Source: a virus
Direction: 5' to 3' (one strand)
Virus record (IMG/VR): IMGVR_UViG_3300037222_000116
Span: 23,903 to 87,902 of that record
Length of the DNA stretch: 64,000 bases
A model generated the notes under the pieces. That model saw only the letters and a list, made by a program, of their open reading frames with translations. It was not told the origin of the DNA and made no database searches. Position 1 is the stretch's first letter. Each line of letters opens with the position of its first letter. Positions 1 to 64,000 of the stretch are shown in pieces. Both the position numbers and the translations under genes were made by a program.

Positions 1-349
1 TCTCGAATGGCTCGTCTTCCGTCGCCACAGAAGGCGCGAGCACCGGAGCGACCATGACGGTGTGATTGCGCTGCGGCGCAGGATCGCCGTCCTTGCGCCC
101 GCCCGCCGCCGCCTTCGCCATCTCGGGCGTGACGACCGTCAGGAACTCTTCGCAAACCTGATCGAGCACGGCGAGCGCTGCCACTACACGAGCGAATAGC
201 TCGTGTTGCTCAACAGACATCGAATGGTCACTCGACGCGAGCTTGGGATCGTGAATGTCACGAAGCCGCTCGACCTCGTAGACAATCTGAGGATCGAGAC
301 GCTCACGCAATTCCATAAGCCACATGCGGCTGATGTTCAACGCAGGCAT
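1..349 (-). CDS. hypothetical protein, 3' end outside window
   Basis: The reading frame is open from an ATG at 347-349 to the window edge (about 116 codons), so the C-terminus is missing. It begins MPALNISRMWLMELRERLD, has a helical first half and turns Ala/Gly/Pro-rich near the edge. Its ATG directly follows the TAG of the DUF3310 gene (350-352), so it is the last visible member of the same minus-strand operon. I recognise no domain and cannot assign a function. Confidence 0.6.
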   Translation of the reverse strand, partial: MPALNISRMWLMELRERLDPQIVYEVERLRDIHDPKLASSDHSMSVEQHELFARVVAALAVLDQVCEEFLTVVTPEMAKAAAGGRKDGDPAPQRNHTVMVAPVLAPSVATEDEPFE

Positions 350-580
350 CTACGGAATCGCTTTCTTTTCGAGACGTGCGATCTCCCGATCGAGATAGAA
401 GCGGGCTTTCTGGAGGTCTTCAAGCTCCTTCGCTGGATTCTTCTTCCCGGCGCGCGCGATGTACTTGACGGCACTGCCGAGACAGAACCCGAGCGACCAA
501 GCCTCGATGACTTTGATGACCTCGTACACGGTGTCGCCACCATAGTACGAGGGGTGATTGACAGCTTCCTCCTTGCTCAC
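350..580 (-). CDS. DUF3310 protein
   Basis: This 76-residue protein matches the phage DUF3310 family: an N-terminal VNHPSYY segment, then YEVIKVIEAW, a GSAVKYIARAGKK core and a helical end with ARFYLDREI. The family is often labelled a nucleotide-kinase-like or nucleotide-metabolism protein, but its biochemical role is unproven. I chose the GTG start at 578-580 because it has a GGAGGG ribosome-binding site and overlaps the ThyX stop as GTGA. That coupling to a thymidylate synthase supports a job in nucleotide supply, which is inference. An upstream ATG in the same frame lies inside thyX and adds unrelated sequence. Confidence 0.85.
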   Translation of the reverse strand: MSKEEAVNHPSYYGGDTVYEVIKVIEAWSLGFCLGSAVKYIARAGKKNPAKELEDLQKARFYLDREIARLEKKAIP

Positions 581-1314
581 GATTTGCCCTCCATGAAGAG
601 AGCATACGTCCTCGGCCAACACGCCTTGACGATCTCGGCGACGGCCTCGGCATAGCAACGAATCTCCCACTGCGCGCCAGCAGCCATGCGAAGCGTCAGG
701 AAGTCGAGCCAATTCCGAAGGTCGGTCTTGGCGACCATCTTCGAGTAGCGCCCGACCGGCAGATGAACACGGGCCAACTCCTTCGGCACACCCAACTTGA
801 GCGCCTGCTGGTAGAGCGTTTCGGCCTCAGCATAGATCGCCTTCAATCGGATTTGAGACTCGACGCTCGGGATGTAGTTGACATCCGGCAACGGAACGTA
901 ACGCGCCGACATCTCGTTGTAGCTCTGCGTCCGGTGACGATGCCATTCGCGGAACACGAAGATCGGCGCTTGTACCTCGATATGAAGCTCGCCAAACTCG
1001 AAAGGCGTCGCGTGTCGATTTTTCCACATAAAATCGAGCATCGCGAGATCGCCGCGTGGGAACTCCTGCCAATCGTGTGGATTACCTGTAGGCTGCGATC
1101 CGATGCAGCACGACGAGTTTCGCAAGCCGTCTGCGCGCTCCGGTTCCGCTAGATCGCAGACTCGGCAGCGATGGTAAGCGCTCCACGACACGAAGCCGCG
1201 ACCGGTACTCATACGCGCCGCTTCCACGATAGCCTCGTCTGACCCCATCGAGGCGATTAGCTTCACGTAGCCGTGATCGAGGACTTTGATGGTGTCGAGA
1301 GTATCGAGGGGCAT
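577..1314 (-). CDS. thyX: flavin-dependent thymidylate synthase
   Basis: ThyX makes dTMP from dUMP using methylene-tetrahydrofolate, FAD and NADPH. The signature RHRxxSxNExSxRY is present (HRHRTQSYNEMSARY), preceded by HATPFEF and followed by PVGRYSKMVAKTDLRNWLDFLTLR, the usual C-terminal substrate region. The protein is 245 residues from the ATG at 1312-1314; a GTG three codons earlier is possible. Between MSTGRGF and the LDFMWKNRHATPFE helix sits an insertion of about 40 residues containing CxxC and a CC pair, which ordinary ThyX lacks. A 16-bp operator and promoter lie just upstream, and the gene is translationally coupled to the DUF3310 gene. Confidence 0.95.
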   Translation of the reverse strand: MPLDTLDTIKVLDHGYVKLIASMGSDEAIVEAARMSTGRGFVSWSAYHRCRVCDLAEPERADGLRNSSCCIGSQPTGNPHDWQEFPRGDLAMLDFMWKNRHATPFEFGELHIEVQAPIFVFREWHRHRTQSYNEMSARYVPLPDVNYIPSVESQIRLKAIYAEAETLYQQALKLGVPKELARVHLPVGRYSKMVAKTDLRNWLDFLTLRMAAGAQWEIRCYAEAVAEIVKACWPRTYALFMEGKS

Positions 1315-1325
1315 AGCGAACACCT

Positions 1326-1341
1326 GTAGCAGTCTTGCAAC
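1326..1341 (-). promoter_or_regulatory. operator/promoter of thyX (GTTGCAAGACTGCTAC)
   Basis: Read on the minus strand this is GTTGCA-N4-TGCTAC, matching the recurring GTNGCANNNNTGCNAC element. The right arm forms an extended -10 (TGCTACAGG), and TTGCTG lies 17 nt upstream as a -35. The thyX ATG follows 11 nt after the arm, leaving almost no room for an untranslated leader. Confidence 0.65.
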
Positions 1342-1358
1342 AGGACAGCAAGAAGAAA

Positions 1359-3359
1359 CTACTTCGTGTCGCCTTCCTGCTCTTCCTCGGCCTGCTCTTT
1401 CAGGTCATCGAGAGCTTCTTTCAATGCAGGAGGCAGCATGCGCAGGATCTCGGCTCGATACGCCCCCGACGCATCGGGCAGCGACTTGTCGATGGCCCGC
1501 CGCGGGTCGTGCATGATGTCGTGGACGACCGGCAGGTTGACGCTGAAGCCTTGGAAGTACATGAACGCGTCGACGACGGCGCTCACCACCTGCTCGGGCT
1601 TCATCAGCCCGCCAGCGACCGCCAAGCGCAACGCCTTGATCTGCGAGTACGAGTCGCCGAAGTACGGACGCTCGTCATCGGCGAGAAGATCCTCGGCAGT
1701 CCGACCATCAGCAACCGGCTCGTTGTCGTCGTCATCGTCGGGCAAAGGCGGCAGAGGCGCAGCAGGATGCGCTGCGCCGTTGGCACCATTGGCAGCACCA
1801 TTGAGTCCCGCCGCGGGCGTTGCACCATTGGCGGGCACCTGCGCCTGTGGCACACCACCACCCATCTGCCGCCGACGCAGCTCTTCGGCTTTCTTGCGAG
1901 CCGCCAACTCCTTCTGCGCCTTGCTGCGCTCTTCGGCGGTCTTGTGCTCGAAGTACGAACCGAGTACGCCGGTCACACGTTCCAACGCTGTCCCGCCGAG
2001 CTGCGCGATCATGGCAGCCGTCGAGGGTGCTCCGCTGTTGGCGGGACCGTTGAAGAGCTGGTCGAGGGCGTAGTCTTTGATCTTGGAGGCGAAGGGATCG
2101 TCGCCCTGAAGCTGCTTAAACAGCTTCATCATCTCCAGCATGCCGGGCTCGCGCTTGAGTGCTTCCTCGAAGACGCGGCGCTGCGCGTCCTGCGTCTCTT
2201 TCTGGATGGCGGTCATGCGATCGAACATCGACTGTGTCGCTGACTGGCCGAGAGCCTTATCGGCGCTGGCGAGCTGCTGCTGGATCTTGTCGGACTCCGC
2301 TTTGGCATTGGCGGAAATCTGCGCCAGCTCACGCCGGAACTCGGCTTCGCGCTGCTGCGCAGCAAGCGCTGCTGTCTCCTGCTGATGGCGCTGTTCGAGC
2401 TTCGCCAATTCGAGCTTGAAGTTGGACTCACTCTCGCCGTTACGAGGCCCTGCCTGCGCCTGACGAAGCTGCTCCAACATCTGATTGAACTTGGTGTCGG
2501 TGTCGGCTTTGTTCTGCGTCACCAAGTTCAGAAGCCGATCGAGGCCCTCGTTGGCCTGCCTGCGAATGGCATCTTCCCGCAAGGCAGCAATCTGCTTTTC
2601 GAGCAACTCGGCCTTGGAATCGCCGGGAGCCGCCAACTGCGGCTGCGTGTAGAACGGCTGCTGGCCCCAATTCCCCATCGGGGGTGACGGCTGGAATCCA
2701 TTTCCGTAGGGAGGCTGCTGACCGAAGCCGCCCATGTTCGGACTCGGCGCTGCGCCGGGCGTGCCGGGACCACACGGCTGGCCGTTGGGATAGTACCAAG
2801 GCTGCTGCGGCTGGCCGTTGTAGTAGTACGGCTGCTGATATTGCTGCTGCGCCTGATGCTGTTGCTGTTGCTGCTGAGCTTGCTGATAGCCAATTCGCTG
2901 CCACCACGGGACTTCAGGAGCAGGAGGCGGCGGCGGTGCTGCTCCGAACGGCGGCGTGTACCCCGGAGGAGGCGGATACGCATGGTTGAAGGGCTGCTGC
3001 TGGGGGCCGACCGGAACGCCGCCGTACTGACGATGAGGACCGGGGAAGAAGATGTCTCCTGACACCGAAGTCCCACTGGAATCAACAAAGGTCACATGGA
3101 AGTTGCCCCCACCGAGCAACTCGGGCATCTCACCCGAGGCGAAAGCAACGGCGGCGGCGACCGTCCAAACGCGCAGAAGGCCGGTGTTGGGATCGATCAG
3201 CGCAGGAACCACCTCGTTCAACGCCTTGTTCTGCCCGTCACGCCCCTGCCGCACGAACTGTACGACTTGCAACGGCTCCTTGAGGAGCGCGAGGCGTGCT
3301 ACGTCGATGTTCTTGGGGCCGGTATTGGCGGGGTTGGGTGTCTGCTTGGCGTTGGACAT
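1359..3359 (-). CDS. large Gln/Pro-rich coiled-coil protein
   Basis: A 666-residue protein of unknown function. Residues 1-110 look globular. About 115-260 is low-complexity Pro, Gln, Gly and Tyr (runs of Q and PPPPP). About 265-500 is strongly charged helix with many Gln, Glu, Lys and Arg, typical of coiled coil. A Gly/Ala/Asn-rich and acidic linker (PDDDDDNEP near 560) precedes a helical C-terminal domain. This layout suits a virion scaffold, tail or DNA-organising protein, but no family is recognised. The ATG at 3357-3359 (MSNAKQTPNPANTG) is preferred to an upstream in-frame start with an implausible Trp/Cys-rich leader. It lies upstream of thyX, 44 nt away. Confidence 0.75.
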   Translation of the reverse strand: MSNAKQTPNPANTGPKNIDVARLALLKEPLQVVQFVRQGRDGQNKALNEVVPALIDPNTGLLRVWTVAAAVAFASGEMPELLGGGNFHVTFVDSSGTSVSGDIFFPGPHRQYGGVPVGPQQQPFNHAYPPPPGYTPPFGAAPPPPPAPEVPWWQRIGYQQAQQQQQQHQAQQQYQQPYYYNGQPQQPWYYPNGQPCGPGTPGAAPSPNMGGFGQQPPYGNGFQPSPPMGNWGQQPFYTQPQLAAPGDSKAELLEKQIAALREDAIRRQANEGLDRLLNLVTQNKADTDTKFNQMLEQLRQAQAGPRNGESESNFKLELAKLEQRHQQETAALAAQQREAEFRRELAQISANAKAESDKIQQQLASADKALGQSATQSMFDRMTAIQKETQDAQRRVFEEALKREPGMLEMMKLFKQLQGDDPFASKIKDYALDQLFNGPANSGAPSTAAMIAQLGGTALERVTGVLGSYFEHKTAEERSKAQKELAARKKAEELRRRQMGGGVPQAQVPANGATPAAGLNGAANGANGAAHPAAPLPPLPDDDDDNEPVADGRTAEDLLADDERPYFGDSYSQIKALRLAVAGGLMKPEQVVSAVVDAFMYFQGFSVNLPVVHDIMHDPRRAIDKSLPDASGAYRAEILRMLPPALKEALDDLKEQAEEEQEGDTK

Positions 3360-3463
3360 TGATGAGTGTCTTACTGCCTGCGTCTCATCCTCGTCAAGCC
3401 ATACCCAACATACCCAACACATAGGGCTTGACCATCATCAGGCGCAACCAGTACAAGGCCAAT

Positions 3464-4066
3464 ATGCCCGTTCGTGAACTCACCCTCCCTCCCGGCGTAC
3501 CCCCGAATGGGATCTGTGGCACTTGCAGGTTCTTCGTCGATGAACCGAACGAGCTGATGGCTGAATTGGCCTTCATGTCGAGCCATGGCAACGGGCAAAA
3601 ACGCGGCTTCAAGTACGGCGAGCGCGTGCAGACTGGACGCAAGATGGTCGTCCACACGCGCGAAGGCACCAAGGAGAGCTTCGACATTCCTGACGGCGCG
3701 AAGGTCCAGACCGTCGTCGACGAGGTCGGCGACATCATGCGCCTCTTGCACGACCGCGCGCCGCAGGTGAAGGCATGGGATTGGGGTCTGTGCGAGCTGG
3801 GTGTCGTCGGCCTCACCGACCGTCGCGCCGGGCTCGGTCCGGTTCCGGGGCCGTGTGAACACTGGAAAGAGGGCACGGTCCTCGTCAACATCCGTCCCTT
3901 CGACTGGAAGGCCAAGATGCGCGAGATCCTCAAGGCCGGGGGACTCGCCAAGATCCCTGACAACGCGCCCTGCATCTGCGAGAAGGGCCGTGTCTTCGGC
4001 TACACGTTCGCCAACTGCTGCAAGCCGGTGCAGAAGCACCCCCAACCACCCACGGAGACACCCTGA
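3464..4066 (+). CDS. hypothetical protein with Cys residues
   Basis: A 200-residue protein of unknown function. It opens with GICGTCRFF (CxxC) and has later Cys at LCELG, PGPCEHW, PCICEKG and NCCKP, suggesting metal binding. The body mixes charged helix with a KVQTVVDEVGDIMRLLHD segment. The ATG at 3464 is chosen because its N-terminus is not biased and it follows a possible promoter region shared with the divergent coiled-coil gene. It ends TGATG, coupled to the next gene, and begins the 3.5-5.9 kb plus-strand operon. Confidence 0.7.
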   Translation: MPVRELTLPPGVPPNGICGTCRFFVDEPNELMAELAFMSSHGNGQKRGFKYGERVQTGRKMVVHTREGTKESFDIPDGAKVQTVVDEVGDIMRLLHDRAPQVKAWDWGLCELGVVGLTDRRAGLGPVPGPCEHWKEGTVLVNIRPFDWKAKMREILKAGGLAKIPDNAPCICEKGRVFGYTFANCCKPVQKHPQPPTETP

Positions 4067-4299
4067 TGGCAACCCTCCTCGAAACGGCCAAAGACCTCGT
4101 CGGCAAGGTCGAAGCGTGCAGCAAGACGATGCCGCGTGCGGCGCTGCGCCAACTCGTGCAGCAGGGGCAAGCGCCCGCGCGTCCCGACAACACGCTGCCT
4201 GAGCCGCTCTGGAAGAAGGCACGCGCCGTGTCCGAGGCGACCGCCAAGCTCGCCGCGGTCATCGACGACTTCAACGACGCCATCGGCAAGGTCGAGTAG
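4066..4299 (+). CDS. small helical protein
   Basis: A 77-residue, almost entirely alpha-helical protein (MATLLETAKDLVGKVEACSKT...FNDAIGKVE) of unknown function. The ATG overlaps the preceding stop (TGATG), so it is translationally coupled. Confidence 0.65.
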   Translation: MATLLETAKDLVGKVEACSKTMPRAALRQLVQQGQAPARPDNTLPEPLWKKARAVSEATAKLAAVIDDFNDAIGKVE

Positions 4300-4302
4300 C
4301 TC

Positions 4303-4641
4303 ATGCTCGCTCTCGTCACGTTCACGGCTCTCTGCACAGCAATCTATTACCTGACGTGCCGAGCTGCCATCACCGAGCCGATCTGGAAGCGCTATCCGGC
4401 GTTCCTCGACCGACTTGCCAGATGCCCAGCGTGCAGCGGTTGGTGGCTCGGAGCGCTCGTCGCGCTCTACGTGAGCCCGATCGAGCCACACATCACCAAC
4501 CACACGACCATCGAGCGCGCGATCCTCGGGGCGCTCTTCGGCCTCGTACTGACGCCGCTCGGAACGTACCTCGTCATCGTCGCACTCGAACGCACGACCA
4601 TCCCCGACCCCACATCATCGCAGGAGGAGCCTCGTGGCTGA
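4303..4641 (+). CDS. DUF1360-like membrane protein
   Basis: A 112-residue membrane protein. An N-terminal hydrophobic segment (LALVTFTALCTAIYYLTC) is followed by RLARCPACSGWWLGALVALYV, resembling the DUF1360 signature in which a Cys pair precedes GxW and a membrane helix. A third hydrophobic stretch (AILGALFGLVLTPLGTYLVIVAL) precedes a polar tail. DUF1360 proteins are common in phages and Gram-positive bacteria, and their role is unknown. It starts 4 nt after the previous stop and overlaps the next GTG by 8 nt. Confidence 0.7.
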   Translation: MLALVTFTALCTAIYYLTCRAAITEPIWKRYPAFLDRLARCPACSGWWLGALVALYVSPIEPHITNHTTIERAILGALFGLVLTPLGTYLVIVALERTTIPDPTSSQEEPRG

Positions 4642-5410
4642 GTGGGTAGCAACCAACGACGAGCTGAAGATCAAGCTGATCAACGCTGCCTACCACATCT
4701 TCGATGACGCTTACGCCAATGACCAAGTCGCCAACTACCTCGACTTGCCTCTGGCTACCCTCATCTCGGAGATGAAACGTCTGGAAATGTGGTGTGATGA
4801 GGCCCCTACCGAAGCCAATACACCCACGACAGAAGCACCGCCAACAGCCAACGTCAACGCCGCTGCCGCGCCGCCAGAAGCCAACGCCAACGACACCAAT
4901 ACAGCTCACACGAAGCATGCACCCGCCCCAAATGATGCTATCCCGCGGGCGGTCCTGCCGGTCGTTCCCAAGAGCAATCATTGGACAACCACGCGCAAGT
5001 TTGCCGGGCCTGATGGTGTGCGGCGCTGCGATTTTTTCAACAGCAAGACCAAGGCGTGCTTCCATTACTGGCAACTGCAAGACGGCTTGTTTTCCAGCCT
5101 GCGATGTCCCGGCGACAATGTACCTAGCGGGCTGAAGAACCGTGCCGCGTGGTTGCAGCGTGAGGAATTTTCGCCAACGGGCGAAGAACCGCGGGTTGGC
5201 TGCCCCATGCACCACGGCTACCCCGAAGTCAAAATCGAGCAACCCACACCACCACCACCAACAGGACGATCCAACCTTTCGTTGCTCCCAGCACGACCGA
5301 CGCAGATCCCGCACGTCACGCGTCCCGGCGAGGACGAAGACGAGAACGACGACCACCGCGGACCCGACGAAGAGCCCGAGGACGACGGCAACGGGAAGCT
5401 CAACTCGTGA
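4634..5410 (+). CDS. hypothetical protein with disordered linkers
   Basis: A 258-residue protein of unknown function. Residues 1-55 form a helical domain (NDELKIKLINAAYHIFDDAYANDQVANYLDLP) that could be a small helix-turn-helix. A Pro/Ala/Thr/Asn linker follows. Residues 118-200 hold a globular part with several Cys and His (RRCDFF, KACFHYW, RCPGD, VGCPMHHGY), possibly metal binding. The C-terminus is Pro- then Asp/Glu-rich and disordered. The GTG start overlaps the membrane-protein gene. Confidence 0.65.
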   Translation: MAEWVATNDELKIKLINAAYHIFDDAYANDQVANYLDLPLATLISEMKRLEMWCDEAPTEANTPTTEAPPTANVNAAAAPPEANANDTNTAHTKHAPAPNDAIPRAVLPVVPKSNHWTTTRKFAGPDGVRRCDFFNSKTKACFHYWQLQDGLFSSLRCPGDNVPSGLKNRAAWLQREEFSPTGEEPRVGCPMHHGYPEVKIEQPTPPPPTGRSNLSLLPARPTQIPHVTRPGEDEDENDDHRGPDEEPEDDGNGKLNS

Positions 5411-5802
5411 GTGAAGAAGCCCTCCCGAAGTCGTTTCTGGGTCGTGTCTGGTGGACGATGAACTACATCGCGTGGGCCGTGATGTCGTTCTTCGCCAGCT
5501 TCACGTATCCAATCCGCGCGACCCTCGCCCTGCGTGCAGCCGGGCAGGAAGAGCAACGAGGCAACTGGATCGGTGCCTATGCGTTCTACGCACGAGCGAT
5601 GCACTTCGTCATCCTGCACGGCCTGAACCTCACGGCGAGCCACAAGACACTGCTCAAGCACAACCATCCAGCTCGCCGAATCGCTTTCATCGAGAGCGAA
5701 CTCGCCAAGTGGACAACGCGCGCGGACGCCCTGTGGGCAGCTTGTGAGCACTGCCGCGAGCACATCCTGCAAGTGGTCAAGACCGAACGCGAAGCCGCAT
5801 GA
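5407..5802 (+). CDS. hypothetical protein with membrane-associated N-terminus
   Basis: A 131-residue protein of unknown function. It has a hydrophobic aromatic stretch near residues 10-35 (VWWTMNYIAWAVMSFFASFTYPI), then helical, charged sequence with a CEHC pair (AACEHCREHI) near the end. The GTG overlaps the previous stop as GTGA. It could be a small inner-membrane protein. Confidence 0.6.
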   Translation: MSEEALPKSFLGRVWWTMNYIAWAVMSFFASFTYPIRATLALRAAGQEEQRGNWIGAYAFYARAMHFVILHGLNLTASHKTLLKHNHPARRIAFIESELAKWTTRADALWAACEHCREHILQVVKTEREAA

Positions 5803-5921
5803 TTCACGTTCTCCACAAGCTCGCCATCGCGGCCTGCGTGTCCTGCCTGACCATCTGCATCAGCACTTGCCCGAGTGGCCTCTGCCGCAAGTGCTGTCGC
5901 AAGCAATGCCCCAACGGGTAG
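5799..5921 (+). CDS. 40-residue Cys-rich microprotein
   Basis: The ATG overlaps the previous TGA (ATGA). The product starts MIHVLHKLAIAACVSC, ends CRKQCPNG and contains eight Cys in its last 30 residues. The N-terminal half looks like a signal or membrane-inserting segment. Function is unknown; a disulfide-rich secreted or metal-binding peptide is possible. Its stop codon lies inside the next gene's operator. Confidence 0.5.
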   Translation: MIHVLHKLAIAACVSCLTICISTCPSGLCRKCCRKQCPNG

Positions 5922-5933
5922 CAGTTCTGCTAC
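5918..5933 (+). promoter_or_regulatory. operator/promoter (GTAGCAGTTCTGCTAC)
   Basis: A perfect inverted repeat with 7-bp arms (GTAGCAG, TT, CTGCTAC). The right arm doubles as an extended -10, TGCTACAGT, and the next ATG lies 12 nt downstream. It is the cleanest copy of the operator seen upstream of several genes in this window. Confidence 0.65.
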
Positions 5934-5945
5934 AGTCTTGCTCCC

Positions 5946-6206
5946 ATGTCAGCCCGAGCCAAGCAGCGCCGTCGCCTCGAACGAGTCCAACTCTTCGGCA
6001 ACGGCTACCGCATCAAGTTCAACTACGGCAGCGAGAAGGATGGCTCACTCGCGGCGCTGACCGACTTCCTGCTCGACCACTTCGGCACCGCTGCACTTGT
6101 CCGACGCGCAACATGGGAAGAGGGCCGTTATGAAATTCTAGACAACATACACGGGGCCGTCCTATGCTCCCTCTATCGACGTCCACTGACTCGGAGCACA
6201 CCATGA
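5946..6206 (+). CDS. small basic hypothetical protein
   Basis: An 86-residue protein of unknown function. The start is very basic (MSARAKQRRRLERVQ), followed by a beta-rich segment with YRIKFNYG and a helical LAALTDFLLDHF. The ATG sits 12 nt after the operator without a clear ribosome-binding site, so translation may be leaderless. Its stop abuts the structured RNA candidate. Confidence 0.55.
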   Translation: MSARAKQRRRLERVQLFGNGYRIKFNYGSEKDGSLAALTDFLLDHFGTAALVRRATWEEGRYEILDNIHGAVLCSLYRRPLTRSTP

Positions 6207-6254
6207 CGCGAGGGCGGTGAAAGACCGCTCGGTGAGAGAGCAACCTCACTCGCG
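6207..6254 (+). ncRNA. possible three-way-junction RNA element
   Basis: A closing stem (6207-6211 with 6250-6254) encloses two hairpins: GCGGT/ACCGC (6214-6218 with 6224-6228) and GTGAG/CTCAC (6232-6236 with 6245-6249). It starts just after the stop of the 5946 gene and lies about 40 nt before a terminator-like hairpin. It could be a small RNA or a 3' UTR structure. This is read from base-pairing only. Confidence 0.35.
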
Positions 6255-6295
6255 ACCATACATGCAGTAACCACATCCTCGAAAATCCCCACGAG

Positions 6296-6321
6296 CCCGT
6301 CGATGGTCAGTCATCGGCGGG
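6296..6321 (+). terminator. rho-independent terminator-like hairpin
   Basis: A 10-bp stem (CCCGTCGATG paired with CATCGGCGGG, one G-U pair) with a 6-nt loop, followed by TTTCGTATTT. It would end the plus-strand operon that begins near 3.5 kb. Confidence 0.55.
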
Positions 6322-6438
6322 TTTCGTATTTCAAAGAGCTTGACGACGGAATCGAGATCCGAGTAGGACTTCTCTCGTTGCAAAGAGCGCGGCTTTGGTC
6401 ATCACCCAGCGAAGCGGCACCCGGCACGGCGAGTCAGA

Positions 6439-6460
6439 GGGCGAGCAGAGATGCTCGCCC
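6439..6460. terminator. hairpin between convergent genes
   Basis: A perfect 9-bp stem (GGGCGAGCA / TGCTCGCCC) with loop GAGA, followed by TTT on the plus strand. It lies between the plus operon and the convergent minus genes. The remaining sequence of the 6207-6568 gap shows no supported gene. Confidence 0.45.
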
Positions 6461-6568
6461 TTTGGCTTTCAGAGACGAACTACGATACAAGAGCAGTCGA
6501 GGCCAAAGCCGCTCATACAGCGCCCCACCGAAGCCATATGCTGACTCTCAGCATGTCCGCAAAGACAA

Positions 6569-6838
6569 TCAGCCATCGGCGACCTCGGTCAAAGACGCCC
6601 CGCTACGAGCCCACTCGGGAGCTTCTTCCAGACCCTTCCCCACGCGCTCTCCGTGCCTGTAGGCGCTCTCGAACGTCTCGATGAAGCACGAGGGGATGTC
6701 AATTCCTCGCGGCGCTCCTGCGAAGCCGCGCAGGTATCCAACCATGTAGACCGACGGGTTGTTCTTTGTCCTCGCCTCGTCGACGTCTTTGACCAGCGCC
6801 TCGATGTCGATGCTGAAGTGGATCTCTCGCGCCGCCAT
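6569..6838 (-). CDS. hypothetical protein
   Basis: An 89-residue protein of unknown function (MAAREIHFSIDIEALVKDVDEARTK...). It has a beta start, an amphipathic helix and a GYLRGFAGAP segment. Its ATG overlaps the stop of the upstream HTH gene (ATGA), so the two are co-translated. Confidence 0.6.
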   Translation of the reverse strand: MAAREIHFSIDIEALVKDVDEARTKNNPSVYMVGYLRGFAGAPRGIDIPSCFIETFESAYRHGERVGKGLEEAPEWARSGASLTEVADG

Positions 6839-7275
6839 CAGTCGTTGTCCCGAGGCGCATCGTCATCGTCTTCGTCGGTGGGAGACGGCGAGATAACCGC
6901 GCCGAGCGGAGGCAGAGGCCACAAGTTACGCTGCTTGAGCATGGTCCCGCAGCGGGACTCCATGAACTCCGCACCTTCGAGAAGCAGCATGGATCGAGCC
7001 TCTGCCACCAACGTTGCGTCGTCGTGCTTCTGAAAAGCCTGCCATGCACGATATTCCTCGTCGGTGGCGACCTTCTCGACCCATTCAGCACCACCAAGAG
7101 AGTCTGTCTTGGCCTTGCGAATGAAGGCGTCGATGTCGTCGCTGTCATAGCGAACCGCCCGCGGAGGCACGCGGATGTGTGGGAACGACAACTTCTTGTC
7201 GAGCCGCGCCAACATCAACGATCGGTACGAGATCCCGAGGCGCGCTGCGGCCTCACGTTCACTGATGAGTGCCAT
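6838..7275 (-). CDS. excisionase/MerR-like HTH protein
   Basis: A 145-residue protein. Residues 1-50 (ISEREAAARLGISYRSLMLARLDKKLSFPHIRV...VRYDSDDIDAFI) match the HTH_17/MerR-like winged helix of phage excisionases and small regulators. The rest is helical with an acidic tail. The ATG at 7273-7275 has a GAGGAG ribosome-binding site. It sits directly beside the origin-like region and has an operator-like repeat about 50 nt upstream, so it may regulate replication or recombination genes. Confidence 0.7.
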   Translation of the reverse strand: MALISEREAAARLGISYRSLMLARLDKKLSFPHIRVPPRAVRYDSDDIDAFIRKAKTDSLGGAEWVEKVATDEEYRAWQAFQKHDDATLVAEARSMLLLEGAEFMESRCGTMLKQRNLWPLPPLGAVISPSPTDEDDDDAPRDND

Positions 7276-7323
7276 TTGAATGCTCCTCTGCGAAAACCGC
7301 AAGTTCTCCACCTTCACACGCCA

Positions 7324-7339
7324 GTAGCAAAACAGCAAC
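7324..7339 (-). promoter_or_regulatory. operator-like repeat, one mismatch
   Basis: On the minus strand this reads GTTGCTGTTTTGCTAC, one base off the GTNGCANNNNTGCNAC consensus. It precedes the HTH gene. Confidence 0.4.
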
Positions 7340-7411
7340 AAAAAAACGACACGGCTTGCTACTTGTTCATGCGCCTTGGTCCACCGCTCGCACGGCGCTG
7401 GCCTAAGACAA

Positions 7412-7654
7412 CCAAAGGTTTTCAAAATAGGGCGTTTTGGTGAAAACCTTTTTTCCGTTTGTGTTCCATCAAGTTACACCACCAACTACCAAAGGTTTTC
7501 AGGTTTTCATCGAATAAAAGTGGTCTAGGATCAGAGGTACTTGTATGACAAACTCGTAATTAGCTTTAGAGGACCGAAAAACACAAAATACGAGTTTGTT
7601 ATGCAAGTACCTCTCTGTAGAGAGAAGTTATGCAGGCGTGAAAACCTGAAAACC
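7412..7654. other. putative replication origin: AT-rich region with iterons
   Basis: The 7276-7708 gap is strikingly AT-rich compared with its surroundings. The octamer GGTTTTCA occurs directly at 7417-7424, 7494-7501 and 7502-7509, and inverted as TGAAAACC at 7441-7448, 7639-7646 and 7647-7654. Two copies extend to CCAAAGGTTTTCA (7412, 7489). They flank a long inverted repeat at 7533-7614. The location between the primase-helicase gene and a small HTH protein is typical of phage and plasmid origins. Function is inferred. Confidence 0.5.
7533..7614. repeat. 26-bp imperfect inverted repeat
   Basis: Arms 7533-7558 and 7589-7614 pair at 24 of 26 positions, separated by 30 nt. The outer edges begin AGAGGTACTTG and end CAAGTACCTCT. 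On single-stranded DNA or RNA this would form a strong hairpin, and it lies inside the iteron region. Confidence 0.85.
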
Positions 7655-7708
7655 TTGAATGAAATCGCGGAAACGACGAAAAAGTTGAAAAGCTTTTGAA
7701 AAGCTTAC

Positions 7709-10189
7709 TTAGTTGACGAGACTGCCGGGAGGCAGGCACGAAGTACGAACTCGTATCGAATACATGGTCTGGTGCTGTCCTGAAAGCGTCACCACAGGGT
7801 AGGTTCCGACGCGGAGGGAACGCAGACGCCGACGCAACGTCGCCGACGACATCTTGGCATGTCCGTTCTTGGACGCCCAATACGCGTAGGCTTCGTAGAG
7901 ATCGTCCAGCGTCGTCCCGAGGGGGGTAGCTACGATCTCGGTCGTCTCGTTGACCCAGCGCATCACCGGGTCGATGTCCTGCTGCCAGTCGAAGCCCGAT
8001 GTCTCTGCCGAAGGTGGCAGGAGCAGGCTGCCTCGCGTAAGAGCCCTTCTTGCGCCCTCGACCGCCCAGAGAGCGATCCCTGCCAGCTCCGTCATCGCGA
8101 TGCGCTCGGCGAGCTTCAGGTCGCGCTCGTGGGCTTGGAAGTGCCTGTTGAAGTGGATGACCGCGAAGCGTCGGAAGAACGCCGGGGTGTAGTCGTTGGA
8201 GGCGGGGAGGTCGTTCGCCGAGAACATATGTCCAGCCCGCGGCCTGTAGAAGAAGCTGCCCTTATACAATTCCCGTGCCCGAATGAGCTTGCCGCCGACG
8301 ATCTCCTTGAACGACGCCGACGCCAAGATGTCGCGCTCGGGGATTTCACTGACGGCGTTCAGGAGCTTGCCGCGCAGCGCAGCACGCACCCCCTCGCCGT
8401 CGAGGTCTTGGGGCTTGATGGTCGACGTGAATGCCTGCGGGAAGAGGCCGGGGACGTGGTCGTTAGGACCGCTCAGGATGTCGATCAGGACGCTCTTGCC
8501 GTTTTGAGTGAGTCCGGTGAGCATCGCGCAGACCTCGAAGCGCCACGCCTCGCCGAAGAGCGTGACTCCAATCCACTCTTGCAGAAACGCGATCTTCTGC
8601 GCCTTGTCAGCGTCGTTGATGAAGCACTCGTCGAGGTAGAGCAAGAAGCGGGCGGCTCGCGCCTCTTGGTCATAATCGTAAGGCATCGTTGAGCGAATTC
8701 GGTGCGCAGCGGTGAACGGCTCCAGAATAGTCACGCCGTCAGCAAAGCGCAGGAAGCCGTTTCTGAACGGGACGCCTGCGGGTGCCAGCGCAAAGAAGTC
8801 AGGCTGGTTAATCAACTTGCTGGCGAGGCGGATTGTACCGACGATGTCGCTGTCTTTTAGAGCGAGGCGCTTCGTGATCCCTTGAATCATCCCGGCATAG
8901 CTGCTGACGATGCGTGTGAGATCGTCGGCGAGAATGGGATGCCATTGCTTCGTCGCTGGATCACACCTGTAGTGTTGTCCGTCGCTGTGGACGACATCCT
9001 CGAAGCTGTCACCTTTGAGATCGCTGTTGAGCTTCGCTGCCAACTCGGGGTGATCTCCCCGGTTGAACCCCCAATCACCACTCTCACCCCAACCGCCGAT
9101 GAGCTTTTTGACCTTCATCCATGATTGCGCGTTGTTTCCACAATGATTGTGAAAACAGGATGAGAGAATCGCTCCGGTCGGAATAATCGAAATCATCCGA
9201 GTGTATGGAATAGGGTGTGCGGGATCGGTTGGACATACTTTGAGATCCCAATGGAATTGTGTTTTTTTAGAGAATTCGATTTTCTGTTTTATCAGCCAGC
9301 TCTCGACGCGGTGAGCGTTGGTGAGTGCATCTTCGGTTGGTGTCCAATCTGTAATTGGTTCGTGCTTACGTACACCCGTGTCGGTTGCATTGCTTTCGAG
9401 GATAGGATGAGCATCTATCATTGCCGTCAACGTGTGCGACATCGTTTCGTTGAAGCTCACCCAACGAGTGAGGTAGGGATCTTTGCGCTTCCAGTTCCAC
9501 GAGCCCGCGAGACGCAAGACTTGGCGGGGACTCTTAGCAATGGCTTTGTCGGTCTGAAGGTGGCATGCGAGCTGTAGCTCAGCTTCAGTCCAACGGGCAA
9601 TAGGCTCTCCGCTGTTGATGGCGAAGTAACCGTGCTTCTTGCGGTCGCTGTTGGATGTTTGAAGAATTGCCGTCGGTGGTAGCTTGGGAGCAGGAGGCGT
9701 CTCACACGTCCCGTCGTCATCGTAGACAAGCATCTTGACGATCGCATCGGGAGCCGTCTTGGGTCGCGAGTAGAGGACTTCAGTCATCTCGGCTGGCGGC
9801 GTGTACCCGGTCGTGTCGCAGGCATTGACGCTGATGTAGATAGCTGCCTTGCGTTGTGGCGAGTTGTAGTTGGAGATCGCCTTCCAGCATTCGTCCAGTG
9901 TCCCGACGAGAATTGGATTGCGCGCCTTGCGCACGCCGTCCTTGGTGTAGTGCATCATGTTGTCGTCGGGGTGAGGGACGATCTGGAAGACGCAGACGGT
10001 CTTGGTGGGGTCTGCGTCGCCAAAGAGCAGCTTGATGTGCTTCTCGGCGTCTGCTCGATTGATCATCCCCGGCGTCAGCGTGATTGGAGCTGGAGGTGTT
10101 ACCAGCGTGCTACGCAACGGTGGCAGGGTGATGTCGTCCACGCCGACGTCTTCATCGTCGGGCAACGGAGGCAGCGATGGCGCTGACAT
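7709..10189 (-). CDS. primase-helicase (D5-like SF3 helicase)
   Basis: An 826-residue replication protein. An N-terminal disordered stretch leads to a RepB-type primase-like domain (about 60-270) with ILQTSNSDRKKHGYFAI and RLAGSWNWKRKDPYLTRWVSF. A middle segment contains paired Cys/His (KVCPTDPAHP, SSCFHNHCGNN), as in D5-N-linked zinc regions. The C-terminal half is a DUF5906/D5 helicase: Walker A GLTQNGKS near 560, an NAVSEIPE Walker B-like segment and MFSANDLPASNDYTPAFFRRFAVIHF. This enzyme family opens DNA and makes primers at the origin, fitting the iteron region beyond its 3' end. The ATG at 10187-10189 lacks a strong ribosome-binding site. Confidence 0.9.
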   Translation of the reverse strand: MSAPSLPPLPDDEDVGVDDITLPPLRSTLVTPPAPITLTPGMINRADAEKHIKLLFGDADPTKTVCVFQIVPHPDDNMMHYTKDGVRKARNPILVGTLDECWKAISNYNSPQRKAAIYISVNACDTTGYTPPAEMTEVLYSRPKTAPDAIVKMLVYDDDGTCETPPAPKLPPTAILQTSNSDRKKHGYFAINSGEPIARWTEAELQLACHLQTDKAIAKSPRQVLRLAGSWNWKRKDPYLTRWVSFNETMSHTLTAMIDAHPILESNATDTGVRKHEPITDWTPTEDALTNAHRVESWLIKQKIEFSKKTQFHWDLKVCPTDPAHPIPYTRMISIIPTGAILSSCFHNHCGNNAQSWMKVKKLIGGWGESGDWGFNRGDHPELAAKLNSDLKGDSFEDVVHSDGQHYRCDPATKQWHPILADDLTRIVSSYAGMIQGITKRLALKDSDIVGTIRLASKLINQPDFFALAPAGVPFRNGFLRFADGVTILEPFTAAHRIRSTMPYDYDQEARAARFLLYLDECFINDADKAQKIAFLQEWIGVTLFGEAWRFEVCAMLTGLTQNGKSVLIDILSGPNDHVPGLFPQAFTSTIKPQDLDGEGVRAALRGKLLNAVSEIPERDILASASFKEIVGGKLIRARELYKGSFFYRPRAGHMFSANDLPASNDYTPAFFRRFAVIHFNRHFQAHERDLKLAERIAMTELAGIALWAVEGARRALTRGSLLLPPSAETSGFDWQQDIDPVMRWVNETTEIVATPLGTTLDDLYEAYAYWASKNGHAKMSSATLRRRLRSLRVGTYPVVTLSGQHQTMYSIRVRTSCLPPGSLVN

Positions 10190-10439
10190 TTACGAGGGCC
10201 GCAGGCTTTTCTGAAAGGACATCTCGCTCCCCAAAGTTGGCGTTGGGCGGTCGGCGGGCCGCAGGAGTCTGCGCTTCTACCTCAAGGCGTTGGTGATTGG
10301 CAAGATGTTTACAGTCGATTCACTCTAAGTAGGCATTTCATATGGTCTTAGGTGATACCTCTAATTTTTTGTTTGACGTGATTGCAATGCCGTGCGAGAA
10401 CGGGAGTCTCTTTTCTCGTTGTCGATGGAGACGTGTCGA
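10190..10439. promoter_or_regulatory. divergent intergenic promoter region
   Basis: This 250-nt gap separates the minus primase gene from the plus replication operon. It holds TAGGT-GAT-ACCT (an interrupted palindrome near 10349) and a candidate plus-strand promoter TTTACA-N16-TAGGCA near 10308-10335. No gene is supported. Confidence 0.35.
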
Positions 10440-10907
10440 ATGTCTAAGCCCAAGAAGGGCGCGAGTTCGCGTCGCGCTTTGCCTGTTCTGCGTGGCGGCT
10501 TTGCCGATCGCAATCCCAAGCCGAAGCATGCCAAGGCGAAGGTGAAGGCGGGCTTGCCTGCTCCCTTTGTCGAGCACGAGGAAGCCGTTTCGCAGGCGCG
10601 CACGCAGTCCTACGACGAAGACCTCCGCGAGCTGGGTTTTGTCAACGAGGACGCCTTTCACGAGGCGGTCGACATGAACCGCGCTGCGTTCGCCGCGGCG
10701 CTGGTCGGCCAGCGGCGAGCAGCAGCACAGGTCGATCGCAATGACCGTGTCAGGCGGTCGCTGCTCGGTCTGTTGGAGGTTGAAGAGGTCCGTCTCTTCA
10801 TTGCCGAGAAGACCGGGCGCTTCCACGAGACGGTTCACCAGCTCGTCGAGTTGGCGAAAGACCCCTCGGACCCAGCGTGGGACGAAAAGAAGCCGGTGGC
10901 GCGGTGA
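10440..10907 (+). CDS. basic N-terminal hypothetical protein
   Basis: A 155-residue protein of unknown function. A Lys/Arg-rich start (MSKPKKGASSRRALPVLRGG...KAKVKAGLP) precedes a helical region with RELGFVNEDAFHEAVDMNRAAF and EKTGRFHETVHQLVELAK. It is first in the 10.4-24.1 kb replication operon and its stop overlaps the next GTG (GTGA). A DNA-binding accessory role is possible but not shown. Confidence 0.65.
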   Translation: MSKPKKGASSRRALPVLRGGFADRNPKPKHAKAKVKAGLPAPFVEHEEAVSQARTQSYDEDLRELGFVNEDAFHEAVDMNRAAFAAALVGQRRAAAQVDRNDRVRRSLLGLLEVEEVRLFIAEKTGRFHETVHQLVELAKDPSDPAWDEKKPVAR

Positions 10908-11080
10908 GCACCAAGTTAGACTTGGACGTCATCGGTCCCGAGGCAGAGGCAGTCAAGACCATTGATGCCTTGATGTTGGAGAATGTTCCGGCAGCGCGGA
11001 TTTGTGATCGCTTCGCTTTGCTGCGAAAGGCGTGGGACGAGCCGATCGATGCGCTCGTCAAAGAAGCTCGGGGGCAATGA
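10904..11080 (+). CDS. small helical protein
   Basis: A 58-residue protein (GTG start overlapping the previous TGA) with the helical segment AEAVKTIDALMLENVPAARICDRFALLRKAWDE. Function is unknown. Confidence 0.55.
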   Translation: MSTKLDLDVIGPEAEAVKTIDALMLENVPAARICDRFALLRKAWDEPIDALVKEARGQ

Positions 11081-11090
11081 CGAAGGTGAC

Positions 11091-11444
11091 ATGGATCTTC
11101 TCATGAATCACCTGCGAGGACTCGCGCTCGGCGCGTATGTCATCGGGCGGCTCGATGGTGCGGACGAAGCGACGGCGCAAGCCGCCGCGAAGCTCATGCT
11201 CGATGTGCAGAGCGTTGCCATGGTCGCTTCGCTCGAAGCGAACGAAGTCAATCGGCGGCGGATCAGCATTGAGCGCGCTGAAGTGACTTTGGCGAAGCTC
11301 AAGAGCGCCTATCACTCTGAGCATCCGGCTGTCCTTCGCGTCTCGAAAGCATTGTCGCGCTTGCGTGCGGGTGATGACATCGCGATGGTGCTCGCCGAGT
11401 TGAATGCCGATGCCAAGGTCAGTGGCGGGTTCTCTCTCGGCTAA
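11091..11444 (+). CDS. helical hypothetical protein
   Basis: A 117-residue, mainly alpha-helical protein of unknown function (MDLLMNHLRGLALGAYVIGRLDGADEATAQAAAKLMLD...). An AGGTG ribosome-binding site precedes the ATG at 11091. Its stop overlaps the helicase start (TAATG), so it is translated with it. Confidence 0.65.
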   Translation: MDLLMNHLRGLALGAYVIGRLDGADEATAQAAAKLMLDVQSVAMVASLEANEVNRRRISIERAEVTLAKLKSAYHSEHPAVLRVSKALSRLRAGDDIAMVLAELNADAKVSGGFSLG

Positions 11445-13195
11445 TGCCTGTCGTTCTCGCACAAGGCAACGCTGGTATTCCTGTCACGCCAGTAGTCGGC
11501 GAGCGTGACTGGTTCCGCGTGCCGTGGAAACAGATTCACGAGAAGACCGGCTTGCCGCCGTATGTCATTCCCGGCGTTCGCGAGCCCAAGACCGGAGGCC
11601 AGCTCTCGCCGTGGCCTCGCTACGTCCATCGGACGCACCTGCCAGCATTGGGCTTGGTTGTCCCGGTTGATGATGCTCCTTCGCCGCACAAGTACGGCGA
11701 GGACGTCTTGCGGTCGTATCAGAAGCTCGATCGGGATTTCGTTTCTGCCCGACGTGGCGTGATTCTGAGCCAAGAACAGCGTGTGGGTAAGACTCCCACA
11801 GCGATGTACGCACATGAGCCGAACGACGGCATGATGGTTGTTGTTGGCCCTCTTGCGTCGCGTCTCGTGTGGCACGAGTGGGCCGCTCGTCGCTTCGGGT
11901 GGTGTGCTGACGAGACGTGCATTACTTGCTCGCGGCTCTGTACTGTCCATCGCGACGTTCCGAGCTTCATTGCTCTCGAAGGTAGGACGGTCGATCCGAA
12001 GCTGCCGCCGTTGACCATGACGAAAGCGATCCGTTGCTTTTCGACAACATCGCTCTTCGCGATGGGACAGCTCAAGCCGCGTGTAGTCTTCATGTCGCAC
12101 GCGATCGTCTTTCCGTGGTCTGAGCAATGGACGCTTTTCGAGCCGCTCGGGACATTGGTTGTCGACGAGTTCCACATGGTCGGCCTTGGCAATCGACACA
12201 ACCTGACCGTCAAGGGCCTACGCCGCATCAACACGGTCGCGTCGCGTGCAATTATGTTGTCTGGTACGCCGATTTCCAATCGCATTGATGGCCTGTGGGC
12301 ACCGCTCGACATTGCTGTCCCCGGTGCGTTTGGAAAATATTGGGATTTTGGGCGCCGCTGGGTCGGCGCGACGCCGGGAGCCCATGGCTATCAGATGGGT
12401 GCTCCGACACGGGTTGATGAACTGAAGGCGCGTTTGTCTGAAGTCTTGATTCGACGCACTTGGAAAGAGATCGCGCCGAACCTGCCGCCGATTTCGCGCA
12501 GTACAGAACTGGTCGCGATTCCCGAGAAAGTGCGCTGGGAGGTCGAGCAGCTCGCGTCCGAGCTTCGCAAGATGACGGATGGTCTTCAGACCAAAGTCGG
12601 GCACTTGGCAAGATTGCGGCGGCTCTTCGCCGAAGCCAAGACCGATGCGGCTGTGCTGCAAATCGAAGACGCCATTGCCAACGGGCACTCGTGTATCGGC
12701 TGGGTATGGCACCGTGATGTCGCGTTCAAGCTGGTTGAGAAGCTGCGCGCGAAATCAATTCGGGTCTTTGATCCGATTCACGGCCAAGTACCCCCCAAAG
12801 AGCGCGAAGAAATCCTGCGTGACGCCGCGAGCGGCATTGGTCCTCGCGTGTTGGTCGCGACCATGGCATCTCTGGGAACGGCTGTGGCCCTGACGTGGGC
12901 CTCGCACGAGTTCTTCGCCGAGCTGGACTGGAACCCGACCAACATCGCCCAGCCCGAGATGCGTCCTTTTGACGGTGTCAATAGCGTGTCGAGCGTGTTC
13001 ATGGTCGCCGACTGTGACTCGGACATTCGATTGGCTCAGTCGTTGGTATCAAAGCTCGGGACCACGAGAGCACTCGGGCTCGAAGCCGGGGTTGGAAGCT
13101 GTGCTGAAGTTCTCGGGGAGACGTTCGGCATCGCTCCGAGTCGCAGTCTCGATGAAATGGCCGAGCGGCTCCTCGAAGCAAGAGACGACGAATGA
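11444..13195 (+). CDS. SNF2-like SF2 helicase/ATPase
   Basis: A 583-residue helicase-superfamily protein. Motif I is QEQRVGKTPTA (near 109-119), motif Ia is VVVGPLASRLVWHEW, motif II is LVVDEFHM (near 238) and motif III is MLSGTPISNR (near 270), the SNF2/DEAD order. A Cys/His patch between motifs Ia and II (CADETCITCSRLCTVH) looks like a zinc site. The C-terminal RecA lobe (about 405-520) includes GPRVLVATMASLGTAVALTWASHEFFAELDWNPTNIAQPEMR, equivalent to motifs V-VI, although the usual final Arg-rich QAxxRxxR is degenerate (QPEMRPFD). Phage relatives take part in replication or recombination. Confidence 0.85.
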   Translation: MPVVLAQGNAGIPVTPVVGERDWFRVPWKQIHEKTGLPPYVIPGVREPKTGGQLSPWPRYVHRTHLPALGLVVPVDDAPSPHKYGEDVLRSYQKLDRDFVSARRGVILSQEQRVGKTPTAMYAHEPNDGMMVVVGPLASRLVWHEWAARRFGWCADETCITCSRLCTVHRDVPSFIALEGRTVDPKLPPLTMTKAIRCFSTTSLFAMGQLKPRVVFMSHAIVFPWSEQWTLFEPLGTLVVDEFHMVGLGNRHNLTVKGLRRINTVASRAIMLSGTPISNRIDGLWAPLDIAVPGAFGKYWDFGRRWVGATPGAHGYQMGAPTRVDELKARLSEVLIRRTWKEIAPNLPPISRSTELVAIPEKVRWEVEQLASELRKMTDGLQTKVGHLARLRRLFAEAKTDAAVLQIEDAIANGHSCIGWVWHRDVAFKLVEKLRAKSIRVFDPIHGQVPPKEREEILRDAASGIGPRVLVATMASLGTAVALTWASHEFFAELDWNPTNIAQPEMRPFDGVNSVSSVFMVADCDSDIRLAQSLVSKLGTTRALGLEAGVGSCAEVLGETFGIAPSRSLDEMAERLLEARDDE

Positions 13196-13383
13196 ACATT
13201 CTTGATTGGGTTTGGCATATGTTCACGACAGACGCCGGGCGTGCGTGGTTTCTGCGCGAAGTCAACGACCCGGCAATCAACGCTGCGCTGGCGATTGTCC
13301 GTGCCGAAGACACTTTCTTTCGGACGCTGCTTCGTCTCGAAGAAGCAGCATCCGAGTGGGACGACCTTGGAGGAGAATCGTGA
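13192..13383 (+). CDS. small hypothetical protein
   Basis: A 63-residue protein (MNILDWVWHMFTTDAGRAWFLREV...) of unknown function. ATGA overlaps the helicase stop and a GGAGGAG ribosome-binding site for the next gene lies inside its end. Confidence 0.6.
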   Translation: MNILDWVWHMFTTDAGRAWFLREVNDPAINAALAIVRAEDTFFRTLLRLEEAASEWDDLGGES

Positions 13384-13820
13384 AAATCTACGTTGCGTCA
13401 TCATGGCGTAATCTCTTGCAGCCGGGCATCGTGCTCGCGTTGCGACGGTGTGGTCACGAGGTCTACGACTTCCGCCATCCGTCTCCCGGTAACAATGGCT
13501 TCTCGTGGAAGGAAATCGACGGCGGCTGGGAGTCGTGGACGCCCGAGCAGTATCGTGCTGCGTTGCAGCACCCGATCGCCGTTGCGGGGTACGATCACGA
13601 CATCGGTGCGCTGAAGGCTTGTGATACCTGCGTTCTCGTCCTTCCATCGGGGCGCTCAGCCTCGTGGGAGTTCGGCTATGCGATGGGGCAGGGCAAGCGC
13701 GGCGTCGTGGTGCAGCTCGACAAGATCGAGCCTGAGTTGATGTACCGCGAAGCCGAGATCGTCACGTCGATGGACGAGTTCTTCAACGTCTTCGGCGAGC
13801 CGAGCGAGCACGGCTCGTGA
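13380..13820 (+). CDS. nucleoside 2-deoxyribosyltransferase-like protein
   Basis: A 146-residue protein resembling phage nucleoside 2-deoxyribosyltransferase-like or DUF4406 proteins. The start KIYVASSWRN fits the first strand and glycine/serine loop, D-H-D appears in GYDHDIGALKACDTCVLVLPSGRSASWEFGYAMGQGK, and the Glu in SASWEFGYA matches the family's catalytic Glu position. Members exchange bases on deoxynucleosides or remove modified bases, so this may salvage or edit nucleotides alongside ThyX. The GTG start has a strong GGAGGAG site, and it overlaps its neighbours at both ends. Confidence 0.75.
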   Translation: MKIYVASSWRNLLQPGIVLALRRCGHEVYDFRHPSPGNNGFSWKEIDGGWESWTPEQYRAALQHPIAVAGYDHDIGALKACDTCVLVLPSGRSASWEFGYAMGQGKRGVVVQLDKIEPELMYREAEIVTSMDEFFNVFGEPSEHGS

Positions 13821-14077
13821 AGATCGCCGAGCTGAAGATTTGGCTGGAGTGCTACAAGAGCGCGCTCCCGGCCTACATGATCTCTCGGGACAAAGAGAGT
13901 GATCCGCCGCCCAAGACGATCGAGGGCTATACGGACGCGGACTACGTGAGTGAGCGGGCGGCGTTGATCGCCGACAAGATGCTCATGCAGTACCAGCTTC
14001 GCCTGATGAACTACGCCGATCCCACCGAGAGTGAGGACGCCCCTCCTCTCAAGGAGAAGACCGATGTCCCTGCGTGA
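13817..14077 (+). CDS. hypothetical protein
   Basis: An 86-residue helical protein of unknown function (GTG start, KIAELKIWLECYKSALPAYMISRDKE...). Its end overlaps the next gene by 14 nt. Confidence 0.6.
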   Translation: MKIAELKIWLECYKSALPAYMISRDKESDPPPKTIEGYTDADYVSERAALIADKMLMQYQLRLMNYADPTESEDAPPLKEKTDVPA

Positions 14078-14240
14078 CAAGAACGGCAAGATGGTATTCC
14101 CCGAGGACAAGCTGCGCACCAAGCCCAAGCGCGGCAAGAAGTCCGCGACGGGCGGCATCGTGCGCACCGGGCGCAAGGCCAATGGTGCCAAGCAGCGCCA
14201 GTGGCGGGAGCCGACACCGGGAGAGCGCGTCGATGGCTGA
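14064..14240 (+). CDS. small Lys/Arg-rich protein
   Basis: A 58-residue, highly basic protein (MSLRDKNGKMVFPEDKLRTK...GRKANGAKQRQWREP). AAGGAG precedes the ATG. It is probably nucleic-acid binding by charge alone; no domain is recognised. Confidence 0.6.
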   Translation: MSLRDKNGKMVFPEDKLRTKPKRGKKSATGGIVRTGRKANGAKQRQWREPTPGERVDG

Positions 14241-14433
14241 TTATTCCTGCCTCGACTTCACGTCGCAGACGAGGCGCACACTTCTCGCGGCGGCGGTGAT
14301 TCAGGGATTGCTTGCCGACGGCAACATCGTCAAGGGCAATTCCAAGGACACCAACGAGCAGATCGCCAAGAAGCTCGCAGTGGCGGCTGTGCGAATCGCA
14401 GACTTTGTCTGCGCCGAGCTGGACAAGGAGTAG
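14233..14433 (+). CDS. small helical protein
   Basis: A 66-residue protein (MADYSCLDFTSQTRRTLLAAAVIQGLLADGN...) with two predicted helices. It overlaps the upstream gene by 8 nt. Function is unknown. Confidence 0.6.
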   Translation: MADYSCLDFTSQTRRTLLAAAVIQGLLADGNIVKGNSKDTNEQIAKKLAVAAVRIADFVCAELDKE

Positions 14434-14440
14434 AAGCCAA

Positions 14441-14716
14441 ATGGCGCTCGACGACATCAAGATCGTTCGTGTCCTCCGCATCATCGAGTACACAGGACCG
14501 CGGCATGTCGTGACGACCACCATCGCGCAGAGCATTGACGGGATGTTCGATGCACCCAACGGCATGCGCATTGTCGCTGCTTTGGTTGCCAGCGGTACTC
14601 CCGACGAGATAGCAGCGGCGTTGCGCTATGGCATTGGTGCCGATGCGCGACGAGCCTTGATGAACGCGCGTGAGCGAACGTGGGTTAATCCACGCAAGTA
14701 CAAGAAAGGCTACTAG
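14441..14716 (+). CDS. hypothetical protein
   Basis: A 91-residue protein (MALDDIKIVRVLRIIEYTGPRHVVTTTIAQS...) with a beta-rich first half and a helical AAALRYGIGADARRALMNAR half. No family is recognised. It sits between tightly packed small operon genes. Confidence 0.6.
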   Translation: MALDDIKIVRVLRIIEYTGPRHVVTTTIAQSIDGMFDAPNGMRIVAALVASGTPDEIAAALRYGIGADARRALMNARERTWVNPRKYKKGY

Positions 14717-14718
14717 CT

Positions 14719-14934
14719 GTGGCTGACTTCAATCGGCGAGAAGAAGATCACGAGATCCCGCGTGCGACGTGTATCGGCGAGACGGCGAAAGCTCTCAAGG
14801 TCGAGCACTCCTCGGGTGAGGAGTTGTGGGTTCCCAAGTCTGTGATCTGCGAAGCGTCGGACGTCAAGGAACTCGGTGACTATGGCACTCTCGTCATTCC
14901 TCAGTGGTTTGCGAAAAAGGAGAACTTGTTCTAA
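14719..14934 (+). CDS. small beta-rich protein, possible SH3-like fold
   Basis: A 71-residue protein with GTG start. The segment ATCIGETAKALKVEHSSGEELWVPKSVI resembles a domain in the 22937 gene product (TVLWVPKNKV). The two may be paralogous small barrel proteins. Function is unknown. Confidence 0.6.
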   Translation: MADFNRREEDHEIPRATCIGETAKALKVEHSSGEELWVPKSVICEASDVKELGDYGTLVIPQWFAKKENLF

Positions 14935-15254
14935 TGGCAAAATCAGTCGAAATACAGGCGGCGTTCGGTGTTCGTTTCAAGCTCCGCGCCGAGGGGGACA
15001 AGCTCTACGCCGCGGGGGGCAAGCTCTGCGCCGAGGGGGACAAGCTCTACGCCGCGGGGGGCAAGCTCTACGCCGAGGGGGGCAAGCTCCGCGCCGAGGG
15101 GGGCAAGCTCTGCGCCGAGGGGGGCAAGCTCCGCGCCGAGGGGGACCTCGTTTTCTCTGTTGCGGTCATCGCTGCCTTCGGAGCAAAAGCAATCATCGAG
15201 TGGTGGAGGAAAGACGGTAGCGTCTTCGTGAACGATGAGGAGTATAGCTCGTGA
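14934..15254 (+). CDS. heptad-repeat phage protein (KLxAEGD repeats)
   Basis: A 106-residue protein in which residues 16-71 are eight perfect seven-residue repeats of pattern KL(R/Y/C)A(E/A)G(D/G). A hydrophobic segment (VFSVAVIAAFGAKA) and an IEWWRKDGSVFVNDEEY C-terminus follow. Phage proteins with KLxAEGD repeats and a similar W-containing tail are known, but their role is not. The repeats probably make one long amphipathic helix. ATG follows the previous stop (TAATG). Confidence 0.75.
   Translation: MAKSVEIQAAFGVRFKLRAEGDKLYAAGGKLCAEGDKLYAAGGKLYAEGGKLRAEGGKLCAEGGKLRAEGDLVFSVAVIAAFGAKAIIEWWRKDGSVFVNDEEYSS
14979..15146 (+). repeat. eight 21-bp coding repeats
   Basis: Eight in-frame 21-bp units starting AAGCTC and differing mainly at codon 3 (CGC, TGC or TAC) and codons 5 and 7. 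All six reading frames stay open across it. It encodes the heptad repeats of the 14934 protein. Confidence 0.95.
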
Positions 15255-15859
15255 GCGCTGCCGTCCTGTTCGATGCGATTGCCCGTGGCGTTGAAGCCGC
15301 TCTCGACAACAAGACGACGCCCTACAAGGTCGGCGAGAAGCGTCCCTACAGCGAAGAGCGAGCGGACTTGTCTTCAAAGTGCCAGCGGCTCGTTGCGATG
15401 GCGATTGGCGAGATGAATGCTGCCGCCAAGCAGTCCGATCGCGCCGCCAAGCAAGCCGGGCGTAAGTTCGTCAAGCCTGCGGGCGACCGTCGTCCTACAC
15501 CCCCGCCGCGCTTCACCGAGCCGCGCGTCGCAGCGAGGCGTCCTGCGCGCAGCATCCCGGTGGTTGTCGAGGAGCAGATCGAGGTCGAAGACGAGGGAAC
15601 CGAGGCGCAACGCGTCTCGCCGTCGTTTCCCGCCAAGACGGCGGCGGCTGGTCAGCATGTGATGACCGGCGCAGGCGTGGAGCTGGAGGCCCTTGGTAGG
15701 GTGTCAGCCAAGAAGCCGGGGTCCTTTCTCTTCAAGCGCGGCGACGGCGCGATTCTCGCCATTCTCGCCGACACCATGATGGTCGAATGGCCGCAAGGCA
15801 ACGGCGAAGTCGTCGAAGACGATGAAGAGCAGGCACCCCCGAACGGAGACGCCTCGTGA
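15251..15859 (+). CDS. hypothetical protein with Pro/Arg-rich linker
   Basis: A 202-residue protein of unknown function. A helical N-terminus (about 1-75, with Ala/Lys-rich MNAAAKQSDRAAKQAGRK), a Pro/Arg linker and a beta-rich domain about 135-185 (VELEALGRVSAKKPGSFLFKRGDGAILAILADTMMVEWP) precede an acidic tail. GTG overlaps the previous stop. Its position just before the nuclease gene suggests a replication-accessory protein. Confidence 0.6.
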   Translation: MSAAVLFDAIARGVEAALDNKTTPYKVGEKRPYSEERADLSSKCQRLVAMAIGEMNAAAKQSDRAAKQAGRKFVKPAGDRRPTPPPRFTEPRVAARRPARSIPVVVEEQIEVEDEGTEAQRVSPSFPAKTAAAGQHVMTGAGVELEALGRVSAKKPGSFLFKRGDGAILAILADTMMVEWPQGNGEVVEDDEEQAPPNGDAS

Positions 15860-16980
15860 GCAATTCGATTACTCTTGTCGACGTCAATGATCCCAACTTC
15901 GTCGACTTCACGATCCCGTCGCCACCGCAGACCGACGTCGAGGCGTGTTTGCCCCTCGACGATGCCATCGACATCGCAGCGACGCATCTCGGTTTGCCGC
16001 TGCTCGGTGGCCCTTCCGGGCGCGGTTGGAGCTTCTACAGCGTCGCCCAGCTCTGCCCGCACCTGTTCAAGCAGACCTACGAACGCGGCGACGGAACCGA
16101 GCGCGGCAATCCCGCTGAGCCGCTTCAGATCGGCGGTATGTACCACGCGCTGCAAGCCTACTTCTATGCAGGTGGGCTCGGCGAGACATGGGCGCAGGAC
16201 CGTGGCCTCTGTCGAAGTGAATTCGCGGACGCCAAGACCGCCACCGGGCGCAAGCGCCAGCCGAAGCCCGGCGACGCCCAGCTCGTCAAAATCCCGCCGA
16301 CAGCAGCCGATGATTTGCTCGCTCTCCTCAAGCGCATGGCCGAGGGCAAAGAAGACAAGCTGCTCGGTGGCGATGGCGTCAACGAGCCCAAGCGTCCGAG
16401 CATCAACTTCATTCTGATTGCTGAAAAAGCCTTCGATGCCCATACAGCCGAATGGGGAAGTCGCGAGGACATGACGCCGTTGGCGATCGAGTGGCTCGCG
16501 CGGCATCCGCTGACCGGCTACACCTGCCGCTACGACGCCATCATGCGCCTCGGGCCGAACGATCCGCTCGTCATCGCGCATTCCTACGACAAAGAGCCGA
16601 CTCTCTTCAAAGAGGGCGGCGTGGTCGTCATGGAGCGCAAGACGGCTGCGTGGCTCGGTGAGGCAGCGATCGACGGCTGGACGCTCGATGGAGAAATCCT
16701 CGGCGAGATCATGTGCTGGAAGGCGAGCGGCTGTGAAAAGAAGTTCGGGCCGCTCGCGGGCGTGATTATTGACATCGTCAGCAAAGGCAAGAAGACCGAC
16801 TTTCACCGGATGGAAATCCCGGTTGCTCCCGGCAACGTCAAGCTGCACGAGAAGTGGCTGCGCTGGACTGACGGTCAAGTCCAGCTTTGGCGCGCGACGG
16901 GAGCTTTCCCCAAGCACTTCAACTCGTGCTGGGGTAGGTACGGTCGCTGCCCCGAGTGGCACGCCTGCGTCAGTGGGTAA
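15856..16980 (+). CDS. Cas4/RecB-like PD-(D/E)xK nuclease
   Basis: A 374-residue exonuclease-like protein. SFYSVAQLCPHLFKQTYERG is the N-terminal helix with a Cys, and IGGMYHALQAYFY gives the conserved GxxxHxxL element. TCRYDAIMRL supplies the Asp and VVMERKTAAW the E-x-K catalytic pair. The C-terminus ends CWGRYGRCPEWHAC; with the N-terminal Cys this gives the four-Cys pattern of Fe-S Cas4/AddB-type nucleases. It probably resects DNA ends, and it is adjacent to the RecA-like ATPase and ssDNA-binding protein genes. Confidence 0.85.
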   Translation: MSNSITLVDVNDPNFVDFTIPSPPQTDVEACLPLDDAIDIAATHLGLPLLGGPSGRGWSFYSVAQLCPHLFKQTYERGDGTERGNPAEPLQIGGMYHALQAYFYAGGLGETWAQDRGLCRSEFADAKTATGRKRQPKPGDAQLVKIPPTAADDLLALLKRMAEGKEDKLLGGDGVNEPKRPSINFILIAEKAFDAHTAEWGSREDMTPLAIEWLARHPLTGYTCRYDAIMRLGPNDPLVIAHSYDKEPTLFKEGGVVVMERKTAAWLGEAAIDGWTLDGEILGEIMCWKASGCEKKFGPLAGVIIDIVSKGKKTDFHRMEIPVAPGNVKLHEKWLRWTDGQVQLWRATGAFPKHFNSCWGRYGRCPEWHACVSG

Positions 16981-17062
16981 GGGCAAGGGCAAGTATGCCC
17001 TGAAGCGAGGGCACAAGAGTTATCACCTTCCCGGTAAGGGAAGAGCAGGAAAGGGATTACGC

Positions 17063-17242
17063 ATGTCGCGCGATGGCAAGCTCGAATTTGTCTGGGACAT
17101 CGAGCGGCGTGAACGGCGCACGCGCTTGTTCTTCGCTGCCTGCTTCTTCGTGCTCATGCTCACGATCGCTGGCGGAATGCTCTACGTCGCGCTCACGGAT
17201 ACGGACAACACACCTGCGGAGAAGACCAATGCCTCGGATTGA
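17063..17242 (+). CDS. small single-pass membrane protein
   Basis: A 59-residue protein: a basic N-terminus (MSRDGKLEFVWDIERRERRTR) and one hydrophobic helix (LFFAACFFVLMLTIAGGMLYVAL), then a polar tail. GGAAAGGG precedes the ATG at 17063. A GTG at 16973 would add 30 Lys/Gly-rich residues and overlap the nuclease end. It overlaps the ATPase gene by 14 nt. Confidence 0.6.
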   Translation: MSRDGKLEFVWDIERRERRTRLFFAACFFVLMLTIAGGMLYVALTDTDNTPAEKTNASD

Positions 17243-18077
17243 TATGAATGCCAAGCCCCACATCAAGACGAGCATGATCTTCGGCGGCTCGGGAGCAGGA
17301 AAGACGCACCTGTGCTGCACGTACCCGAAGCCCGCGTGGATCGGCAGCACGCGCGAAGAGGGATTCGTCACGATTCAGACGATGGATCGGGCGAACCTCT
17401 ATGACCCCAAAGTGCCAGTGCAAATCTTCGGCGTCTCCTCGATGCTGGAGATGATGCGGGACTTCAATCAGTTCATCATCCCGCAGATCCGTGCGGGCAA
17501 GATCGAGACGGTCTGCGTTGAGTTGAGCTACTACACCAACGACGTCATCGACGCCGCGCCCGAAGAGGCGAACGGCTGGGTCAAGTACATGGCCCTGATG
17601 AAGCACATCAACTTCATTGACAAGGTCATCAAGGCATTCCCGAATTGTCGGCTTGTCTACAATGCCCTGTCCGCGCCCGAGAAAGAGGTCGACAAGGCCC
17701 CGACCGGCATTCTCACGGCGGGCAAGGCGATTTCCAAGACCATTCCCGCGGCGACGTCGCTCTTCGGCTATCTGCGCACCGAAGACAAAGGCAACAGCGT
17801 CGTCGACCGCGTGCTTCACCTGACGACCTACGGCCCGTATATGTGCCGTCACAGGTTCGGCAACAAGCTCCCCCCGCTCGTGCGCAACCCGAGCTATCGC
17901 AAGCTGGAGCAGTTGTTGTCGGGCGAAATGACGGTCGATCACGAAGGCTATGTTGTCGCGCCGGGAAGTGTGGTAGCAATGCCACCGGCAAAGACGATCG
18001 TGGCTGCTGCTCCCGCCAAGCTGCCCGACATCAACCTGCTCGACCCCGAGCCCCTTCCGCCGCTCGAATTGGATTAG
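17229..18077 (+). CDS. Sak4/RecA-like ATPase
   Basis: A 282-residue protein with Walker A GGSGAGKTHL at residues 20-29 in the AAA_24/Sak4 arrangement, followed by STREEGFVTIQTMD. ETVCVELSYYTNDVID is the Walker B region and RLVYNALSAPEKE follows. This class comprises phage recombinases that load on ssDNA. The C-terminus becomes Pro/Ala-rich. The next gene encodes a probable ssDNA-binding protein, a typical pairing for annealing or strand exchange. Confidence 0.75.
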   Translation: MPRIDMNAKPHIKTSMIFGGSGAGKTHLCCTYPKPAWIGSTREEGFVTIQTMDRANLYDPKVPVQIFGVSSMLEMMRDFNQFIIPQIRAGKIETVCVELSYYTNDVIDAAPEEANGWVKYMALMKHINFIDKVIKAFPNCRLVYNALSAPEKEVDKAPTGILTAGKAISKTIPAATSLFGYLRTEDKGNSVVDRVLHLTTYGPYMCRHRFGNKLPPLVRNPSYRKLEQLLSGEMTVDHEGYVVAPGSVVAMPPAKTIVAAAPAKLPDINLLDPEPLPPLELD

Positions 18078-18159
18078 AGCGAGGCGTAGGAAACCGATTC
18101 TGTAATTCGTCTCTGGAGTAGTACCAGCAGTACAACGCCCACTGAGGAGAAATACCAAC

Positions 18160-19125
18160 ATGGCCGACAAGGACAAGCCTTCGCAGGACTTCGTGATGGA
18201 CTTCGTGACGCCCGAGTACATGGCGTCGACGAAGACGGAAGACGGACGCGGCGGCGGTTTCGCGCGCGTCCCGGTCTGTGACTGCGCGCGCTTCAAGATC
18301 GTCGACGCCGCGATCCAGCCCAAGGAAGGCGACAAGCCCCACAACATGCTCGCGCTGACGCTCGCGGTGCTCGCGCACCCCGACGCGAGTGCGGTCGGCA
18401 TGAACACGAAGGTTCTCCTCGCGGGCTCCAAGGAAAGCCCCAAGTTCATGCGGGGGCGTCTCGCGCACTACATCAGCACGCTCAAGATCCCGCCCGGTCG
18501 CATCGCGCGGTCGGCGTGGATCGGTCGCGAGTTCGAGGGCTCCGTCGTCTGGGAGAAGGCCAAGCCCACGATGAACTCGCAGGGCGAGACGGTCATCTAC
18601 GTCAACGACCGCGTGTGCAACGAGCGCGCGTTCGGTGCCGAGGTCCCCAAGGGCTTCAACGCGGAGAAGGCGAGCGCCGAGGCCAAGAAGTACCTCGATG
18701 CCAAGGACGGCGGCTCGCCGGGCGCGAACGTCGAGGGCGGCGGTGCGGCTCCGTGGGCTCCCGAGGGCAGCGCGCCGACCGAAGGCGCGACGGCGACGGT
18801 CGACGGCGCGGGTGCTGCGACCGGCACGACGGGCTTCAAGCCCGAGAGCGAGATCAACGACGACACGGTCTTCGCGTACCGTGCGGCGATCAAGCTCGAC
18901 ATGAAGTCCAAGGAGACGGCGCGCGAGGCCCTCATCGGCATCGGCTTCGACCCGGACGGCCCGGTGGACAGCAGCAAGCTCAAGGGGACGATCAAGGCGA
19001 AGTACGACGCCAAGTTCCCCCCGCAGGCCGACGAGGACGAGCTGCCCGCGCTTGGCGGCGCGAACGGCGCGGCGACGGCTGCCAAGACCGGCACGCGCAC
19101 CAAGCCCGCGGGCGCGACCGCGTAG
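18160..19125 (+). CDS. probable ssDNA-binding protein
   Basis: A 321-residue protein. Residues 1-165 are a beta-rich domain (FARVPVCDCARFKIVDAAIQPKEGDKPHNMLALTLAVLAHP...) resembling DUF669-like or OB-fold phage ssDNA-binding proteins. An Ala/Gly/Thr-rich linker leads to a helical segment and a flexible acidic then basic C-terminus. Assignment relies on its place between the RecA-like ATPase and DNA polymerase genes; no catalytic motif is present. A TGAGGAG site precedes the ATG, and a strong terminator follows the stop. Confidence 0.6.
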   Translation: MADKDKPSQDFVMDFVTPEYMASTKTEDGRGGGFARVPVCDCARFKIVDAAIQPKEGDKPHNMLALTLAVLAHPDASAVGMNTKVLLAGSKESPKFMRGRLAHYISTLKIPPGRIARSAWIGREFEGSVVWEKAKPTMNSQGETVIYVNDRVCNERAFGAEVPKGFNAEKASAEAKKYLDAKDGGSPGANVEGGGAAPWAPEGSAPTEGATATVDGAGAATGTTGFKPESEINDDTVFAYRAAIKLDMKSKETAREALIGIGFDPDGPVDSSKLKGTIKAKYDAKFPPQADEDELPALGGANGAATAAKTGTRTKPAGATA

Positions 19126-19139
19126 TCAGCAACGATGAA

Positions 19140-19174
19140 CGGGAGCACCACGCCTCGCCCGCGTGGTGCTCCCG
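19140..19174 (+). terminator. strong hairpin terminator
   Basis: A perfect 14-bp GC-rich stem (CGGGAGCACCACGC with its complement) and a 7-nt loop, followed by GTTGTACTTTCTCTC. The U-tract is weak, but the stem is the most stable simple hairpin noted in the window. It separates the ssDNA-binding protein gene from the polymerase group. Confidence 0.65.
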
Positions 19175-19207
19175 GTTGTACTTTCTCTCGCTGGGGAGAT
19201 GAATCTG

Positions 19208-19678
19208 ATGCCGCCTTGGTCGGCGCGTGAGCTGAAGGACGCTATCGTTGCGCGAACTGCCGTCGAAACCGGGATGAATGTTCTCGGTGGCGAGCTGCGC
19301 AAGCAGTTGCGGCTCGCGCTCGATTGGATCGATCGGCAGCATTCGGCTCTTGTAGAAGCTGGTGAGAACGCTCAGCTCAAGCAGCGCGTGCGCGCGCTGC
19401 AAGATCAAGTCAACATGCTTGAAGCCGAGAAGAGCGGCGTCGAGAAGCAGCTTCTTGAATCGTATGAAAATCGCAATCGCGAGATTCAGGCAGCGCTGGC
19501 ACGCCACGATCGATCGCAAATTACGAACGCCAGCGTCGCGCAGTTGCTCGCGCTCCAAGAAGACCACAAGAGACTGCGCGACAAGCTCGGTGTGGGCTTA
19601 TACGACTGGTCGATGACCGACGGCCTGCCGTGGTGGGAAACCCATCCGGGGCTCTCTCGTACTTCTGGAGGGAAGTGA
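19208..19678 (+). CDS. coiled-coil hypothetical protein
   Basis: A 156-residue, strongly helical protein with a coiled coil at about 55-95 (ENAQLKQRVRALQDQVNMLEAEKSGVEKQLLESYENR). I use the second ATG (19208), 9 nt after GGGGAG; the ATG at 19199 is too close to it. It precedes a Cys-containing protein gene and the polymerase. Confidence 0.65.
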   Translation: MPPWSARELKDAIVARTAVETGMNVLGGELRKQLRLALDWIDRQHSALVEAGENAQLKQRVRALQDQVNMLEAEKSGVEKQLLESYENRNREIQAALARHDRSQITNASVAQLLALQEDHKRLRDKLGVGLYDWSMTDGLPWWETHPGLSRTSGGK

Positions 19679-19683
19679 ATTCC

Positions 19684-19938
19684 ATGGCGAGTTGCAAAGT
19701 GTGTCTCGAACACCTGCGCAAAGATGGCACCTGCAAATGGGCTTGTGATCCAAAGCTCGCCAATCCATTCAAGCGCACACGCCCTGTCGGCGTCAAAGAA
19801 GTGCCTGCTGACCAGCGCGGCGCAACGTTCTCGGTGGCAGAGCGACAGAACATGAGCAACGCGGTCGCCAAGGTCGACAAGACCTACGCGAGCTGGAGCA
19901 ATGAGATTCTTGCCCGGAAGAACCACGGCTCACGGTGA
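19684..19938 (+). CDS. small Cys-containing protein
   Basis: An 84-residue protein starting MASCKVCLEHLRKDGTCKWACD, with four Cys (CxxC...CxxxC) consistent with a zinc knuckle. It has a GGAGGG ribosome-binding site and overlaps the polymerase GTG. It may be a polymerase accessory factor; no named family is recognised. Confidence 0.6.
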   Translation: MASCKVCLEHLRKDGTCKWACDPKLANPFKRTRPVGVKEVPADQRGATFSVAERQNMSNAVAKVDKTYASWSNEILARKNHGSR

Positions 19939-22934
19939 GCACGGCAGTCGCTACGCCTGTTGTTCGCCTGACCGTCTTGCAGAAGCGTCTGCTCGATGAC
20001 GGGGCGAGATGCTGGGAGTGTCCTCTAGGGCGCGACGGCGCTCCATCCAAGCCTGTAGCTACACAATGGCACAGCAATGGTTCGCCAGCGTTGGCCTTGG
20101 TAGGGGAAGCGCCCGGCAGGAGAGAATGTCAAGTAGGTGCCCCATTCGTCGGCGCGAGCGGAAAAATGCTCGATACGGTCTTGAATCAGACCGAGATCCC
20201 ACGAAACCAAATCGCCATCCTGAACTGCGCTGCTTGCGGTCCAATCCCATCTGCGGCTGACGACATCAAGCGTCGTGCGGTCGAAGCGTGCAGGCCGCGC
20301 CTGCTCGCTGAGCTGAACAGGCTTCAGCCCAAAGTCATTCTTGGGCTCGGTGCGAGCGCCCTGAAGTCTCTCTCGCCACAGCAGAAGAGCGGCATTACCG
20401 TCCTGCGCGGTGCAATGCTGGACTTAGGTACTGACGTCGCGACCAAGTGGAAGCCGTCAGGCTTCTTTACAACTTTTCATCCGGCGCACATTCTTCGAGG
20501 CGGTGACGCCGAGGCCGAGGGACCGGGAGACGAGGGAAGCAGCGCCGTAGACCTCCTGTTCTACTTCTTCCTGTACGACGTCCTGAAGGCGTGGAACGTC
20601 GCGCAGGGCCTTGCGTCACCGTGGCGCGACGAATGTGACCTGTTCGTCCACAGTGAAGAAGGCAAGCTGTTTCGGGCGACGACCAATGCCACTGGCGCAG
20701 GCGTCGTTGGAGACGAAGCACACGCCGACGAGCTGATTGCTGCCGCACAGCGCCTCGCCGACGAAGCGCGTACCGAGGGCCGCTTTGCCTGCGACGTCGA
20801 GACAGACGGCAAGAATTCACTTCTCGCCAACCTGACTGCCATCGGCTTCGCGACGACGTTGGGCGGCTTGAGTGCGACGTGGGAGGCATGGCAGCGCGTA
20901 CCGCAGGCGCTCGGGATCATGCGCGAACTGCTCGCTGATCCACATATCCACATCGTTTTCCACAACCGGACCTACGACACCTGTGTCCTGCCACGACACG
21001 AGCTGCCGGTGCTCGGCATCGTCGACGACACGTTGCTCTTTCACCATGCAGCGTTCCCCGGCCTGCCACACAAGCTCGACCAAGTAGCCACGCAGTTTCT
21101 CATCACGCCGCCGTGGAAAAACGAATTCCGAAAGGGCACAAAAGACTTCGCGACGTTGGTGCTTTACAACTTCAGAGACGCGCACGCGACAGCATTGTTG
21201 GTTGGGCCGTTGATCAACATGATCAAGGCCCACAAGACCGAGAAGGTCTACGAAGTCGACCGCCAGTGTGCGGGCGTCGCGACCGAGATGCGCAAGATCG
21301 GCTTCTACGTCGATCGCGTCGAGCAGAAGCGACATAGCGACATTCAGCACGCCCGCCTCAAGTACATGCGGGAGTCGTTGACCAAGAGCTTCACGGACAT
21401 CGCTGAGCCATGGCGCGTCCAGCTCGCCAAGAACAACGCCAACAAAGTCAGGAAAAAAGACCCCGAGAGCTATCTCGACCGGGTTGCGATTCGCTATCGC
21501 GAGATCGCCGAGCGAGAGAAGAAGCCGACAGACATCGGCTTCTTCAAGCCCAAAGCCAAAGCAGACATCGTCGCTCTCTTTGAAGTGCTCAGGATTCCCT
21601 TCACGGCGTACACGAGTAAGGGCGCTCCGATCACAGACAAGAACGCAATGGAGCTGGCATCGATGCGCCACCCGTTGCTGCGGCAGTTGATTGACCTACG
21701 AGAAGCGCAGCAGTTGCTCGCGACCTACATCGACGGTCTGCCAGTGATGTTCGATGGACGCCTGCACCCTGATTGGAGCGTGAATAAAGTCACTGGACGA
21801 TGGTCTGCTGGGAAAACCCAGAACGTCCCCAAGCAGGTGAGTAGCTGGCCCCCGGAGACGAATGACGATGGGACTTGGAAGAGGAAGAAAAAAGGCGCGT
21901 ACATCACGCCGATCGAGAACCCGCGCTCGATTGTCTGCGCGCCGAGTGCGGCTCAAATTCTGTCACTCGGCTCGAAAGCGCATCCCGAAGTCCTGAGTCG
22001 TGCTCTCGAAGGCTACAGGCGTATGCTCTTCGGAGCTGACTCAGCCCAACAAGAGCTGCGCATCGTCGCGCTGATCAGTGGTGACAAGTTCCTGCTGGAC
22101 ATCTTCAATCGTGGCGAAGACCCGCACGCCGCCTTCGCGCGAATCGCTTTCCCGAAGGTCTTTCCTCAGATCGAAGCTGAGCTGGCGAAGCACGGCGTCA
22201 AGCCCAAGGACACAGCATTCACCAAGAAGAAGATTGCTGAAGCGCAGAACGACATCGAGCGGGCGCATTGGAATGCTGTGCTGCGGCTTCAGAAGAATTG
22301 GAGCAAGCTCCGCGACGTCTCGAAGAACGGCGAGTTCGGCTGCATCTACGGCGCAGGAGCCATGAAGATTTACGAGACATGGCGCATGCGTCTGCCCGAC
22401 GAGGAGACGCTGACTCTGTCTGATGCCGAGGCATTCTTCGAGACGTGCAACCGAGTGCTGGAGGGAGTCAACCGCTGGCGCAATCGGATGGAGACAGACG
22501 CGAGATTGCGAAGAGAGATCCGAGAGGTCTTGGGATACCGGGTTCGACTCTTCCCGCTCGGGCACTTCAATCCCAATATCTGTTACAACTTCCCGGTCCA
22601 AGCCTTCGGCGCATCGTTGATTGCGAGGGCTATCTTCCGGTTCGTGGCGCTGACGCAGCCGTCGTGGCTCAACCTCGGGATGCTCTACAAGAACGGCCTG
22701 CTCGATGCCAAGTGGGTGAGTGACAGAAGAGCCGAGGGCTATGGTGATTGGAAGGCTCCTGTGTGGCTGTTGATCAACGGCCACGATTCACTGGTCGGTG
22801 AATGCGACGAGGAGGACGCTGCCAAAGCCGCCAAGCTGCTAGAGCTGGCAATGACGATGCGCGTGAACATCGGCGACGCGTCGATTCTCTTTCCCGCCGA
22901 GCCTGACGTCGGCGTTCGTTGGTCGGAGGTTTGA
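19935..22934 (+). CDS. uracil-DNA glycosylase / DNA polymerase A fusion
   Basis: A 999-residue protein joining two enzymes. Residues about 15-200 are a family 4-type uracil-DNA glycosylase: paired Cys (CWECPLG), GEAPGRRECQVGAPFVGASGKMLD and ILNCAACGP. Residues about 275-420 are a DnaQ-like proofreading domain starting FACDVETDG. The remainder is family A polymerase: motif A GADSAQQELRI (near 700), motif B KNGEFGCIYGAG (near 797) and motif C NGHDSLVGE (near 948). It would replicate phage DNA and meet uracil during synthesis. GTG starts it, overlapping the preceding small gene. Confidence 0.93.
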   Translation: MSTAVATPVVRLTVLQKRLLDDGARCWECPLGRDGAPSKPVATQWHSNGSPALALVGEAPGRRECQVGAPFVGASGKMLDTVLNQTEIPRNQIAILNCAACGPIPSAADDIKRRAVEACRPRLLAELNRLQPKVILGLGASALKSLSPQQKSGITVLRGAMLDLGTDVATKWKPSGFFTTFHPAHILRGGDAEAEGPGDEGSSAVDLLFYFFLYDVLKAWNVAQGLASPWRDECDLFVHSEEGKLFRATTNATGAGVVGDEAHADELIAAAQRLADEARTEGRFACDVETDGKNSLLANLTAIGFATTLGGLSATWEAWQRVPQALGIMRELLADPHIHIVFHNRTYDTCVLPRHELPVLGIVDDTLLFHHAAFPGLPHKLDQVATQFLITPPWKNEFRKGTKDFATLVLYNFRDAHATALLVGPLINMIKAHKTEKVYEVDRQCAGVATEMRKIGFYVDRVEQKRHSDIQHARLKYMRESLTKSFTDIAEPWRVQLAKNNANKVRKKDPESYLDRVAIRYREIAEREKKPTDIGFFKPKAKADIVALFEVLRIPFTAYTSKGAPITDKNAMELASMRHPLLRQLIDLREAQQLLATYIDGLPVMFDGRLHPDWSVNKVTGRWSAGKTQNVPKQVSSWPPETNDDGTWKRKKKGAYITPIENPRSIVCAPSAAQILSLGSKAHPEVLSRALEGYRRMLFGADSAQQELRIVALISGDKFLLDIFNRGEDPHAAFARIAFPKVFPQIEAELAKHGVKPKDTAFTKKKIAEAQNDIERAHWNAVLRLQKNWSKLRDVSKNGEFGCIYGAGAMKIYETWRMRLPDEETLTLSDAEAFFETCNRVLEGVNRWRNRMETDARLRREIREVLGYRVRLFPLGHFNPNICYNFPVQAFGASLIARAIFRFVALTQPSWLNLGMLYKNGLLDAKWVSDRRAEGYGDWKAPVWLLINGHDSLVGECDEEDAAKAAKLLELAMTMRVNIGDASILFPAEPDVGVRWSEV

Positions 22935-22936
22935 AC

Positions 22937-23164
22937 ATGGTCGAATACGCGGCTACCGGAGTTGTTGTTGGTGGGTTCGGCTTTGTGGAAGTCCACGTTC
23001 CGCGAACCGAGAAGCACATGAGCGAGTGCTATGCACTGGTAGAGATTCATAGGGCGAATCGGCGCGCTGATGGCGTTGAAGAATGGGAAGTTACTTTGGT
23101 GGCTGGCGATCGAACGGTTCTTTGGGTTCCGAAGAACAAGGTCTTTACCCGACGAGCGTTCTAA
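22937..23164 (+). CDS. small beta-rich protein
   Basis: A 75-residue protein (MVEYAATGVVVGGFGFVEVHVPR...TVLWVPKNKVF) with a likely small barrel fold, possibly paralogous to the 14719 protein. GGAGGT precedes the ATG. Function is unknown. Confidence 0.65.
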   Translation: MVEYAATGVVVGGFGFVEVHVPRTEKHMSECYALVEIHRANRRADGVEEWEVTLVAGDRTVLWVPKNKVFTRRAF

Positions 23165-23169
23165 TCAAG

Positions 23170-23817
23170 ATGACCTATGCAGGCATCTTCGATGCAGAGG
23201 GGATTGAGGGCATGGCGAGAGCGAACTACAGCGAAGACGGCAACAGCGACAACGTTCACGTCAACTCGCATGAGCGTGAGCTTGCAATCGTCCGCGCCTT
23301 TGCTCCCATTGGCTTAGACCCATGCTCGAACATTCACAGTACGGTCAAGGCTCGTGTCGAGTGGTTTGGACCTCGGGCGACGTGGCCGAACATCTGTGAG
23401 GATTGCTTTGGCACGGGCAAGCTGCTCGGTGGTGTCGAATGCGAATGTCAGTTTGACATCCACGCCGTCGACGGACTACAAAGCGATTGGAAGAGTGTCC
23501 TGCAACCCGGCGAAATCGCTTATGTAAATCATCCTTACGGCAAGTACTGCAAGCCGTGGGTGGCGAAGATGAACGAGGAAGGCGACAAGGGCACCGAAAG
23601 CGTTTCGCTGACGCCGGGCAGGTTCGATACGCAGTGGTTTCGGTCTGCTCGACCGGCATTGATTTGCTGGTATGGTCGTCGGGTGGCCTTCGTCGACAAC
23701 GTGCTCAGGATTGGCATGAAGGACTCTGCCAAGTTCCCTTCGGTCTTCCTCTATTGGGGCAAGCGCGTCGACGAGTTCGAGCAGCACTTCAAGCAGTATG
23801 GCAAGGTGACGACGTGA
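23170..23817 (+). CDS. phage N6-adenine methyltransferase (Dam-like, PF05869-type)
   Basis: A 215-residue protein. GLDPCSN is the SAM-side motif, and EIAYVNHPYGKYCKPWVAKMNEEGDKGTESVSLTPGRFDTQWF is the phage Dam layout with a NxPY catalytic site, here NHPY rather than NPPY. RPALICWYGRRVAF is the final core strand. A CEDCFGTGK...CECQ insertion adds a likely zinc site. The enzyme would methylate adenine to protect phage DNA or mark replication. Its 3' end is partly duplicated about 900 bp downstream. Confidence 0.8.
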   Translation: MTYAGIFDAEGIEGMARANYSEDGNSDNVHVNSHERELAIVRAFAPIGLDPCSNIHSTVKARVEWFGPRATWPNICEDCFGTGKLLGGVECECQFDIHAVDGLQSDWKSVLQPGEIAYVNHPYGKYCKPWVAKMNEEGDKGTESVSLTPGRFDTQWFRSARPALICWYGRRVAFVDNVLRIGMKDSAKFPSVFLYWGKRVDEFEQHFKQYGKVTT

Positions 23818-23818
23818 G
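23795..23818 (+). repeat. direct repeat copy 1 (methylase 3' end)
   Basis: 24 nt covering the last codons of the Dam-like gene (QYGKVTT stop). It matches 24706-24729 at 22 of 24 positions. Confidence 0.85.
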
Positions 23819-24047
23819 AATCACAGACGTTCACCTTTGGACTCATTGGACGAGCCCGCTGCACTGTACGTTGGAGATTGCTGGCATTCACATCGGCCTG
23901 CATTGGTGTCTGCCGTGGGCCTATGCCATAAGCAAAGCGTCTGCGCTTCCGTGGCGCTTGTGGGTCTACTCTGAGGCTCACGGGTCTGATTCGTTCTACT
24001 GGCGCGTGCTCGGCTTGGAAATCAACATCCCGTTGGACCAGTCGTGA
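23814..24047 (+). CDS. hypothetical protein, aromatic-rich
   Basis: A 77-residue protein with GTG start. It is rich in Trp, His and Leu (VHLWTHWTSPLHCTLEIAGIHIGLHWCLPWAYAI). It may be membrane-associated. Function is unknown. It overlaps the methylase and PP-loop reading frames. Confidence 0.55.
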   Translation: MRITDVHLWTHWTSPLHCTLEIAGIHIGLHWCLPWAYAISKASALPWRLWVYSEAHGSDSFYWRVLGLEINIPLDQS

Positions 24048-24154
24048 AGTACGTCTCGGCATTGAGTGGCGGCAAGGACTCCGTCGCCATGACCTCGTGG
24101 GCAATCCGCACGGGACTCAATCCAATGCAGGCTTGTCGACGATGGGGCCGTTGA
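24044..24154 (+). pseudogene. truncated PP-loop ATPase (PAPS reductase-like)
   Basis: GTG at 24044 overlaps the previous stop and begins KYVSALSGGKDSVAMTSWAI, which contains the PP-loop SGGKDS of ATP-pyrophosphatases such as PAPS reductases. The frame stops after 36 residues at 24152-24154, far short of the usual 200-plus. A convergent gene (24117-24683) occupies the space where the rest should be. It is probably a deletion or replacement remnant. Confidence 0.7.
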
Positions 24155-24683
24155 CGTCGTGGAAGGGGCGGGTGTGGATGCCGCCGTCGCCGCGCCACGT
24201 TCCGGGGTAGGAGGGATGGAAGCTGGGGTAGGCATCAGCGATCACGTTCTCGAACTCGGCGTCGACAACTTCGCCGGGCTCGATGACGGGCAGCGCGTGC
24301 TTCTCGCACAGGTGCGCGCGGCGGGTGCGTGTCGCGCCGATGTTGTAGATGCGCGAGCGCAGCGGTGCAGGTGGCTCTTTCTCCATGGCGCTCTGGAGTG
24401 CCGCCATGGCCTTCTGGATGATCGTCCTGCCTTCGGGTGTCGCGGCGAACGCCGCGAGGTCGGGGTCAGCTTGCAAGGCCGCGCCGACGACCCCTGCGTA
24501 GTCCATGAAGGCACGCGCGAGCCCGCCGATGGTCGGCTCAGGCGGCGTGTACGGCTCCTCGATCTCGACGGTGTGCCAGCCGGGCGGCGTCTTGCCGTGC
24601 TGGTGGTTGAAGCAGCCGCCCGATGGTCCTCTCGTGGGCACGGCACTCGTGCAGTCTTTCGCGTCGCATTTGAGCATCAGCAT
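24117..24683 (-). CDS. Cys-containing hypothetical protein
   Basis: A 188-residue protein of unknown function starting MLMLKCDAKDCTSAVPTR...CFNHQHGKT, a Cys/His cluster suggesting zinc binding. The middle is helical (FAATPEGRTIIQKAMAALQSAMEKEPP) and LCEKHALPV gives another Cys/His pair. It lies on the opposite strand inside a segment flanked by 24-bp direct repeats, and its 3' end overlaps the truncated PP-loop gene. It looks like an inserted cargo gene. Confidence 0.65.
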   Translation of the reverse strand: MLMLKCDAKDCTSAVPTRGPSGGCFNHQHGKTPPGWHTVEIEEPYTPPEPTIGGLARAFMDYAGVVGAALQADPDLAAFAATPEGRTIIQKAMAALQSAMEKEPPAPLRSRIYNIGATRTRRAHLCEKHALPVIEPGEVVDAEFENVIADAYPSFHPSYPGTWRGDGGIHTRPFHDVNGPIVDKPALD

Positions 24684-24705
24684 GGTATCTCCGTTGTCTC
24701 CATTG

Positions 24706-24729
24706 AGTACGGCAAGGTGACGATGTGAG
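24706..24729 (+). repeat. direct repeat copy 2 (methylase tail duplicate)
   Basis: Matches 23795-23818 at 22 of 24 positions. In the same frame it would encode EYGKVTM stop, without the rest of a methylase, marking the right edge of the inserted segment. Confidence 0.85.
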
Positions 24730-24736
24730 CATGGTG

Positions 24737-24765
24737 TTGCAAAAGTAGCACGGGCACAGTAGCGT
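24737..24765 (+). promoter_or_regulatory. sigma70-like promoter of glycosyltransferase gene
   Basis: TTGCAA (24737-24742), a 17-nt spacer and TAGCGT (24760-24765), with the ATG 11 nt downstream. The segment AGTAGCGTCC-N4-CACAAA is repeated at 37419-37438 before another gene. Confidence 0.5.
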
Positions 24766-24776
24766 CCGCATCACAA

Positions 24777-27230
24777 ATGCGCGGGCGAGGTAGAGGCAGA
24801 GGACGAAGACCGATCTCGCGTACCCCCGCTCGCGTTTTGGCTGCACGCCCGCCAAGTATCATCGAAGCGCAAGAGCAAGAAGAAGAGAGCACGAAGACCG
24901 AAAGCGTTTCGCTTTCATCACTTCCTCCGTTTGTTTCGCTCATACCGCAAGAGAGAGCCGACTTTTGTATTTGGACTGTCAGCATGGATCTTTGCTTCGC
25001 TGAGATCGTCATTGGACTGGCGGCAGCCCTGCGCGCGCTTGGCTTTGTGGTCGTCACCAGACAAGGCGGGGACGGGCACGCGCCACTTGATTGCGGGCGC
25101 TTGCTAATCATTGCCGGGAACGGACTCGACAACGACACAACTATCACCAAGTTGCCGAGAGACACGATTGTCTACCAGCTTGAGCAGTTCAACAGCCCGT
25201 GGCTCAAGCTGCCGCATTACATCAAGCTGTTGCAGCGCTGTGTTGTCTGGGATTTCTCACCGAGTAATGTTCGGATGCTGCGCAAGCTCGGATGCTCACG
25301 CGTGCAGTTGTGCAGGATAGGCTATGCACCCGAGCTGGAACGAATCAATCACAGCGTCACGCAGGATATTGACGTCTTGTTCTACGGCTCGATGAACAAA
25401 CGACGACAGAAGATTATCTCTCGCTTGCGCCAAGCCGGAATTGCTGTGACTGCTCCGTGCGAGGGTGGTGTTCCTTGTTATGGCAAAGAGCGTGACGACC
25501 TGATTGCCCGGTCTAAGATTGTTCTTAATCTTCACTACTACGCCGATGCCTGCTTGGAGGTCGCGCGTGTCAGCTATCCGCTCGCCAATCAAGTTGTCGT
25601 CGTCAGTGAAAAGGGTAGTGACACTGAGCTGGATGATTTATTCGCCACCGGCATTGTCTTTGCCGACACCGATGATCTTGTCGAGATGCTTCAAATCACA
25701 CTGAACCAGAAGCGCAGCGAGCTTCGCGGGCAGGGTGTTCTAGGGCGGTCGGCGTTGCTCGCCATTCCACAGGTCGATGAGATTCAGCGCTGCTTGTCTC
25801 ACGGGTATCATTGGGATGCTCTGGATGCTGTTCAATCGAGTGCCACGGTCCTGATCGGCACTGTTCAGTGGCGCCTTGAATCAACCCTGCGTTTGCTCGA
25901 ACTACTGGAGCACCAGACGCGTGCTCCAGATCGCATTGTCGTTTGTCCTGACGGCTACGACGCCGCTGTGCTGGGAAAGTTGCAACGCTTCGCCCGGTCG
26001 ATGTCGATTCCGACTCTCGTTGTCGAGCACGCGTGGTCGGTGCAAACGCCGCTGCATGGTCCGGGGGCTCGTTGGCAGACGATACAGACGCTCGGGCTGC
26101 CAGCGAGCGAGCTGATTCTCTGTATCGACGACGACATCTTGGTGCCCTCACAGTATGTTGCCAAGATGGCGACGGCGTGTGAGGAATACGGCGCCGTGAG
26201 TGCTATGGGAACCAATCCCAACGGTGACACGATAACGACTGAATCAGTCGCTTTGATTGCCGGGTGCAAGACATGGATCAGCGACTACGACGGCGAGCTG
26301 CGCAGCTTTGGCGCGGGCTTGTCGGCGATTCGCTTGGGCCTCCTGCATGGCCTCATGGAGATGCCTCTGGCGAGCGAGTATCTCGGCTACAACGGCCACG
26401 ACGAGATCCTGCTCGCTGCGCACCTGTGGCGTCAGAAAGTGCCTATCAGGTATGTCCGCGTCGACGGCATCAGCTTCGACAAGAAGCTCGCGTTGGACGC
26501 TCGGGCAACGTATCGACACCGCGCCAGCGATGATCTAGAAATAAAGCTGTCGGCAGCTACCGGCTGGAAGCGCCCCGGCGCTGCGCGCCCGGCGCTCGAA
26601 TCTGCCTTCACACACATCGCTCGCACTGATGGCTTCAATGTTGCTGGCGGCGGTGAGTCACTGTCGGGGCCGGGGTCGTCTCTCGCACAGACTGTTCGCT
26701 TGCGGGACGCGCTGCCGGGTGTCTTGCGCGAGCTGGAGGTTCGCTCGTTGTTGGACGCGCCCTGCGGCGACTTTCACTGGATGAAGGACGTGGCGCTTGA
26801 CGGCATTGCCTATATCGGCGGCGAGATTGTCTCTGAGTTGATATGGCGAAACGTCCAAAAGTACAGCTCTTCGCATCGCAAGTTCATGCAGCTCGATATT
26901 GTCTCAGGAGCATTGCCGACTGTCGATGCGGTCTTCTGTCGTGACTGTCTGGTGCATCTGTCCAATGCCGACAGCCTTTTGGCGCTACGCAACATGGCTT
27001 GGGCTTCACGCTACCTGCTCTTGACGACGTTCACTGATGTTCATCGAGTCAATCAGGACACGGTGAGCCCGGCATGGCGTGTTTTGAACCTGTGTCGTGA
27101 GCCATTCAATCTGCCTGCGCCACTGCTGCTCATCAACGAAGGCTGTTCAGAAGAGAACGGCGCCTTCGCCGACAAGTCGATTGGCGTCTGGAAGTCCGAG
27201 GATATTCTGCGCGTGCTGGATGGTGAGTAA
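24777..27230 (+). CDS. GT-B / GT-A glycosyltransferase and methyltransferase fusion
   Basis: An 817-residue protein with three enzyme-like parts after a Gly/Arg-rich start. Residues about 60-345 resemble a GT-B glycosyltransferase (VLFYGSMNKRRQKIISRL, then LNLHYYADACLEVARVSYPLANQVVVVSE). Residues about 355-600 are a GT2-type GT-A fold with CIDDDILVPSQY near 450 and GHDEILLAAHLWRQ. Residues about 605-817 are a class I methyltransferase (RSLLDAPCGDFHWMKDV, then AVFCRDCLVHLS). It would build and cap a glycan; acceptor and sugar are unknown. The GT-A part is paralogous to the 59744 protein. Confidence 0.8.
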   Translation: MRGRGRGRGRRPISRTPARVLAARPPSIIEAQEQEEESTKTESVSLSSLPPFVSLIPQERADFCIWTVSMDLCFAEIVIGLAAALRALGFVVVTRQGGDGHAPLDCGRLLIIAGNGLDNDTTITKLPRDTIVYQLEQFNSPWLKLPHYIKLLQRCVVWDFSPSNVRMLRKLGCSRVQLCRIGYAPELERINHSVTQDIDVLFYGSMNKRRQKIISRLRQAGIAVTAPCEGGVPCYGKERDDLIARSKIVLNLHYYADACLEVARVSYPLANQVVVVSEKGSDTELDDLFATGIVFADTDDLVEMLQITLNQKRSELRGQGVLGRSALLAIPQVDEIQRCLSHGYHWDALDAVQSSATVLIGTVQWRLESTLRLLELLEHQTRAPDRIVVCPDGYDAAVLGKLQRFARSMSIPTLVVEHAWSVQTPLHGPGARWQTIQTLGLPASELILCIDDDILVPSQYVAKMATACEEYGAVSAMGTNPNGDTITTESVALIAGCKTWISDYDGELRSFGAGLSAIRLGLLHGLMEMPLASEYLGYNGHDEILLAAHLWRQKVPIRYVRVDGISFDKKLALDARATYRHRASDDLEIKLSAATGWKRPGAARPALESAFTHIARTDGFNVAGGGESLSGPGSSLAQTVRLRDALPGVLRELEVRSLLDAPCGDFHWMKDVALDGIAYIGGEIVSELIWRNVQKYSSSHRKFMQLDIVSGALPTVDAVFCRDCLVHLSNADSLLALRNMAWASRYLLLTTFTDVHRVNQDTVSPAWRVLNLCREPFNLPAPLLLINEGCSEENGAFADKSIGVWKSEDILRVLDGE

Positions 27231-27697
27231 TGGACCCTTATGGCACGCACCAGCAGGCGTTGATTGCTGCCGTCATGCGAACAACCGGGCCTGTTGTTGA
27301 ATTCGGCGCCGGGTACTACTCGACACCCGTGCTGCACGAGATATGTGGTGTGCAAGGGCGGCATCTGGTCACGTTGGAGCAGGATCAAGAGTGGATCGAT
27401 CGCTTTACGCGCTTTCGCGCGGACCACCACGAAGTCCTGCTCGTGGAGGATTGGGCGTTGTCTCCCGCGGCTGATTTGACTTGGTCGGTCGCGCTTGTCG
27501 ACCACGCCCCGGCATGGGCTCGGGTCGGGGTGCTGGATCGTCTGTGGCGTTCGGGGACGCAGTTCGTGGTCGTTCACGACACCGAAGGTGCTGTCTACAG
27601 CTACGAGCCCGTGCTGGCGCTGTACGCGCACCGGAAGGACTTTCGGGAGCTGACGCCGTGGACGACGGTCGTCAGCAACACCTGTCCGATCTGGTGA
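27230..27697 (+). CDS. small SAM-dependent methyltransferase-like protein
   Basis: A 155-residue protein with a Rossmann start VVEFGAGYYSTPVLHEICG, then HLVTLEQDQEWIDRF and a SVALVDHAP strand, consistent with a class I methyltransferase fold. The ATG overlaps the stop of the glycosyltransferase fusion (TAATGG), so the two work in one operon. A role in glycan methylation is inferred. Confidence 0.7.
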   Translation: MDPYGTHQQALIAAVMRTTGPVVEFGAGYYSTPVLHEICGVQGRHLVTLEQDQEWIDRFTRFRADHHEVLLVEDWALSPAADLTWSVALVDHAPAWARVGVLDRLWRSGTQFVVVHDTEGAVYSYEPVLALYAHRKDFRELTPWTTVVSNTCPIW

Positions 27698-27700
27698 GCC

Positions 27701-28309
27701 TTAACGCCGCTTGCGCGATCGGCGCGGCCCGTCGAGGTCGGGTAGCTCTTGGCGTCTTGGAGCCTTCTTGCCCTTCGTCCACGCAGGAGGCTCCCAGAGG
27801 CCGGGGCACATGAAGGCACCTTTGCCGCGCGCTGGATACTCGCCAGTCCTGATGATGCGCTTCAGGGCCTCATAATCACGGACGCAGGCAATGTTCTCCC
27901 AGCCAGTGTACCGCGTCTTGCGTTGCTCTTCCCGAGCGCGCTCTCGCCAAGGTCTGCCATCGTGTTCGGGATTGTAGGGAGGATAGGCAACTCCTGTTCC
28001 GAGGTGCTTGGCAAGTGCGTAGATTTGCCTGTCGGTCTGCGCTGACGTGTGGTGTTCATCGGGTGTGAGGATGTAGACGCGGTTGTCGGCGTCTCGATAG
28101 GCGATCGGTGTCGAATAGTTGTAGCTGTAGGCGACAATGCCCATTCTGCCGGGATGTGCGTTGTCAGCTATCGTTTCTGTCCAGAAGCCGGGGTTGCCGT
28201 AATTGCGCCGCGGCTTGCATGACTTACCTTCGTCCCAGCACTTCAGGATCTTCTGGTAGTACGCGTGGGTGCCGGACCCCCATCCGAGCGCTGGTGCTCG
28301 ACGAGCCAT
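27701..28309 (-). CDS. tagged basic protein (C-terminal LPDL motif)
   Basis: A 202-residue protein of unknown function with a globular middle rich in Tyr, Asn and Arg (WTETIADNAHPGRMGIVAYSYNYSTPIAYRD). It ends KAPRRQELPDLDGPRRSRKRR, carrying the PRRQxLPDL peptide found at the ends of several neighbouring proteins. Its start MARRAPALGWGSG is also basic. It is convergent with the methyltransferase gene and lies downstream of the lipoprotein-like gene. Confidence 0.7.
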   Translation of the reverse strand: MARRAPALGWGSGTHAYYQKILKCWDEGKSCKPRRNYGNPGFWTETIADNAHPGRMGIVAYSYNYSTPIAYRDADNRVYILTPDEHHTSAQTDRQIYALAKHLGTGVAYPPYNPEHDGRPWRERAREEQRKTRYTGWENIACVRDYEALKRIIRTGEYPARGKGAFMCPGLWEPPAWTKGKKAPRRQELPDLDGPRRSRKRR

Positions 28310-28315
28310 TGGAAC

Positions 28316-28681
28316 TTACTTCTTGCCGAGGAACGCGTTGGCGCGGGCGACCGCCACCAGCACTTCCGGCTTGGGTTGAGAGCCACGCAGGACGGTCTTC
28401 TCGATGGTCTGGAGCGCGACCATGACGACGCACGTCGCCAACTCGGGCGCGAGCGAGGTCAGCGTGCTCTGCTCGTTCGCCCACGCGCCTGTGTCGCCGA
28501 GCAGCGCGTTGACGGCGTTGTCGACGAGGGGACCGACGCTGCCGATCGTGACGTTCGCTGCACAGCCGAGCGTCGCGAGCCCTGCCTGCGTCAGCGTCGA
28601 TTCCACCTGCGCCGTGTTGCACGTCGCACACGACGTCACGAAGAGGCAGAGGGCCGTCAGAAACCGATTCGGTGAGCGCAT
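28316..28681 (-). CDS. putative lipoprotein
   Basis: A 121-residue protein with signal sequence MRSPNRFLTALCLFVTSC, where VTSC could be a lipobox with Cys18 as the lipidated residue. The remainder is a small helical domain (NAVNALLGDTGAWANEQSTLTSLAPELATCVVMVAL). Phage lipoproteins can be spanin subunits or superinfection factors, but nothing here decides between them. Its start lies back-to-back with the 28719 promoter. Confidence 0.65.
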   Translation of the reverse strand: MRSPNRFLTALCLFVTSCATCNTAQVESTLTQAGLATLGCAANVTIGSVGPLVDNAVNALLGDTGAWANEQSTLTSLAPELATCVVMVALQTIEKTVLRGSQPKPEVLVAVARANAFLGKK

Positions 28682-28682
28682 G

Positions 28683-28711
28683 TTGAGCAGCTTATGCTAC
28701 TCGTGTAGGCT
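28683..28711 (+). promoter_or_regulatory. sigma70-like promoter, near-leaderless
   Basis: TTGAGC (28683-28688), 17-nt spacer, TAGGCT (28706-28711), then only 7 nt to the ATG at 28719. The same -10, TAGGCT, occurs at 32309-32314 and on the minus strand at 61777-61782. Confidence 0.5.
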
Positions 28712-28718
28712 CTTGCAA

Positions 28719-29444
28719 ATGGGCAAGCCACGCCGACGCCGACGCCGGATGTTCCGAGGAGTAGGACGGCTCGGTGCGCCTGCCGTGCGCGTGCCGCCTG
28801 TTCACGCTCGCCAGCGCGGCGTCTGTCAGGTCATCCGAGATCCTGACACGCTGCTGGTTCGCCACGCTCTTCAGGACGAAGAGCTGGAGTCGATGTACCT
28901 CGTCGACAAGAACATCCTGATCTTCGGCGATGAGAACTGCGTTGGCGAACCTGATCGGACCACGCACCTCGGGCCGAACTTCTGGATCGTCCACAACCAT
29001 CCGCTCGGGAGCCCACCGTTCCTGTCTGTCGCTGACGGCTGCTTCGCCAACTACCATTCTGCGCGTCGCATGGACGTCGCGGGCTTCATGCCGATCGACG
29101 AGCATCACGCCGTTCGGGTCGTCATGGAGTTCCGACAGCGCAACGCTCGGAAGCGATGGCCTTGCGACGATGACGCCGACATGAACTCGATGATGCCGAA
29201 CGACGGCAACATCGAGGTCAAGCAGTACATCGCTGATGAATACCCGCTCTACTTCGATACGGGGCGGCGACGGATTGAGCTTGCCAAGATGGACCGCGAG
29301 TTCCAGCGCGAGGAAGCTGAGCGCATCCGTGAAGACGAAGTGGAGAGGGAGCGAAGGAAGACCGCTCGATTCAATGACCTCGAAATCGACGGCGCTCGTC
29401 GTCCTCGAAAGCGCGTGAAGGCGGCACGTCGAGCTTCCCGATGA
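28719..29444 (+). CDS. Arg-rich-terminus hypothetical protein
   Basis: A 241-residue protein of unknown function. It begins MGKPRRRRRRMFRGVGRLG, has a globular centre (ESMYLVDKNILIFGDENC...HLGPNFWIVHNHPLGSPPFLSVADGCFANYHSARRMDVAGFMPIDEHHA) and ends in charged helix and Arg/Lys-rich sequence. IVHNHPLGSPPFL resembles the first half of a JAB/MPN peptidase metal site (HxHP), but the SxxD partner is not clear. Promoter spacing gives an almost leaderless transcript. Confidence 0.65.
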   Translation: MGKPRRRRRRMFRGVGRLGAPAVRVPPVHARQRGVCQVIRDPDTLLVRHALQDEELESMYLVDKNILIFGDENCVGEPDRTTHLGPNFWIVHNHPLGSPPFLSVADGCFANYHSARRMDVAGFMPIDEHHAVRVVMEFRQRNARKRWPCDDDADMNSMMPNDGNIEVKQYIADEYPLYFDTGRRRIELAKMDREFQREEAERIREDEVERERRKTARFNDLEIDGARRPRKRVKAARRASR

Positions 29445-29716
29445 CCAAGAAGGAATGGGATGGTCTGAAGGAGGGAGATACAATCTTCTTTTGCGCTACG
29501 GAAGAGGGAGATTTTTTCGGATATGGCGATCGTGCGCGTGTTCGCGGATCACGGTGGACGACAGATGGTACTCGGGTACACGTAACTGCTGAAAAGCAAG
29601 GTGTTGTCGTTCTTCCTGTGCAATCAGCAAAAGCATGGATGCTCAAGCCATGTAAGAAACGCCCTCGCCGCCAACAGCTTCCTGACCTCGGACGCACCAG
29701 AGCACGCCGTCGATGA
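29441..29716 (+). CDS. tagged small barrel protein
   Basis: A 91-residue protein: MTKKEWDGLKEGDTIFFCATEEGDFFGYG suggests a beta-barrel resembling the N-terminus of the 30358 protein (MTEKEWAKVKVGDRICYC). It ends KKRPRRQQLPDLGRTRARRR, a clear copy of the C-terminal tag. ATGA overlaps the upstream stop. Function is unknown; the tag suggests a shared destination or processing. Confidence 0.75.
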   Translation: MTKKEWDGLKEGDTIFFCATEEGDFFGYGDRARVRGSRWTTDGTRVHVTAEKQGVVVLPVQSAKAWMLKPCKKRPRRQQLPDLGRTRARRR

Positions 29717-30030
29717 GCCCTCCGTCGTGGAAGCATATTGCACCGCAGCATCGAGAAGCCGTCCTGCGTGGGCTTGAGAAGGCCGCTCTCGCTGCCGAGA
29801 AGCACGCAGCGACGTTCGCCAGTGACGTCAACGTCAGGACGTTTCACGTCGAGCTGGCGAAAGCGTTTCGGGCGGCGGTAGGGAGACTCAACGAGGTCGA
29901 CGCTGTTGCTGTTGGTGACGTCCCGCCCGGCTACGTTCCCGACGACAAGATCACTTCCGGCGACGTTTTGGATGTTGTCGCTGGGATGGCACGCGCATTC
30001 GGCATGGAAATCCCGCCTCGGCGTCGTTGA
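29713..30030 (+). CDS. hypothetical helical protein
   Basis: A 105-residue, mostly helical protein (HREAVLRGLEKAALAAEKHAATF) of unknown function that ends in MEIPPRRR. It overlaps its convergent neighbour (29951-30358) by 80 nt at the 3' end. Confidence 0.6.
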   Translation: MSPPSWKHIAPQHREAVLRGLEKAALAAEKHAATFASDVNVRTFHVELAKAFRAAVGRLNEVDAVAVGDVPPGYVPDDKITSGDVLDVVAGMARAFGMEIPPRRR

Positions 30031-30358
30031 GGTCGGGGAGCCTTTGCTGCCTCGGTCTGCTCTTCGCGCAAGCCTTCTCGGTGCGGTGCCAGTACTGGAT
30101 GTCTTGCGGATAGATTAGGGACTCGCCGCCCGTGTAATGCTTCACCACGCCGCGATACGAGTAACCTCTACGAAGAAGTTTGCGCGCTTCTGGCGTTGGG
30201 TCAGCGTCGTAAACAGCATTATGGAAGTCTTCCGCCGTTGATGCCTTGAGCGGTTTCTCTGCGAGCTTTGCACATTTCATGGCGTACCCGGCGTACTGCG
30301 GCCCGCAGTAGCAGATGCGGTCGCCGACTTTGACCTTCGCCCATTCCTTCTCGGTCAT
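29951..30358 (-). CDS. tagged small protein, paralogous to the 29441 product
   Basis: A 135-residue protein starting MTEKEWAKVKVGDRICYCG. A central helical region and GYSYRGVVKHYTGG lead to KSRPRQQRLPDLNDAEAG, the tag, followed by about 20 residues ending PKRRRK. The 3' end overlaps the convergent 29713 gene. Its ATG overlaps the upstream stop (ATGA), placing it last in a minus operon of tagged proteins. Confidence 0.7.
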   Translation of the reverse strand: MTEKEWAKVKVGDRICYCGPQYAGYAMKCAKLAEKPLKASTAEDFHNAVYDADPTPEARKLLRRGYSYRGVVKHYTGGESLIYPQDIQYWHRTEKACAKSRPRQQRLPDLNDAEAGFPCRMRVPSQRQHPKRRRK

Positions 30359-30615
30359 CGGCGTCTGCGCGCTTTGCCGAGGTCAGGGAGTTGCTGACGA
30401 CGAGGTCGCTTTCGTGGATTGCAGTCGACTGTCTTTACTTTGTACCAATCTCGGAAATCGTCGAAAGTGGTTCCTCGTTTCCAAGCGTCAGGGTGACTTG
30501 AGGCATTGGCGACAAGTGTAGCTGTGTGAGACGCGACCTTTTTCCATACGGTCGTTTCGCCTTCAACGAAGACAAAGCATGTTCCGACCGGGACCGCACT
30601 GAATAGATAAGCCAT
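30355..30615 (-). CDS. tagged small protein
   Basis: An 86-residue protein with a beta-rich start (MAYLFSAVPVGTCFVFVEGETTVWKKVASHTATLVAN) and a C-terminal RKRPRRQQLPDLGKARRRR. It is coupled by ATGA overlaps to genes on both sides. No family is recognised. Confidence 0.7.
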   Translation of the reverse strand: MAYLFSAVPVGTCFVFVEGETTVWKKVASHTATLVANASSHPDAWKRGTTFDDFRDWYKVKTVDCNPRKRPRRQQLPDLGKARRRR

Positions 30616-31358
30616 CAGCGTCCTCGCCCCAATGTCATCGCCAAGGCAATCCCCAACCCAACTGCGACGGCTGCTGCGCTCCCGAGGTACACGCCGACGG
30701 CGGCAGTCTCACGCAGGCCATTGCCGAGATGGTTGGCTCGCGCCAGCGTGAATGCTCGTCGTGCTTGCAGGCCGCTGAAACGTCCGAGGTCGGGGAGGCG
30801 TTGTTTGCGGGGACCGCGATGCTTGCGTAGCAACTCATCACCCTCTGAGCGTGTGAAGCTCTGAACTTGACTGTCCTCTCGGGCGTCTTCATCAGTAATG
30901 TCGAAGGGGTTGTAGTAGACAGGGTGTAAAACGTATGCGGCCCATTCGGTATCTACATAGGACAACTGCATCGGACGTCCATTGATGACGACGTCGTAGC
31001 TTTGCCGTTTTCTAGCTACTCCGAGGTCGGGGAGTCGTTGTCGACGCGGGCGCTTCTTGTGCTCGTCTATCCATGCTTGCTCTATCTCGGCAGCTTTGAG
31101 ATTGGCGAGCTTGGCAATCACAGCTTTCGAGAAAAAGTGATCGGTGATTCCTATCTCGCGTCGATAGCGTGCAGCGGCTTCTTTGTACCATTGCCGCCAG
31201 AGCTTCTCAGCCAATGCTGGATCGTACTTCTTGGCTTTGAGGAATTTCTCGGCATTCTTCTCGATGGCCTGCTTGCGCGCGTAGAGTTCGTACTCGTTCT
31301 CGGCATAGAGATCGAGTTCGTCAGCGGAGCGTTCCTCATCACGCGACAAAGCGGGCAT
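30615..31358 (-). CDS. protein with two internal LPDLG tags and a TM end
   Basis: A 247-residue protein built from three parts divided by two copies of the tag. Part 1 is charged helix and ends KKRPRRQRLPDLGVARKRQ. Part 2 (SYDVVINGRPMQLSYVDTEW...) ends HRGPRKQRLPDLGRFSG. Part 3 carries a hydrophobic segment (AAVGVYLGSAAAVAVGLGIALAMTL) and ends GRGR. In neighbouring genes each tag closes a whole protein, so this gene may be a fusion whose parts are joined at tags. Confidence 0.75.
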   Translation of the reverse strand: MPALSRDEERSADELDLYAENEYELYARKQAIEKNAEKFLKAKKYDPALAEKLWRQWYKEAAARYRREIGITDHFFSKAVIAKLANLKAAEIEQAWIDEHKKRPRRQRLPDLGVARKRQSYDVVINGRPMQLSYVDTEWAAYVLHPVYYNPFDITDEDAREDSQVQSFTRSEGDELLRKHRGPRKQRLPDLGRFSGLQARRAFTLARANHLGNGLRETAAVGVYLGSAAAVAVGLGIALAMTLGRGR

Positions 31359-31364
31359 TGCTGA

Positions 31365-32243
31365 TTACTTCGAGCCGAAGGCCGCTTCTTCGTAGATGGC
31401 GGTCGCGAGCGGCTCGACGTTCAGGAGCACTTCGCTCGGTGACAGCGGCGGAAGCCCGTGGGCGTCTCGGTAGTCGCTCACACGCGCCATCGTCGCCACG
31501 TCGAGCTTGCCAGTGATCTTCACGGGGCGATACCCGCTCGACCACGCGTTGATCGCGCCTTGAAGGCGCATGATCTTTCTCATCATGCCCTCGGGCTGCA
31601 CACGGACACCCGACGCCGCCGCCCCGAGGTTGATGTGCCGGGAGCCATTCAGCGACTTGTTGACAACGAATCGAACAGGTGCGATTGCGCCTGCCCCTGC
31701 TTGCCCTCCGCAACAACTCAAATGCCCTGCGGCGTCGGAGCAGAGGTTTGTGCCGGGGGGACAAGTTGGCGTTCCTCCTGCTGCTATTGCTGCTGCCTGC
31801 GACATACCCGATTGAGATTTTCTAAAATTCCCTACCGTAACTGGTTGTGTGTAGTGATGCGGCGCACGCGGACGCCGCCGCCGATAAACTGGAGATGGTG
31901 TCCGGTAGACCGGCGCAGCGTAGACCGGCGCAGCGTAGGCCCGACGCGCGTAGCCAAGGTCCCCGAGCGATCCCTGCATGCTGATGTTGCTCGACGATGT
32001 GATCTTCATGTTCGGATTCGACGGATGCTTGCCGGGCAAGATCCCCGACTGCTGCATGCTGTCGTCCATGATCTTCTTGAGCATGTCGAGCTGGTCGCGC
32101 ATGGCTTTCGGCAACTGCGGCTGCTTGCCGACGAGCATGGGCCTGACGATGCTCTCGGGCGTCGGTGCGCCGCCAAGTGGGCCGACGTAGGGGAACGGAA
32201 GGTCGTAGTACGAATCGCGCTCCGGGTAGTCGTCGTAGCCCAT
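31365..32243 (-). CDS. virion-like protein with peptidoglycan-binding-like domain
   Basis: A 292-residue protein. GSLGDLGYARRAYAAPVYAAPVYRTPSPVYRRRRPR in the first half is basic and Tyr/Pro/Ala-rich. A Cys cluster (TCPPGTNLCSDAAGHLSCCGG) follows. The C-terminal 75 residues (MRLQGAINAWSSGYRPVKITGKLDVATMARVSDYRDAHGLPPLSPSEVLLNV) match the repeats in the 34039 protein and resemble PG_binding_1. The ATG at 32243 has a GAGGAG site. It heads the minus operon of tagged proteins. Confidence 0.65.
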   Translation of the reverse strand: MGYDDYPERDSYYDLPFPYVGPLGGAPTPESIVRPMLVGKQPQLPKAMRDQLDMLKKIMDDSMQQSGILPGKHPSNPNMKITSSSNISMQGSLGDLGYARRAYAAPVYAAPVYRTPSPVYRRRRPRAPHHYTQPVTVGNFRKSQSGMSQAAAIAAGGTPTCPPGTNLCSDAAGHLSCCGGQAGAGAIAPVRFVVNKSLNGSRHINLGAAASGVRVQPEGMMRKIMRLQGAINAWSSGYRPVKITGKLDVATMARVSDYRDAHGLPPLSPSEVLLNVEPLATAIYEEAAFGSK

Positions 32244-32284
32244 GTGTCGTGCTCCTCTGTGTAGAACCCTCACCATACCTCAAG

Positions 32285-32314
32285 TTGCTTCTTGACTCCA
32301 ACGTGGGCTAGGCT
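32285..32314 (+). promoter_or_regulatory. sigma70-like promoter
   Basis: TTGCTT (32285-32290), 18-nt spacer, TAGGCT (32309-32314), ATG 8 nt later. It shares its -10 with the promoter at 28683. Confidence 0.45.
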
Positions 32315-32322
32315 CGTTGGTC

Positions 32323-32607
32323 ATGGACACCATCGACGACGGCGAGCTGGGGCGCGCAGGGCGCTGCAAGTACGGCAAGGTCACGCGCGGCAGGCGCAAG
32401 GGGCAATGTCGCTTGCACAAGAAGGCTCCCAAGGCGAGCAAGCGGCGCAGCGGGCAGCGGCATTGCGTGCGGACGGCGGTCAATCGTCTCACGCGCCGCG
32501 AGTACTGCGCTGACTACGAGCCGGGTCCGTCGCCCTACCCCAAGGGCACGCGCTTCATCCAGCCGGTCTACGGCGCGCGGCGTAGCAAGCGTCGTCGCTC
32601 ACGCTAG
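32323..32607 (+). CDS. small basic Cys-motif protein
   Basis: A 94-residue, highly basic protein beginning MDTIDDGELGRAGRCKYGK and continuing VTRGRRKGQCRLHKK, the first of four neighbouring products with a C-K-(Y/F)-G-(K/R) to G-(K/R)-x-C motif. Two further Cys follow, and it ends RRSKRRRSR. The charge suggests nucleic-acid binding. A TTG two codons earlier is an alternative start. Confidence 0.65.
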   Translation: MDTIDDGELGRAGRCKYGKVTRGRRKGQCRLHKKAPKASKRRSGQRHCVRTAVNRLTRREYCADYEPGPSPYPKGTRFIQPVYGARRSKRRRSR

Positions 32608-32722
32608 AGAACAACGGCCCAAAGCGCGAGAACGCTCTGAGCCGTTGGACCGATGTTCCGGTCTTGTGTGGTCCCGTCGGAAGCGGGGAGCCGCAACAGG
32701 CTCAGTTTCTCTTGACGTTGCT

Positions 32723-32738
32723 GTAGCAAATCTGCTAC
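32723..32738 (+). promoter_or_regulatory. operator/promoter (GTAGCAAATCTGCTAC)
   Basis: Copy of the recurring operator. TTGACG lies 18 nt upstream of TACTGC, and the ATG follows 9 nt after the right arm. Confidence 0.6.
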
Positions 32739-32747
32739 TGCTCGGGA

Positions 32748-33155
32748 ATGCCTTACATCACCCTCGATGGTATTTCCTATGCTGTCGTTCACGACGGCTG
32801 CTTCATCACAAATGATGGCCTCGATTACCTGCGGGCGATCGACCGCGGCAAGGGCTGTTACTCGAAGACGCGTGATGCCCCCGAACGTGAGCAGGTGGAA
32901 CTCGCCAAGAAGTTCATCGTCGCGAACTGTCTCAAGACCAAGACGATCCGTGATCTGATTGATTCCTATGGCTGGAAGCATCGCTGTGAGCGTTGGGGGA
33001 AAGCACAGGGCTTTGCCGCCTACGTGACCAACGGCGCGTTTCTCCAAGCTGCCTATGAGATGGGAGGCATCGCCATCAAACCGTGCAGGCCGGGTTGCAT
33101 CAATGCATGGCTGTCCCTCGGATTTGCCCGAGGCCGCACGAAGCTCTGCTTGTAG
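32748..33155 (+). CDS. hypothetical protein
   Basis: A 135-residue protein of unknown function (MPYITLDGISYAVVHDGCFITNDGLDYLRAIDRGKG...). It is a mixed alpha/beta sequence with several Cys (KHRCERW, KPCRPGCINAW). Start and promoter spacing indicate a leaderless or nearly leaderless mRNA. Confidence 0.6.
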   Translation: MPYITLDGISYAVVHDGCFITNDGLDYLRAIDRGKGCYSKTRDAPEREQVELAKKFIVANCLKTKTIRDLIDSYGWKHRCERWGKAQGFAAYVTNGAFLQAAYEMGGIAIKPCRPGCINAWLSLGFARGRTKLCL

Positions 33156-33159
33156 TTTA

Positions 33160-33175
33160 GTTGCAATTATACAAC
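33160..33175 (+). promoter_or_regulatory. operator-like element, one mismatch
   Basis: GTTGCAATTATACAAC, one base off the GTNGCANNNNTGCNAC consensus, inside the AT-rich gap before the Cys-motif gene at 33256. Confidence 0.35.
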
Positions 33176-33255
33176 AATTTGCAATCGCTGTAGCTCCACG
33201 TCTACACTCGCTCCCGATGCTGTAAGCAATTCCTCGTTCATCTCGGAGCGACACC

Positions 33256-33471
33256 ATGGCGACCAACGAATTCGTTTCCAACGACGGCGAGCTGGGGCGC
33301 GCACGCAAGCGCACCTGCAAGTTCGGCAAGACCAAGGCGGGCAAGTGCCGCAAGACGCCCAAGCGCAAGGGTCGCCGTGGGTGCTCCTTCGGTCGCTCGC
33401 GCACCACCGGCAAGTGCAAGCCGCGCACGAGCAAGTACGGCACGCAGCGCGGCCCCCTGCGCCCTCGCTAA
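33256..33471 (+). CDS. small basic Cys-motif protein
   Basis: A 71-residue protein starting MATNEFVSNDGELGRARKR, then TCKFGKTKAGKCRKTPKRKG and a second near-copy CSFGRSRTTGKCKPR. It has two Cys-pair motifs and about one third Lys/Arg. It resembles a protamine-like or zinc-knuckle DNA-binding peptide. The acidic N-terminus before GELGRA is shared with the 32323 protein. Confidence 0.7.
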   Translation: MATNEFVSNDGELGRARKRTCKFGKTKAGKCRKTPKRKGRRGCSFGRSRTTGKCKPRTSKYGTQRGPLRPR

Positions 33472-33482
33472 AGGAGACGACC

Positions 33483-33797
33483 ATGAGCGACTGTGGATGT
33501 GACGGAGGCGACGACCTCGGTCGCGCCAAGAAGCGACGCACCTGCAAGTACGGTCGCGTCAAGAGCACCGGGCGCTGCCGCAAGCAGCCGAAGCGTCGCA
33601 CTGCCTCGAAGCGAGGCCGGGCGATCCCCAAGGTCTGCAAGCAGCAGCTCTCGCGCGACATGAGGGCCGCGCACGGCGACCGCGGGATGGCGCGCGACGC
33701 GATGTACGCGTTCCACAACTGCACCGACGACATCAAGCGCGGTGTGCGCACGAGGTCGCAGGGCATGTTCGGCGCACGCCGCCGCAAGCGTCGATAG
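33483..33797 (+). CDS. basic Cys-motif protein
   Basis: A 104-residue protein starting MSDCGCDGGDDLGRAKKRR, followed by TCKYGRVKSTGRCRKQPKRR, then a helical region with two further Cys and an end MFGARRRKRR. It belongs to the same small family as 32323, 33256 and 33813. GGAG precedes the ATG. Confidence 0.7.
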   Translation: MSDCGCDGGDDLGRAKKRRTCKYGRVKSTGRCRKQPKRRTASKRGRAIPKVCKQQLSRDMRAAHGDRGMARDAMYAFHNCTDDIKRGVRTRSQGMFGARRRKRR

Positions 33798-33812
33798 GAG
33801 CCCTGTCCTTCA

Positions 33813-33989
33813 ATGCCCAAGCGCAGCGACGAGTACACCGAGGGCTTTCGCACGGGGTATGACGAGGGCAAGAACGACGGCTACGAGCAGTGCGAAGAAG
33901 CCGCGAAGCGTGGTGCGCTGAGCGGCTCTCGCCGCCGTTGCAAGTACGGCAAGACGAAGGCCGGGAAGTGTCGCAAGCGTCCTCGCTGA
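33813..33989 (+). CDS. small basic Cys-motif protein
   Basis: A 58-residue protein. An acidic, Tyr/Gly-rich N-terminal half (MPKRSDEYTEGFRTGYDEGKNDGYEQCEE) is followed by SRRRCKYGKTKAGKCRKRPR at the very C-terminus. The motif here is terminal, whereas in relatives it is N-terminal. Function is unknown. Confidence 0.65.
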   Translation: MPKRSDEYTEGFRTGYDEGKNDGYEQCEEAAKRGALSGSRRRCKYGKTKAGKCRKRPR

Positions 33990-34038
33990 GCAGCACTCGT
34001 TCGACAGCAGGCATCCCCTCGCGGTAGCATCTCTCCCC

Positions 34039-35775
34039 ATGTACCAACTCGGCGATTCGCAGACCTCCCGGTTCGCTCCCAAGACCAAGACCACGCAGGC
34101 TGATCGTGACCTCGTGCGCCAGCAGCAGGCGCAGGCACTCAAGATCGCCCAGCTCCAGCGGGCGCTGCGGTCCGCGGCTGCCAAAGACGATCGAGGCCAC
34201 CTGCCGAGCGTCAACGGGCACATGGACTCTGTGACCGTCGAAGCCCTGAACAACCTGATGCACAATCGAAGGTCCGCCTTTCAGGGCGCGTCGCCGTCCG
34301 AGATCCTCGTCAACATGGACCGGCTGATTTCCGAGATCAGCAAGAATGCCATCGGTGCGACCGAGCACAGCGCCACGCCGACAGCCGGGACGCGGATGCA
34401 CAACGATCATCCGAGCGCCTACACCGTGCGCGTCGGCAAGGCGACGATCGAGGAGCGCCACGTCGCCCCGAAGGGAAGTGCGATTGTCGGACACTACACC
34501 TGCACGGGTGGCATCTGCGTCGGTAACTCTGTCGACGCGCGCGCCAAGTCGTTGATCCTGCAACGGCTGCTCAATATGTTCCCGCCTTCCATCACCGGGC
34601 AGCCTCTCATCGCCGATGGCAAGATCGGCAACAACGCAGCGGCGGCATTCAATGCCGTCCTCGCCCACGCGGCTGCACGTCAGAATCAATCCCCGCCGAC
34701 GCCGGTCCCGCCCGAGAACATCGTGCGCGACATCGAAGCGTATATCGACGCGCTCAACGAAGAGCTGCCGTTCGCGCGGCAGACAGGTGGCAGCCCGACC
34801 TCGCCGCTGCTCTACACCGCGCAGGCCAACGGGAACATTACGGGCGACCCGCAATGGCGCTGCTACGTGATGAACCTGCAAGCGCAGCTCAATCGCTTCG
34901 GGCACCGGATTTCGTTCGATGGCGTCATCGGCAAGCACACGAGCGCGGCGGTGCAGTCGGCGCTCGGAGGAAGCTGGAATCCTCTCGCCGTCGCCAAGGC
35001 GATGCCCAAGCTCATCGTCATGGTCAAGCAGCTTGCCGACCGCAAGAAGAAGCCTCCGGTGCTGGCGAGCACCATCTCGCTCATCAACGCCAAGTGCGGC
35101 CTCGAAGTCACGCAGCCCGTCGAGGACAAGAAGCATCAGGGAGCCGTCGATCGCGTCGGCCAGCCGCCCGTCGTCATCCAGCAGAACGCGATGATCCCGC
35201 TCGAAAAGGTGCGGCTGCTGCAATCGCTCCTGAACACGATGCCGCTCGAAGCGGTCGGGGGACTACGCTTGCAGACAAGCGGGATGCTCGACGACCAGAC
35301 GGTCAATGCGTGGCGGGCCGTCAACCAGTACGTCGCGCACGTCAACGGGCGCGGTGATCTCGGAAACGAGATCGCGTCCATCGACGCGAGCGGCATGGTA
35401 CGGGAGATCGACACCGTGCTCGCACAGGCAAAGCAGTGGACCGCGCAGTTCGTGCAGGCACGGGCTCCGCAGCGGCGCGGGAGTGGTGCTCCAGCTCCGC
35501 GCCACACGCGTTCGGCTCCGATGCCGCAGCCGCAGGTGTATCACCTGCCACCGGAAGTGACTGTGCCCGAGGCACCCTCGTTCCCGCAGGGACCGGAGGA
35601 CAACTATCCGCCCGAGGGACCGGGCTCGGGACCGGACTATCCGCAGACCGCTCCCGAGCCGCCCCGAGGCAAGAAGACGCCGTGGGCTCTGATCTTCAGT
35701 GGCCTCGCTGCGGCTGCCACCGTCGTCGGCGTCGGTGCAGCCGTACTCAGCAAGCAGCACTCGCACTCGATGTAG
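34039..35775 (+). CDS. four peptidoglycan-binding-like repeats with C-terminal TM
   Basis: A 578-residue protein with four related helical domains (about 30-100, 165-250, 270-340, 380-475). Each has an LQxxLN-type helix, a G-x-(M/I/L)-(D/G)-x-x-T/A-V turn and a trailing helix, the PG_binding_1 pattern. A Pro-rich region (about 490-545) and a membrane helix (WALIFSGLAAAATVVGVGAAVL) close it. The last domain of the 31365 product is homologous. A virion or envelope-spanning protein anchoring peptidoglycan at infection or lysis is likely. Confidence 0.7.
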   Translation: MYQLGDSQTSRFAPKTKTTQADRDLVRQQQAQALKIAQLQRALRSAAAKDDRGHLPSVNGHMDSVTVEALNNLMHNRRSAFQGASPSEILVNMDRLISEISKNAIGATEHSATPTAGTRMHNDHPSAYTVRVGKATIEERHVAPKGSAIVGHYTCTGGICVGNSVDARAKSLILQRLLNMFPPSITGQPLIADGKIGNNAAAAFNAVLAHAAARQNQSPPTPVPPENIVRDIEAYIDALNEELPFARQTGGSPTSPLLYTAQANGNITGDPQWRCYVMNLQAQLNRFGHRISFDGVIGKHTSAAVQSALGGSWNPLAVAKAMPKLIVMVKQLADRKKKPPVLASTISLINAKCGLEVTQPVEDKKHQGAVDRVGQPPVVIQQNAMIPLEKVRLLQSLLNTMPLEAVGGLRLQTSGMLDDQTVNAWRAVNQYVAHVNGRGDLGNEIASIDASGMVREIDTVLAQAKQWTAQFVQARAPQRRGSGAPAPRHTRSAPMPQPQVYHLPPEVTVPEAPSFPQGPEDNYPPEGPGSGPDYPQTAPEPPRGKKTPWALIFSGLAAAATVVGVGAAVLSKQHSHSM

Positions 35776-35789
35776 CTGTTGCAATGCCT

Positions 35790-35805
35790 GTAGCAACTCT
35801 GCTAC
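35790..35805 (+). promoter_or_regulatory. operator/promoter (GTAGCAACTCTGCTAC)
   Basis: Copy of the recurring operator with TTGCAA 18 nt before TACAGC. The ATG lies 9 nt after the right arm, so the transcript is nearly leaderless. Confidence 0.6.
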
Positions 35806-35814
35806 AGCTTGAGT

Positions 35815-36321
35815 ATGTTCAATTCCGATGACGAGAAGCTGTTGACGCTGGAGGAAATCCAGTATCTCTACTTTCTCGACTACGGGCCGTTGCCGCTGCT
35901 CAAGGAGCAGGCGCACGGTTGCATGCCGAGGCAGCAGCGGCTCTTCGACAAAGGCGAAGCGGCCATTGCCGGGACAAAGGATCGACCTGTCGTTTCGATC
36001 ACGCGCAAAGGCCGCGAGCGGCTCAATGCGTTCCGTCTCGGCCTCGAACAAGGCAACCCGTCGCTCGTCTGCAACAACTTCTGGAAGGCGCTACGCAGGC
36101 CGCAGGAGTTCTCGCTTTGGACCTTCGATACCCTCAACCTGCGTGAAGGCTTCACGCACTGGCACTTCGCCGAGATGCCCAAGGCAACCGACCTCGTCGG
36201 CGTAGGTGCCTTCGAGCCGTCGTTTCGATGGCCGGGTCCGCGCTCTACGAAGACAACGGAAGAGGTATTGGATTTGCTGCGAGATATGCCGCTGCACGGT
36301 CCCACTTCTCCCCGCCGCTGA
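35815..36321 (+). CDS. hypothetical protein
   Basis: A 168-residue protein of unknown function. MFNSDDEKLLTLEEIQYLYFLDYGPLPLLKE opens it, and the middle includes RERLNAFRLGLEQGNPSLVCNNFWKALRRP. It overlaps the convergent lysozyme-like gene by 77 nt. Expression should follow the operator at 35790. Confidence 0.6.
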   Translation: MFNSDDEKLLTLEEIQYLYFLDYGPLPLLKEQAHGCMPRQQRLFDKGEAAIAGTKDRPVVSITRKGRERLNAFRLGLEQGNPSLVCNNFWKALRRPQEFSLWTFDTLNLREGFTHWHFAEMPKATDLVGVGAFEPSFRWPGPRSTKTTEEVLDLLRDMPLHGPTSPRR

Positions 36322-36856
36322 TGCAGTCGTCCCCATAGGGGATCATGTTGTGTGCGTACTGCGGATTGCGAGCCTTGTAGGCGGGCCAATCGAGCCCGTA
36401 GTCAGCAATGCTCCCGAGTGCCCCCGGATGCTCGCCGGGCTTGCGGCGCGCTGCGGTCGCAAAGCGCCCGAGCCCTTGGTTGTGAGCGATTGCCAGATAC
36501 GCCCAGACGTCGGGCGTCGGCTCGTCCAAATCTGCCGCAGCGAGAATCGTGTCGAGCCGGAATTCGCATCGGTTGGCGAAGACGAAGCACGCGTCGTCGA
36601 GGTCGTAGAGAACAGCTTTGGGCCTCCCGGCTGCCTTGGCTTCGTCACTGTCGAGCTGGAGGAGCCCACCGGATTGAAAGCCTGAGGGCTCGGTGTCCAA
36701 TTCATTGAGCACGTAGTTCGTCTCGTGTTGCGCTGTCCCGCAGACGTGTTGGCAGGGAATGCGCGTCGTGTACTTGCGCCAGCAGGCAACGAGGTCTTCG
36801 GGACTGACGTAGCGCTTCACTCCATCGGGGACGTAGACGACCGTGCGCTGGCTCAT
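36245..36856 (-). CDS. lysozyme/transglycosylase-like endolysin
   Basis: A 203-residue protein resembling goose-type/SLT lysozymes. CGTAQHETNYVLNELDTEPSGFQSGGLLQLDSDEA has a candidate catalytic Glu (QHETN) and a GLLQL strand, and YLAIAHNQGLGRFATAA resembles the conserved helix after the active site. The C-terminus has PYGDDCISGGEKWDRAAAYL. It would cut peptidoglycan for lysis or entry. No signal peptide is evident. The family match is by motif reading only. Confidence 0.6.
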   Translation of the reverse strand: MSQRTVVYVPDGVKRYVSPEDLVACWRKYTTRIPCQHVCGTAQHETNYVLNELDTEPSGFQSGGLLQLDSDEAKAAGRPKAVLYDLDDACFVFANRCEFRLDTILAAADLDEPTPDVWAYLAIAHNQGLGRFATAARRKPGEHPGALGSIADYGLDWPAYKARNPQYAHNMIPYGDDCISGGEKWDRAAAYLAANPIPLPLSS

Positions 36857-36881
36857 GGTGTGATCTCGTTTCTCAAATGGC

Positions 36882-36910
36882 TTGACGGTTGTAATCTCAC
36901 CGAATACAAA
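36882..36910 (+). promoter_or_regulatory. strong sigma70-like promoter
   Basis: TTGACG (36882-36887), a 17-nt spacer and TACAAA (36905-36910). The RHH gene starts 12 nt later. Confidence 0.6.
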
Positions 36911-36922
36911 AGCCTACGTCCA

Positions 36923-37159
36923 ATGACAAAGCCCAAGAAGCCAGCGAAGCCGTCGTCCGCTCCCAAGCGAGCATACACGAGGCGAAAGCCCCTCAAGAAG
37001 CCGACGACGCCCTTCGCGCTGCGCATCGAGAAGGACTTGCTGGCGACCGCACGCCGACGGGCGGCAGAGCACGATCGCAGCCTTGGCAGCTACATCCGTC
37101 ATCTCATCAAGCAGGATTGCATCAAGGCAGTCCCGCCGACAACCCCCATCGCAGCATAG
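36923..37159 (+). CDS. Arc/CopG-like ribbon-helix-helix protein
   Basis: A 78-residue protein: a Lys-rich tail (MTKPKKPAKPSSAPKRAYTRRKPLKK), then FALRIEKDLLATARRRAAEHDRSLGSYIRHLIKQD, which fits a ribbon-helix-helix fold with a first strand and two helices. Such proteins bind DNA as dimers and repress promoters. It opens the 36.9-46 kb plus operon and may be one of the operator-binding proteins. Confidence 0.75.
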   Translation: MTKPKKPAKPSSAPKRAYTRRKPLKKPTTPFALRIEKDLLATARRRAAEHDRSLGSYIRHLIKQDCIKAVPPTTPIAA

Positions 37160-37178
37160 GAAGGAGTTGCACATCATC

Positions 37179-37400
37179 ATGGCAAAGGCATCGGCGGTTC
37201 CGGCAGCGTTCAAGAAGGGTGACAAGGTCAAGTTCGCCATCGCGTTCAACAACGGCAAGCAGCAGGGCTTTGTGAAGGGGACAGGAACCATCAAGGCCCT
37301 CGTCCCCAAGGACGCCATCAAAGGTGCGCGTCGTCTGACCGTCGTCGACGCCAAGAACAAGGTCTTCAAGCCCTTCCTCAAGCAGTGCAAGCCCGCCTAG
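37179..37400 (+). CDS. small basic beta-rich protein
   Basis: A 73-residue, Lys-rich protein (MAKASAVPAAFKKGDKVKFAIAFNNGKQQGFVKGTGTIKALV...) with a likely small SH3-like barrel. AGGAAGGAG precedes the ATG. Possibly nucleic-acid binding. Confidence 0.6.
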   Translation: MAKASAVPAAFKKGDKVKFAIAFNNGKQQGFVKGTGTIKALVPKDAIKGARRLTVVDAKNKVFKPFLKQCKPA

Positions 37401-37450
37401 ACAGGGTTGCTACACCGTAGTAGCGTCCCTGCCACAAACGGAGCAACTCA

Positions 37451-37741
37451 ATGAAACCCGGCACGCGCGTCTACCGTCCCAACGTCATCCACATCGACCT
37501 CCCGAACAAGATGTGCGTCGTCGAGCAACAGCTCGGCGTCGTGGCGGATGATGGCATTGCCGAGTTCCACGCCGCACCCAACGTCGCCATCCCGCTCGAT
37601 GAGACGCAGATGGAGATGCTCGGCGAGGCATTGGCTGAGCTGGAGACGATCGCCGCCAAGAAGCTCGGCGATTCGCTCGTGCTCTACATCCCGCCCGCAC
37701 CCAAGGCGGTCGAGACGCCCGCCACCACGGAGAAGAAGTAG
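37451..37741 (+). CDS. hypothetical protein
   Basis: A 96-residue protein (MKPGTRVYRPNVIHIDLPNKMCVVEQQ...) of unknown function. It has a beta-rich first half, a helix (TQMEMLGEALAELETIAAKKLG) and a Lys/Pro/Thr-rich tail. The shared AGTAGCGTCC element lies about 30 nt upstream. Confidence 0.6.
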   Translation: MKPGTRVYRPNVIHIDLPNKMCVVEQQLGVVADDGIAEFHAAPNVAIPLDETQMEMLGEALAELETIAAKKLGDSLVLYIPPAPKAVETPATTEKK

Positions 37742-37749
37742 GCATTGCA

Positions 37750-38010
37750 ATGGCGAAGAAGCAACCGTCATTGACTCTGCCTGAGTACGTCACCGTTCGC
37801 GGTGCGTCCGAGTGGAACACAACCGTCGACAAAGCCATTCACTGCATGCTCGTGCAGGCGTTGGCGGTGTCGAACGGCAACGTCCGTAGCGCCGCTGACG
37901 CGCTCGGTGTCGAGCGGACGACGGCATACAGGTATGTCCGCAAGTTCTCGTTGGCGAAGTGGGCTGCTGACCTCGTCGACAAGGCGAGCGCCTCCAAGAA
38001 AGCCGCGTAG
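37750..38010 (+). CDS. Fis/NtrC-type HTH protein
   Basis: An 86-residue protein whose core ALAVSNGNVRSAADALGVERTTAYRYVRKFSLAKWA is a Fis-like helix-turn-helix, as in the C-terminus of NtrC-family regulators. There is no AAA+ domain. It probably binds DNA as a dimer. A perfect hairpin (CCGTGACG/CGTCACGG, 38032-38049) follows the gene. Confidence 0.75.
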   Translation: MAKKQPSLTLPEYVTVRGASEWNTTVDKAIHCMLVQALAVSNGNVRSAADALGVERTTAYRYVRKFSLAKWAADLVDKASASKKAA

Positions 38011-38069
38011 TTCTCCAGCAATGCCCTTCCGCCGTGACGCCCGTCACGGATCAAAGAAACCGATTCCTG

Positions 38070-38097
38070 TTGACACCTGTTGCAGAACTGCTACAGC
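38070..38097 (+). promoter_or_regulatory. operator-promoter (GTTGCAGAACTGCTAC)
   Basis: TTGACA (38070-38075), 16-nt spacer containing the operator 38079-38094, then TACAGC (38092-38097). A downstream CTGCAAC forms a further inverted repeat with GTTGCAG. An 80-nt leader with a GGGAG site leads to the gene at 38174. Confidence 0.7.
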
Positions 38098-38173
38098 TAT
38101 CCCTGCAACATCAACCGGACGCCTCGGCGAGTGCCGACCCGCAGAGGCGTTCACGTCTAACAGGGAGAACACC

Positions 38174-39463
38174 ATGTCGAACGTCACCAGTACCGCCATC
38201 AACGAAGCAGGAGCCGATCGCGTCGCCGAGCAGATGAAGGCTGCGGTCAACGCGGGCCTCGGCTTCAAGGGCAATCTCTACTTCGCCGCAGGGACGCGGC
38301 TGATCGACGCTGGCGAAAAAGCGTTTCAGGTCAAGCGGCAGGCGTGGGAGAACGGCGTTCCCGCCCGTGACCTCCTCGACGGGCAGATCGCGACGGCCTA
38401 CGCCGCCGAGGAGCGCAAGGACGTCGAGACGCCCGTCGAGTGGCTCAAGATGAACCCGCAGACCGGCCTCATTCACAGGTCCACCGGAGGCAACAAGTAC
38501 GGCGCGGGACTGACCGTCAGCAAGAAGGCGCTGTCGCAGATCCTCGACCGCGCAGGCGCTCCGGGGCACGCTGGCGCGTACCTGACCAAGTGCCCGGTCA
38601 ACATGCGCGCCGAGCACACGAACATCTGGCTCGGGCAGGAGAGCAACAGCGGCGGCGATCCGGTCGTCATCCGCACTCGGCTCGATGGCGCGATGCGTGG
38701 CATCTACGCCTGCGTCTCGCAGAAGTACGCCAAGATGGACTTCCCGCAGGCGATCGAGGCGTTCCTGCGGGCCGTGCCGGGCAGCGCCAAAGGCGAGTTC
38801 ACCTACGACGGCAACAAGTGGCGCTTCCGCGCGACCTTCCACAGCGACCTCATGCCCTCGGAAGTAGTCGTTGGCGACATCTACCAGCTCTCCGCGTGGA
38901 TCGAGGGCGTCGATGACGCGAGCGGTAGCGTTGTCATCGGCCTCGACGCAGCGCGCGTCGCCTGCGTCAACCTGACGACGATTTATGCAAAGACCATCGA
39001 GGGATCTGTCCGTCACATGGGCAAGGCGATGCTCGACAAGATTGCCGCTGTCAGCGCGTCCGTGATGACCAAGGCCGCGCCCTTCGTCGATGCGTGGACG
39101 GCGGCGACCAAGGATGTCATCTGCGAGCAGGCGTCCGAGAAGGGCGTCCAGTGGGTGTTCGTGCAGCTCGTCAAGGACGGCTACGTGAAGAGTGTCGGCG
39201 CGGACCCGATGGTCCTCGTCGAGCGCTTCATGCGCGCGTGGCAGAAGGAGCCCGGCTACTGCAAGAGTGACATCATCAACGCCATCACGCGGTCTGCCCA
39301 CGAAGACGCGTGGCGCTCGCCGTGGGCGACGACGGAGCTGGAGGCGCAGGCGGGCGAGTTGCTCTTCCAGAAAGTCATCGACCTCGCGCCCTACGACGCG
39401 GGCTTCGTCATGGCTCCCGTCGACGGGACGGTCAATCGCTTCGCGACGCTGGAGGTGGGCTGA
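38174..39463 (+). CDS. large hypothetical protein, possibly DUF932-like
   Basis: A 429-residue protein of unknown function. ARDLLDGQIATAYAAEERKDVETPVEWLKMNPQTGLIHRSTGGNKYG and IRTRLDGAMRGIYACVSQKYAKMDFPQAIEAFLRAVPG are vaguely like DUF932/phage-plasmid proteins, where a beta domain is followed by a conserved YxxVSxxY segment. This match is weak. The rest is helical. It has its own strong regulated promoter and is coupled to the next gene (TGATG), so it is probably abundant or early. Confidence 0.7.
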   Translation: MSNVTSTAINEAGADRVAEQMKAAVNAGLGFKGNLYFAAGTRLIDAGEKAFQVKRQAWENGVPARDLLDGQIATAYAAEERKDVETPVEWLKMNPQTGLIHRSTGGNKYGAGLTVSKKALSQILDRAGAPGHAGAYLTKCPVNMRAEHTNIWLGQESNSGGDPVVIRTRLDGAMRGIYACVSQKYAKMDFPQAIEAFLRAVPGSAKGEFTYDGNKWRFRATFHSDLMPSEVVVGDIYQLSAWIEGVDDASGSVVIGLDAARVACVNLTTIYAKTIEGSVRHMGKAMLDKIAAVSASVMTKAAPFVDAWTAATKDVICEQASEKGVQWVFVQLVKDGYVKSVGADPMVLVERFMRAWQKEPGYCKSDIINAITRSAHEDAWRSPWATTELEAQAGELLFQKVIDLAPYDAGFVMAPVDGTVNRFATLEVG

Positions 39464-39696
39464 TGGAACGCTACCTCGTCACCTGCCAAGGCTACAAGAC
39501 CGAGCGCAAGCTGATGGCTGGTGAGGACGCGCAGGCAGCTTGTCTCGCGCAGGAGATCCTCGCGGACGACGGCTACGCGCGCATCGTCATGGCCGAGGGA
39601 CGCATCATCGCCGATGCGGACGGCAACTTCGTCCGTGGTGGGCACCGTCCCGACGCGGCGACGCAGACCGGGATGTACGATCGGGGGGACTGCTAA
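39463..39696 (+). CDS. small hypothetical protein
   Basis: A 77-residue protein (MERYLVTCQGYKTERKLMAGEDAQAACLAQEILADDGYARIVMAEGRIIADADGNF...) with a beta-alpha-beta feel. ATG overlaps the previous stop. The structured RNA element begins 11 nt after its stop. Confidence 0.6.
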   Translation: MERYLVTCQGYKTERKLMAGEDAQAACLAQEILADDGYARIVMAEGRIIADADGNFVRGGHRPDAATQTGMYDRGDC

Positions 39697-39706
39697 CAGG
39701 TTCACC

Positions 39707-39876
39707 GGGAGGGCGAGTGATGCGGGCGGTAGTGACGCCTCGGACCTCGCCCTCCCACTTTCTACGCAGCCCCCGACGACGGCGTTCAGGAATCTGTGGG
39801 GCGTTGACTGGTCTACTCCCGCAGCAGCGCACCCGGTCGGCCCGGTTCGCTCGCGTCGGAGGCTGCGTAGAAAGTG
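39707..39876 (+). ncRNA. predicted long-stem structured RNA
   Basis: Two helices stack. Arms 39707-39717 and 39746-39756 pair perfectly over 11 bp (GGGAGGGCGAG with its complement). A 23-position stem starts at about 39756 (39756-39771 with 39861-39876, plus 39773-39778 with 39854-39859, one mismatch), enclosing 75 nt. No convincing ORF lies here. It lies between the 39463 gene and the TopoVI-A-like gene and could be an ncRNA or a leader structure controlling that gene. Confidence 0.55.
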
Positions 39877-39932
39877 CAGTAAGGCAAGAGCACACCACTC
39901 GAAGGCGTCATGTACGCCGAAGGAGATAACCC

Positions 39933-40838
39933 ATGAAGCGCGCATTTCGTAACACCAACTTTCGTCCTGATTCACTCGCCCGCATTGCTCAGATGGATAG
40001 CATTGTCCGCGAGTACGCGAGGCAGAACCTTCGCCTGACAGCCCGCCAGCTCTACTACCAATTCGTCAGCCGCGACTTCATTCCCAACACGCCACGCAGC
40101 TACAAGAACTTGACGTCGCTGCTCGCCGACGCGCGCTACGCCGGGCTGGTCGATTGGGATGCGATCGAGGACCGCGGGCGCGAGGCCGACACGCCGTCGC
40201 AGTGGGAAAACATTTCGGGCCTCGTAGACAGTGCTGCGCGCGCGTTTCGTCTTCCCCGCTGGCGTGGGCAGGATACCTACGCTGAGTTGTGGGTTGAGAA
40301 GCAAGCCCTCGCGGGCGTCCTCGAACCGCTCGCGCGTGAGTTCCACGTCACGCTGATGGTCAACAAGGGCTATTCGTCGGCGTCAGCCATGTACGCCAGT
40401 GCGCAACGCATCCAGCAAGGTGTTGAAGCATGTGACAGCGAGCAGGAGGCGACCGTCTTCTACCTCGGGGACCACGATCCCTCGGGTGAAGACATGGTTC
40501 GCGACATCACCGATCGGCTCACCGAGTTCGGGTGCGACGTCAACGTCGAGAAGCTCGCGCTGACGATGGAGCAAGTGCGGCAATACAACCCGCCGCCGAA
40601 CCCCGCCAAGACGACAGACAGCCGCTATGCCGCCTACGCTGCCGAGCATGGCGGGTCGAGCTGGGAGGTCGATGCGCTGCCGCCGAACGTGCTGTCGCAG
40701 ATCATCCGCGACGCCTTCGAGAACATCATCGACGGCGATCTCATGGACGCCATCAAGACCCGTGAGCAAACCTTGATCGGTGAGTTGCGCACAGCAGCGC
40801 GAACGCTCGACGAAACGGTTTCCTCCGACGAGGAATAG
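39933..40838 (+). CDS. TopoVI-A/Spo11-like TOPRIM protein (Mini-A-like)
   Basis: A 301-residue protein. N-terminal LTARQLYYQFVSRDFIPNTPRSYKNLTSLLADARYAGLVDW fits the winged-helix domain of Topo VI subunit A and Spo11, with R-x-x-Y-Y holding the candidate DNA-cleaving Tyr. The TOPRIM part has LWVEKQALAG (acidic residue) and FYLGDHDPSGEDMVRD (DxD). No GHKL ATPase partner is visible nearby. Stand-alone A-subunit homologues (Mini-A) are known in mobile elements. It could relax or cut DNA in replication or recombination. AGGAG precedes the ATG. Confidence 0.8.
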   Translation: MKRAFRNTNFRPDSLARIAQMDSIVREYARQNLRLTARQLYYQFVSRDFIPNTPRSYKNLTSLLADARYAGLVDWDAIEDRGREADTPSQWENISGLVDSAARAFRLPRWRGQDTYAELWVEKQALAGVLEPLAREFHVTLMVNKGYSSASAMYASAQRIQQGVEACDSEQEATVFYLGDHDPSGEDMVRDITDRLTEFGCDVNVEKLALTMEQVRQYNPPPNPAKTTDSRYAAYAAEHGGSSWEVDALPPNVLSQIIRDAFENIIDGDLMDAIKTREQTLIGELRTAARTLDETVSSDEE

Positions 40839-40858
40839 CAAGAAAATCGAAAAATAAT

Positions 40859-40887
40859 TTGACGGCGTGTTGCAGAATTGCTACAGG
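40859..40887 (+). promoter_or_regulatory. operator-promoter (GTTGCAGAATTGCTAC)
   Basis: TTGACG (40859-40864), 17-nt spacer containing operator 40869-40884, then TACAGG (40882-40887). A CTGCAAC arm lies downstream, as at 38070. A leader of about 50 nt with GGGAGGA leads to the ParB-like gene. Confidence 0.7.
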
Positions 40888-40936
40888 TCAGGAAAGCATT
40901 TCTGCAACACCACCGACAACGGGAGGAACAGACAAA

Positions 40937-41917
40937 ATGGCAAACGGCATCCTCAAGACCCTCGACGCAGGCCGCGAAGAAATCTTCCTCGTCGATCCCT
41001 CCAAGTTGACCGTCATTACCGACGCGAAGCACCCGCTCTACGACCCGCGCGTCGAGCGCCCGTTCGAGGAGGCGATGGTCAAGAACATCATGGTCAACGG
41101 CGTCATCGAGCCGCTGATCGTCAAAAAGGATGGCGAGGCGTCCCTCGTCGTCATCGACGGTCGCCAGCGTCGTGTCAATGCCATCGAGGCCAATCGTCGT
41201 TTCGCCGAGCAGGGCATTGCCATTCTCAAAGTCCCGTGCCGTCTGCGCAAGGGCGACGACAAGGCGCTCTTCGGCGTGATGATCGGCAGCAACGAGATCC
41301 GCTCGAACGACGAGCTGTACGAGAAGATCACCAAGGCCAAGCGCAGCCTCGACATGGGCTACACCAACGAGGAGATCGCCGTTCAGTTCGGCGTGCATCT
41401 TCGCACCGTCGAGAACTGGATGGCCTATCTCGACTGCACGGCGTCCGTCCAGAAAGCAGTTCGTGAGGGCACGCTCACGATGACGGCAGCGCTCAAGTTC
41501 TCGAAGCTCTCCGAGGACGACCAGCGCACGGCGCTCGCCGAAGCCAAGGCCAACGGCCCGATGAAGGGCGCTGCGGCGTCGGCGGCTGCCACGCAGGCGG
41601 TCGCCGAGGTCAAGGCGTCCAAGTCCAAGGCGGGGCGTCCCAAGGGCAGCGGTGCCAAGACCAAGGAGCCCAAGGACGAGCAGGAGAAGACGCCGGGCGC
41701 GCTGCCGTCCCGGTCGCCGAAGTTCCTCAAGCGCTGGCGCATCGCACTGACCGACCAGCAGACCTCCCACGACACGTCCAAAGCCGACGCGCGCCTCGCC
41801 GGGCAGGTGCGCGACGTCATCGCGTTCATCTACAGCGGCGACCTCAAGGAGCTGTCCGACCTCCCCGAGTGCATCAAGACGGCGGCGAAGGCGGCTCGCA
41901 AAGCGAAGAAGGCGTAG
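40937..41917 (+). CDS. ParB/Srx-domain DNA-binding protein
   Basis: A 326-residue protein. The N-terminal domain has IMVNGVIEPLIVKKDGEASLVVIDGRQRRVNAIEANRR, including the ParB GxxRxxA box (DGRQRRVNA), followed by IGSNEIRSNDELYEKITKAKRSLDMGYTNEEIAVQFGVHLRTVENWMAYL, a helix-turn-helix. The C-terminus is Lys/Ala-rich. ParB proteins use CTP and bind DNA near centromere or regulatory sites. With no ParA nearby this may be a regulator rather than a partition protein. Confidence 0.8.
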   Translation: MANGILKTLDAGREEIFLVDPSKLTVITDAKHPLYDPRVERPFEEAMVKNIMVNGVIEPLIVKKDGEASLVVIDGRQRRVNAIEANRRFAEQGIAILKVPCRLRKGDDKALFGVMIGSNEIRSNDELYEKITKAKRSLDMGYTNEEIAVQFGVHLRTVENWMAYLDCTASVQKAVREGTLTMTAALKFSKLSEDDQRTALAEAKANGPMKGAAASAAATQAVAEVKASKSKAGRPKGSGAKTKEPKDEQEKTPGALPSRSPKFLKRWRIALTDQQTSHDTSKADARLAGQVRDVIAFIYSGDLKELSDLPECIKTAAKAARKAKKA

Positions 41918-41919
41918 CC

Positions 41920-42171
41920 GTGGCCCGCGACCCCGCCAAGCTGCTCGACCGCGTGATTCAGGAGTTGCAGGACGGCTATCCGATGACGGCAAGCTGCCTG
42001 CGCAGCGTTCGGGACAACGCTGCGTTCGCTGCGCCCGAGATGCGTGAGCAAAAGCTCTGGCGTGAAGTCTCGGCCATTCTCACGCGCGACGCACCAGCAC
42101 CGCCAACGGCGAAGCATTGCCCCGAGGCGTGGAAGCGCGTCGCCGACATCTGGACGAAGGGAGAGACGTAG
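41920..42171 (+). CDS. small hypothetical protein
   Basis: An 83-residue protein (GTG start, MARDPAKLLDRVIQELQDGYPMTASCLRS...). Helical; function unknown. It lies between the ParB-like and phosphatase genes with 2-nt gaps. Confidence 0.55.
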   Translation: MARDPAKLLDRVIQELQDGYPMTASCLRSVRDNAAFAAPEMREQKLWREVSAILTRDAPAPPTAKHCPEAWKRVADIWTKGET

Positions 42172-42173
42172 CC

Positions 42174-42701
42174 ATGTCCATCGTGACTGCCGTCGACGAC
42201 GTAGTCCTGCGCGGGCCGCAGCCGAGCAACATTCCGAGCGATCCGGGCTCGTGGAGCGAGTTGTCCGACATGGGTGTCAATGCCGTTCTCAAGCTCAACT
42301 TCGAGGACGAAGGTACCGACAAGCAGGCGACGGAAGTCTACGGCATGTTCGTCTACACCGAGGGCATGCACCCGTCGACGAAGGGTGTTGACATCGAAGG
42401 TTGGATTGACGAGCCCGCGTGCTTTGATCTTCAAGTGCGTGTTCGCCAGCTCGTCAACATCGTTACCAACTACCGGCGAATCTACGCCGAGTTCCCGAGC
42501 GCGAAACCGCTTCCCAAGGTCTATGTGCATTGTGTCCACGGGCACGACCGCACGGGGCTGATCATCGCGCTCTATCGGCTCGCCTGCGGCTGGACGGTCG
42601 ACGCCGCCGAGAAGGAGATGCTCGACATGGGCTTTCACCGGGGGCTGGTGGGCCTGTATCGGGCGTGGCTGGCCGCGAAAGCAACCGGGGGTGTCCTGTG
42701 A
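42174..42701 (+). CDS. PTP-like dual-specificity phosphatase
   Basis: A 175-residue protein with the Cys-based phosphatase loop VHCVHGHDRTGLI (HCxxGxDRT) near residue 121, preceded by SELSDMGVNAVLKLNFEDEG and followed by a helix CGWTVDAAEKEMLDMGF. It may dephosphorylate a protein or nucleotide. Phage examples are rare and its target is unknown. Confidence 0.8.
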   Translation: MSIVTAVDDVVLRGPQPSNIPSDPGSWSELSDMGVNAVLKLNFEDEGTDKQATEVYGMFVYTEGMHPSTKGVDIEGWIDEPACFDLQVRVRQLVNIVTNYRRIYAEFPSAKPLPKVYVHCVHGHDRTGLIIALYRLACGWTVDAAEKEMLDMGFHRGLVGLYRAWLAAKATGGVL

Positions 42702-43561
42702 GCGAGAAGCTGATCGAGGCGATGAATGCGCGTGATGGTGGCGACGGTGCGGCGGCGATGGATGTCACCGCTGCTCACGGCGGCAAAACGCGAGGACCGT
42801 ACATTCAGTTCACGCTGCTCAGTTTGCAGGAGTTCATCCAGCTCGACCGGAAAGCGATTCACATCCTGCACGACAAGCTCGGTCAGTGGCTCGACGAGCA
42901 ACTTCCGCGCAACGGCACGGTCGACGAGAACACGTTGACTCATCATTACGGATTCGGTGATGGCGACGATGTCTGGTGCAAAGGCGCACTCGACATCACG
43001 TCTCACGCCGACGTGTCCCGAGGCCCGTGCCTTCAGGTCACGCTCGACGGGCACACGGTCGAGCGCCTCGACTTCGATCAAGTCGATCAGATGACCAAGG
43101 CACTCTACGAGTGGGTTAGGAGCCATTCGCAGACGCAGCGAGCGCCGTTCGTCAGCGTGATGGTCGATGCCCTCGAAGAGCAGCTCGCCAATGCCCGAGC
43201 GGAGGTTGCTGCGCTGCGTGGTGAGGTTGTTGAGTTGAAGACCAAGAACGAAACCTTTGCCACCAATCATTTGAAGATGCTCTCGGAAGACAATTCCGAA
43301 GAACGCATCGACAAGCTGACAAAGCTCTCACACACTCGCCTGCACGAGATGCTCGTCTTGCGGGAGTACTACGAGGCACAGCGCGCTTCTAGCCGTCTGC
43401 GCACAGGAAAGACCTTTGCCTCTGCTGATCCCGCTGCCGAAGAGCGGCTTGCGCGTGCTGAGCGAGCTGCTCTTCTCCTTGGCTACCCGTGCAGCGATTG
43501 TCCCTACGACCACGCCTGCGAGCTGGACGTTGGCGGCTGCATGCGCAAGAGGAGCCGATAG
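42698..43561 (+). CDS. hypothetical protein with coiled coil and C-terminal Cys cluster
   Basis: A 287-residue protein. A globular N-terminal half (about 30-145) is followed by coiled coil (about 150-185, LEEQLANARAEVAALRGEVVELK), and the C-terminus ends YPCSDCPYDHACELDVGGCMRKR, four Cys likely binding metal. GTG overlaps the previous stop. Function is unknown. Confidence 0.65.
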   Translation: MSEKLIEAMNARDGGDGAAAMDVTAAHGGKTRGPYIQFTLLSLQEFIQLDRKAIHILHDKLGQWLDEQLPRNGTVDENTLTHHYGFGDGDDVWCKGALDITSHADVSRGPCLQVTLDGHTVERLDFDQVDQMTKALYEWVRSHSQTQRAPFVSVMVDALEEQLANARAEVAALRGEVVELKTKNETFATNHLKMLSEDNSEERIDKLTKLSHTRLHEMLVLREYYEAQRASSRLRTGKTFASADPAAEERLARAERAALLLGYPCSDCPYDHACELDVGGCMRKRSR

Positions 43562-43774
43562 GTGGACCCCAACCAGAATTTGCGTGAGCAGCGGCGTCTG
43601 GTTGCTGAGATCCAACGCGTCAGCGTGTGCTGTGTTGGCGATATGGATTCGTCGCTCGGCGAAGAGCTTGCTGAGTTGGTCAAGGCCCTCGACGAGTGGA
43701 TCTCGAAGGGCGGTTTCCTCCCGTCGGCGTGGGGAGGTTGTGACGGCGTGCATCAAGAGCCGCACCGCTCGTGA
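43562..43774 (+). CDS. small hypothetical protein
   Basis: A 70-residue protein (GTG start) with RVSVCCVGDMDSSLGEELAELVKALDEWI. Helical; function unknown. Overlaps the next GTG. Confidence 0.55.
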   Translation: MDPNQNLREQRRLVAEIQRVSVCCVGDMDSSLGEELAELVKALDEWISKGGFLPSAWGGCDGVHQEPHRS

Positions 43775-44439
43775 CCGACGACAAGAAGAAGCCGGTCGTC
43801 TTGATGCTCGGCGACGAGAGCAATCATCTTGCTCTCCAGCGGGAGCTGCTCGACTACGAGGTGCGTCGGCGTGGTGTGCTCAACAACGACAGCGACCTCG
43901 ACATGAAAGACATCTCGTGTCTGCTCTCGCCGGGACCGACGCTGACGAACAGCGCGCTGCGCGACCCGTTCACGTTCAAGCCCGACCACCGCGTCATCAT
44001 GCTCGACGGACACATGCCTGACCTCTCACCGAAGCCCGCTGACGAGCTTCGCTATTGGGCTGCTCCCGAGGGACATCACCCTTGGTCCGAGAAGCCCTAT
44101 GCTGCTCGCTGGGACTCTCCTGAATACACGGCTGACAGCGAACGCCAGAAGGCCAAGGCGCGCGAGAAGCGAGAGAAGCGCAAGGCCAAGGCCGCTGCGG
44201 TCGAGTTCCGCCATGCCTCCCGAGCTGTTTTCCCCATCAACGATCTAGACGATCGCAACGTGAGCCCGCTCGACTTCAAATGCCTTGTCTGCGGCGCTCG
44301 CGTCGACGTGCTCTGTGTTCCTGCCACCAACGGCGTCCACATGATGCGGATGGCGCAGGCGGCAACACCGGCTGGTGGTGACGCGGACAAGACGATGCGC
44401 GAGGCGATTGACATTGCCTTGGGAGGAAACAAGCCATGA
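43771..44439 (+). CDS. hypothetical protein
   Basis: A 222-residue protein of unknown function. Early charged sequence includes KDISCLLSPGPTLTNSALRDPFTFKPDHRVIMLDGHMPDLSPKP. A Lys/Arg/Ala-rich helix (about 128-150) precedes a CLVCGARVDVLCVPA segment, possibly metal binding. ATGA couples it to the NUDIX gene. Confidence 0.6.
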   Translation: MTDDKKKPVVLMLGDESNHLALQRELLDYEVRRRGVLNNDSDLDMKDISCLLSPGPTLTNSALRDPFTFKPDHRVIMLDGHMPDLSPKPADELRYWAAPEGHHPWSEKPYAARWDSPEYTADSERQKAKAREKREKRKAKAAAVEFRHASRAVFPINDLDDRNVSPLDFKCLVCGARVDVLCVPATNGVHMMRMAQAATPAGGDADKTMREAIDIALGGNKP

Positions 44440-44906
44440 CGCTCGAAGTCGTTTCCGGGGTGATTATCAGGGACGGAAGAATTCTCCTGACGCAGAGAAA
44501 AGCCACGCAGGACTTCCCGTTTCATTGGGAGTCGCCGGGCGGCAAGGTCGAGGGCATGGGCGAGAGTCATCACAGTGCCCTTCGTCGTGAGCTGGAGGAA
44601 GAAGTCGGCTTGACCTCCGTCGACATTGCCATGCAGCCTTTGTGGACCGGCAAGATCAAGCGCCAGCGGGCCGAAGACGGATACGCCTACGTCCATCTCT
44701 ACCGCTGCGAGAGCACTCCTGTCGGCGGGCTCCTACAAGAGCCAAAGCCCCTCGAAGGCCAAGGCATCGGTTGGTTCGCCGCCAACGAGTTGCAGGTGTT
44801 GCTGTTGGCTCCAGCCAATGCTCTCGCTCGTGCTTTGTTGTTCAGAGCCGTCTGTCAATCTGAGCAGAAAATAGGCCCTGCTCAGCGCTCGAAGGTTGGC
44901 CTGTGA
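44436..44906 (+). CDS. NUDIX hydrolase (MutT-like)
   Basis: A 156-residue pyrophosphatase. The box is GGKVEGMGESHHSALRRELEEEVGL, the Nudix signature with one extra residue in the first loop, preceded by SGVIIRDGRILLTQRKATQDFPFHWESP. MutT-like enzymes hydrolyse (deoxy)nucleoside triphosphates such as 8-oxo-dGTP. It fits the nucleotide-handling theme. The ATG overlaps the upstream stop. Confidence 0.88.
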   Translation: MTLEVVSGVIIRDGRILLTQRKATQDFPFHWESPGGKVEGMGESHHSALRRELEEEVGLTSVDIAMQPLWTGKIKRQRAEDGYAYVHLYRCESTPVGGLLQEPKPLEGQGIGWFAANELQVLLLAPANALARALLFRAVCQSEQKIGPAQRSKVGL

Positions 44907-45751
44907 TTACCGGACTGGTGTTGCTCGCTGCTATGGCGTTCTTCGTCGGCGGCGTGGTCGGTGCCAAGAAGCCGAGCGTCTTCTTCAGGGCCAAAGAAGA
45001 GCAGAAGCAACTCGCCGCACCAGCTCCCGGCGACCAGCAGGCCCTCGCCGACTGGAAGAAAGTGTTTCGCGAGGTCGTCATCGCCAACGACGGCGGCGTG
45101 TCGCCTGTCATGGAGCGCTTTCTTACCGACGAAGAGAGCTTTCGAGAAACGGCTGAAGCCGAGAAGCAACGCATTCTCGATGCTGCTGCTGCCCGTGAGA
45201 AAGCACTTCTCTCGAAGATCGAAGAACAGAAAGGCGCGCTGGAGACATTGCAGAAGCCGGTCGTCAAGGACCCCGAACCCTGCAAGGTCTGCGGCGAGCC
45301 ACACGACTACCCGACGACGCCGTGCCTGCTGACGCTACGCACGCCTTTGATCGACATTCCGCGCGCCGCCTTCGAGGCCGATTGGAAAGTTTGCACGTCT
45401 CCTAGTGAACGCTGGGGTGTCCTCAAGCGATGGGATGCGAAGGGCTATCGCTTTCCCAATGAGATGCGCGCACGACTGCTCAAGAACAATGCGGGCGAGG
45501 GTACTCCTACCGGAGATGGTGGTCCCGGCGCGCGCAAGATGCTGCGCCAACTGTTCGACGAACAGGACACGCCGCCGCCGAAGCCGCCCGAGCCTGTAGT
45601 CGAGAAGAGAACCTGCATCACGCCGTACCTCCACGAGCTGCTATGCATTGGCTGTCGACACGAAGCGATCTGGCACGGAGCCGACCGCGATGGCTGTTGC
45701 CTGCGCACGCACTGCCATTGCGCTCGCTTTCAAGGGGAGCCTCGCCGATGA
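44903..45751 (+). CDS. membrane-anchored coiled-coil protein with Cys clusters
   Basis: A 282-residue protein with a GTG start, N-terminal membrane helix (ITGLVLLAAMAFFVGGVVGA), then charged helix (about 75-115). CKVCGEPHDYPTTPC and a C-terminal CITPYLHELLCIGCRHEAIWHGADRDGCCLRTHCHC form Cys/His clusters likely to bind zinc. Function is unknown. Confidence 0.65.
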   Translation: MITGLVLLAAMAFFVGGVVGAKKPSVFFRAKEEQKQLAAPAPGDQQALADWKKVFREVVIANDGGVSPVMERFLTDEESFRETAEAEKQRILDAAAAREKALLSKIEEQKGALETLQKPVVKDPEPCKVCGEPHDYPTTPCLLTLRTPLIDIPRAAFEADWKVCTSPSERWGVLKRWDAKGYRFPNEMRARLLKNNAGEGTPTGDGGPGARKMLRQLFDEQDTPPPKPPEPVVEKRTCITPYLHELLCIGCRHEAIWHGADRDGCCLRTHCHCARFQGEPRR

Positions 45752-45945
45752 CCCGCCCACGCTGCGCAATGGTCGTGTTCCGCCTGACCAAGCACACGGT
45801 CAAGAAGGGCCGCTGCAAGCGCAAGGCGCGCTTCCGGTCGCTCTTGGGCTTTCATTTCTGCCACCAGCACCGCGAGAAGCTGTCAATCACGGTCACGTCC
45901 AGCTCGATGCTGCTACCGGTGGGCTGGGAACGGAGCGGCGTATGA
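45748..45945 (+). CDS. small basic zinc-binding-like protein
   Basis: A 65-residue protein: MTRPRCAMVVFRLTKHTVKKGRCKRKARF...FHFCHQHREKL. Its Cys/His set (C...C...CxxH) suggests a zinc finger, and the basic CxxxGRCKRK segment loosely recalls the 32-34 kb Cys-motif family. ATGA overlaps the preceding stop. Confidence 0.6.
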   Translation: MTRPRCAMVVFRLTKHTVKKGRCKRKARFRSLLGFHFCHQHREKLSITVTSSSMLLPVGWERSGV

Positions 45946-46082
45946 ACAAGAGAACCAAGCAGACCCTCGCCGACCTCGGCTTAGCGCTGTTCGGAGGGGC
46001 GATGTGGATGGCGATCGTGCTCCTGTGCGGGCTCGGGCTCGCGATTCTGCTTGCGTCCTGCCTCAAGGCGTGGCATTACTAA
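45942..46082 (+). CDS. small single-pass membrane protein
   Basis: A 46-residue protein: a basic start (MNKRTKQTLADLG) and one hydrophobic helix (LFGGAMWMAIVLLCGLGLAILLAS). It is last in its operon; a perfect inverted repeat follows immediately. A holin-like role is possible but unproven. Confidence 0.55.
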   Translation: MNKRTKQTLADLGLALFGGAMWMAIVLLCGLGLAILLASCLKAWHY

Positions 46083-46156
46083 CTCTAGCAAAATGTCCTT
46101 TGCTAGAGTAAATCTCATATGAGATCCTTGACAGGGCCTTGGCGGTCTGGTAGCCT
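46082..46156 (+). promoter_or_regulatory. inverted repeat, palindrome and strong promoter
   Basis: A perfect 11-bp inverted repeat (46082-46092 with 46099-46109) is followed by the 14-bp palindrome ATCTCATATGAGAT (46112-46125), then TTGACA (46128-46133), a 17-nt spacer and TAGCCT (46151-46156). The downstream gene has GGGGAGG before its ATG. It looks like a terminator or operator joined to an operator-controlled promoter. Confidence 0.7.
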
Positions 46157-46198
46157 GTTTTCGAGCGATCACCACACGCAGTAGGGGAGGAACGGACC

Positions 46199-46816
46199 AT
46201 GTCGAGCGAGAATCCAAGCCGCTTTGCCGAGCTGGCGACCGAGATGTTGGGCGCGAAGGTCGCGAGCGACGCGGTCGCACAGGTCTTCGCGAGCGCCAGC
46301 GCTGAAGTGAAGACCGCCCTCGCGGACGCGGTGCTCAAGACCATCATCAAGCGCATCCACGAACCCGCGACGAATTGGGCAATCGAGGCCGTCGTCAGCG
46401 AGCACGTCAGCGTCGCCGCACGCCTGCTCGTTGATGAGCAGCGCGGCGAGATCGAGAAGCGCGTCGCCGAGCGACTCACCGCCAAGAACATCTCGGGCTG
46501 GATCGAGCAGCAGGTTCGCGCCTACGTCGACACGGCTGCCAAGGCAGGTTGTGGCGTCGCTCGCCTCGAAGGCGGTGGGCTGATGCGCAAGCCGACGGTC
46601 GGGCGGATCGTTCACTGGACGAACTGGCAGGGCGTGGTCTGTGCGGCGATCATCACGGCGGTCGGGGATGCGACCGAACAGTCACCGCTCGGCTACGTGC
46701 GCCTGTCTGTATTCGAGGCGGGGATGCCGCAGGTACGCACGCTCGCAGGCGTGCTCTTCAGTGCGGACGGCCCGCAGCTCGATCACTGGCACTGGCCCGC
46801 ACGGGAGGACGGCTGA
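46199..46816 (+). CDS. phage hypothetical protein, helical with C-terminal beta domain
   Basis: A 205-residue protein. Residues 1-125 are helical (AELATEMLGAKVASDAVAQVFASASAEVKTALAD). The C-terminal 75 residues (MRKPTVGRIVHWTNWQGVVCAAIITAV...DGPQLDHWHWPAREDG) match a short beta domain common at the ends of phage proteins (PxVGRIVHY...AAIVTxV). Its function is unknown. It is first in the operon driven by the 46128 promoter. Confidence 0.7.
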   Translation: MSSENPSRFAELATEMLGAKVASDAVAQVFASASAEVKTALADAVLKTIIKRIHEPATNWAIEAVVSEHVSVAARLLVDEQRGEIEKRVAERLTAKNISGWIEQQVRAYVDTAAKAGCGVARLEGGGLMRKPTVGRIVHWTNWQGVVCAAIITAVGDATEQSPLGYVRLSVFEAGMPQVRTLAGVLFSADGPQLDHWHWPAREDG

Positions 46817-47184
46817 TGGCCGATCAGGTCAAAGAGTTCCTTGGCAACTGCGGCGTCGTGACGCAGGCCGAGGCCAAAGAAGGCGCCTCGGGGCTTCGCC
46901 TTCGAGCCGAAGACATGCTGCATCGGTTCCTCGCCACCGGGCATCCTCGCATCGCGCCGACGCTGCGAGAGTGCATTGACCTCGATGCAGCCCTGACGAT
47001 CTGGATGTGGCTGTTCGAGCACACAGACGTCTGCAAGACGTGCTCTGACGGCCAGATCACCAAGCGAGAGGGCGTTGGCTGCGCGCGAGGGCGGCTCATG
47101 CACCGGGCGCTGCTCGTCGACAAGGACTTCTTCGACAACTACGACGCCGACAAAGGCGCGTACCGCGTCGAGGCGAAGCGATGA
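46816..47184 (+). CDS. hypothetical protein
   Basis: A 122-residue protein, mostly helical, with an HTDVCKTCSDGQ CxxC segment. TGATGG overlap couples it to the previous gene. Unknown function. Confidence 0.6.
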   Translation: MADQVKEFLGNCGVVTQAEAKEGASGLRLRAEDMLHRFLATGHPRIAPTLRECIDLDAALTIWMWLFEHTDVCKTCSDGQITKREGVGCARGRLMHRALLVDKDFFDNYDADKGAYRVEAKR

Positions 47185-47471
47185 CTCCCAAGGACACGAA
47201 GCGCACAACCACCAGAATCACGTTCAGCGTCACGCCCGAGATGGCGTTGGCTGTCGAAGAATACCAGCGGCGCTACAACGCCCGGAGCCCATCTGAAGCA
47301 GTAAGAATGATGGTGTCGTTCGCACTGTCTCAGCCGCACGATCGGGCGCTGATGATGGCGTACCAGCAGGTGAGAGCCGACCTGTGGAGTGTTGCTCGGA
47401 AATCGTTTCAGGCGGCGTTCGACACGATCACCAACACCGTCATCGATCAGGTTGAACGGAGGGGACGCTGA
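47181..47471 (+). CDS. CopG-like RHH protein
   Basis: A 96-residue protein whose start TRITFSVTPEMALAVEEYQRRYNARSPSEAVRMMVSFAL fits a ribbon-helix-helix DNA-binding fold (strand, helix, turn NARSPSEAVR, helix). The C-terminal half is helical. A likely autoregulator of this operon, possibly acting at the palindrome near 46112, although no binding evidence exists. Confidence 0.7.
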   Translation: MTPKDTKRTTTRITFSVTPEMALAVEEYQRRYNARSPSEAVRMMVSFALSQPHDRALMMAYQQVRADLWSVARKSFQAAFDTITNTVIDQVERRGR

Positions 47472-48589
47472 TGCGCTACGAAGACGTGCTCGGCGACATG
47501 GCGTTGCCACAAGGCCCTCGGACGCCTCGGGCCATCATGGACGAGTACATCAAGTCGTCTGCGCCGACGGTGCAAGCCATTGAGCGTGTTCTCAAGTCGC
47601 TTGGGCCTATCAAGGACGAAATAAGCTCACCACTGGCTGAAGTGCGTGATGTACTCCAAACACGCACCGTCGCCGATAACGTGCCTGTGTTTCAATGGCA
47701 GCTTCAATTCGCCAACCGGGACGTCTTTCAGCACGTCCTCAACTCGCCCGGTGGCGAAGAGGTCTACAAAGCCTGCATCGCCGATCACCACCAGTGGTGC
47801 CGTTGGGTCGTCAACGGCTGTTCTACTTTCGAGCTGACACATAGCCTCGCAGCGGGCCTCGTGCTCACCGAGCCCCCGCCGCTCGAAGAGGACAGCTTCA
47901 AGCTGCCCTTCGACAGCTTCACGATTGTCCTGCCTGACGGCGTGCTGCCCTTCTGGTATGGCGAGACGGAGAGTAGCAACCAGAAGTGGGCCAATCTGGT
48001 CTTGGTCAGCAAGTTCAAAGCAGCCTCGGACGGCAAAGCGATCTATCAGATCACGTCCTACTGCGACGGCGTGAGCTTGTATCGGCGGCAGAAGTTCGCC
48101 GAGCTGGACTCGCCCGAGGCTGACGATTGGGTCAAGGCGTTTGAAGACGATCCGCCGATCACGTCCAACGATGCCATCACACACAAGACGGCGTTGAGGA
48201 TTGTCAGAAATCTGGTTGCTTGGATCGAGGCCAACGGTCCCGGCGAGCGCCAAGGCGGCAAGCGGCCTCCGAAGAAGAACCGGAAGCCGATTCCTGACGA
48301 CCCGAACGCACTACCCACGCCGACGACGTGGGTCGTGGGCAGAGAGATCAAGCTCTCGCCCGATCTGCGGCAGATGGCATCTGAAGTCGTGTTGGGGGAA
48401 AGCAAGAAGGACAAAGTCGCCGGGTGGAAGGTTCGTGTTCGTTACATCGTCCGAGGCCACTGGCGCATGCAGGCGCACGGCGTCGGCAGAGCCGAGCGCA
48501 AGCGCATGTTCATTTCGCCTTTCTGGCGTGGTCCATTGGGCGCGGCGGCGTGGAGCCATCTCTATCAGCCCGAGGAGCAGACCACATGA
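47471..48589 (+). CDS. large hypothetical protein with GHWR motif
   Basis: A 372-residue protein of unknown function. The C-terminus contains VRYIVRGHWRMQAHGVGRAERKRMFISPFWRGPL, matching a motif widespread in phage and actinobacterial hypothetical proteins. The N-terminal part (about 60-230) is mixed alpha/beta, with Trp-rich HHQWCRWVVNGCSTFEL. A Lys/Pro-rich linker precedes the motif. The stop of the RHH gene overlaps its ATG (TGATG). Confidence 0.65.
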   Translation: MRYEDVLGDMALPQGPRTPRAIMDEYIKSSAPTVQAIERVLKSLGPIKDEISSPLAEVRDVLQTRTVADNVPVFQWQLQFANRDVFQHVLNSPGGEEVYKACIADHHQWCRWVVNGCSTFELTHSLAAGLVLTEPPPLEEDSFKLPFDSFTIVLPDGVLPFWYGETESSNQKWANLVLVSKFKAASDGKAIYQITSYCDGVSLYRRQKFAELDSPEADDWVKAFEDDPPITSNDAITHKTALRIVRNLVAWIEANGPGERQGGKRPPKKNRKPIPDDPNALPTPTTWVVGREIKLSPDLRQMASEVVLGESKKDKVAGWKVRVRYIVRGHWRMQAHGVGRAERKRMFISPFWRGPLGAAAWSHLYQPEEQTT

Positions 48590-48774
48590 CACTCGCAGAG
48601 CTTCAGGAGCAGTTCGTCAAGCTCAAGGTCCAATCGTGCTCGATGGCGAGGCGTGGGACTTCCTACGTCTGCGTTCTCGTCGTCGAGGACCACATCGACA
48701 TCGTCAAGGGCTATGGAACAACCCTCGACGCTGCCGTTCGCGATGCGCTTCAGGGCGCGGTGAACGGCTCGTGA
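48586..48774 (+). CDS. small hypothetical protein
   Basis: A 62-residue protein (MTLAELQEQFVKLKVQSCSMARRGTSYVCVLVVEDHIDIVKGYG...), beta-rich then helical. ATGA overlaps the previous stop. Confidence 0.6.
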   Translation: MTLAELQEQFVKLKVQSCSMARRGTSYVCVLVVEDHIDIVKGYGTTLDAAVRDALQGAVNGS

Positions 48775-49091
48775 AGAAGGTCGTCATCCACGCGCCGCAC
48801 GAGCCGACGACGAACCTGCACGTCGAGCACGTCTGGAAAGAGATGCTGCGTCGAGGAGCACCGAGGTTGCGTGCTGTGCAGCTCGACGACGGGAGCTGGC
48901 AAGCGCTCGAAGGCAGTCATCGCCTCTGGGTGGTGAGCGAACAGGAGCATCCGATCGTCATTGTTCCTGTACTTCCTGCCCAGCGCATCACGACTGACGT
49001 ATTGGGTATGCGACGCTCGGTCAGAGACATCCTTGAAGCGTTGGACGCCTTGTCCCGCCCTGCCTACAAGCTCAAGGCCGAGATCAAATGA
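48771..49091 (+). CDS. ParB/Srx-like small protein
   Basis: A 106-residue protein with GTG start. RLRAVQLDDGSWQALEGSHRLWVVSEQEHPIVIVPVLPAQR resembles the core of ParB/sulfiredoxin-type nucleases and regulators (D/E-G-x-H/R-R-x). It lies directly before the recombinase gene and overlaps its ATG. Family assignment is tentative. Confidence 0.55.
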   Translation: MKKVVIHAPHEPTTNLHVEHVWKEMLRRGAPRLRAVQLDDGSWQALEGSHRLWVVSEQEHPIVIVPVLPAQRITTDVLGMRRSVRDILEALDALSRPAYKLKAEIK

Positions 49092-50014
49092 CACTGCTCG
49101 AACAGGTGATTGCTGACAGCCGCAGGCTCGCACCAAAGACCAAGGCGGCGTACCTCGCGTCCATTAGACTCTTCCTCGCCTACGTCGGTACTGGAGTAGG
49201 CAAATATGTCGTGGTGGATGCGCGCACACTCAAGCCTGCGGACCTCGACAGGTGGTGCAAGGCGCAGGCGGCGACGTGTACGGCAGTGACCATCAACAGC
49301 CGACTGGCAGCCGTCAAGACAGCGTCCAAACGCCTGCACGAACTGCATGGCCTGCCTGACTTCGCAGCATCCGTCGAAGGCTTCAAGGGCACGCACGGCG
49401 CAGCGATGGCCCAGCAGTCGGCCAAGACGCCTGCGCGGGCTCTGTCGACCGACGAGGTCAACGCCATGTACGGCGTCTGCGCAGAAGGAACATGGATGGG
49501 CATGCGGGACCGGGCGATCCTGTGTCTCGGCTTCAGGCTCGGCCTGCGTCGCATGGAGATCGCACAGGTCGAGTGGCGACACTTCGAGGATGGCATCAAG
49601 AAGCTCCGCGTCGCAGGCAAAGGCGACAAGGACGACATCCTCGACGTCGACGACATGACGCAGGGAGCTTTGCGTGCGTTCCGCGCCAAGACACCGCCAG
49701 CGCTCAAGACCACCGGCTTTGTCTTCGTCCGAGCCCGCAATCAGCTCATCGACATCCAGAGGCCGCTGACGCCCGATGGCATCAACAAGATCGTCAGTGT
49801 GATTGCAGCCAAGGCGAAGGTGCCTTGTCACCCGCACGAGATGCGCCACACGTTCATCTCACAGGCGTTGGCGGCGGGGGTGCCTCCATGGATGGTCCAG
49901 AAGGCAGCGCGGCACGCGTCGCCGCTGACGACCTACGGCTACGCGCACATGCCTGCCAACGATGGTGCGATCGGGAATTCGATTCCGACGGACAGCAACG
50001 GGGAGGAAGAGTAA
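49088..50014 (+). CDS. tyrosine recombinase/integrase
   Basis: A 308-residue site-specific recombinase. The N-terminal SAM-like domain (about 1-100) precedes a catalytic domain with Arg in LGLRRMEIAQVEW, a likely Lys in RVAGKGDKDD, HEMRHTF (HxxR) near 250-254, a second His in ARHASPLTTYGYAH and a Tyr in that segment near 282-284. All five or six catalytic positions are present, so it should be active. It may integrate the phage or resolve dimers. No attachment site can be recognised nearby. Confidence 0.85.
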   Translation: MTLLEQVIADSRRLAPKTKAAYLASIRLFLAYVGTGVGKYVVVDARTLKPADLDRWCKAQAATCTAVTINSRLAAVKTASKRLHELHGLPDFAASVEGFKGTHGAAMAQQSAKTPARALSTDEVNAMYGVCAEGTWMGMRDRAILCLGFRLGLRRMEIAQVEWRHFEDGIKKLRVAGKGDKDDILDVDDMTQGALRAFRAKTPPALKTTGFVFVRARNQLIDIQRPLTPDGINKIVSVIAAKAKVPCHPHEMRHTFISQALAAGVPPWMVQKAARHASPLTTYGYAHMPANDGAIGNSIPTDSNGEEE

Positions 50015-50173
50015 ATGCGCCTCGCGATCGTGTACTACCCGGATGGCAAGCCCCGCATGACGCTGGAATCGCACTTCATCGAAGACAACGGCCTGACGTG
50101 GCTCGTCTACGTTGCGTTCGCTGCGACGGTCGAGAATTGGGCAATGGGCGGGACGACAGCGGTAGAACGATGA
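50015..50173 (+). CDS. small hypothetical protein
   Basis: A 52-residue protein starting one base after the integrase stop (TAAATG): MRLAIVYYPDGKPRMTLESHF. ATGA overlaps the next gene. GGGGAGGAAG lies before its ATG. Confidence 0.5.
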   Translation: MRLAIVYYPDGKPRMTLESHFIEDNGLTWLVYVAFAATVENWAMGGTTAVER

Positions 50174-50397
50174 CGCCGCCGAAGCTGGCTGAGAAAGCCA
50201 TCAAAGCCCTCGCGCGCGAAGACGCCATCGAGCACTTGGAGTTGTTCTACGACTCCGAGACGATTCTCTTCACTACGTTTGGCAGTCGCGTGACAGCAGC
50301 CATGATGTGTCGGTTGCTCGCGATGCCGCCGACGTGGGAGACTGACGTCGAGCTGGAGCGCCTCAAGCACTTCCTGCGCAACGAAGCCAAGGAATAA
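50170..50397 (+). CDS. hypothetical protein
   Basis: A 75-residue protein (MTPPKLAEKAIKALAREDAIEHLELFYDSETILFTTFGSR...) of unknown function. It belongs to the same operon as the integrase. Confidence 0.6.
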   Translation: MTPPKLAEKAIKALAREDAIEHLELFYDSETILFTTFGSRVTAAMMCRLLAMPPTWETDVELERLKHFLRNEAKE

Positions 50398-50402
50398 TCA
50401 CC

Positions 50403-50897
50403 ATGCGCATCCTGCGTCTGACGATGTTCAAGAACCCCGACGAGCACACCGGCATGATCGTCAGGGCCTCGGACATCACTGTGCCCTTCGACGAGATGCG
50501 ACGCCAGATGATGATGCCTGACTTCCTCGTGCTCGCCGAAGAGTTCGAGATGCCTGACGGCGTGTCGATCGAACAGGCGACCGCCGAGGCTGTTGGAAGG
50601 CAACGACGCAGAGCCAAGACCGAGCACGATCTCGCCATCATGTACTTCTGGGGTACGCGTCACCTGCTCGACCGTGTGCTCGCTCCCGGTAGGGCAGGCT
50701 GGAGTGCCACTAGCCCCGCGCCGTACACCGCCGACGATGTGGTCCCTGTCTTTGAGCAAATCGCCGCCTACAGCAACTACCGCGGCCAGCTCATGCGAAC
50801 AGCTACGAGTGACGGCTGGATCGTGGTGTTGAGCAACGGGAGGATTGCCCGCGAGCGCATGCCGTTCGGCGGTCGTGGCGGGATGGTGAACGGGTAG
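50403..50897 (+). CDS. hypothetical protein
   Basis: A 164-residue protein of unknown function with beta-rich ends and a helical middle (VAEEF-type acidic helix near 40-70). It overlaps the convergent tagged gene at 50803 by 95 nt. Confidence 0.6.
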   Translation: MRILRLTMFKNPDEHTGMIVRASDITVPFDEMRRQMMMPDFLVLAEEFEMPDGVSIEQATAEAVGRQRRRAKTEHDLAIMYFWGTRHLLDRVLAPGRAGWSATSPAPYTADDVVPVFEQIAAYSNYRGQLMRTATSDGWIVVLSNGRIARERMPFGGRGGMVNG

Positions 50898-51405
50898 CTG
50901 CTCGCCCGAGGTCGGGGAGTTGCTGCCTGCGTGGTGTCTTGCGAATCTGCTTTTTGATCTCGTCGAGATGCTCGTGCAACAAGTCAGCATAGAGACAGCG
51001 CATGTATGGGTCGATGCCCGGCGTGTAAGGCGCTTCGGAGTAGTTGTTGCCTCGCAGCGCGCTCACGAAGACGCCGCCAATGCAGCCGACCGGCTTGTGT
51101 CCTCGACGAACATTGCCATTGCCGTCAAACCAATCGCCGATACCAATGCAGACATCAAACGGCCCGTCGGTAGTAGCTGGATTGGGAGCACCACCATCGC
51201 CGTCCCACTCGAAATACGGATCGTTCTCGACAAGCATGCGGACGTCGAGCTTGCGTCCTTCGCTCTCGTCGCGTGCTGAGCGCACAGCACCTTCGATGCT
51301 ATGCCCGACCCAGCCACCGCAATGCTCGCGGAAGAAGTTGACGGCGCTGCGAAACTCAGGCGTCAGCAGGACGTGCTGCTTCTTGCGTCGGCGTGTGGCT
51401 GCCAT
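50803..51405 (-). CDS. tagged hypothetical protein
   Basis: A 200-residue protein. An Arg/Lys-rich start (MAATRRRKKQHVLLTPEFRS), a globular middle with FDVCIGIGDWFDGNGNVRRGHKPVGCIGGVFVSALRG, and a C-terminal KKQIRKTPRRQQLPDLGRAATRS, which is the LPDLG tag, followed by about 30 further residues. It is the only full copy far from the 28-31 kb cluster. Its 3' end overlaps the convergent 50403 gene. Confidence 0.65.
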   Translation of the reverse strand: MAATRRRKKQHVLLTPEFRSAVNFFREHCGGWVGHSIEGAVRSARDESEGRKLDVRMLVENDPYFEWDGDGGAPNPATTDGPFDVCIGIGDWFDGNGNVRRGHKPVGCIGGVFVSALRGNNYSEAPYTPGIDPYMRCLYADLLHEHLDEIKKQIRKTPRRQQLPDLGRAATRSPSRHDRRTACARGQSSRCSTPRSSRHS

Positions 51406-51406
51406 C

Positions 51407-51604
51407 TCACCGTCTCCGTCGACGAGGAGCCGCACGTAGTCCGAGGTCAACAACAACGTCGGCAGCCATCAACCGCTTCCCGGCGATTTGCGCGGACGTT
51501 TGCAGAATCGCTTTCCGACACTTCTCACACGCCTCGGGCCTACCGGGACATTCCAGCTTCTTCGCAAAGCCGCAAGCGCTGCACACCACGTCGACGAGGG
51601 ACAT
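51407..51604 (-). CDS. Cys-zinc protein with degenerate tag
   Basis: A 65-residue protein with four Cys (VVCSACGFAKKLECPGRPEACEKCR), probably a zinc ribbon, ending in MAADVVVDLGLRAAPRRRRR, a weaker version of the LPDLG-basic tag. It lies immediately upstream of the tagged 50803 gene. An ATG at 51604 gives the neat Cys start. Confidence 0.6.
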   Translation of the reverse strand: MSLVDVVCSACGFAKKLECPGRPEACEKCRKAILQTSAQIAGKRLMAADVVVDLGLRAAPRRRRR

Positions 51605-51622
51605 TTGAAATCTCACTCTCCT

Positions 51623-52039
51623 CTACGGGTCATAGTAGTAAGCGCTGACAGCGTTGCCGACGATGTTGGGATCGAGCTGGAGGTGCGTGTTAGCGAAGAG
51701 CAAGATCCAGACGGTGAAGACCGTGATAACCGACCCTGCGGGGACATTGTAGAACCCCTGCGCGTCGACGGCGTAGACGTTGAACAAGGCGTCGGTGACG
51801 AACGTGGCGGTCGCGAGCAGCGCTTGGTAGTCGGCGTCCAATACGCCGCCCGGTGGAGGCCACACCAGCGATTGCAAGCCGCCTTCGGCGATCAGCATGA
51901 ACTGCGTGACAGTGGCGGGCAGCGTGAACGTAACGCCGTTGGTCTTGATGTGATGTAAAAGCGTGATCGACGCTCCCGGTGCCAGCACGGGCACCGAAAT
52001 CAAGCTCACATAGATGGACGACGGCGCTTGAACAGCCAC
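51623..52039 (-). CDS. beta-rich structural-like protein
   Basis: A 138-residue protein (MAVQAPSSIYVSLISVPVLAPGASITLLHHIKTNGVTFTLPATV...) rich in beta strands and Ala, Val and Thr, with no Cys. It resembles small phage virion or tail-tip proteins in composition. It is first downstream of the 52-kb methyltransferase gene. No family is named. Confidence 0.6.
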   Translation of the reverse strand: MAVQAPSSIYVSLISVPVLAPGASITLLHHIKTNGVTFTLPATVTQFMLIAEGGLQSLVWPPPGGVLDADYQALLATATFVTDALFNVYAVDAQGFYNVPAGSVITVFTVWILLFANTHLQLDPNIVGNAVSAYYYDP

Positions 52040-52051
52040 GACCCGAGCCTA

Positions 52052-52117
52052 CTACTTTGAGTAGACTCGCGCGAGCAAGGCTTGCAGGGCAGCGACCTCT
52101 TCGTCGGTCAGCCTCAC
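52052..52117 (-). CDS. 21-residue microprotein
   Basis: GTG at 52115-52117 overlaps the methyltransferase stop (GTGA), giving VRLTDEEVAALQALLARVYSK. The amphipathic helix and tight coupling support a real small protein, but its size keeps this tentative. Confidence 0.4.
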   Translation of the reverse strand: MRLTDEEVAALQALLARVYSK

Positions 52118-52872
52118 GGAGCGAGCTTCTTCATCGTGACGTGCCAGTCAAGAATCGTGTTCCACTCGTTGTTGAAGCGACGTTGCTGCGCTTCATTGCT
52201 TAGTAGCGTCAACTCTTCGGGACAGGTGTGAATGATGTTGCAGCCGAAGTTGCAGTTGACGAGGTAGTGGTCGAGCTTGTTGGCGACGCGAAAGTCCTTC
52301 CAGAGATACATGAAGGACTCCATCGGAATGAACCGTCGATGGGTAGGGTCTTGAAAAGCTCGGTTCGATCGCAGCGCCGGGCAGATGATCAGCGCGTTCG
52401 CGTCGGGCTTCAGGATGCGCCACAGCTCATCGAAGAACGCGAAGAAGAAGTCCTTGCCGACGTAGCGCATCTCGAATGTCCTTCGCGCATCTGCGTCGAC
52501 TGGAAGAGTGTGGAGATCGCGTAGCTCGACCTCACGCGCGGGCAGATGCTCGATGAAATGCGAGCAATGCGCTTTATCGACGCTCGCGTCCTCGAAGGGC
52601 CACGGGAACTTGAAGAGGTCGACCTTGTACTTGGCCTTGTCACCTCGGATGTCGACGCCGTCGAAACCTTCACGCGGGCTCTGGCCGCAGGCGAGATCGA
52701 GGCGCACGAGCTTCTCGGAGGGAGCCACGATGACCGGCTGGAGGTCGCCGGGCGCTACAGCAGCCGTACGCGTGGCGTTCTGCATCGCCTCGAAGCGCTC
52801 CATGACCGCTTCCATCCTCTTGCGCTCGGCGACCATTGCTTCCAGCTCGGATGGCTTCTCTGCTTTGCTCAT
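52114..52872 (-). CDS. SAM-dependent methyltransferase
   Basis: A 252-residue protein. After a helical N-terminus (about 1-35), KLVRLDLACGQSPREGFDGVDIRG gives the glycine-rich SAM loop and acidic strand end; VDKAHCSHFIEHLPAREV and FFDELWRILKPDANALIICPALRS follow the class I order. ATG overlaps the stop of the glycosyltransferase gene upstream (ATGA). Likely methylates a glycan or other small target with that partner. Confidence 0.78.
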   Translation of the reverse strand: MSKAEKPSELEAMVAERKRMEAVMERFEAMQNATRTAAVAPGDLQPVIVAPSEKLVRLDLACGQSPREGFDGVDIRGDKAKYKVDLFKFPWPFEDASVDKAHCSHFIEHLPAREVELRDLHTLPVDADARRTFEMRYVGKDFFFAFFDELWRILKPDANALIICPALRSNRAFQDPTHRRFIPMESFMYLWKDFRVANKLDHYLVNCNFGCNIIHTCPEELTLLSNEAQQRRFNNEWNTILDWHVTMKKLAP

Positions 52873-53657
52873 CAGTACACAACTCCTGATCCAATATCGA
52901 GGTGGCCGACTTTGACGCGCATGTCGACAGCGAAACGCTTTCCAGCCTTGATTGCCCGTTGGCAGTAATACAAGTCCTGCGTAAATCCTTGAGGACCGAC
53001 ATTTGGGATCACGTCGGCAACAGTCACGAACCAAGGCGCAGGAACCTGCCGAAAGAGATCCATGCGCCAAAGCGCGCAGCCCATGGCGATGCCATTGACC
53101 GGCAGAATGTGCCCTCGCGCCAACACACCGCGAACGTCTCTCGGCTTGAAATCCAACACCCCGGTTCTCGCGTACTCGTCAGGATCTCCATAAGCCATGG
53201 GCATTGTGATCAAGCCCTTAGTGAAGTAGAGCCCTGACACGGCGTCGAACGGTCCTGCTTCGATGCTCTCCAAGAGGCGAACGTGCGCGTCTTGAGGCAC
53301 CAAGTTGTCATCCTCGATCGTCATCACGTACTTCCACGTCGAGAGCTGGGGCTCGGCAAGGATATTCGTGATCAGGCGATTGTAGGCGTGCCCGACTTCG
53401 TCACCAGCAGCGAACAAGATCGCTCGCTTCTGGTTCATCGGACCGATCATGCCTTGCAGTGCCGAGAAGAAACGGGAGGAGAGCGTGGCTTGGTGAGGCT
53501 GCCCTCGCGTCGGGACGACAATCACCGTCGACGAGTCTTTGTACGTGCTCCCCGGAATGACTTTCACCTGCTCGAAGCCCACGCCCGCGGACAAACGATC
53601 AGCGGCGTCCGCGAGAGGAACAACACCATTGTCGGGAGGTAACTTGGTTGCTGACAT
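52872..53657 (-). CDS. GT-A-type glycosyltransferase-like protein
   Basis: A 261-residue protein: TVIVVPTRGQPHQATLSSRFFSALQG opens a Rossmann-like domain, YVMTIEDDNLVPQDAH is the DxD-type metal site near 130, and GHILPVNGIAMGCALWRMDLFRQV resembles the acceptor region. VGHLDIG near the end is typical of this GT2-related group. It is co-translated with the methyltransferase and lies beside the tail-fibre gene, suggesting fibre glycosylation, though the target is unknown. Confidence 0.75.
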   Translation of the reverse strand: MSATKLPPDNGVVPLADAADRLSAGVGFEQVKVIPGSTYKDSSTVIVVPTRGQPHQATLSSRFFSALQGMIGPMNQKRAILFAAGDEVGHAYNRLITNILAEPQLSTWKYVMTIEDDNLVPQDAHVRLLESIEAGPFDAVSGLYFTKGLITMPMAYGDPDEYARTGVLDFKPRDVRGVLARGHILPVNGIAMGCALWRMDLFRQVPAPWFVTVADVIPNVGPQGFTQDLYYCQRAIKAGKRFAVDMRVKVGHLDIGSGVVY

Positions 53658-53700
53658 GCGAGAACAGGTTTACTACTCCCTGTGGCAGTTCGTCAACAAC

Positions 53701-56700
53701 TTACGGCCCGGTTCCGATCATGCGAAAGTACGGCTGACGGAAGACGTTAGCCGCGCCTGTTTGGTTGATGTCGCTGATGTGCATTGAGTTAGCGAAAGCG
53801 CCTGTGCCTGTGCTGTAGAGGCCATTCCCGAAGAATCCGGTGTGATCACCACCACCCGGAATCGCGCCAACAGCGATACCGCTTTGTCCAAAGATCGACA
53901 CGCTCGCGGTTGAACCCGCGACGCCTGCTACGCTGTGAATGAATCCAATTAGATAATCGCCGGGCGTGAAGCTCCACGTTCCGAGCGCGATGCTGCGCCA
54001 CCGCGTGCCGCTCTGTCCGCTGTATGATCCGGTGTTGCTAATTGCACCCCCCGAGTTCCACGCCAACGCCGCCGACGTAGAAGAGACGGTAGACGCCGAG
54101 CTACCAGCGAACGTATAGATCGCAATGCTCATCGTTGTAGAGCCTTGCGTAGCGGCTGCAATGGTCAGGTTGCCAAGATATTCAAGAACCGTTGGTGATA
54201 TGTTTGCTGGTATATGAAAGCGCTGAAAACTCACGTTTGCAGATGTGCTGACAGACGCTGCGCCATTGGCGATCAAGGCCATCGGGAAGTCGTTTTCCCA
54301 ATAGCTCAAAGCGAGTAACTGCGCAGTCATTTGCGAAGAGCCGCTCAAGCCAAATGAGATCCCGTTGCTATTGACGAAGGCAATGGTTCCTGACGTCCCG
54401 GTTTGCCCACCAGCAGCGACAGCGACACCCGCGGGAACGGTATAGCTCGCAGTAATTTGTGAACTGCCGCTCATACCGAAAGTGATGCCGTTGCTATTGG
54501 CGAAAACAACTGTCCCTGTTGCAGCCGTCTGCGATCCTGCGGCTACGTCAACAACGCCAGCGACAGAGCCGGTAATCGTCCCGCCACCGGCCCCCGTTGC
54601 CATTCCAAAGCTGATGTTGTTGAGATTCGAGAACGAAACGTCGCCGGTTGTTGCGGTCCCACCGCTCGCAGCAATCGACTGGATGCCGGGCTGTACTGTC
54701 TGCGTCGGAACTGTATAGCTCGCTGTAATGCCAGTCGAGCCGCTCATTCCGAACGAAATGCCATTGCTGTTAACGAAGGCGACAGTTCCGCTCGCTGCGG
54801 TCTGTGAGCCTGCGACGATGTCAAGCACGCCAACAGCAGGCACCGTGTAGGAAGCTGTAACTGTCCCGCCTCCAGCTCCGGTAGCCATCCCGAATGTCAC
54901 GCCATTGGAGTTGGCGAAACTGACGTCTCCTGTTGTTGCTGTACCACCGCTCGCGGCGACAGATTGAATTCCCGGTTGAACAGTCTGGGTAGGAACGGTG
55001 TAGCTGGCGGTGATTCCGGTCGAACCAGACATCCCGAAACTGATTCCGTTCGAGTTGACCAGCGCGATCGTCCCGCTCGTTCCAGTCTGCGATCCAGCAG
55101 CAAACCCTCCCGGTGCTACGCTCTGCGCGGCGATGCTGGCGGTGATGGTCGAACCGCTCAACCCGAACGTCACACCATTCGAGTTGGCGAACTGAACAGT
55201 GCCGTTGGTGACGACAGATGTCCCACTTCCCTGCAACGCTGCTGGAGCTGTCGACTGTGAATAGCTTGCGGTAATGCCGGTCGACCCGGACATTCCGAAC
55301 GTGACACCATTCGAGTTGACAAAGGCAACTGTGCCGCTGGCGGCGGTCTGTGATCCGGCAGCAATGTCCAGCACGCCAACAGCAGGGACGCTATAACTGG
55401 CAGTAACCGTTCCGCCGCCAGCTCCAGTCGCCATTCCAAATGTGACGCCGTTGCTATTGGCAAACGAAACATCGCCTGTCGTAGCGGTGCCTCCCGAAGC
55501 AGCAATCGACTGAATGCCGGGCTGGACTGTTTGAGTTGGGACTGTGTAGCTCGCAGTGATCTGCGTGCTACCGCTCATCCCAAACGTGATCCCATTGCTG
55601 TTAACGAAGGCAATCGTGCCGCTCGTACCTGTCTGCGAACCTGCGGCAATGGCTCCCGGTGCAACGCTTTGCGCAGCAATCGAAGCTGTAACTGTTCCGC
55701 CGCCGACGCCCGTTGCCATTCCAAATGTGACACCATTGGAATTCGCAAAGCTGACATCACCAGTCGTAGCAGTCCCGCCAGAAGCAGCGATTGATTGGAT
55801 GCCCGGTTGAACGCTCTGCGTCGGCACGGTGTACGACGCGGTGATCGCGGTCGACCCACTCATCCCGAACGAGATGCCGTTCGAGTTGACGAACGCGATG
55901 GTTCCCGAGCTGCCGGTTTGCGATCCAGCAGCGATTGCAGCAGGACCAGTGCTCTGCGAGTACGATGCTGACGCCGTCAGCGTAGAGCCATTGATACCAA
56001 AGCTGACATTGTTGCTGTTGCTGAAGACCAGTGACGACGCAGAGACGCTTGCGGTGATGGCGGTCGAGCCGCTCATTCCAAAGGTCACACCATTGGAATT
56101 GACGAAAGCGATTGTCCCAGATGTCGCTGTTTGAGAGCCTGCGGCGATAGCCCCCGGTGCTGTACTCTGCGCTGCAATCGACGCCGTCAGCGTTGATCCC
56201 GCAATCCCAAAACTGACGTTGTTGCTGTTCGAGAACACCAACGACGACGCGGAGACACTTGCCGTGATGGCAGTGCTCCCAGACATCCCGAACGTCACGC
56301 CATTGCTGTTGACGAAGGCGACAGTTCCACTGGTCGCTGTTTGCGTTCCAGCAGCGATTGCCCCCGGTGCTGTGCTTCCTGCTGCAACACTCGCGGTCAT
56401 CGTCTGCCCGGCGAGGCCGAAGCTCACACCATTGCTGTTGCTGAAGACAACCGTGCCGCTTGTGTCGGTTACGCCACCTGCGGCAATGCCTCCAAGATTG
56501 CCGGTGGCTGTCGCACCAGCAGCGATACTCGCCGTGATTTGCGAAGACCCCGACATCCCGAACGTGACGCCATTCGAGCCTACAAAGACGATCGTACCGC
56601 TGTTGCCAGTTTGTGACCCTGCGGCAATTCCAATATCGACGTCGGCGGGATTGATGGATGCCGTGATGGTCTGCCCGGCGATACCGAAACTGACACCGCC

Positions 56701-57342
56701 ACCGTTGGCAAACGAGATCCCTGAGCCGCCTGCGTTGCCGCCACCAGCACTGACCTCCCGAATGGCGTCCATCGACGCGGTGATCTGCGAGCTGCCAGAC
56801 ATACCGAACGCGAAGCCGTTAGAATCAGCAAAGACAAACGTCCCGGTCGAGCCGCTTTGTGTTCCAGCACTCAGCGCCGGGACAGGCTGCACGCTCTGCG
56901 CAGGGAACGACGCCGACGCTGTGATGGTGCTGCCAGCGATGCCGAAGCTGACGTTGTTAGCATTGGAGAACGATACTGTGTTGTTCGTAACTGGAGGCCC
57001 CGGTGCGGCGTTGACGCCACCAAGGTTGCCTGTCCCGCCACCGCCACCACCGCCGCCACCCTGCCAATAAAGAGTCTGGTTGTCGTTGGTGAGTTTCTGG
57101 ATCGAATGCTCCAGCTCACAAAAGAAGTTCGCGAACTGCGGCGCAGCATCCGGGTTGTGAACCGTGATGTTGATGTTGTCGACGGCGAGGACTTGCAGCG
57201 GCGTCGCGCGATCGGGCTGAACAATGTTTGGAACAGCGCCTTTGTTGTCGACGATGATGCCGTGCGGGAGGACAACCGTCCCACCGGGCGGCACAGGGCC
57301 GACCGGGACGGTTCGCGTAATAGCCGTCCGCGGAGCCTGCAT
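53701..57342 (-). CDS. giant repeat tail-fibre-like protein
   Basis: A 1,213-residue protein. Residues 1-130 form a basic/beta N-terminus with a Gly-run. Residues about 135-1010 are many copies of a 25-35 residue repeat, for example GTIAFVNSNGISFGMSGSTAITASY or VSFANSNGVTFGMATGAGGGTVTAS. The last 200 residues differ (FPMALIANGAASVSTSANVSFQRFHIP...) and probably form the receptor tip. Such SNGxxFGxxGSxxTAS repeats build trimeric beta fibres. The neighbouring genes encode a glycosyltransferase and a methyltransferase. Confidence 0.85.
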   Translation of the reverse strand: MQAPRTAITRTVPVGPVPPGGTVVLPHGIIVDNKGAVPNIVQPDRATPLQVLAVDNINITVHNPDAAPQFANFFCELEHSIQKLTNDNQTLYWQGGGGGGGGGTGNLGGVNAAPGPPVTNNTVSFSNANNVSFGIAGSTITASASFPAQSVQPVPALSAGTQSGSTGTFVFADSNGFAFGMSGSSQITASMDAIREVSAGGGNAGGSGISFANGGGVSFGIAGQTITASINPADVDIGIAAGSQTGNSGTIVFVGSNGVTFGMSGSSQITASIAAGATATGNLGGIAAGGVTDTSGTVVFSNSNGVSFGLAGQTMTASVAAGSTAPGAIAAGTQTATSGTVAFVNSNGVTFGMSGSTAITASVSASSLVFSNSNNVSFGIAGSTLTASIAAQSTAPGAIAAGSQTATSGTIAFVNSNGVTFGMSGSTAITASVSASSLVFSNSNNVSFGINGSTLTASASYSQSTGPAAIAAGSQTGSSGTIAFVNSNGISFGMSGSTAITASYTVPTQSVQPGIQSIAASGGTATTGDVSFANSNGVTFGMATGVGGGTVTASIAAQSVAPGAIAAGSQTGTSGTIAFVNSNGITFGMSGSTQITASYTVPTQTVQPGIQSIAASGGTATTGDVSFANSNGVTFGMATGAGGGTVTASYSVPAVGVLDIAAGSQTAASGTVAFVNSNGVTFGMSGSTGITASYSQSTAPAALQGSGTSVVTNGTVQFANSNGVTFGLSGSTITASIAAQSVAPGGFAAGSQTGTSGTIALVNSNGISFGMSGSTGITASYTVPTQTVQPGIQSVAASGGTATTGDVSFANSNGVTFGMATGAGGGTVTASYTVPAVGVLDIVAGSQTAASGTVAFVNSNGISFGMSGSTGITASYTVPTQTVQPGIQSIAASGGTATTGDVSFSNLNNISFGMATGAGGGTITGSVAGVVDVAAGSQTAATGTVVFANSNGITFGMSGSSQITASYTVPAGVAVAAGGQTGTSGTIAFVNSNGISFGLSGSSQMTAQLLALSYWENDFPMALIANGAASVSTSANVSFQRFHIPANISPTVLEYLGNLTIAAATQGSTTMSIAIYTFAGSSASTVSSTSAALAWNSGGAISNTGSYSGQSGTRWRSIALGTWSFTPGDYLIGFIHSVAGVAGSTASVSIFGQSGIAVGAIPGGGDHTGFFGNGLYSTGTGAFANSMHISDINQTGAANVFRQPYFRMIGTGP

Positions 57343-57351
57343 GGCTGAAGC

Positions 57352-58290
57352 TTACCCTCGAACGACGAACAGCTTGCGCGACAACGGCGGCGCGACCGGA
57401 CGATCAACCACTGCGGCGCTTGGTGCTTCAGCGAGCATCCCGTAGCTCTTCGCCATGGCGAGACGCTCGGTGAGCGAGGCGATCTGAGAAGCAACATGAG
57501 CGACGCTCACGAACGGAGCTTGAACGCCGAGCGCCCCGCTCTTGATAGCGTGATTCAGCCGCGTCAAGTGCTCAGCACCAAGTGGCTCATGCGGCGCAAT
57601 GCCAAGCAGCGTCGAGAAGAGGCGGGTTGCTGTGCTGTTACTGGCAGGTGACGCCACGTACTCACGACGCTCTCGCTTCGCCTTGGGTACACGCGGCGGT
57701 CGCGCAGGACGCACTGCGACGGCGTGGTGCCGAGGTTGGGTAACGGACGTTGCGGTCACGACCTCCAACAACGCGGGAGGCAGCCGTGCGGCTCGCGCGC
57801 GGGGAGCAACGCGATCCCGAATCGGTTTCGGGGCTTGATGTACCTTCGCTACACGCACCACTGGTTTTGCTGCCGTGCGAACTTTGGCAGGCCGTGGGGC
57901 AATCGCTGTACGAACCGGAGGTGTCTTCGCCTTGTGCGTGCGCGGCGCGACGACCGCAACGGGCCGCGCCTGTAGAGCGCGCGCAGGGCGCGCAGGGCGC
58001 TGCGTGATCGGCGTCGAGACGACAGGCCGCGGCGGGCGCGACGGGCGAACGCGTTGAGCGACGATGACAGGAGGCGCGGCTGTCGCGCGCGCCGGGCGAA
58101 CACGAGCTGGACGAACATGCACGACAGGCGGGAGCAGTTGCCCGATGCTGTGCCTTCCGAGCTTTCGCACCACGCGTGCTCGCTTCAACAGGCGCTTGGT
58201 CAAACGCACTCGTCGACGACGAGCACAGCGTTCGGCGCGAACGAGCCTCGCGCGACGGCCTGTGTGCTTGCCGTGTGTGCTTCTACGCAT
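57352..58290 (-). CDS. basic Pro/Ala-rich protein
   Basis: A 312-residue protein. The first 230 residues are Arg, Ala, Pro and Val-rich (VRPARVRPARATAAPP, then RPARPARALQARPVAVVAP), probably unfolded and positively charged. The last 80 residues form a small helical domain (TRLFSTLLGIAPHEPLGAEHLTRLNHAIKSG). It lies upstream of the tail-fibre gene, suggesting a virion protein that contacts DNA. No family is known. Confidence 0.65.
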   Translation of the reverse strand: MRRSTHGKHTGRRARLVRAERCARRRRVRLTKRLLKRARVVRKLGRHSIGQLLPPVVHVRPARVRPARATAAPPVIVAQRVRPSRPPRPVVSTPITQRPARPARALQARPVAVVAPRTHKAKTPPVRTAIAPRPAKVRTAAKPVVRVAKVHQAPKPIRDRVAPRARAARLPPALLEVVTATSVTQPRHHAVAVRPARPPRVPKAKRERREYVASPASNSTATRLFSTLLGIAPHEPLGAEHLTRLNHAIKSGALGVQAPFVSVAHVASQIASLTERLAMAKSYGMLAEAPSAAVVDRPVAPPLSRKLFVVRG

Positions 58291-58348
58291 GAGCGGAGTG
58301 TAGACCGAGACGGAGATAGAGGGAAGCGGATGCTACCAGACGAAAATT

Positions 58349-59374
58349 CTACAACTGGTAGCCGAGCGCGAGCAGCTCGCGGATGACGTCAACCGCCTTC
58401 GCCGACGAAGGGCGTGTGATACGACTGAACCGCAGACCGCGGCGCGCTGCTCGCCCCATGAGCAGCTTTCGCGCCCTACGACGCGAGGTGTTCGGGCTCG
58501 ACGCCGACGACGGAACGCCGACAGCGTCCTTTTGCACCATCGCCCACTTCTGGCCGTCCCAATACTGGCCGTAGCCACCGGGGCGAATCTCGAACGGCTC
58601 CTTGCAGAGTCCGAGGTAGTCGTACTTCGCTCCCGCAGGGAGCCCACCATCGAGAGGCGACCAGTAGAGCGGTAGGGTGAAGTTGCTCACCTGCACGCCG
58701 TCGATCGTGTAGCTATCGTCCTCGACAGCGTCGCAGACCTCTGCCGCCCAGATTTTGCCGGTGGCGGGATCTTGCACACAGGAATTCAATTCGGGATCAC
58801 CTTCGGCTTCGAGGATCTCGTGCGACGTACTCGACGACGGATCGACGCCGTCCTGAAGATCAAGCGCCGGGAAGACCTTGATGACCAGCTTGCCGGTCGC
58901 CGTCCGATCGTGGTAGGCGAGCGCGCCTTCCTGATCGACTTTGTCGGTGTAGAGCACGACGTTCTCGTCGGGTTGCGCGGGCAACTCTGCCGTCGCTGCG
59001 CGAACGTTCGCGCCCATGGCGTAGCCGTTCGGCGCAGGCTGCGCGAAGTGCTCGTTCACCTGCTTGGACATCGCGGCGGCGATCTCCACGCAGCGCGTCG
59101 GCGTGACCGAGGGACTCTCCGTCACGAGCACGTACTTGTTGCCGATCGCCACCTGATCGTAGGTCGCGTTGACAGACACCGGGGGCTGACCAACGGGCTG
59201 TGTCACAGGGACTCCTTTGGGGCGAGGGGCAGGGTGATGCCGTGAAGCCGCCGTCGCGGCGAGTGCATCCTGCTTGTCGACGGGCAGCGTGCCGTGAGAC
59301 GACAAGTGGCGCTTGCCGGTGTGCAGGACACGCATCTTGTTGGCGTGGTGTCGCGACGGACGCTTCGGGGGCAT
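58349..59374 (-). CDS. virion-like protein with basic termini
   Basis: A 341-residue protein. Its start is very basic (MPPKRPSRHHANKMRVLHTGKRHLSSHG), the middle (about 60-290) is beta-rich (NKYVLVTESPSVTPTRCVEIAAAM...), and the end RRRARKLLMGRAARRGLRFSRITRPSSAKA is basic again. It is likely structural; Pro, Gly and Tyr abound in GQYWDGQKW. No family is recognised. Confidence 0.6.
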   Translation of the reverse strand: MPPKRPSRHHANKMRVLHTGKRHLSSHGTLPVDKQDALAATAASRHHPAPRPKGVPVTQPVGQPPVSVNATYDQVAIGNKYVLVTESPSVTPTRCVEIAAAMSKQVNEHFAQPAPNGYAMGANVRAATAELPAQPDENVVLYTDKVDQEGALAYHDRTATGKLVIKVFPALDLQDGVDPSSSTSHEILEAEGDPELNSCVQDPATGKIWAAEVCDAVEDDSYTIDGVQVSNFTLPLYWSPLDGGLPAGAKYDYLGLCKEPFEIRPGGYGQYWDGQKWAMVQKDAVGVPSSASSPNTSRRRARKLLMGRAARRGLRFSRITRPSSAKAVDVIRELLALGYQL

Positions 59375-59401
59375 GAAGAGTCTTGTATCACAACTGCCGC
59401 T

Positions 59402-59417
59402 GTGGCATTACTGCCAC
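59402..59417 (+). promoter_or_regulatory. operator (GTGGCATTACTGCCAC)
   Basis: A perfect 7-bp-arm palindrome (TGTGGCA, TTAC, TGCCACA) directly abutting the ATG at 59418. It fits the GTNGCANNNNTGCNAC consensus. Confidence 0.6.
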
Positions 59418-59747
59418 ATGAGTAACGAGCTACCAACCGAGGATGAGCTGCACGCAATCGAGACGCGACTCACAGCGGCTCTTTCAGCGGGCGGCTACGA
59501 GGATGTGACCATCACCGACCTGCCCCGCCTCCTCGCGCTCGTCCGCGCGCAGGCGGCGACCATCGCGGAGAGGGACGCGCGGCTGGCGATGGCGACGATG
59601 TTCCGCGTCGGCGACAACACCGTGACCCTTGCGTCCTTTGGCGATGTGTGGATTCTCACGGAGGATGGGCTGCTCGACTCCCGCTTCCCCACCGCTGACG
59701 CCGCGTTCGCTGCCCTCGACGCCGCGCGAGCGAAGGAGCCCAAGTGA
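59418..59747 (+). CDS. helical hypothetical protein
   Basis: A 109-residue protein (MSNELPTEDELHAIETRLTAALSAGGYEDVTITDLPRLLALVRAQAATIAERDARL...), largely helical with a possible coiled-coil segment near 45-60. ATG touches the operator. GTGA overlaps the glycosyltransferase gene. Confidence 0.65.
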   Translation: MSNELPTEDELHAIETRLTAALSAGGYEDVTITDLPRLLALVRAQAATIAERDARLAMATMFRVGDNTVTLASFGDVWILTEDGLLDSRFPTADAAFAALDAARAKEPK

Positions 59748-60634
59748 GCCACGCTGTATCCGCCCCGTTGCCGCAAGTGTTCCTCGCCAGCGTTCCGTGG
59801 CGTGTCAATCAGCTTCACAACCTGATCGACGACCTTGCCAAGCAGACGGTCGAGCACAGCATCTTTCTGATCCTCGACGGTTGGATCGACAAAGAAGATG
59901 CGGAGTGGCTTCACAAAGATGCATCCGGCGACGTGGCTGAATGGATCAACTGGAAGCACGCCAAAGGCAATCATCGTCAACTGCATGTTCATTCAGAAGC
60001 CCAAGGCGTCGTCGCGCGCTGGCGCAAGATGGATCTTCAATTCAGCTTCTACGATGACAACCCACTTGTCGTTCTCGACGACGACATGCGTGTTCCGCCT
60101 TCCTACCTCGCCGACGTCCTCAAGTTGCTCAAAGAGCACAGGGCAATCGCATGGGGAGGAATGACGATTAACGGCGCGGCCCCGGCTCGCTTCCCATCGG
60201 GAACGCTACTCGATGACCACCGACATTCACCAGCGACGGCTCTCATACTTCCCAATGCTCCCGGCTTGGCTGTACGTCACAAGAGCTACCTGAATGGCAT
60301 CACCAAGCTGCCTTACTTCAACGACATTGCTGACCGCATGCGCTGCGACGATGAACCGCTGATCGCCGCTGCGCTTTGGCGTGCGGGCGTCATTGCTCAC
60401 GCATACACAGACCTCGGGCTATGTCTCGATGAAAGCGCTGCGTTCGACGAGCGATCGGTACAAAAAGCAACCCAGCGTCCGCGCTACGCTGAGTCTATGC
60501 ACCTGCGTATGCGCCTTGCTGAAGCAACCGGCTGGCCTTGGCCGTTCGACAGCCACGGCAAGGTCCGTGAGCCCTACAGGAAGCCGCCGACGCATCCACC
60601 ACGCCCCAAGCTCAACCGCAAGCTGCTCAAATAA
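59744..60634 (+). CDS. GT2-family glycosyltransferase
   Basis: A 296-residue protein resembling the GT-A half of the 24777 product: QVFLASVPWRVNQLHNLIDDLAKQT, VVLDDDMRVPPSYLADVL (DxD), CDDEPLIAAALWRAGV and ATGWPWPF. It would transfer a sugar from a nucleotide donor. It lies beside genes for virion-like proteins, so a structural protein may be its substrate. GTG start; C-terminus Lys/Pro-rich. Confidence 0.82.
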   Translation: MSHAVSAPLPQVFLASVPWRVNQLHNLIDDLAKQTVEHSIFLILDGWIDKEDAEWLHKDASGDVAEWINWKHAKGNHRQLHVHSEAQGVVARWRKMDLQFSFYDDNPLVVLDDDMRVPPSYLADVLKLLKEHRAIAWGGMTINGAAPARFPSGTLLDDHRHSPATALILPNAPGLAVRHKSYLNGITKLPYFNDIADRMRCDDEPLIAAALWRAGVIAHAYTDLGLCLDESAAFDERSVQKATQRPRYAESMHLRMRLAEATGWPWPFDSHGKVREPYRKPPTHPPRPKLNRKLLK

Positions 60635-60638
60635 CAAA

Positions 60639-60666
60639 ACGGCGGTCCCCTTTCGGGAACCGCCGT
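60639..60666 (-). terminator. hairpin terminator of the minus gene
   Basis: An 8-bp stem (ACGGCGGT/ACCGCCGT) with three further inner pairs and loop TTTC. Read on the minus strand it is followed by TTTTGTTATTT, so it ends transcription of the 60697 gene. Confidence 0.65.
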
Positions 60667-60696
60667 GGGTACATCGCCTAATGCCCTTCAACCCGA

Positions 60697-61740
60697 CTAC
60701 GGGTTGTACGGCTGGTCGTCGTCGCGCGACTGCGATTCGAGCTGATCCTTGCCGCTCGTGGCGTCGGTCTGCGAGAGGAGCTGGATCGACGAGTTGGGCG
60801 CGAACGGGAACGGCCCGACGATCCAACGGTATTGCACGGAATACCAGCAGACGTCGGGCGCGGTCGTGTTCGCCGGGATCGTGATGCCGCACGTCAGCTC
60901 GATCACGTCGCCGATCGCGACGGTGTCGGGGATCTCGATGATGGTGTCGATGCGGCAGACGCCGTTCTCGTTCGGATCGTCGGACGTGCCATCGAAGATC
61001 GGCGCGTCCGGGTTCTGCGAGTCGGCGACGAGCGGGTTGCTCGGGATCTCCATGTCACCGAACGCGGTGTCCTCGCTCGGATCGTAGGTATGCCCTGCGA
61101 GGGTGCCACCAAGCGTCGAGCCGTTGAGCACGGTGTCCCCCGCCACGGGCGAGTCCTGATGCGCGTCGACTTCGTCGCCGACGCCGCTCGCCGTGTCGGG
61201 GCATCCGCCGTAGCCGCGGAACTTGGCGCTGGCGAAGAAGCTGCCCAGCGCGGGACCGTCGACGAAGTCGGCGGCGCGCGAGATGATGATGTTGCGGATC
61301 TGGAGAGCCACGCGACGCCCACCCGTACCTCCCTCGGTCGTGGGATCGGGATAGCCATCACCAAGCGTGCCGCTCCAATCGGAGAAGCGCCCCGGCTGCT
61401 TGCAGACGACGTAGTCGGGGATGGCGATGCTGCCGAACCACTGCGCGCTCTTGGCGACCGCGCGAGTCCATGCAGGCTTGGGCATCGCGCCGCCGCTGTA
61501 GTCGGCGGTGAGCTGATCGGCGAGGCAGTCGAGCGGATCGGTCGCGCCGTCGATCGTGTGCCCGGTGATGGTGTCATAGCCGTCACAGGTGCCTGCGGTG
61601 ACACCCGTCGGCCCTCCTGCTGCGCCCGCGCACATGAGCGGACCCATGACATCGACGCCAAACGCGAGCTTGCGCCAGAGCAGGGAGTGAAGCTGAAGCG
61701 ACTGCCAGTCGCTCCACGGTGAAGCAACGTCACGAGCCAT
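60697..61740 (-). CDS. probable virion protein
   Basis: A 347-residue protein of unknown function. Its composition (Gly, Asp, Thr and Pro, several Cys) and beta-rich layout suggest a structural protein: GPTGVTAGTCDGYDTITGHTIDG, then PDYVVCKQPGRFSDWSGTLGDGYPDPTTEGGTGG. A GAGGAGG site precedes the ATG, and a promoter with TAGGCT and a 3' terminator bracket it, so it is a single-gene transcript, likely expressed strongly. Confidence 0.65.
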   Translation of the reverse strand: MARDVASPWSDWQSLQLHSLLWRKLAFGVDVMGPLMCAGAAGGPTGVTAGTCDGYDTITGHTIDGATDPLDCLADQLTADYSGGAMPKPAWTRAVAKSAQWFGSIAIPDYVVCKQPGRFSDWSGTLGDGYPDPTTEGGTGGRRVALQIRNIIISRAADFVDGPALGSFFASAKFRGYGGCPDTASGVGDEVDAHQDSPVAGDTVLNGSTLGGTLAGHTYDPSEDTAFGDMEIPSNPLVADSQNPDAPIFDGTSDDPNENGVCRIDTIIEIPDTVAIGDVIELTCGITIPANTTAPDVCWYSVQYRWIVGPFPFAPNSSIQLLSQTDATSGKDQLESQSRDDDQPYNP

Positions 61741-61776
61741 GGTGTGCCTCCTCGAAGGTTCAGTTGGTGGACTTCA

Positions 61777-61806
61777 AGCCTACGCCGAAACGGATTCCTC
61801 TTGCAA
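61777..61806 (-). promoter_or_regulatory. minus-strand promoter with TAGGCT
   Basis: On the minus strand, TTGCAA (61801-61806), 18-nt spacer, then TAGGCT (61777-61782) upstream of the 61740 start. Confidence 0.45.
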
Positions 61807-61819
61807 GGCGAGGCGAGTT

Positions 61820-61835
61820 GTGGCAAAAGTGCAAC
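61820..61835. promoter_or_regulatory. operator (GTGGCAAAAGTGCAAC)
   Basis: Fits GTNGCANNNNTGCNAC, extending to TTGTGGCA-AAAG-TGCAACAA with one arm mismatch. It lies between divergent genes starting at 61740 and 61882. Confidence 0.5.
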
Positions 61836-61843
61836 AACACCGA

Positions 61844-61858
61844 TAAGGCTGATTATCA
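61844..61858 (+). promoter_or_regulatory. shared leader element (TAAGGCTGATTATCA)
   Basis: TAAG(G)CTGATTATCA is repeated at 63674-63687, in both cases 21-23 nt before a GAGGAGAAYGAACATG start region. CTGAT-T-ATCAG is palindromic. Confidence 0.6.
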
Positions 61859-61881
61859 TGGCAGCGACGAGGAGAATGAAC

Positions 61882-62169
61882 ATGAAAATGCCAACGGAAA
61901 CGACGTATCCTGATGAAGCCTGCTTCTTTGAAGTGATCGCGCTGTCCGAGGAGCATGTCGGTGGCGGTGTCGAGATCGGCGATCACGTCGAAGGTGCCGG
62001 CCCTTGCTGTCTCGGTACAGACGGCGAGTGGAAGCATGGAATCGTCACCATCAACAACCCCGGAGGATTGGCCGAAGAGGACGAGTATTGGGCAATCGGG
62101 CATCTGCGTCCGCTGACATCCGAAGCGCACGCGATGTATGATCGCATCCTCGCGGGACGGAGCCTTTAA
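61882..62169 (+). CDS. hypothetical protein
   Basis: A 95-residue protein (MKMPTETTYPDEACFFEVIALSEEHVGGGVEIGDHVEGAG...) of unknown function. The ATG at 61882 matches a GAGGAG site as in the 63709 gene; earlier in-frame ATGs exist. Confidence 0.6.
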   Translation: MKMPTETTYPDEACFFEVIALSEEHVGGGVEIGDHVEGAGPCCLGTDGEWKHGIVTINNPGGLAEEDEYWAIGHLRPLTSEAHAMYDRILAGRSL

Positions 62170-62543
62170 TGCGCCTCGTCCACGAAGTCCACTACTCAAC
62201 ACAGGTCAGCGTGCAGACGCGCGGTCCCTACGGGAAGTCGCGCGGCAATGAGAACAAGCCGCACGCCGGGTTCCCGATCGAAGTGATGATCACGGTCTGC
62301 AATCCTCCCGGCCTCGCACTGTTCCGCGATGACGTGCCGATTGAGATCGAGGGCGATGCGGCGATGATCCTCGACGCCTGCTATCAGATCATCGAAGGCA
62401 TCATCTGCAACGAAGCTGTGCTCAACGAGCAGGGGCAGACGCTCGCTCCGAAGTGGAAGGACGCCGCAAAGAAGGCGCAGGCCGAGTGGCAGCGTGCGGT
62501 CAAGGCCGAGCGCAAGAAGCGCGAAAAGGGTTCGCGGAAGTAA
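62169..62543 (+). CDS. hypothetical protein with Lys-rich tail
   Basis: A 124-residue protein starting MRLVHEVHYSTQVSVQTRGPYGKSRGNENKPHAGFPIEVMITVCNPPG, beta-rich, followed by a helix and a Lys/Arg-rich tail (KAERKKREKGSRK). Function is unknown. ATG overlaps the previous stop (TAATG). Confidence 0.6.
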   Translation: MRLVHEVHYSTQVSVQTRGPYGKSRGNENKPHAGFPIEVMITVCNPPGLALFRDDVPIEIEGDAAMILDACYQIIEGIICNEAVLNEQGQTLAPKWKDAAKKAQAEWQRAVKAERKKREKGSRK

Positions 62544-62547
62544 GCGT

Positions 62548-62567
62548 GTATGAATAATCGGTCATAC
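62548..62567 (+). promoter_or_regulatory. inverted repeat before a small gene
   Basis: GTATGA-N8-TCATAC inverted repeat just after the 62543 stop, followed by an interrupted GTGA...TCAC pair. The 75-nt gap may carry a terminator or an operator. Confidence 0.35.
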
Positions 62568-62617
62568 GTGACGCGCGTATTCACGATTTTAGTAAACAGG
62601 GGGAGAACTGTGAACAC

Positions 62618-62899
62618 ATGACCCTAGAAAGCTGCGTTCGTTCCGAAGGATGCCAGATGACGAGCGAGGAGCGGCGTGCGTGGGAGAAGGAACAACGCGA
62701 GCGGTCGCTCGAAGTCGATGCGCGGGCGATCCTCGAATACCGAGGCTGGAAAGAGACTGCCGACGGTCGATGGACGCACCGCGAGAAGAACCCTCCTGTG
62801 GAGCCTCCCGAGAAGGGCAAAGGACCGTTCAGTCTGAGAACGGCGTTCTGGCTTGAGGTTGATCCGAGCAGGCTAACCGAGCTACTCCGAGAAGGCTGA
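62618..62899 (+). CDS. small hypothetical protein
   Basis: A 93-residue protein (MTLESCVRSEGCQMTSEERRAWEKEQRERSLEVDARAILEYRGWKET...). Highly charged helix, then a GKGPFSLRTAFWLEV segment. GGGGGAG lies 12 nt before the ATG. Confidence 0.55.
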   Translation: MTLESCVRSEGCQMTSEERRAWEKEQRERSLEVDARAILEYRGWKETADGRWTHREKNPPVEPPEKGKGPFSLRTAFWLEVDPSRLTELLREG

Positions 62900-62930
62900 T
62901 TGACATGAGCACCGTCGAGGACGCACGCTG

Positions 62931-63662
62931 ATGAAAACACCATCGTTCAGGTACATGGGAGGTAAGGCGAGGCTCCGCACATGGCTCGTTGAGCACTTCC
63001 CTCGCAGTGGGCGCATATATGCCGAGCCGTTTGTCGGGCGAGGTAATGTGTTTTTTGAGGCGGTGCAGCGGTTGCAGTTCGCTCACTGGCAACTTGCTGA
63101 TCGTGATGCTGGCTTTCTCCAAGCCTTGCTACGCGCTGACCTTGACCGACTACCTGAGATGGTGGACCGCGCTGCATTCGAGACGTTGCGCAATCAAGGG
63201 GGCGACATCGCACTCCTCGTCGAACCTCGTGTGACCTTCGCAGGTAAAGGCTACGCGGCAGGTTTCAGTGGTTCTAGCGGAACGCATGTTGGTTACTCCT
63301 ACAAGAGCTATCGACCCATGTGCCAAGCTGCACGCGAGTTGCTGAAGCGACCGGGCGTTGATGTTGTCAGTGCGTCATGGAATACGCTTAGTTGGGATCA
63401 ACTCAGTGTGGACGATTTCGCCTATTTCGACCCGCCCTATTTTGGCACAAAGGCATCGTATCCGAACATTGATCACGACGCGCTGATGACACTGCTGAAT
63501 GGTGCTCGGTTTCGATGGGCCTTGTCGGGATACGCTGACCCTGCATACGAAGCAAAGTTGCGGTTCATGCAGCGGTTCGAGCGCGAGCGGAATGCCGAAA
63601 TCAAGTCGTCAAACGCTGGAGGAGCGTCACCTGTAATTGAGGTTTTGTGGACGAATTACTAG
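62931..63662 (+). CDS. D12-class adenine-N6 DNA methyltransferase (Dam-like)
   Basis: A 243-residue enzyme with motif X RYMGGKARL, motif I AEPFVGRGNV, and the catalytic AYFDPPYFGTKASYPNIDHDAL (DPPY). It fits MethyltransfD12 with a shortened target region. It would methylate adenines in phage DNA to resist restriction or mark replication; its target is not visible. It is the second adenine methylase in the window. Confidence 0.9.
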   Translation: MKTPSFRYMGGKARLRTWLVEHFPRSGRIYAEPFVGRGNVFFEAVQRLQFAHWQLADRDAGFLQALLRADLDRLPEMVDRAAFETLRNQGGDIALLVEPRVTFAGKGYAAGFSGSSGTHVGYSYKSYRPMCQAARELLKRPGVDVVSASWNTLSWDQLSVDDFAYFDPPYFGTKASYPNIDHDALMTLLNGARFRWALSGYADPAYEAKLRFMQRFERERNAEIKSSNAGGASPVIEVLWTNY

Positions 63663-63673
63663 TCGTCCCACGT

Positions 63674-63687
63674 TAAGCTGATTATCA
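63674..63687 (+). promoter_or_regulatory. shared leader element (TAAGCTGATTATCA)
   Basis: Second copy of the element at 61844-61858, 21 nt before the 63709 ATG. Confidence 0.6.
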
Positions 63688-63708
63688 GAGTCACAGAGGA
63701 GAACGAAC

Positions 63709-63999
63709 ATGAACGACATGGGATGGGCAATCAAGCAACTGAAGGATCGCGGGTGCGTGGAACGCGCTGGTTGGAACGGGAAGGGGATGTGTCTATTCCT
63801 CGTCGAGTTCTGGTGGAGCAATAACATCAGCACCAAGGGCGACGAACCTGTCGCCTACGGTGCGCCCGCCGAACATCACGACGCGCTTCGCGGACGGATG
63901 CGAAGCCTCGCCCGAGGCACGCGCCACTGCATCGACGAAGCGGACCAGCGTGCGCAGGCTGTAGCGCGGGCGCTTGGCGTCACCAAGGAGAACGCATGA
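63709..63999 (+). CDS. DUF2829/Tad2-like protein
   Basis: A 96-residue protein. The start MNDMGWAIKQLKDRGCVERAGWNGKGMCLFLVEFWWS matches the beginning of DUF2829, whose members include the Thoeris anti-defence protein Tad2 that sequesters signalling nucleotides. The usual C-terminal half (with W and D/Q-rich segment) is missing and replaced by RGRMRSLARGTRHCIDEADQRAQ. So the family assignment is supported only for the N-terminal part. The final TGA overlaps a further ATG at 63996, showing the operon continues past the window. Confidence 0.65.
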   Translation: MNDMGWAIKQLKDRGCVERAGWNGKGMCLFLVEFWWSNNISTKGDEPVAYGAPAEHHDALRGRMRSLARGTRHCIDEADQRAQAVARALGVTKENA

Positions 64000-64000
64000 G

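Follow-up and report, generated by a model that had tools for sequence, protein, structure and literature searches.

A Tad2-like N-terminal half on an orphan C-terminal part in a virus of unclear type

The locus and its setting

The window, i.e., the whole stretch of 64,000 nucleotides analysed here, comprises bases 23,903-87,902 of an 87,902-base virus record, which closes to a circle because its last 122 bases are the same as its first 122. At the right-hand end of the window lies a small open reading frame with a Tad2-like (DUF2829) beginning (Table 1), the start of a known phage protein family whose members sequester bacterial alarm molecules. Codon 57 of this gene contains the start of the terminal repeat, and a single base of the record follows the gene's stop, whose TGA (63997-63999) overlaps the ATG (63996-63998) of a downstream gene with a product of 44 aa. 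The DNA methylase that the initial annotation had placed nearby proves to be the immediate upstream gene and belongs to the D12 class (45 bits against PF02086, cut-off 22); it is preceded by three small ORFs, none with a Pfam match over cut-off. Two genes of this right-hand cluster have a leader in common (61848-61886 and 63677-63713), consisting of GCTGATTATCA and then GAGGAGAA(T/C)GAACATGAA at the start codon, and a partial copy of its first part is present at 62884-62907; it is possibly a common promoter or leader.

Table 1. Features of the Tad2-like gene and its immediate surroundings (window positions)
Feature	Position	Strand	Basis or remark
D12-class N6-adenine DNA methyltransferase	62931..63662	+	PF02086; DPPY present; directly upstream of the Tad2-like ORF
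GAGGAG, probable ribosome-binding site of the Tad2-like ORF	63696..63701	+	read from sequence
Tad2-like ORF	63709..63999	+	96 aa plus TGA; Tad2-like N-half, orphan C-part
Residues 1-33, Tad2 N-half (R.GWNGKGM and surrounding stretch)	63709..63807	+	N-half profile, 62.0 bits
Residues 34-46, transition	63808..63846	+	Pfam alignment ends at residue 46
Residues 47-96, C-part	63847..63996	+	no Tad2 relation detectable; no convincing relatives; low-confidence helix prediction
122-bp terminal repeat	63879..64000		same as the record's first 122 bases
AAGGAG in the last codons of the Tad2-like ORF, probable ribosome-binding site of the next gene	63985..63990	+	read from sequence

The record as a whole is that of a virus of unclear type. 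A primase, a DNA polymerase, ParB, an integrase and a topoisomerase-like protein are clear in it. A PHROG scan of 34 of the 142 gene calls (some counted twice across the circle) gave no convincing head or packaging gene, the exceptions being a weak endolysin-type match and a portal-labelled match to a NUDIX protein, and the Terminase_6N, Terminase_3 and FtsK_SpoIIIE profiles had no match in the record. A 1213-aa protein on the minus strand (53701-57342) consists largely of SGTIAFVNSNGVTFGMSGSTQITAS-kind repeats, followed by a non-repetitive C-terminal part, and is fibre-like; several short basic proteins with a CKYGKVKSGRRK-type motif occur in two places (L003:10355-10786 and window 32323-33797).

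The two halves compared with Tad2 relatives

The Tad2-like start reported in the initial annotation is borne out by Pfam, where PF11195 (Tad2-like) scores 33.5 bits (cut-off 25, E 6.4e-08), aligning protein residues 3-46 to positions 2-32 only of a profile of 73, and no other ORF of the record matches this family at E <= 10. Residues 3-33, and no others, are also matched by two PHROGs of unknown function. Against a profile built from 83 relatives, the 62.0 bits of the N-terminal half were reached by none of 2000 shuffles, the best of which scored 11.1. Residues R19, G21, W22, N23, G24, G26 and M27 are invariant with 49 relatives, mostly through selection, as the IMG/VR ones were found by the pattern GWNG[KR]GM; the independent test of membership is the Pfam score, not the invariance of GWNGKGM. 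Further along, FWWSNN (residues 34-39) is faintly like an FW..N loop in three relatives (L032, L045 and L091), and the Tad2 similarity may by sequence extend to about residue 46. Scanning IMG/VR with the pattern GWNGKGMC gave no match.

In the PDB sequence search, seven of the eight matches listed are proteins deposited as Tad2, Gp34.65, AcrIIA7 or type II CRISPR-Cas inhibitor, all aligned from residue 4 to 30-32 with E values of 0.011-0.048. The best match is 8kbi ('Inhibitor of Type II CRISPR-Cas system'; residues 4-31, E 0.011), which has GWNGKGM, and 9kzr (deposited as AcrIIA7) aligns over the same residues (E 0.019). Entry 9eib, 'Prophage anti-Thoeris 2 (ModTad2)', also shares GWNGKGM and aligns over residues 4-32 (E 0.018); it is presumably MoTad2 of a Myroides odoratus prophage, described as a His-ADPR sponge. 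The Tad2-like domain of MoTad2 is given as 83 aa in passages of PMC13299392. Residues 4-32 further correspond to residues 8-36 of SPO1 Tad2 (Thoeris anti-defence 2, Gp34.65 of a Bacillus phage; PDB 8sme, 8smf, 8smg, 8wje), with a phmmer E of 0.042 for 8sme and the family PF11195 common to both. The likeness of the window protein goes no further, its matches stopping at residue 31 (8kbi and 9kzr) or 32 (9eib and SPO1 Tad2), and the C-terminal block of SPO1 Tad2, which probably comprises its strand beta4 and helix alpha3, was not found.

How constant this block is was read from relatives gathered regardless of their C-terminus. One set (n = 84), confirmed against the whole window protein, held four relatives from bacterial genome contigs and the best 80 of 145 such loci found in IMG/VR with the pattern GWNG[KR]GM; a second set held the best 80 of 505 from an IMG/VR scan with a 32-residue N-terminal alignment. 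All 84 members of the former match a looser pattern requiring W, D and [DN][WY] at the block spacing (columns thus set by the pattern itself), and a stricter block pattern recognises 66 of them, the other 18 having S or E for A, I for S, or DY for DW. The motif is present in 78/80 members of the second set; L149 has DHW, and L169 is cut by the contig end. Once the sets were merged and only sequences distinct from GWNG onwards were counted, 121 of 123 had the C-terminal motif W.....D....DW or one close to it, the remaining two being a one-residue variant and a contig-cut sequence. The block was also recognised by eye in 12/12 relatives examined from 37 phage-collection records. Across the sample examined, the second half is kept almost without exception and the loop between the halves varies widely. 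IMG/VR relatives of the IGWAVK type with WLCSQTDLLA.DW ends, such as L026 and L030, are 65-66% identical to the window protein over the first 31-32 residues, but these two have the canonical second half that it lacks. As to domain arrangement, the Tad2-like domain stands at the C-terminal end of longer products in three annotated proteins (L013, L015, L016) and two open frames (L027, L092), and more than 60 open residues lie upstream of the match in 20/84 relatives, some possibly by chance; Tad2 may commonly serve as a second domain.

For the window protein, the initial annotation had held the expected second half to be replaced, and the comparison agrees. With filters off, its C-terminal half gave no reportable domain against the matching C-half profile (the best of 2000 shuffles reached 7.9 bits by chance), and the 13-column block W..SQ.D.LA.DW scored at best -33 bits ungapped, a value equalled or exceeded by 4637 of 5000 shuffles; the 84 relatives, which also served to train the block matrix, score no lower than 31. 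Both conserved block tryptophans are missing. Read by eye, the first 790 bases from the ATG show no Tad2 C-half in any forward frame, and a frameshift of a canonical Tad2 is therefore rejected. On the sequence comparisons, the protein is a Tad2-family N-terminal half on an orphan tail and a singleton within what was searched.

Tail sequence, coding signal and structure models

Relatives of the tail were sought in several collections. A Pfam scan of residues 28-96 returned only a sub-threshold ribosomal-protein match (13.9 bits of 27.3), and nothing was found with residues 32-96 among PDB chains and PHROGs. A tblastn search of phages with the tail gave one phage in two records (E 8), the plasmid matches that reach the tail had E values of 3 and worse, and 398 genomes of one phylum yielded five matches (E 0.001-0.006 per genome), roughly the number to be expected by chance with a limit of 0.01; re-aligned on both strands, these five stretches score 69-75, all alike, and four of them lie in open frames of 471-700 residues. 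The DNA had two short blastn matches in phages (E 0.03 and 0.3). No sister phage was found via the Dam methylase, a 124-aa neighbour or the 44-aa downstream protein, and the topoisomerase-like protein of the record matched 70 phage records, all at <60% identity.

Two candidate origins of the tail were rejected. A scan of IMG/VR with GTRHCIDE, a pattern taken from the tail itself, hit one stretch, GTRHCIDEA in a YAcAr SLOG-family protein (L022:3420-3776, minus strand), with about one chance match estimated. A SLOG origin was not upheld, as only these nine residues are shared and the flanks differ; GTRHCIDEA falls outside the PF10686-matched region of the SLOG protein (residues 1-62), and judging by the sequences its occurrence in both is probably due to chance. 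PF10686 (YAcAr SLOG), tested as a profile only, had no match in the record at E <= 10. An Acb2/Tad1 hairpin (PF24729), likewise tested as a profile and not as a fold, had no match at E <= 10 across the record and none in the tail scan.

Codon usage over residues 34-96 favours the frame (0.21 bits/codon, the two alternative forward frames scoring -0.32 and -0.53), with a strong signal in residues 34-57 (0.46 bits/codon) and a weak one in residues 58-96 (0.05 versus -0.37 and -0.39). Residues 54-88 are weakly amphipathic, as 224 of 5000 shuffles reach their moment; four other segments are weaker (415 to 967 of 5000).

Structure prediction against Tad2 had been proposed as a check, and its outcome is divided: a model based on relatives is loosely like SPO1 Tad2, a single-sequence model differs, and the sequence leans to no pocket. 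AlphaFold2 with 50 aligned sequences gave block-mean pLDDT values of 84-88 for residues 1-30 and about 48-70 thereafter, with E48-53, H54-63, H77-81 and E86-88 as secondary structure. This model matches SPO1 Tad2 (8smf) over 74 residues at Z 5.8 (rmsd 3.0, 24% identity), a value that is middling by the tool's own note and close to the 5.4 of an unrelated phage neck protein (8qkh) in the same list, and Foldseek against the PDB placed SPO1 Tad2 first with an E of only 0.37. The other 49 alignment rows are canonical Tad2 proteins, so the tail is biased and the likeness to SPO1 Tad2 partly built in; the alignment also sets D79 in the column of an aspartate that is invariant in all 50 rows. The single-sequence model (mean pLDDT 57) has one long helix at 54-88 and helices at 16-19 and 24-38, and it is unreliable because its N-terminal half is helical where the relatives-based model has strands. 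In the region of the gcADPR pocket the second-half sequence is missing, and the two models disagree at low confidence.

Possible origin and function

We consider it somewhat probable that the gene is an in-frame fusion or deletion derivative whose product has lost the canonical sponge pocket. What is seen directly is a Tad2 N-terminal half without the Tad2 C-terminal half, in an intact frame that runs into the next gene by a stop-start overlap. A DUF2829/Tad2-family gene would have kept its first 33 to about 46 codons and acquired, in the same frame, the 3' end of an unrelated small phage gene; the simplest routes to this would be an in-frame deletion or illegitimate recombination inside the small-gene cluster. 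We infer that the tail is the native 3' end of this other gene, because the downstream gene has its probable ribosome-binding site there. Passages of PMC12043709 describe the gcADPR pocket as formed by the loops beta1-beta2 and beta3-beta4, strand beta4, the loop beta4-alpha3 and helix alpha3. If the conserved C-terminal block is, as seems probable, the beta4-alpha3 region, the half that supplies much of the pocket would be missing here, and the protein would keep at most the beta1-beta2 part of the pocket as described there, so that the canonical sponge function is probably lost. The product would then be unable to build the canonical nucleotide-sponge pocket, an anti-Thoeris function of the SPO1 kind would probably be gone, and the gene would be decaying or have some other function. 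Against a fusion, the searches turned up neither a donor gene for the tail nor a second example that would show the arrangement to be stable. Against a fusion with loss of the pocket stand the weak coding signal of residues 58-96 (0.05 bits/codon) and the alignment-based model, which is like SPO1 Tad2 over most of its length and has D79 in the invariant aspartate column of the block; the intact ORF, preceded by a ribosome-binding site, may point to selection for some function.

The same ORF and ribosome-binding site, a codon usage that fits the frame overall and the position in a small-gene cluster adjoining a DNA methylase would also suit a retargeted anti-defence protein, as the initial annotation had suggested, in which the Tad2 N-terminal half would be a scaffold for oligomerisation, with another pocket or partner provided by the new tail, which is perhaps helical. 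Ligands already bound by the Tad2 fold include both gcADPR and His-ADPR (in passages of PMC13299392), and one Tad2 binds cyclic dinucleotides at a separate site formed by an insertion after strand beta2 (in passages of PMC12043709), about where the tail begins here; the weak amphipathicity of residues 54-88 (224/5000 shuffles) is in line with it. We nevertheless regard retargeting as unlikely, since no relative with the same tail turned up in anything searched, the Acb2/Tad1 hairpin profile is without a match in the record, and the tail helix stems from the unreliable single-sequence model. That a working chimera exists, with the tail giving the Tad2 scaffold a new ligand pocket or protein target, i.e., counter-defence by half-domain swap, appears quite improbable. 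Less likely than a retargeted function is a strongly diverged yet complete Tad2, with EPVAYG as strand beta3, GAPAEHHDALRGRMRSLARGT as a long insertion and RHCIDEADQRAQAVARAL as the alpha3 region. The secondary structure of the alignment-based model, its match to 8smf and the placement of D79 speak for such a protein, but the pLDDT of the C-terminal half is low (about 48-70), canonical rows were forced on the tail by the alignment, there is no sequence signal and both block tryptophans are absent; the neck protein scores nearly as high as 8smf in the same list, and the Foldseek E of 0.37 points in the same direction, so we hold a complete Tad2 to be rather improbable.

The join itself could be an assembly effect, the halves coming from different molecules that the assembly linked at the closing point of the record. 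Only about 33 to 72 bases, depending on the end chosen, separate the last Tad2 similarity from the start of the terminal repeat at 63879, the repeated part (residues 58-96) has the weakest codon signal, and no near relatives that confirm the join came from the searches made, which may leave out records very close to this one. However, the similarity has already ended before the repeat is reached, within an uninterrupted stretch of the contig, and codon usage is good in residues 34-57 (0.46 bits/codon). If, moreover, the overlap reflects an assembly word of about 121-122 bases, reads would have contained every such word across the join, and we see little likelihood in a purely technical origin.

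A fusion with loss of the sponge pocket is thus the reading that we favour. In the open-access literature, as covered by titles and the starts of abstracts (a scope outside which most subscription papers lie), no half-replaced Tad2 is described. A natural protein with the first half only would show whether the Tad2 N-terminal half folds and assembles alone. A functional product would reveal how sponge proteins come to change their target; a non-functional one cautions that a protein may pass the Pfam cut-off for Tad2-like through its first half alone, and such a call is then not to be read as anti-Thoeris function.
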